Below, piece by piece: positions 1-10,000 of a DNA stretch of 10,000 nt (positions are counted from its first letter, which is position 1; the number at the start of each line of letters is the position of its first letter). The notes below the pieces were generated by a model. The model had not been told where the DNA came from. It was given only the letters and a program-made list of their open reading frames with translations, and made no database searches. This DNA is from Rheinheimera sp. (GTDB lineage Bacteria; Pseudomonadota; Gammaproteobacteria; Enterobacterales; Alteromonadaceae): contig NZ_JAIWOI010000156.1 of NCBI RefSeq assembly GCF_020217005.1, forward strand, positions 1-10,000, given 5' to 3'. The position numbers were made by a program, and so were the translations under genes.

Positions 1-1
1 C

Positions 2-268
2 AGTGCAATGGATAATGCAGAAGGTACTCTGATGCATATACTCAGCTTGTTTCCCCTGACCTCTTTTGCTGCTATGCCGATGCGGATGGCGTCTGTAATT
101 GTGCCCTGGTGGGAATGGCTTTTGTCACTGGCCCTACTGATAGCGACTCTGCTTTGGCTCAAAAATGCAGCTTACCGGGTATTTGAATTGGGGATCCGCA
201 TGTATGGTAAGGAGCCTGAATGGCCTCTACTGATGAAAACCTTTTTATTTGCCCGCGTCAAAGATTAG
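2..268 (+). CDS. ABC-2/NatB-type transporter permease, C-terminal fragment
   Basis: The reading frame is open from the first bases of the window, so this is the last 88 residues of a longer gene. It has a hydrophobic helix starting at the WWEWLLSLALL stretch. This is followed by a tail reading AAYRVFELGIRMYGKEPEWP, which matches the usual end of ABC-2 family permeases of the NatB type (R-x-x-x-x-G-I-x-MYGK-x-P). A short segment before the helix (LFPLTSFAAMPMRM) also fits the family, where a conserved LFPPTSPxxMxxR loop precedes the last membrane helix. In this family the permease works with a cytoplasmic ATPase (NatA-like) to export a substrate across the inner membrane. The partner would be expected upstream, outside the window. 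The ATG at position 8 is internal and not a real start. The substrate cannot be told from this fragment. Confidence 0.8.
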   Translation, partial: SAMDNAEGTLMHILSLFPLTSFAAMPMRMASVIVPWWEWLLSLALLIATLLWLKNAAYRVFELGIRMYGKEPEWPLLMKTFLFARVKD

Positions 269-294
269 TGCCCTTGTCTATCTCAATGCGCACT

Positions 295-321
295 GAACTA
301 TAGTTGGCTGTTATACTCTGA
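295..321 (+). promoter_or_regulatory. candidate sigma-E (RpoE) promoter of tamAB
   Basis: GAACTA at 295-300 is separated by 16 nt from TCTGA at 317-321. The sigma-E pattern in enteric bacteria is GGAACTT, about 16 nt, then TCAAA or TCTGA; the rpoH P3 promoter uses GAACTT-N16-TCTGA. Transcription would start near 327-328, about 47 nt before tamA. Control of an Omp85-family assembly gene by the envelope stress factor is biologically reasonable, since bamA is in that regulon. The -35 lacks the leading G and the last T of the consensus, so this is a pattern match and not proof. Confidence 0.45.
309..317 (+). promoter_or_regulatory. extended -10 promoter (sigma-70 type) upstream of tamA
   Basis: TG at 309-310, one base, then TATACT at 312-317 gives an extended -10 element with five of six consensus bases. 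No good TTGACA-like -35 lies 16-18 nt upstream, which is tolerated by extended -10 promoters. It overlaps the sigma-E-like element at 295-321, so the two may be alternative readings of one site or two overlapping promoters. A perfect 10-bp palindrome, AACTATAGTT at 296-305, lies in the -35 region. Confidence 0.45.
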
Positions 322-329
322 GTAGATAG

Positions 330-352
330 CCGGGTGCCACTGACCCGGTTTT
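330..352 (+). terminator. small GC hairpin with T4 tail in the tamA leader
   Basis: CCGGGT (330-335) pairs perfectly with ACCCGG (343-348) around a 7-nt loop and is followed by TTTT (349-352). It could be a weak intrinsic terminator for the upstream permease gene. It lies downstream of the predicted tamA promoters, however, so it would also sit near the very 5' end of the tamA mRNA, where it may protect or attenuate the transcript. The T-run is short, so termination would be inefficient. Confidence 0.45.
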
Positions 353-374
353 AACACAAAGGATAGTTCGCATT

Positions 375-2084
375 TTGTTGTACAGGACTCTGGGCATTCT
401 GGCGCTGTTTGCCGCCTCTGCCGTCGCAGCGCATCCCCAAATTGAACTCAAGGGCGTTTCGGGCACCCTTGCTGATAACATTGAACTTTATTTAGACCGC
501 TTGCCCGCTAAAAATAATCTGGGCTCCAGACGTTTTCAGAACAAAGTCATTGAAGATGTCAAACTCGCGGCCCGGGCTGTGGGTTATTACCGTATGGAGA
601 TAGAACCTAGCCTGGTGGGTAAAGAAAAAAAGCAAAAACTAAGGCTGACCATTCAACCTGGTGAAGCCTTGCGCCTCAAATCCGTCAAAGTGGAAGTGTT
701 AGGCGAAGCCTCTACAGACCCTGAGTTTATCAAGCTGGTGAAACAGATTGGTCCAAAGGTCAACCACAGGGTGCATCACGGTCGCTACGAGGAAATTAAA
801 AATCAACTAAATTCCCTGGCGTTGCGCCGTGGTTACTTTCAGGCCAGTTTTGTAAAGCATGAGCTCTCTGTAGCGCCACGCTTGCTGCAAGGTTTTATAC
901 ATATTCAATTCGATTCAGGTCCACGTTATCACTTCGGTGAAGTCCAGTTTGAAGGCAGTCAAATTCGTGACGAACGTTTACGCTCTATGTTGCCTTTTAA
1001 GCCGGGTCAGCCTTATCTGTCGAGCCAACTGGGTGAACTGAATCAGCGCCTGGCGGAAACCAACTGGTTTCGCAGCATAGATGTAACAGTGGATGAACCG
1101 GAAAACGCGCAGCAACAACTGGCTGTTAAAGTCAAAGTTGAACCACAAACCCGAAATTCTGTAGAGACAGGTTTAGGTTATTCCACTGATCTTGGGCCTC
1201 GCATCAAACTGAACTGGAACAAGCCCTGGCTGAATGACAGAGGCCACAGCCTGAACAGTAAAATGGCGTTGTCAGGCCCGGAACAGACCTTAGAGATGGG
1301 TTACAAATGGCCAAAACAAAACGTCACTGAAGACTTTTATAAACTGAATTTTGGTATTAAAAATAAAGATTTGGAAGATACCCGCAGTCAGGAATACAAC
1401 ACCGCGCTGGAGCGCCACTGGTTATTGGACAATAACTGGTACAGGACAGCCTCTCTGCGCTGGTTGTATGAGGACTATGTGCAAGGTACAGACTCAGGCA
1501 GTGCTAACTTAATCATGCCAGGGATCAGCTTTAGTCGCAGCTGGGACAGTGGTGGCAGTATGCCCTCTGAGGCCACTCGTTATCTAATCGGCACTGAAGT
1601 CTCAGATCCGGCCTGGGGCTCCGACAGCAGTTTTGTCCGTTTGCGCAGTCGCGTTGGCTGGATAGGTTCTTTCTCCGATGATCAGCGTTATCTGGTGCGT
1701 GTAGATGCAGGCGCTGTGCTAATGGAAGCCATCACTGAGCTGCCGCCTTCACTGCGCTTTTTTGCCGGTGGTGACAACAGTATTCGTGGTTACTCTTATG
1801 AATCTATCTCGCCAAAGGATATTGAAAACAACTTAGTTGGTGCCCGTTATCTGGCAACAGCGGCGCTTGAGTATCAGCACAGGGTGTCAGGAAACTGGTG
1901 GGCTGCTGCATTTTTTGATGCTGGCAGTGCCTGGAATGATAAGGCCGATATTTACCGTGGCGTAGGTTTAGGTGTGCGCTGGGCCTCCCCTGTTGGCCCT
2001 ATTCGTATTGATGTTGCATGGGGATTGGATGTGCCCTCCGATCAGGCCTTGCAGTTGCATTTTAGTTTGGGGCCGGAATTATGA
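375..2084 (+). CDS. tamA: TamA, outer-membrane Omp85-family translocation and assembly module subunit
   Basis: A protein of 569 residues; E. coli TamA has 577. Residues 1-18 form a signal peptide ending AVA. Three POTRA domains follow at about 22-97, 101-181 and 184-257, with family phrases such as FEGSQIRDE (192-200) and LNQRLAETNWF (222-232). The 16-strand barrel occupies about 262-569. It begins with ETGLGYSTDLGPR, carries the Omp85 lid motif RGY at 471-473 within RFFAGGDNSIRGY, and ends in LGPEL as in E. coli. TamA sits in the outer membrane and works with TamB. No in-frame ATG or GTG lies upstream before a stop at 327. The start is TTG at 375 (or the next TTG at 378). AAAGGA at 358-363 is 11 nt from the first TTG and 8 nt from an ATT at 372. 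tamB overlaps by 4 nt. Confidence 0.96.
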   Translation: MLYRTLGILALFAASAVAAHPQIELKGVSGTLADNIELYLDRLPAKNNLGSRRFQNKVIEDVKLAARAVGYYRMEIEPSLVGKEKKQKLRLTIQPGEALRLKSVKVEVLGEASTDPEFIKLVKQIGPKVNHRVHHGRYEEIKNQLNSLALRRGYFQASFVKHELSVAPRLLQGFIHIQFDSGPRYHFGEVQFEGSQIRDERLRSMLPFKPGQPYLSSQLGELNQRLAETNWFRSIDVTVDEPENAQQQLAVKVKVEPQTRNSVETGLGYSTDLGPRIKLNWNKPWLNDRGHSLNSKMALSGPEQTLEMGYKWPKQNVTEDFYKLNFGIKNKDLEDTRSQEYNTALERHWLLDNNWYRTASLRWLYEDYVQGTDSGSANLIMPGISFSRSWDSGGSMPSEATRYLIGTEVSDPAWGSDSSFVRLRSRVGWIGSFSDDQRYLVRVDAGAVLMEAITELPPSLRFFAGGDNSIRGYSYESISPKDIENNLVGARYLATAALEYQHRVSGNWWAAAFFDAGSAWNDKADIYRGVGLGVRWASPVGPIRIDVAWGLDVPSDQALQLHFSLGPEL

Positions 2085-5000
2085 GTGTAAATGGCAGCGA
2101 AGAGCGCACGGCAATGCCTGATGTGAAAAACGTCAGCTCAGCTTTTAGTTGGAAGAAATTCTTTTTAGCCTTCAGTTTATTGCTGTTGCTCAGCCTGATT
2201 GTGCTGTTTTATACCAATAAACCTCTGCAACTGCTGAACCGTTTGTTACCGGACGACAGCCCGGTTCAAATAACCCAAATCAGCGGCACACTGGCCGAGG
2301 GTTTTACACTGACCGGGGTGCAGTTTCAGCAGGACGGTGTCACACTGCAGATCAACAGCCTTGCAGCCAAAGTCAGCTGGTATTGTTTAGGCCGGTTTGA
2401 GATTTGTCTGGACAGTGCATCGGCTGAAGGTGTGCAGCTGGTGCTTAGCCCGTCCAGCCAAGCCGAAGCTGCACCAGAGCAGGAAGATACAGTACTGGAA
2501 TTGCCCAAAGTCAGTATCAATCAACTGCAGATCACCGATCTCAAAGTACAACACGCTGAACTGCAGCTTAGTCTGAATAGACTGAACACAGAACTAACAC
2601 TCGGTGGTCAACAGATAGCGCTGGGCGACACACTACTGGAGCAATTGCAACTACATCTGCCTGAAACTGCAGAGCAACAGAGTTCTGTCAGCCAAAGCGC
2701 AAAAAATAAGGCGGAAGCCTGGTGGCAGTATCAGGTGCCACAACTGACGCGCATTGAATTGCCGCTCTGGCTGAGTGTAAAAAAGCTGACATTACAGCAG
2801 CCTAAGGTCACAGGTGCCCAGCAACTTTCTGCAGAGCAGCTTAGTTTTTCGCTCGAAGCCAACCCCGATCAGTTTGAGCTGACAGAGTTTCAACTGACAA
2901 AGCTGCAGCTCAGTCAGCCAGATGTGCAAGGCAAGCCCATCACAGCGCAGGCACAGCTGAGTCTGAGCAATTCCACTCCTTTTGCAGTGCAGGGTTTTGT
3001 CAAAGCCGAAAGCTCTGGCCTGGTCCTCAATAGCAGCATAGCGGGTTCGTTGGAGCTAGTGCAGCTGGGTCTTGAACTTACCGGTTCACAGCAGGCCAGC
3101 GCTCAAGCGGAAGTAGCCCCGCTAAGCGCCGGACTGCCCATCCAACTGCACTTAAAAGCCAGCAGCCTGCAGTGGCCGCTGCAAGGCGAGCCTTTGTACA
3201 AAATGCAACAAGTGCAGCTTGATGCTGAAGGTTCATTGGCAGATCTGAAACTGACTCTGCAGAGCCAACAGCAAACACCCCAGCTGCCTGACAGCCAGTT
3301 GCAACTGACTGCGCATTGGCAAGCCCCGCTGTTAAGCTGGTCCGTTCTTCGCCTGCGTTCTGCTTTGGGTAATCTGAGTAGCCAGGGTTCTTTGGACTTA
3401 ACCAAAGAGCTGGCTTTGGATGCAGCGCTGTCACTTGAGCAGATGCAACTGGCCCCCTGGATCAAAGATTATCCGGGCCAGCTCAGTGGGGATGTGCAGC
3501 TGAAAGCCAGTTATCACCAAACAGAGTGGCAACTTGAACTGCCCACTTTAGCTATTCAGGGGCAAGTGCGGCAGCAACCTTTGTCTTTGTCAGGCCAGTT
3601 GCAAGCCAAAGGCAAAGCTCTGGATGTAGCACAATTAAGCAGTAAATACCTGATCCTGCAGCATGGCAATAATAAAGTTACCGCTGAAGGGCAAGTGACA
3701 GACCAGTGGCAAATGGCCTTGTCTGTGGTGGCTCCCGATCTGGCCAGCTCCATTCAGGGTGCACAGGGCAGCCTGACGGCCGAGGTCAAAATCTCTGGCC
3801 CACAACAACACGCAGCTGCGGATATAAAACTACTCGCTGAAAAACTGCGCTATAAAAAGTTAGTACGGCTACAAAACCTGAGTTTAACCGCGCAACTGAA
3901 CAGCAGTAATCTGAATCATCAGTTGGAATTAAATTTAGGTAAAGGCTCGATTTCAGGACAGGCACTAAATTCTGCCCAGTTGCTGCTGACAGGCAATAAA
4001 GACAATAGCGATTTTGTGCTGCAACTGGATGGAGCCGATTACAAAGCTCAATTGCAAGCAACTGCGGCGGCTCAACCTAAGCTGCGCTGGAAAATCGCGC
4101 TTGAGCAAGCGCAGTTACAAACTCCGGTAGGTCATTGGGCTTTAGCGGACCCCTTAGTGATGGCACTGGATTGGCCAAAACAACAACTCACTTTGCCTGC
4201 GCATTGCTGGACCTCAGAGCCTGGCAGGTTATGTCTGGAAGAAGCCAGCAAAATCAGTAGAACAGCGGGAAATGTTGCAGTGAGATTGCAGCAGTTCCAA
4301 CTGGCCTTATTAGAGACGTTTATCGGCGAATCACAACAGCTTACGGGAGAAGCAGACGCTGATGTACAGCTGAACTGGGGTAAAAAACAAGGCTTGAATG
4401 CGTCAGTAAAAGTAACAGGCACAGCAGGTAAATGGCAGCAAACCGATGTCAATCCGCTGCAACTGCCGTGGCAAAGCTGGAGCGCGGCCCTGACACTGAC
4501 CCCCAAACAGCTGTCGAGCAACTGGCAAATGCAGTTTAGTGAGGATCGTTCGCTGCAGGGCTCAGCCTCCCTGCCCGATTTAAACCAACAGGACAAAAAG
4601 CTCGAAGCAGAACTCAAGTTAAACCGGCTGGATTTGAGTTTCCTGCGCACTTTATTGCCTGAGCAAAGTGAATTTTTTGCCACCTTAAATGGCGAGGTGC
4701 GCGCCAGTGGAACTTTAGGCCGGCCTTTATTGTCTGGCCAGATCAAAGTCAGCGAGATGAAACTGCAGGGTCACAATGCGCCGCTGGACATAGAGCAAGG
4801 TAATGTGCAGTTGGATTTTTTACAGCAAAAAGCTCTGCTGACGGCGGATATTCAAAGTGCTGAAGGTAAAGCGCAATTATCAGGTTATGCCGACTGGTTT
4901 GATTTAGCCAACTATCAGGTTCGTTTAGCCTTAAGCGGCCAGCAACTGCCGCTGAATCTGTCGCAGGGTTTGGTCTATATCAATCCTGAAGTGACAGTGC

Positions 5001-5875
5001 TGGCACAAAATCAGGTGGTGGCGGTGCAAGGCACTATACAGATTCCAAAAGCCGATATAGCGATAGACGATTTGCCGCAAAATGCAGTGCAGGTGTCAGA
5101 AGACGAGATCCTGTTGAACAAAGAACTGGAGGTACGCCGTGGTGCTGTCACCAGTTCCATCAAGCTGGTCACCGAAATGCGGTTGATTTTAGGCGAGCAG
5201 GTCAACTTACAGGCATTTGGCTTAAAAAGCCGGCTTAAAGGCCAGCTGTTGTTTAGCCAGAATGGCACACAACAACGTTTAAAAGGTGAAGTGAATATTC
5301 TGGATGGTACCTTCCGTTCTTACGGCCAGGATTTACTGATCCGCAAAGGTAAATTGATGTTTAACGGCCCGGCTGATCAGCCCTTTTTAACTATTGAAGC
5401 GATACGTAACCCCTCCTCCACTGAAGATGATGTGATTGCTGGGATCCGGGTCAATGGTCCGGCGGATCAGGCCTCAGTGGTGATTTTTTCCGAACCCTCT
5501 AAACCTCAGGCCAACGCTTTATCTTACCTCTTGATGGGGCGGGATTTGTCCGGCAGTGGTGACAGTAAAAGCAACCCAATAACCAGTGGTTTAATAGGCC
5601 TTGGTATTGCCAACAGCAATGGCATGGTCAGTCAGTTGGGCAAAGCCTTTGGTTTTGAGCAATTTACCCTGGATACGGCGGGCACAGGCGATGACTCCCA
5701 AGTGACGGTCAGCGGCTATTTGTCGCCTAAACTGCAGTTAAAATATGGTGTGGGCATTTTTAACTCGCTGGGGGAATTCACCTTAAGGTACGAGCTGATG
5801 AAAAACCTCTACCTGGAAGCAGTGCAAGGTATAGATAGCGCTGTGGATGTACTTTATAAGTTTGAGTTTGATTAG
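2081..5875 (+). CDS. tamB: TamB, inner-membrane-anchored translocation and assembly module subunit
   Basis: A protein of 1264 residues, close to the roughly 1259 of E. coli TamB. One N-terminal membrane anchor lies at about 27-44 (FFLAFSLLLLLSLIVLFY), with no cleavage site. The rest is a very long periplasmic region rich in Gln, Leu and Ser with alternating hydrophobic residues, as expected for the beta-taco groove of AsmA-like proteins. The C-terminal 300 or so residues form the TamB/DUF490 domain that contacts TamA, ending with KYGVGIFNSLGEFTLRYEL and a final FEFD. Two close cysteine pairs are visible, C102/C109 and C709/C718, which could form disulfides. TamB spans the periplasm and, with its paralogues, moves phospholipid to the outer membrane; with TamA it assists insertion of some barrel proteins. 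The ATG overlaps the tamA stop (ATGA), which favours translational coupling. A second in-frame ATG at 2114 (residue 12) is an alternative start. Confidence 0.96.
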   Translation: MSVNGSEERTAMPDVKNVSSAFSWKKFFLAFSLLLLLSLIVLFYTNKPLQLLNRLLPDDSPVQITQISGTLAEGFTLTGVQFQQDGVTLQINSLAAKVSWYCLGRFEICLDSASAEGVQLVLSPSSQAEAAPEQEDTVLELPKVSINQLQITDLKVQHAELQLSLNRLNTELTLGGQQIALGDTLLEQLQLHLPETAEQQSSVSQSAKNKAEAWWQYQVPQLTRIELPLWLSVKKLTLQQPKVTGAQQLSAEQLSFSLEANPDQFELTEFQLTKLQLSQPDVQGKPITAQAQLSLSNSTPFAVQGFVKAESSGLVLNSSIAGSLELVQLGLELTGSQQASAQAEVAPLSAGLPIQLHLKASSLQWPLQGEPLYKMQQVQLDAEGSLADLKLTLQSQQQTPQLPDSQLQLTAHWQAPLLSWSVLRLRSALGNLSSQGSLDLTKELALDAALSLEQMQLAPWIKDYPGQLSGDVQLKASYHQTEWQLELPTLAIQGQVRQQPLSLSGQLQAKGKALDVAQLSSKYLILQHGNNKVTAEGQVTDQWQMALSVVAPDLASSIQGAQGSLTAEVKISGPQQHAAADIKLLAEKLRYKKLVRLQNLSLTAQLNSSNLNHQLELNLGKGSISGQALNSAQLLLTGNKDNSDFVLQLDGADYKAQLQATAAAQPKLRWKIALEQAQLQTPVGHWALADPLVMALDWPKQQLTLPAHCWTSEPGRLCLEEASKISRTAGNVAVRLQQFQLALLETFIGESQQLTGEADADVQLNWGKKQGLNASVKVTGTAGKWQQTDVNPLQLPWQSWSAALTLTPKQLSSNWQMQFSEDRSLQGSASLPDLNQQDKKLEAELKLNRLDLSFLRTLLPEQSEFFATLNGEVRASGTLGRPLLSGQIKVSEMKLQGHNAPLDIEQGNVQLDFLQQKALLTADIQSAEGKAQLSGYADWFDLANYQVRLALSGQQLPLNLSQGLVYINPEVTVLAQNQVVAVQGTIQIPKADIAIDDLPQNAVQVSEDEILLNKELEVRRGAVTSSIKLVTEMRLILGEQVNLQAFGLKSRLKGQLLFSQNGTQQRLKGEVNILDGTFRSYGQDLLIRKGKLMFNGPADQPFLTIEAIRNPSSTEDDVIAGIRVNGPADQASVVIFSEPSKPQANALSYLLMGRDLSGSGDSKSNPITSGLIGLGIANSNGMVSQLGKAFGFEQFTLDTAGTGDDSQVTVSGYLSPKLQLKYGVGIFNSLGEFTLRYELMKNLYLEAVQGIDSAVDVLYKFEFD

Positions 5876-5905
5876 TTCAGCGGTGATGCACATTTAGTCT
5901 CAGCC

Positions 5906-5934
5906 AAAAAAATGCCCGGCTGATAAGGCCGGGC
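5906..5934 (-). terminator. intrinsic terminator reading on the minus strand
   Basis: A perfect 7-bp stem, GCCCGGC (5914-5920) with GCCGGGC (5928-5934), has a 7-nt loop. On the minus strand it is followed by AT and seven Ts (5912-5906), a textbook intrinsic terminator. On the plus strand the bases after the stem are CAGAACGTGG, with no T-run, so it is not a good terminator for tamB. It lies 254 nt beyond the cmoM stop, which is unusually far for that gene alone. Confidence 0.85.
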
Positions 5935-5943
5935 CAGAACGTG

Positions 5944-5963
5944 GTCTTTGGATGGGCAAAGAC
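5944..5963 (-). other. stem-loop inside the candidate small RNA
   Basis: GTCTTTG (5944-5950) and CAAAGAC (5957-5963) are exact reverse complements around a 6-nt loop (GATGGG on the plus strand, CCCATC in the minus-strand RNA). It sits 9 nt before the terminator stem in the minus-strand direction. Confidence 0.6.
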
Positions 5964-5973
5964 TTCGGAGTTC

Positions 5974-6000
5974 GACAACAACAGCAGAATCATTGTTGTC
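5974..6000 (-). other. stem-loop inside the candidate small RNA
   Basis: GACAACAA (5974-5981) and TTGTTGTC (5993-6000) are exact reverse complements with an 11-nt loop. This gives an 8-bp stem, AT-rich towards the loop. Together with 5944-5963 and 5914-5934 it makes three consecutive stem-loops separated by about 10 nt, more structure than an ordinary spacer would be expected to show. Confidence 0.6.
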
Positions 6001-6097
6001 ATAGGGTCACAACACGTAACAGAGCGTTTATCCGCCTACGAAATCAAGGCGCCTTCCTGGCTGGGTGCAGACTTCCCACTTGATTGCATATCTTGCA

Positions 6098-6116
6098 AAT
6101 GATAACCGTTCTCATT
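6098..6116 (-). promoter_or_regulatory. Fur box (ferric uptake regulator operator)
   Basis: The plus-strand sequence is AATGATAACCGTTCTCATT. Its core, TGATAAC-C-GTTCTCA (6100-6114), is a 7-1-7 inverted repeat with six of seven positions symmetric. It matches 11 of 14 positions of the Fur 7-1-7 consensus TGATAAT-N-ATTATCA. A further Fur-like half site (TGATTATC on the minus strand, 6130-6123) adjoins it. It lies just downstream of the minus-strand -10 at 6126-6131, covering the predicted start, so iron-loaded Fur would repress that promoter. No plus-strand gene follows it. Confidence 0.65.
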
Positions 6117-6125
6117 ACGAAGATA

Positions 6126-6153
6126 ATCATAACAGCTTTATTCACCACCGCAA
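6126..6153 (-). promoter_or_regulatory. extended -10 promoter, minus strand, for the candidate small RNA
   Basis: On the minus strand, TTGCGG (6153-6148) is followed after 16 nt by TATGAT (6131-6126), with TG one base upstream of the -10 (6134-6133). The -10 matches five of six consensus bases and the TGn extension compensates for a -35 that matches only three. Transcription is predicted to start near 6119, inside or beside the Fur box. Confidence 0.55.
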
Positions 6154-6188
6154 CTGTTTTTTCAGATTTAATTCAGGGCAAAGTAAAA

Positions 6189-6962
6189 TTAAATAGCGCG
6201 CAGCAACAGGTGTTGATACCGCCCTATCGAAGCATAAGGCTCTTGTCTGTTGTATTGCAGTTCGACCTGCAACAACTTCTCAAATTCTGTTTCCTGCTCT
6301 GAACGATCACGCAGGTAATCATGAAAACAGCGCACGCCGGTTTTGCCTTCAATAACAAAACCTGCTTCTTTACACCAACGATACACATCTTCTGGTTGCA
6401 ATGGATTTTGTGGGCTTAAACTGACCTTCTTCTTAAAGGCCAAATCACGCAGCACATAGTTAAAATTGCCATAAATGATATTACTCAGGCGTTTGGCGTC
6501 TTTGTTATAAAACATCAGCGACACCAGACCACCTGTTTGTACTAAAGCCCGCAGTTGTTTAATGGCTTCAGCAGGTTCGTGCAACCATTCCAGTACAGCA
6601 TGGCATAGCACCACTGGAAAGGCTGGCCATTGCTGGTCGGCCAATTGCTGTAACGCCAGAGCATGGCACTCAATTTGTGTATCGACACCACGGGTTTTGG
6701 CCTCTTCGAGTGCCATATCCAGCATATCCTGCGACAGATCGGTTAAAGTGACCTGATGGCCCTGCTGCGCCAGCGCCAGCGCCAACTGACCCTGCCCTGC
6801 ACCTACATCCAGTATGCGGCTTGGGGTTGCTAAATCGGCGCATTCGGCAAAGTCTCGCAGCAACACTGCCTGACGCAACCGGCCTTTGGTGGTCTGATAA
6901 ATATTCTTCTGAAATTTGCCCGCTATACCGTCAAAATTGCGGTCCTGCTGTTTTTTACTCAC
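6189..6962 (-). CDS. cmoM: CmoM, tRNA 5-carboxymethoxyuridine methyltransferase
   Basis: A protein of 257 residues, near the 261 of E. coli CmoM (SmtA). It is a class I SAM methyltransferase. Motif I is LDVGAGQGQ (51-59), the acidic residue binding the ribose is D75 in TLTDLS, and the post-motif CHAVLEW lies at 120-126. Family-specific stretches are DRNFDGIAGKF at the N-terminus, GKTGVRCFHDYLR (206-218) and RQEPYASIGRYQH (239-251), all close to E. coli. The enzyme methylates the carboxyl group of cmo5U34 to mcmo5U34 in tRNAs reading four-codon boxes, downstream of CmoA and CmoB. The start is GTG at 6962, preceded by AGGTGAG (6978-6972) with 9-nt spacing. It is the last gene of a minus-strand operon, 25 nt after nif3. 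No terminator is seen directly after it; the first is at 5934-5906. Confidence 0.95.
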   Translation of the reverse strand: MSKKQQDRNFDGIAGKFQKNIYQTTKGRLRQAVLLRDFAECADLATPSRILDVGAGQGQLALALAQQGHQVTLTDLSQDMLDMALEEAKTRGVDTQIECHALALQQLADQQWPAFPVVLCHAVLEWLHEPAEAIKQLRALVQTGGLVSLMFYNKDAKRLSNIIYGNFNYVLRDLAFKKKVSLSPQNPLQPEDVYRWCKEAGFVIEGKTGVRCFHDYLRDRSEQETEFEKLLQVELQYNRQEPYASIGRYQHLLLRAI

Positions 6963-6987
6963 TGCTTGCTACTCACCTGATCCAAGC

Positions 6988-7752
6988 CTAAGCCGGATTG
7001 TCGATATCAATAAATTCACAGACAACACCAGTGCGTTGCTGTACAAACTCTGCCAAAGCTTTGATGCCATAACGTTCTGTGGCGTGATGGCCAGCGGCAA
7101 TAAAGTCGATACCAAGCTCACGCGAGCTATGGATAGTTTGTTCCGATACTTCGCCACTGATAAAAAGCTCAGCTCCAGCCGCATAAGCCTGGTCGATATA
7201 AGATTGGCCGCCGCCTGTACACCAGGCCAGCTCAGTCACTGGTTTATCCAGCACTGCATGTAACAAAGGTAAGCGGTTCAGTTCAAGATGCAACTTGTCT
7301 GCAATCTGCTGACTGGTCATCGCCTGTGCCAGAGTGCCGCGCATCAGCACGCCGGACGGGCTGACACCAGGCACAGCCTGCCAGCTGGTAAGCCCCAGCT
7401 TTAACGCCAGCTGAGCATTATTGCCAAGCAGCGGGTGCACATCCAGCGGTAAGTGATAGGCAATCAGATTGATGTCGTGTTTCAGTAGGGTTTGTAAGCG
7501 GCGTTTTTTTATCCCTGTGATGGCATAGTCTTCGTTTTTCCAGAAATAACCATGATGCACCATAATGGCATCAGCTCCTGCGGCAACCGCCGCATCCAGC
7601 AAGGCCTGAGAAGCGGTCACACCCGCCACAATCTTTTTAATCTGGCTTTTACCTTCGACTTGTAAACCATTGGGGCAATAGTCTTTGATCAAGTTACTTT
7701 GTAGTTCCTGATCCAAAAGTTGTACGAGCGCCTGACGGCTGATTTCACTCAT
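6988..7752 (-). CDS. ybgI: YbgI/NIF3-family (DUF34) metal-binding protein
   Basis: A protein of 254 residues from the chosen start; E. coli YbgI has 247. The dinuclear metal site of the family is intact: H66 and H67 in VHHGYFWK, D104 in HLPLDVHP, and H222 and E226 in AAGHHATER. Other conserved phrases are DYCPNGLQVEG (24-34), GVTASQALLD, WCTGGGQSYID and ISGEVSEQTIHS. YbgI forms a ring-shaped hexamer in the cytoplasm. Its reaction is not settled: databases often label it GTP cyclohydrolase type 2 homologue, and metal or cofactor roles have been proposed. The ATG at 7752 is preferred over an upstream TTG at 7773 because AGGAG lies 7 nt before it and homologues begin there. It overlaps the glycosyltransferase stop by 8 nt, indicating coupled translation, and is followed by cmoM. 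Confidence 0.94.
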   Translation of the reverse strand: MSEISRQALVQLLDQELQSNLIKDYCPNGLQVEGKSQIKKIVAGVTASQALLDAAVAAGADAIMVHHGYFWKNEDYAITGIKKRRLQTLLKHDINLIAYHLPLDVHPLLGNNAQLALKLGLTSWQAVPGVSPSGVLMRGTLAQAMTSQQIADKLHLELNRLPLLHAVLDKPVTELAWCTGGGQSYIDQAYAAGAELFISGEVSEQTIHSSRELGIDFIAAGHHATERYGIKALAEFVQQRTGVVCEFIDIDNPA

Positions 7753-9013
7753 CTGTTGTCTCCTGCTGTGCAAAGCTTTGTTTCAGCTCTGCCAGTTTAG
7801 TTTTTGCTTCAATCCACTGCGCCATAAACTGGGTGCTGCGATGCTGATGATGCCTGAGCATAGCGCCAGTGAAGTTGGTTAATCTGTGCTGCGACAGCTG
7901 TTGCTGTACATCCATCAGTTGTTGCCAAACCCGGGGTTGATGTTGATGGCTGGCAAAACGTTGGGCCAAAATGGTAAAACCCTGTTGCTGCTTTTGTTGC
8001 CATAAGGTTTCGTCCTGATACAACAACACGGCCGCCTCTGCTATCTGCTGCGCAGTCTCGCCGATTAGCCCGGACCATGCTCCCTGATGCTCCATACCTT
8101 CAGCGCCAACTGCTGTGGTTACATTGGGTGTGCCCTGTGTCATGGCATCAATAAACTTACCTTTTAAACCTGCACCAAAAGGCAATGGAGCCAATAAAAC
8201 CCGACCATGTTTAACCACTTCTGCCGCATCCTCTGCCCAGCCTTTGACCAGAAACCCTTCTTTCGGCTGATGCAATTGTGTGGCTTTAGGTGGTGGATAA
8301 GCACCATAAATATGCAGTTCAGCTGTGGGAAGCTGCTTGCGGATCAAAGGCCAAATCTGCTGCTTGAGCCACAATACCGCCTGCCAGTTTGGCTCATGGC
8401 GGAAATTGCCTATAGAGACAAAATGCTGGCGCTGCTCAAACGAAGGTAAATCCTGTTGTGGCTTAGTCTCCAACCAAAAGGGGCTGTAACATAAAAGCTC
8501 TTGCGGCAGCTTAAAATGCTCTGTCAACAGCTGTATCTCGGCTTCTGAAATAATCAGTGTCAGATCAGAGCGGTAAATAGAAGCGATTTCGCGTTGTGCC
8601 TGTTCTGAGTGCAAGTCCTGTAGTGTGACGTCCCTGCCCGCTTTATAGGCTTGCTGACGGGCTAATCGTAAAAAGTGCAGATCCTCGGTATCCAGCAACC
8701 GCAGAGCATGTGGGCATTGTTGTTCAACACGCCAGCCAAACTGTTCTTCCAGCATAAAACGGTCAAACATCACCATATCGGGTTGCCATTGTCTGAGCTG
8801 TTCGTCAAAACTACTGTCGTTTAGCAGAATTTGTTCTTCACTGATCTGCCACTGGCTTAAGTCAAAACGATGTGGGCTTTTTTCTGCGGGGCTGGCAAAA
8901 ATTACAGTCCAGCCTTGCTGACGAAACATCGCAAGCAAAGACAACATCCTACTGCCCGCTGCAGAGGAATTTGGTTCAGGCCAGACATAACCGACCACTA
9001 AAAGCACAGCCAT
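7745..9013 (-). CDS. GT-B glycosyltransferase, family 4-like
   Basis: A protein of 422 residues. The N-terminal Rossmann domain is at about 1-180, with a GSRMLSLLAMFRQQGW stretch at 20-35 typical of acceptor-side loops. The C-terminal nucleotide-sugar domain is at about 195-350, with FVSIGNFRHEPNW (198-210), LAPLPFGAGLKGKFIDAMTQ (274-293) and GTPNVTTAVGAEGM (294-307). This fits the GT4-type domain Glyco_trans_1_4. No signal peptide or membrane helix is present, so it is probably cytoplasmic or peripheral. Donor and acceptor are unknown. Residues 351-422 form a Gln/His-rich helical tail not needed for the fold. No other polysaccharide genes are visible; it heads an operon with nif3 and cmoM. 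The ATG at 9013 has no clear ribosome binding site, and a TATAGT at 9033-9028 would leave a leader under 10 nt. Confidence 0.85.
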   Translation of the reverse strand: MAVLLVVGYVWPEPNSSAAGSRMLSLLAMFRQQGWTVIFASPAEKSPHRFDLSQWQISEEQILLNDSSFDEQLRQWQPDMVMFDRFMLEEQFGWRVEQQCPHALRLLDTEDLHFLRLARQQAYKAGRDVTLQDLHSEQAQREIASIYRSDLTLIISEAEIQLLTEHFKLPQELLCYSPFWLETKPQQDLPSFEQRQHFVSIGNFRHEPNWQAVLWLKQQIWPLIRKQLPTAELHIYGAYPPPKATQLHQPKEGFLVKGWAEDAAEVVKHGRVLLAPLPFGAGLKGKFIDAMTQGTPNVTTAVGAEGMEHQGAWSGLIGETAQQIAEAAVLLYQDETLWQQKQQQGFTILAQRFASHQHQPRVWQQLMDVQQQLSQHRLTNFTGAMLRHHQHRSTQFMAQWIEAKTKLAELKQSFAQQETTDE

Positions 9014-9027
9014 AAAAATTACGGTTC

Positions 9028-9033
9028 ACTATA
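9028..9033 (-). promoter_or_regulatory. possible -10 element for the glycosyltransferase operon
   Basis: TATAGT on the minus strand matches five of six -10 consensus bases. No convincing -35 lies 16-18 nt upstream. The predicted start near 9021 is only about 8 nt before the ATG at 9013, which fits the missing ribosome binding site but may be coincidence. Confidence 0.25.
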
Positions 9034-9090
9034 AAAAACACAAAGGCCGTTAGTTTACCCTTATCCATAGAAAATAACGAATTGCGCTGG

Positions 9091-9117
9091 TTGCTTTGAT
9101 CCGGCCAGTGTTACCAT
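9091..9117 (+). promoter_or_regulatory. possible promoter of the hemolysin III-family gene
   Basis: TTGCTT (9091-9096) is followed after 15 nt by TACCAT (9112-9117), with TG at 9109-9110 giving an extended -10. An alternative -10, CATAGT at 9115-9120, has 18-nt spacing. Transcription would start around 9124-9127, about 25 nt before the ATG at 9151. The match is moderate. Confidence 0.3.
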
Positions 9118-9150
9118 AGTGCTTTGAGGTCAGTCCAGATAAAGCGCAAT

Positions 9151-9789
9151 ATGAAAGCAGCCACCAGTTACAGTGCAACAGAAGAATTAAGCCATGCTAT
9201 CAGTCATGGCATTGGAGTGTTAGCCAGTCTGGCTGCCTTGTATCTGATGCTGGAACTTTCCGCTGCAGATTTCTGGCGTCAGGTAAGCAGTTGGGTATTC
9301 GGCCTGAGTTTAATTTTATTATATGGCAGTTCCACCTTGTATCATTCAGTTCAGGCCTTGACTCACAAGTTATGGCTGAGAAAGCTCGATCATTCCGCAA
9401 TTTTTGTACTCATCGCAGGTACTTACACCCCTTTTACTCTGGTCAGTTTACGAGAAAACTGGGGCTGGTGGTTATTTGGCCTGGTCTGGAGCATAGCGCT
9501 GGCTGGAGTGTTGCTTAAACTTTTTACCGGTGCCAAATACCAGAAACTCTCTTTGGCTTTATATCTGGTGATGGGCTGGTTAGTAGTGATTGCTCTGGAC
9601 CCTATGCTGAACCATGTGCCTGCAGCCGGATTGTGGTGGTTATTGGCTGGTGGTTTGTTCTATTCAGGTGGAGTGCTGTTTTATATCCAAAAGTCTCTTT
9701 TTATGCACCACCTGATTTGGCATTTGTTTGTTTTGGCAGGCAGCACTTGTCATTTCCTAGCTGTGTATTGGTATGTATTACCGACATAA
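9151..9789 (+). CDS. trhA: TrhA/hemolysin III (PAQR) family seven-helix membrane protein
   Basis: A protein of 212 residues from the chosen start; E. coli YqfA/TrhA has 219. It has seven predicted membrane helices and the family signature: SHAISHGIG (14-22), SSTLYH (60-65), LDHSAIFVLIAGTYTPF (79-95), and HHLIWH (186-191) with H201 near the end. By analogy to adiponectin receptors, H65, D80, H187 and H191 would hold a zinc ion in a hydrolase-like intramembrane site. Bacterial TrhA proteins are linked to membrane energetics and lipid homeostasis; the hemolysin name is historical. A TTG at 9124 would add nine residues, but the ATG at 9151 fits homologues, which begin shortly before the EEL-HAISHGIG segment. 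No strong Shine-Dalgarno precedes it (AAAG at 9142-9145 at best). It is divergent from the glycosyltransferase operon and convergent with a histidine kinase. Confidence 0.9.
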   Translation: MKAATSYSATEELSHAISHGIGVLASLAALYLMLELSAADFWRQVSSWVFGLSLILLYGSSTLYHSVQALTHKLWLRKLDHSAIFVLIAGTYTPFTLVSLRENWGWWLFGLVWSIALAGVLLKLFTGAKYQKLSLALYLVMGWLVVIALDPMLNHVPAAGLWWLLAGGLFYSGGVLFYIQKSLFMHHLIWHLFVLAGSTCHFLAVYWYVLPT

Positions 9790-9793
9790 GAAG

Positions 9794-10000
9794 TTAAAGC
9801 TGAGTCTCAGGTAATTCAAACCAAAATAAAGCGCCATGTCCGGCTTGGCTATCAAAACCAATATCGCCTTGATGGGCCGAAATAATGGTTTTACAAATAT
9901 TTAAACCAAGACCAGTACCCTCGGCTTTGCGGCTGGTCGAGCCATCAGCCTGAGAGAACTTTTCAAAAATACGACTACGGAAATTATCTGGAATTCCGCA
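9794..10000 (-). CDS. sensor histidine kinase, C-terminal fragment
   Basis: Reading the minus strand from the window edge gives 68 residues and a TAA at 9796-9794. It holds the end of a HATPase_c domain: the tail of the G1 box (GIPDNFRSR), the F box (IFEKFSQADGSTSRK) and the G2 box (GTGLGLNICKTIISAHQG), then FDSQAGHGALFWFELP and the stop. These are ATP-binding elements of a sensor kinase. The phosphorylated His, N box, sensor region and any receiver domain lie outside the window. No receiver follows the ATPase domain. The GTGLGL sequence suggests an active ATP site. The input signal is unknown. Its stop is 4 nt from the trhA stop, on the opposite strand. Confidence 0.93.
   Translation of the reverse strand, partial: CGIPDNFRSRIFEKFSQADGSTSRKAEGTGLGLNICKTIISAHQGDIGFDSQAGHGALFWFELPETQL

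Follow-up and report, generated by a model that had tools for sequence, protein, structure and literature searches.

The locus analysed in this work raises the question of whether the gap between tamB and cmoM in a Rheinheimera genome encodes a small RNA (sRNA) that is controlled by Fur and spares iron. The window, which is the whole stretch of DNA that was analysed, is a complete contig of 10 kb (G000:C273) from a draft genome of 3.9 Mb. The gene order that was identified by profile search consists of tamA and tamB on the plus strand, the gap, then cmoM, a Nif3-like gene, and a glycosyltransferase-like gene on the minus strand, and a gene for a TrhA/hemolysin III family protein on the plus strand. 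The CmoM model scores best for the cmoM product (293.8 bits), yet this score is under the model cut-off of 366 bits. The called start of cmoM is GTG. The size of the gap in the first-pass annotation was confirmed, and the features in and beside the gap are as follows.

5876-6188, the tamB-cmoM gap of 313 bp.
6189..6962, minus strand, cmoM, the upstream neighbour of the RNA, outside the RNA gene and kept in 12/12 subclade genomes.
6126..6153, minus strand, promoter read directly from the sequence, with -35 TTGCGG at 6153-6148, a 16-nt spacer, and a TGn extended -10 TATGAT at 6131-6126.
6116..6098, not assigned to a strand, putative Fur box AATGAGAACGGTTATCATT, which overlaps the predicted transcription start.
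5906..6119, minus strand, candidate small RNA gene of about 213 nt, conserved in the alignment of 12 genomes, with its start predicted from the promoter.
6042..6085, minus strand, 5' branched hairpin AATCAAG...CTTGATT that encloses GGG/CCC and GCC/GGC stems, with 13 invariant pairs and one gap cell.
6065..6079, minus strand, segment A, GTGGGAAGTCTGCAC, a loop that is complementary to the predicted 5' end of sodB mRNA, TGCAGACCCCAT.
6033..6043, minus strand, segment B, TTTCGTAGGCG, with complementarity to the ribosome-binding region of sodB, CGCCTACGGAG, and not kept in G008.
6006..6020, minus strand, small hairpin GTTAC...GTGAC, paired in 12/12 genomes and invariant.
5974..6000, minus strand, hairpin GACAACA...TGTTGTC, with a loop deletion in two genomes and an intact stem.
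5944..5963, minus strand, hairpin 6, GTCTTTG-CCCATC-CAAAGAC, invariant and complementary to sdhC GATGGGCAAG and fumA GGAAGGGCA.
5906..5934, minus strand, intrinsic terminator with a 7-bp GC stem (5934-5914), present in 12/12 genomes, and T7 (5912-5906).

The extended -10 element of the promoter (TGTTATGAT) is good. The -35-like TTGCGG is weak (3/6 to the consensus), and the minus-strand promoter is absent from the list of the consensus promoter scan. The promoter sequence GCTGTTATGAT is invariant in 12/12 aligned genomes, and the extended -10 promoter is present as had been claimed. The transcription start that is predicted from this promoter lies at about 6119-6116. The Fur box that had been placed at this start is also present. 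It exhibits 0 mismatches to a loose Fur consensus (AATGANAANNNTTNTCATT), and it is conserved in the 11 relatives with one mismatch in 10 of them and two in G010. The 800 kb scanned of the related genome G015 contained no site with fewer than two mismatches to the loose consensus, and block shuffles gave 0.0 (0 mismatches) and 0.4 (1 mismatch) sites per 800 kb. On sequence grounds, the Fur box of the window is not a chance match. A stricter Fur consensus gave no convincing site in the same 800 kb of G015. This sample is without a known iron-uptake promoter of the genus and contains no strong Fur box on which a positive control for the genus could be based. Similar Fur boxes were identified at seven loci of other genera, and evident transport genes lie downstream at 2/7. 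At one of these (L070, in a different genus of the family) the gene encodes a siderophore-type TonB-dependent receptor, and at the other (L013) a solute-binding protein. The remaining three of the five loci that were scanned precede proteins without known function by Pfam. The putative Fur box of the window lies at a dedicated promoter, as is expected of iron-sparing sRNAs.

The gap was used as a query against 60 relatives and was found in 12 of the 22 genus genomes, its own included, and the identity in the 11 others is 82-94%. Outside the genus, two matches cover 32 and 23 bases, over the Fur box. The 12 genomes form a subclade that is defined by the identity of their cmoM to that of the window (90-97%, against 68-71% in the other 10 genus genomes). 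The RNA lies directly after cmoM in 12/12 subclade genomes and in 0/10 of the other genus genomes. These 10 genomes exhibit no RNA within 450 bases after cmoM, and the rest of their DNA gave no match at E 0.01. The mean pairwise identity of the RNA is 94.2% over 217 aligned columns in 12 genomes, against 64.0% for the four-fold sites of cmoM, and the RNA is more conserved in 66/66 genome pairs. The alignment across relatives, which had been proposed as a check, also exhibits the extended -10, the Fur box (1-2 mismatches in relatives), the hairpins, and the terminator in 12/12 subclade genomes. Judged by this conservation, the locus is a real conserved gene. A chance match of these elements, with nothing transcribed, is hardly conceivable. 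The terminator scan found 1 terminator against 0.9 expected in shuffles, and the RNA fold energy (z = -1.77) is unremarkable alone. Both are near chance, so conservation had to decide, and it is far above that of neutral sites.

The two perfect stem-loops that had been reported are present and kept in 12/12 genomes, as are the GC terminator stem and, in the window, its seven Ts. The predicted transcript of about 213 nt agrees with the earlier figure of about 214 nt. Of 39 base pairs in 12 genomes, 38 never vary, and all 467 cells are paired. The search for compensatory stem changes that had been proposed gave none, since the stems hardly vary, and the 12 genomes offer no covariation to count. 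The gene might instead encode a small protein, either in a 23-codon frame (MRTVIICKICNQVGSLHPARKAP) whose ATG lies inside the Fur box or in a frame located at column 121 of the alignment. In 11/12 genomes the 23-codon frame starts with ATG, and it has one shared stop, but its start is ATA in G010 and its stop sits in an invariant stem. The start of the column-121 frame is lost in G016, and that frame is shifted in G008 and reads through the terminator. Neither frame has an evident Shine-Dalgarno sequence (by eye), and the variable columns by codon position are 5/3/7 for the 23-codon frame and 7/2/4 for the column-121 frame. Both frames were rejected on this evidence of start, frame, and codon position, and a small-protein gene is very unlikely. 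An intrinsic terminator with no conserved coding frame is also what is expected of iron-sparing sRNAs.

The first-pass annotation had placed the sRNA between tamB and cmoM. The cmoM side of this placement stands, as cmoM is the neighbour in 12/12 genomes, and the tamB side does not hold beyond 3/12. The RNA unit is therefore independent of tamB. The constant presence of cmoM upstream could be read as a sign that the element belongs to cmoM as its 3' untranslated region or terminator, or else acts in cis as a leader of the next gene. The RNA, however, has its own promoter and Fur box, and an inverted repeat separates cmoM from this promoter in at least 5 of the 12 genomes (by eye). The gene downstream varies, and tamB, where it is present (3/12), lies on the opposite strand. 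Both forms of this explanation are most improbable, and an independent sRNA gene is the preferred reading.

RyhB has a Fur box at its promoter, an intrinsic terminator, and targets of the sodB, sdhC, and fumA type. The RNA of the window shares the Fur box at the promoter and the intrinsic terminator, and sodB, sdhC, and fumA-type targets are predicted for it. Unlike RyhB, it has no sequence match to that family, and its length is about 213 nt against 67 positions in the RyhB model. In an Rfam scan of the window and 11 relatives, no family reached its gathering score. The RyhB model (RF00057) gave no match in the window up to an E-value of 5, and its best score in the genome of the window was 22.4 bits against a cut-off of 55. 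In 60 genomes, searched with stricter filters that are able to lose weak matches, the RyhB model was over the cut-off in 5, which comprise 0/36 genomes of the same family and 5/24 of other families of the order. The reported absence of a visible RyhB core is thus borne out. The covariance search with RyhB and PrrF models that had been proposed brought neither family to its gathering score. PrrF (RF00444, Pseudomonas) resembles the RNA in its 5'-end Fur box and GC terminator, which carry a weak alignment of 22.1 bits against a gathering score of 90, whereas the middle of PrrF is largely unaligned or mispaired. Anti-hemB (RF02837, Burkholderia ncS04) resembles its 3'-end hairpin and terminator with 29.2 bits, which is under the gathering score of 49.5. 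This lead was dropped because the match consists of the hairpin and terminator, and ncS04 is listed without a significant change in low iron in Table 2 of PMC5688073.

Fur-controlled sRNAs that are not homologous to each other are already known, as two papers describe (PMC7377471; PMC4144887). BrrF of Burkholderia cenocepacia is a low-iron sRNA whose sequence is unrelated to RyhB and whose predicted targets include sdhC and sodB (PMC7377471). The RNA of the window is like BrrF in both respects. HrrF of Haemophilus differs in its length of about 97 nt, its locus between pmbA and hpt, its restriction to Pasteurellaceae, and its reported targets mod, asn, and nrdB (PMC4144887). With BrrF and HrrF as precedents, the RNA is classed with sRNAs of this kind and not as RyhB. 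The literature listing for Rheinheimera small RNAs and Fur contained only papers that look unrelated by their entries, and that for RyhB and iron in Alteromonadales contained one Shewanella review. The suggestion of an undescribed RNA of this lineage is in keeping with the missing Rfam family and with these listings.

The RNA is probably a Fur-repressed, trans-acting sRNA that does the job of RyhB in one Rheinheimera subclade, and the interpretation in the first-pass annotation is supported as far as sequence reaches. When iron is present, Fur would occupy the box at the start site and transcription would be blocked. When iron is absent, the RNA of about 213 nt would be made and would end at the T7 terminator. 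A T7 terminator is of the kind found in Hfq-dependent sRNAs. On the sodB leader, segment A would then pair with the predicted 5' end and segment B with the Shine-Dalgarno region, and hairpin 6 would pair through its CCCAUC loop just upstream of the starts of sdhC and fumA. Repression is expected because three of the predicted sites (sodB site B, sdhC, and fumA) overlap ribosome-binding regions and the fourth (sodB site A) overlaps the predicted mRNA 5' end. The pairing would block ribosome binding or hasten mRNA decay, and iron would be spared.

The predicted pairing was compared with a background of 667 gene starts of G015, which make up a sample of about 17% of that genome and were scanned at equal step. 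Nine iron-related genes (sdhC, sodB, fumA, acnB, acnD, leuC, bfr, ftnA, and dps) were paired with three RNA segments. Four of these 27 pairings are each matched by at most 14/667 background genes, although the comparison is not a clean test because the segments were chosen following an initial inspection. Pairing as strong as that of sodB with segment A (GTGGGAAGTCTGCAC to TGCAGACCCCAT at the predicted mRNA 5' end) was found in 7/667 background genes, and as strong as that of sodB with segment B (TTTCGTAGGCG to CGCCTACGGAG at the Shine-Dalgarno region) in 3/667. The corresponding counts for hairpin 6 are 14/667 with sdhC (site GATGGGCAAG) and 10/667 with fumA. The fumA site GGAAGGGCA is exact in 5/7 genomes, and the other two read GGAAGGGTA (L185) and AGAAGGGCA (L187). 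Across seven genomes, segment A gives the best sodB site four times and segment B twice, and the best site is a different one in G008, where segment B is not kept and sodB site B is still present. No consistent pairing site with the RNA was found in acnB, bfr, or acnD, and the results for leuC, ftnA, and dps are mixed. Dinucleotide-shuffled RNAs reached the joint score of sodB, sdhC, and fumA in 23/300 cases, and in 68/300 by hybrid energy. On energies alone, the target pairing is only a lead.

With accessibility included in the ranking, the genes that match or beat the candidate number 36/667 for sodB, 251/667 for sdhC, and 9/667 for fumA, and the fumA optimum lies at RNA positions 111-121, away from hairpin 6. 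Alone, this prediction is only suggestive. The strongest single predicted partner among the 667 genes is the gene start at G015 L167:16449 (+), with -15.1 kcal/mol, and the product of this gene appears zinc-ribbon-like by eye.

The leaders of the 12 genus genomes with the RNA were also contrasted with those of the 10 without it, and the G015 RNA was used throughout. The sodB leader exhibits CGCCTACGGAG in 12/12 genomes with the RNA and in 0/10 without it, where it reads CGCCGATGGAG or [CT]GTCAGTGGAG. The sdhC leader exhibits GATGGGCAAG in 12/12 genomes with the RNA, and in those without it the sequence is GATAGGCAAG (7 genomes), CATGGGCAAG (2), or CATAGGCAAG (1). The mean pairing energies with and without the RNA are -17.9 and -9.7 kcal/mol for sodB site B, -17.6 and -13.2 kcal/mol for sodB site A, and -16.9 and -12.1 kcal/mol for sdhC. 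Shuffled RNAs reached the largest window drop in 1/400 (sodB), 54/400 (sdhC), and 0/400 (both) cases, with a statistic that was picked after the sequences were viewed. With the difference of minima as an alternative statistic, shuffles reached 21/400 (sodB), 153/400 (sdhC), and 34/400 (joint). For fumA, the weaker pairing in genomes without the RNA was predicted before those sequences were viewed. Its pairing with hairpin 6 is -17.9 kcal/mol in 7 genomes with the RNA, which are those compared among the 12 of the subclade, and -12.0 kcal/mol in the 10 without it. One of the seven (L187) reaches only -12.1 kcal/mol. Five control starts at the same loci exhibit a drop of at most 3.0, of which two, in or beside the sdh genes, are doubtful starts. 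The complementarity of the sodB, sdhC, and fumA leaders to the RNA is lineage-specific, in a contrast that rests on one evolutionary split and few controls, and it adds evidence for these leaders as predicted targets. The target prediction against iron-enzyme mRNAs that had been proposed gives three candidates, whose complementarity is stronger in the RNA-bearing subclade.

A Fur-repressed sRNA could still have other main targets, with the complementarity to sodB, sdhC, and fumA incidental or secondary. The modest accessibility ranks, the 23/300 shuffles that reach the joint score, and the stronger predicted partners among the 667 genes (top -15.1 kcal/mol), which cover about 17% of one genome, all point in this direction. 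They are set against the four of 27 segment tests in which no more than about 2% of background genes do as well, and the strengthening in one lineage of sodB, sdhC and, as predicted, fumA. We regard other main targets as unlikely, and iron sparing through the three leaders as the better reading. It is quite possible, if somewhat doubtful, that the subclade has gained a RyhB analogue of its own, with a sequence unrelated to that of any Rfam family, and that the sodB, sdhC, and fumA leaders changed with it. If this is true, the contrast between RNA-bearing and RNA-less genomes would naturally record how an iron-sparing network is put together. The two groups also allow a comparison, within one genus, of how an sRNA and its targets become matched. 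The question of iron sparing arises in this family because the RyhB model has no candidate over the cut-off in the 36 family genomes examined, and a lineage-restricted candidate with named targets makes post-transcriptional iron sparing in the family directly testable.

The wider distribution of the RNA was searched with a covariance model (R1) in 246 family genomes. Full-length scores of 272-284 bits were obtained in the six subclade genomes among the matches listed. Beyond these, a decayed copy in G010 scores highest (30.7 bits), and the remainder score 27 bits or less. Of these weak matches, the ones viewed as alignments consist mainly of the Fur box or of the terminator. L070 (1501-1733) was considered as a full-length homologue and rejected, as it is actually the promoter of the TonB receptor with its signal-peptide codons. 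These codons can fold into a hairpin whose loop is likewise CCCAT, which is probably a coincidence. The exact 20-mer of hairpin 6 is present in 9 stretches among 84,980 species genomes, of which seven are Rheinheimera and two are Gammaproteobacteria MAGs. Distant blastn gave no match in the plasmid collection, and the hairpin pattern gave 0 matches in viral contigs.

The inverted repeat between cmoM and the RNA promoter is long and near-perfect in at least five subclade genomes (L018-L022, by eye). In L018 and L019, for example, it comprises AACGGGGTCAGCTCATATG and the complement of this sequence. It resembles either a dispersed repeat or a terminator that serves cmoM separately. The decayed second copy in G010 (L015 1431-1582; G010:C49:42958-43109) covers the 3' part of the RNA, and the stem of its terminator is broken. 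About 18 kb separate it from the intact copy, and it lies upstream of a protein of about 127 aa, which is also encoded downstream of the intact RNA in G001 (L004). This protein is presumably PAS-like and is reminiscent of photoactive yellow protein.
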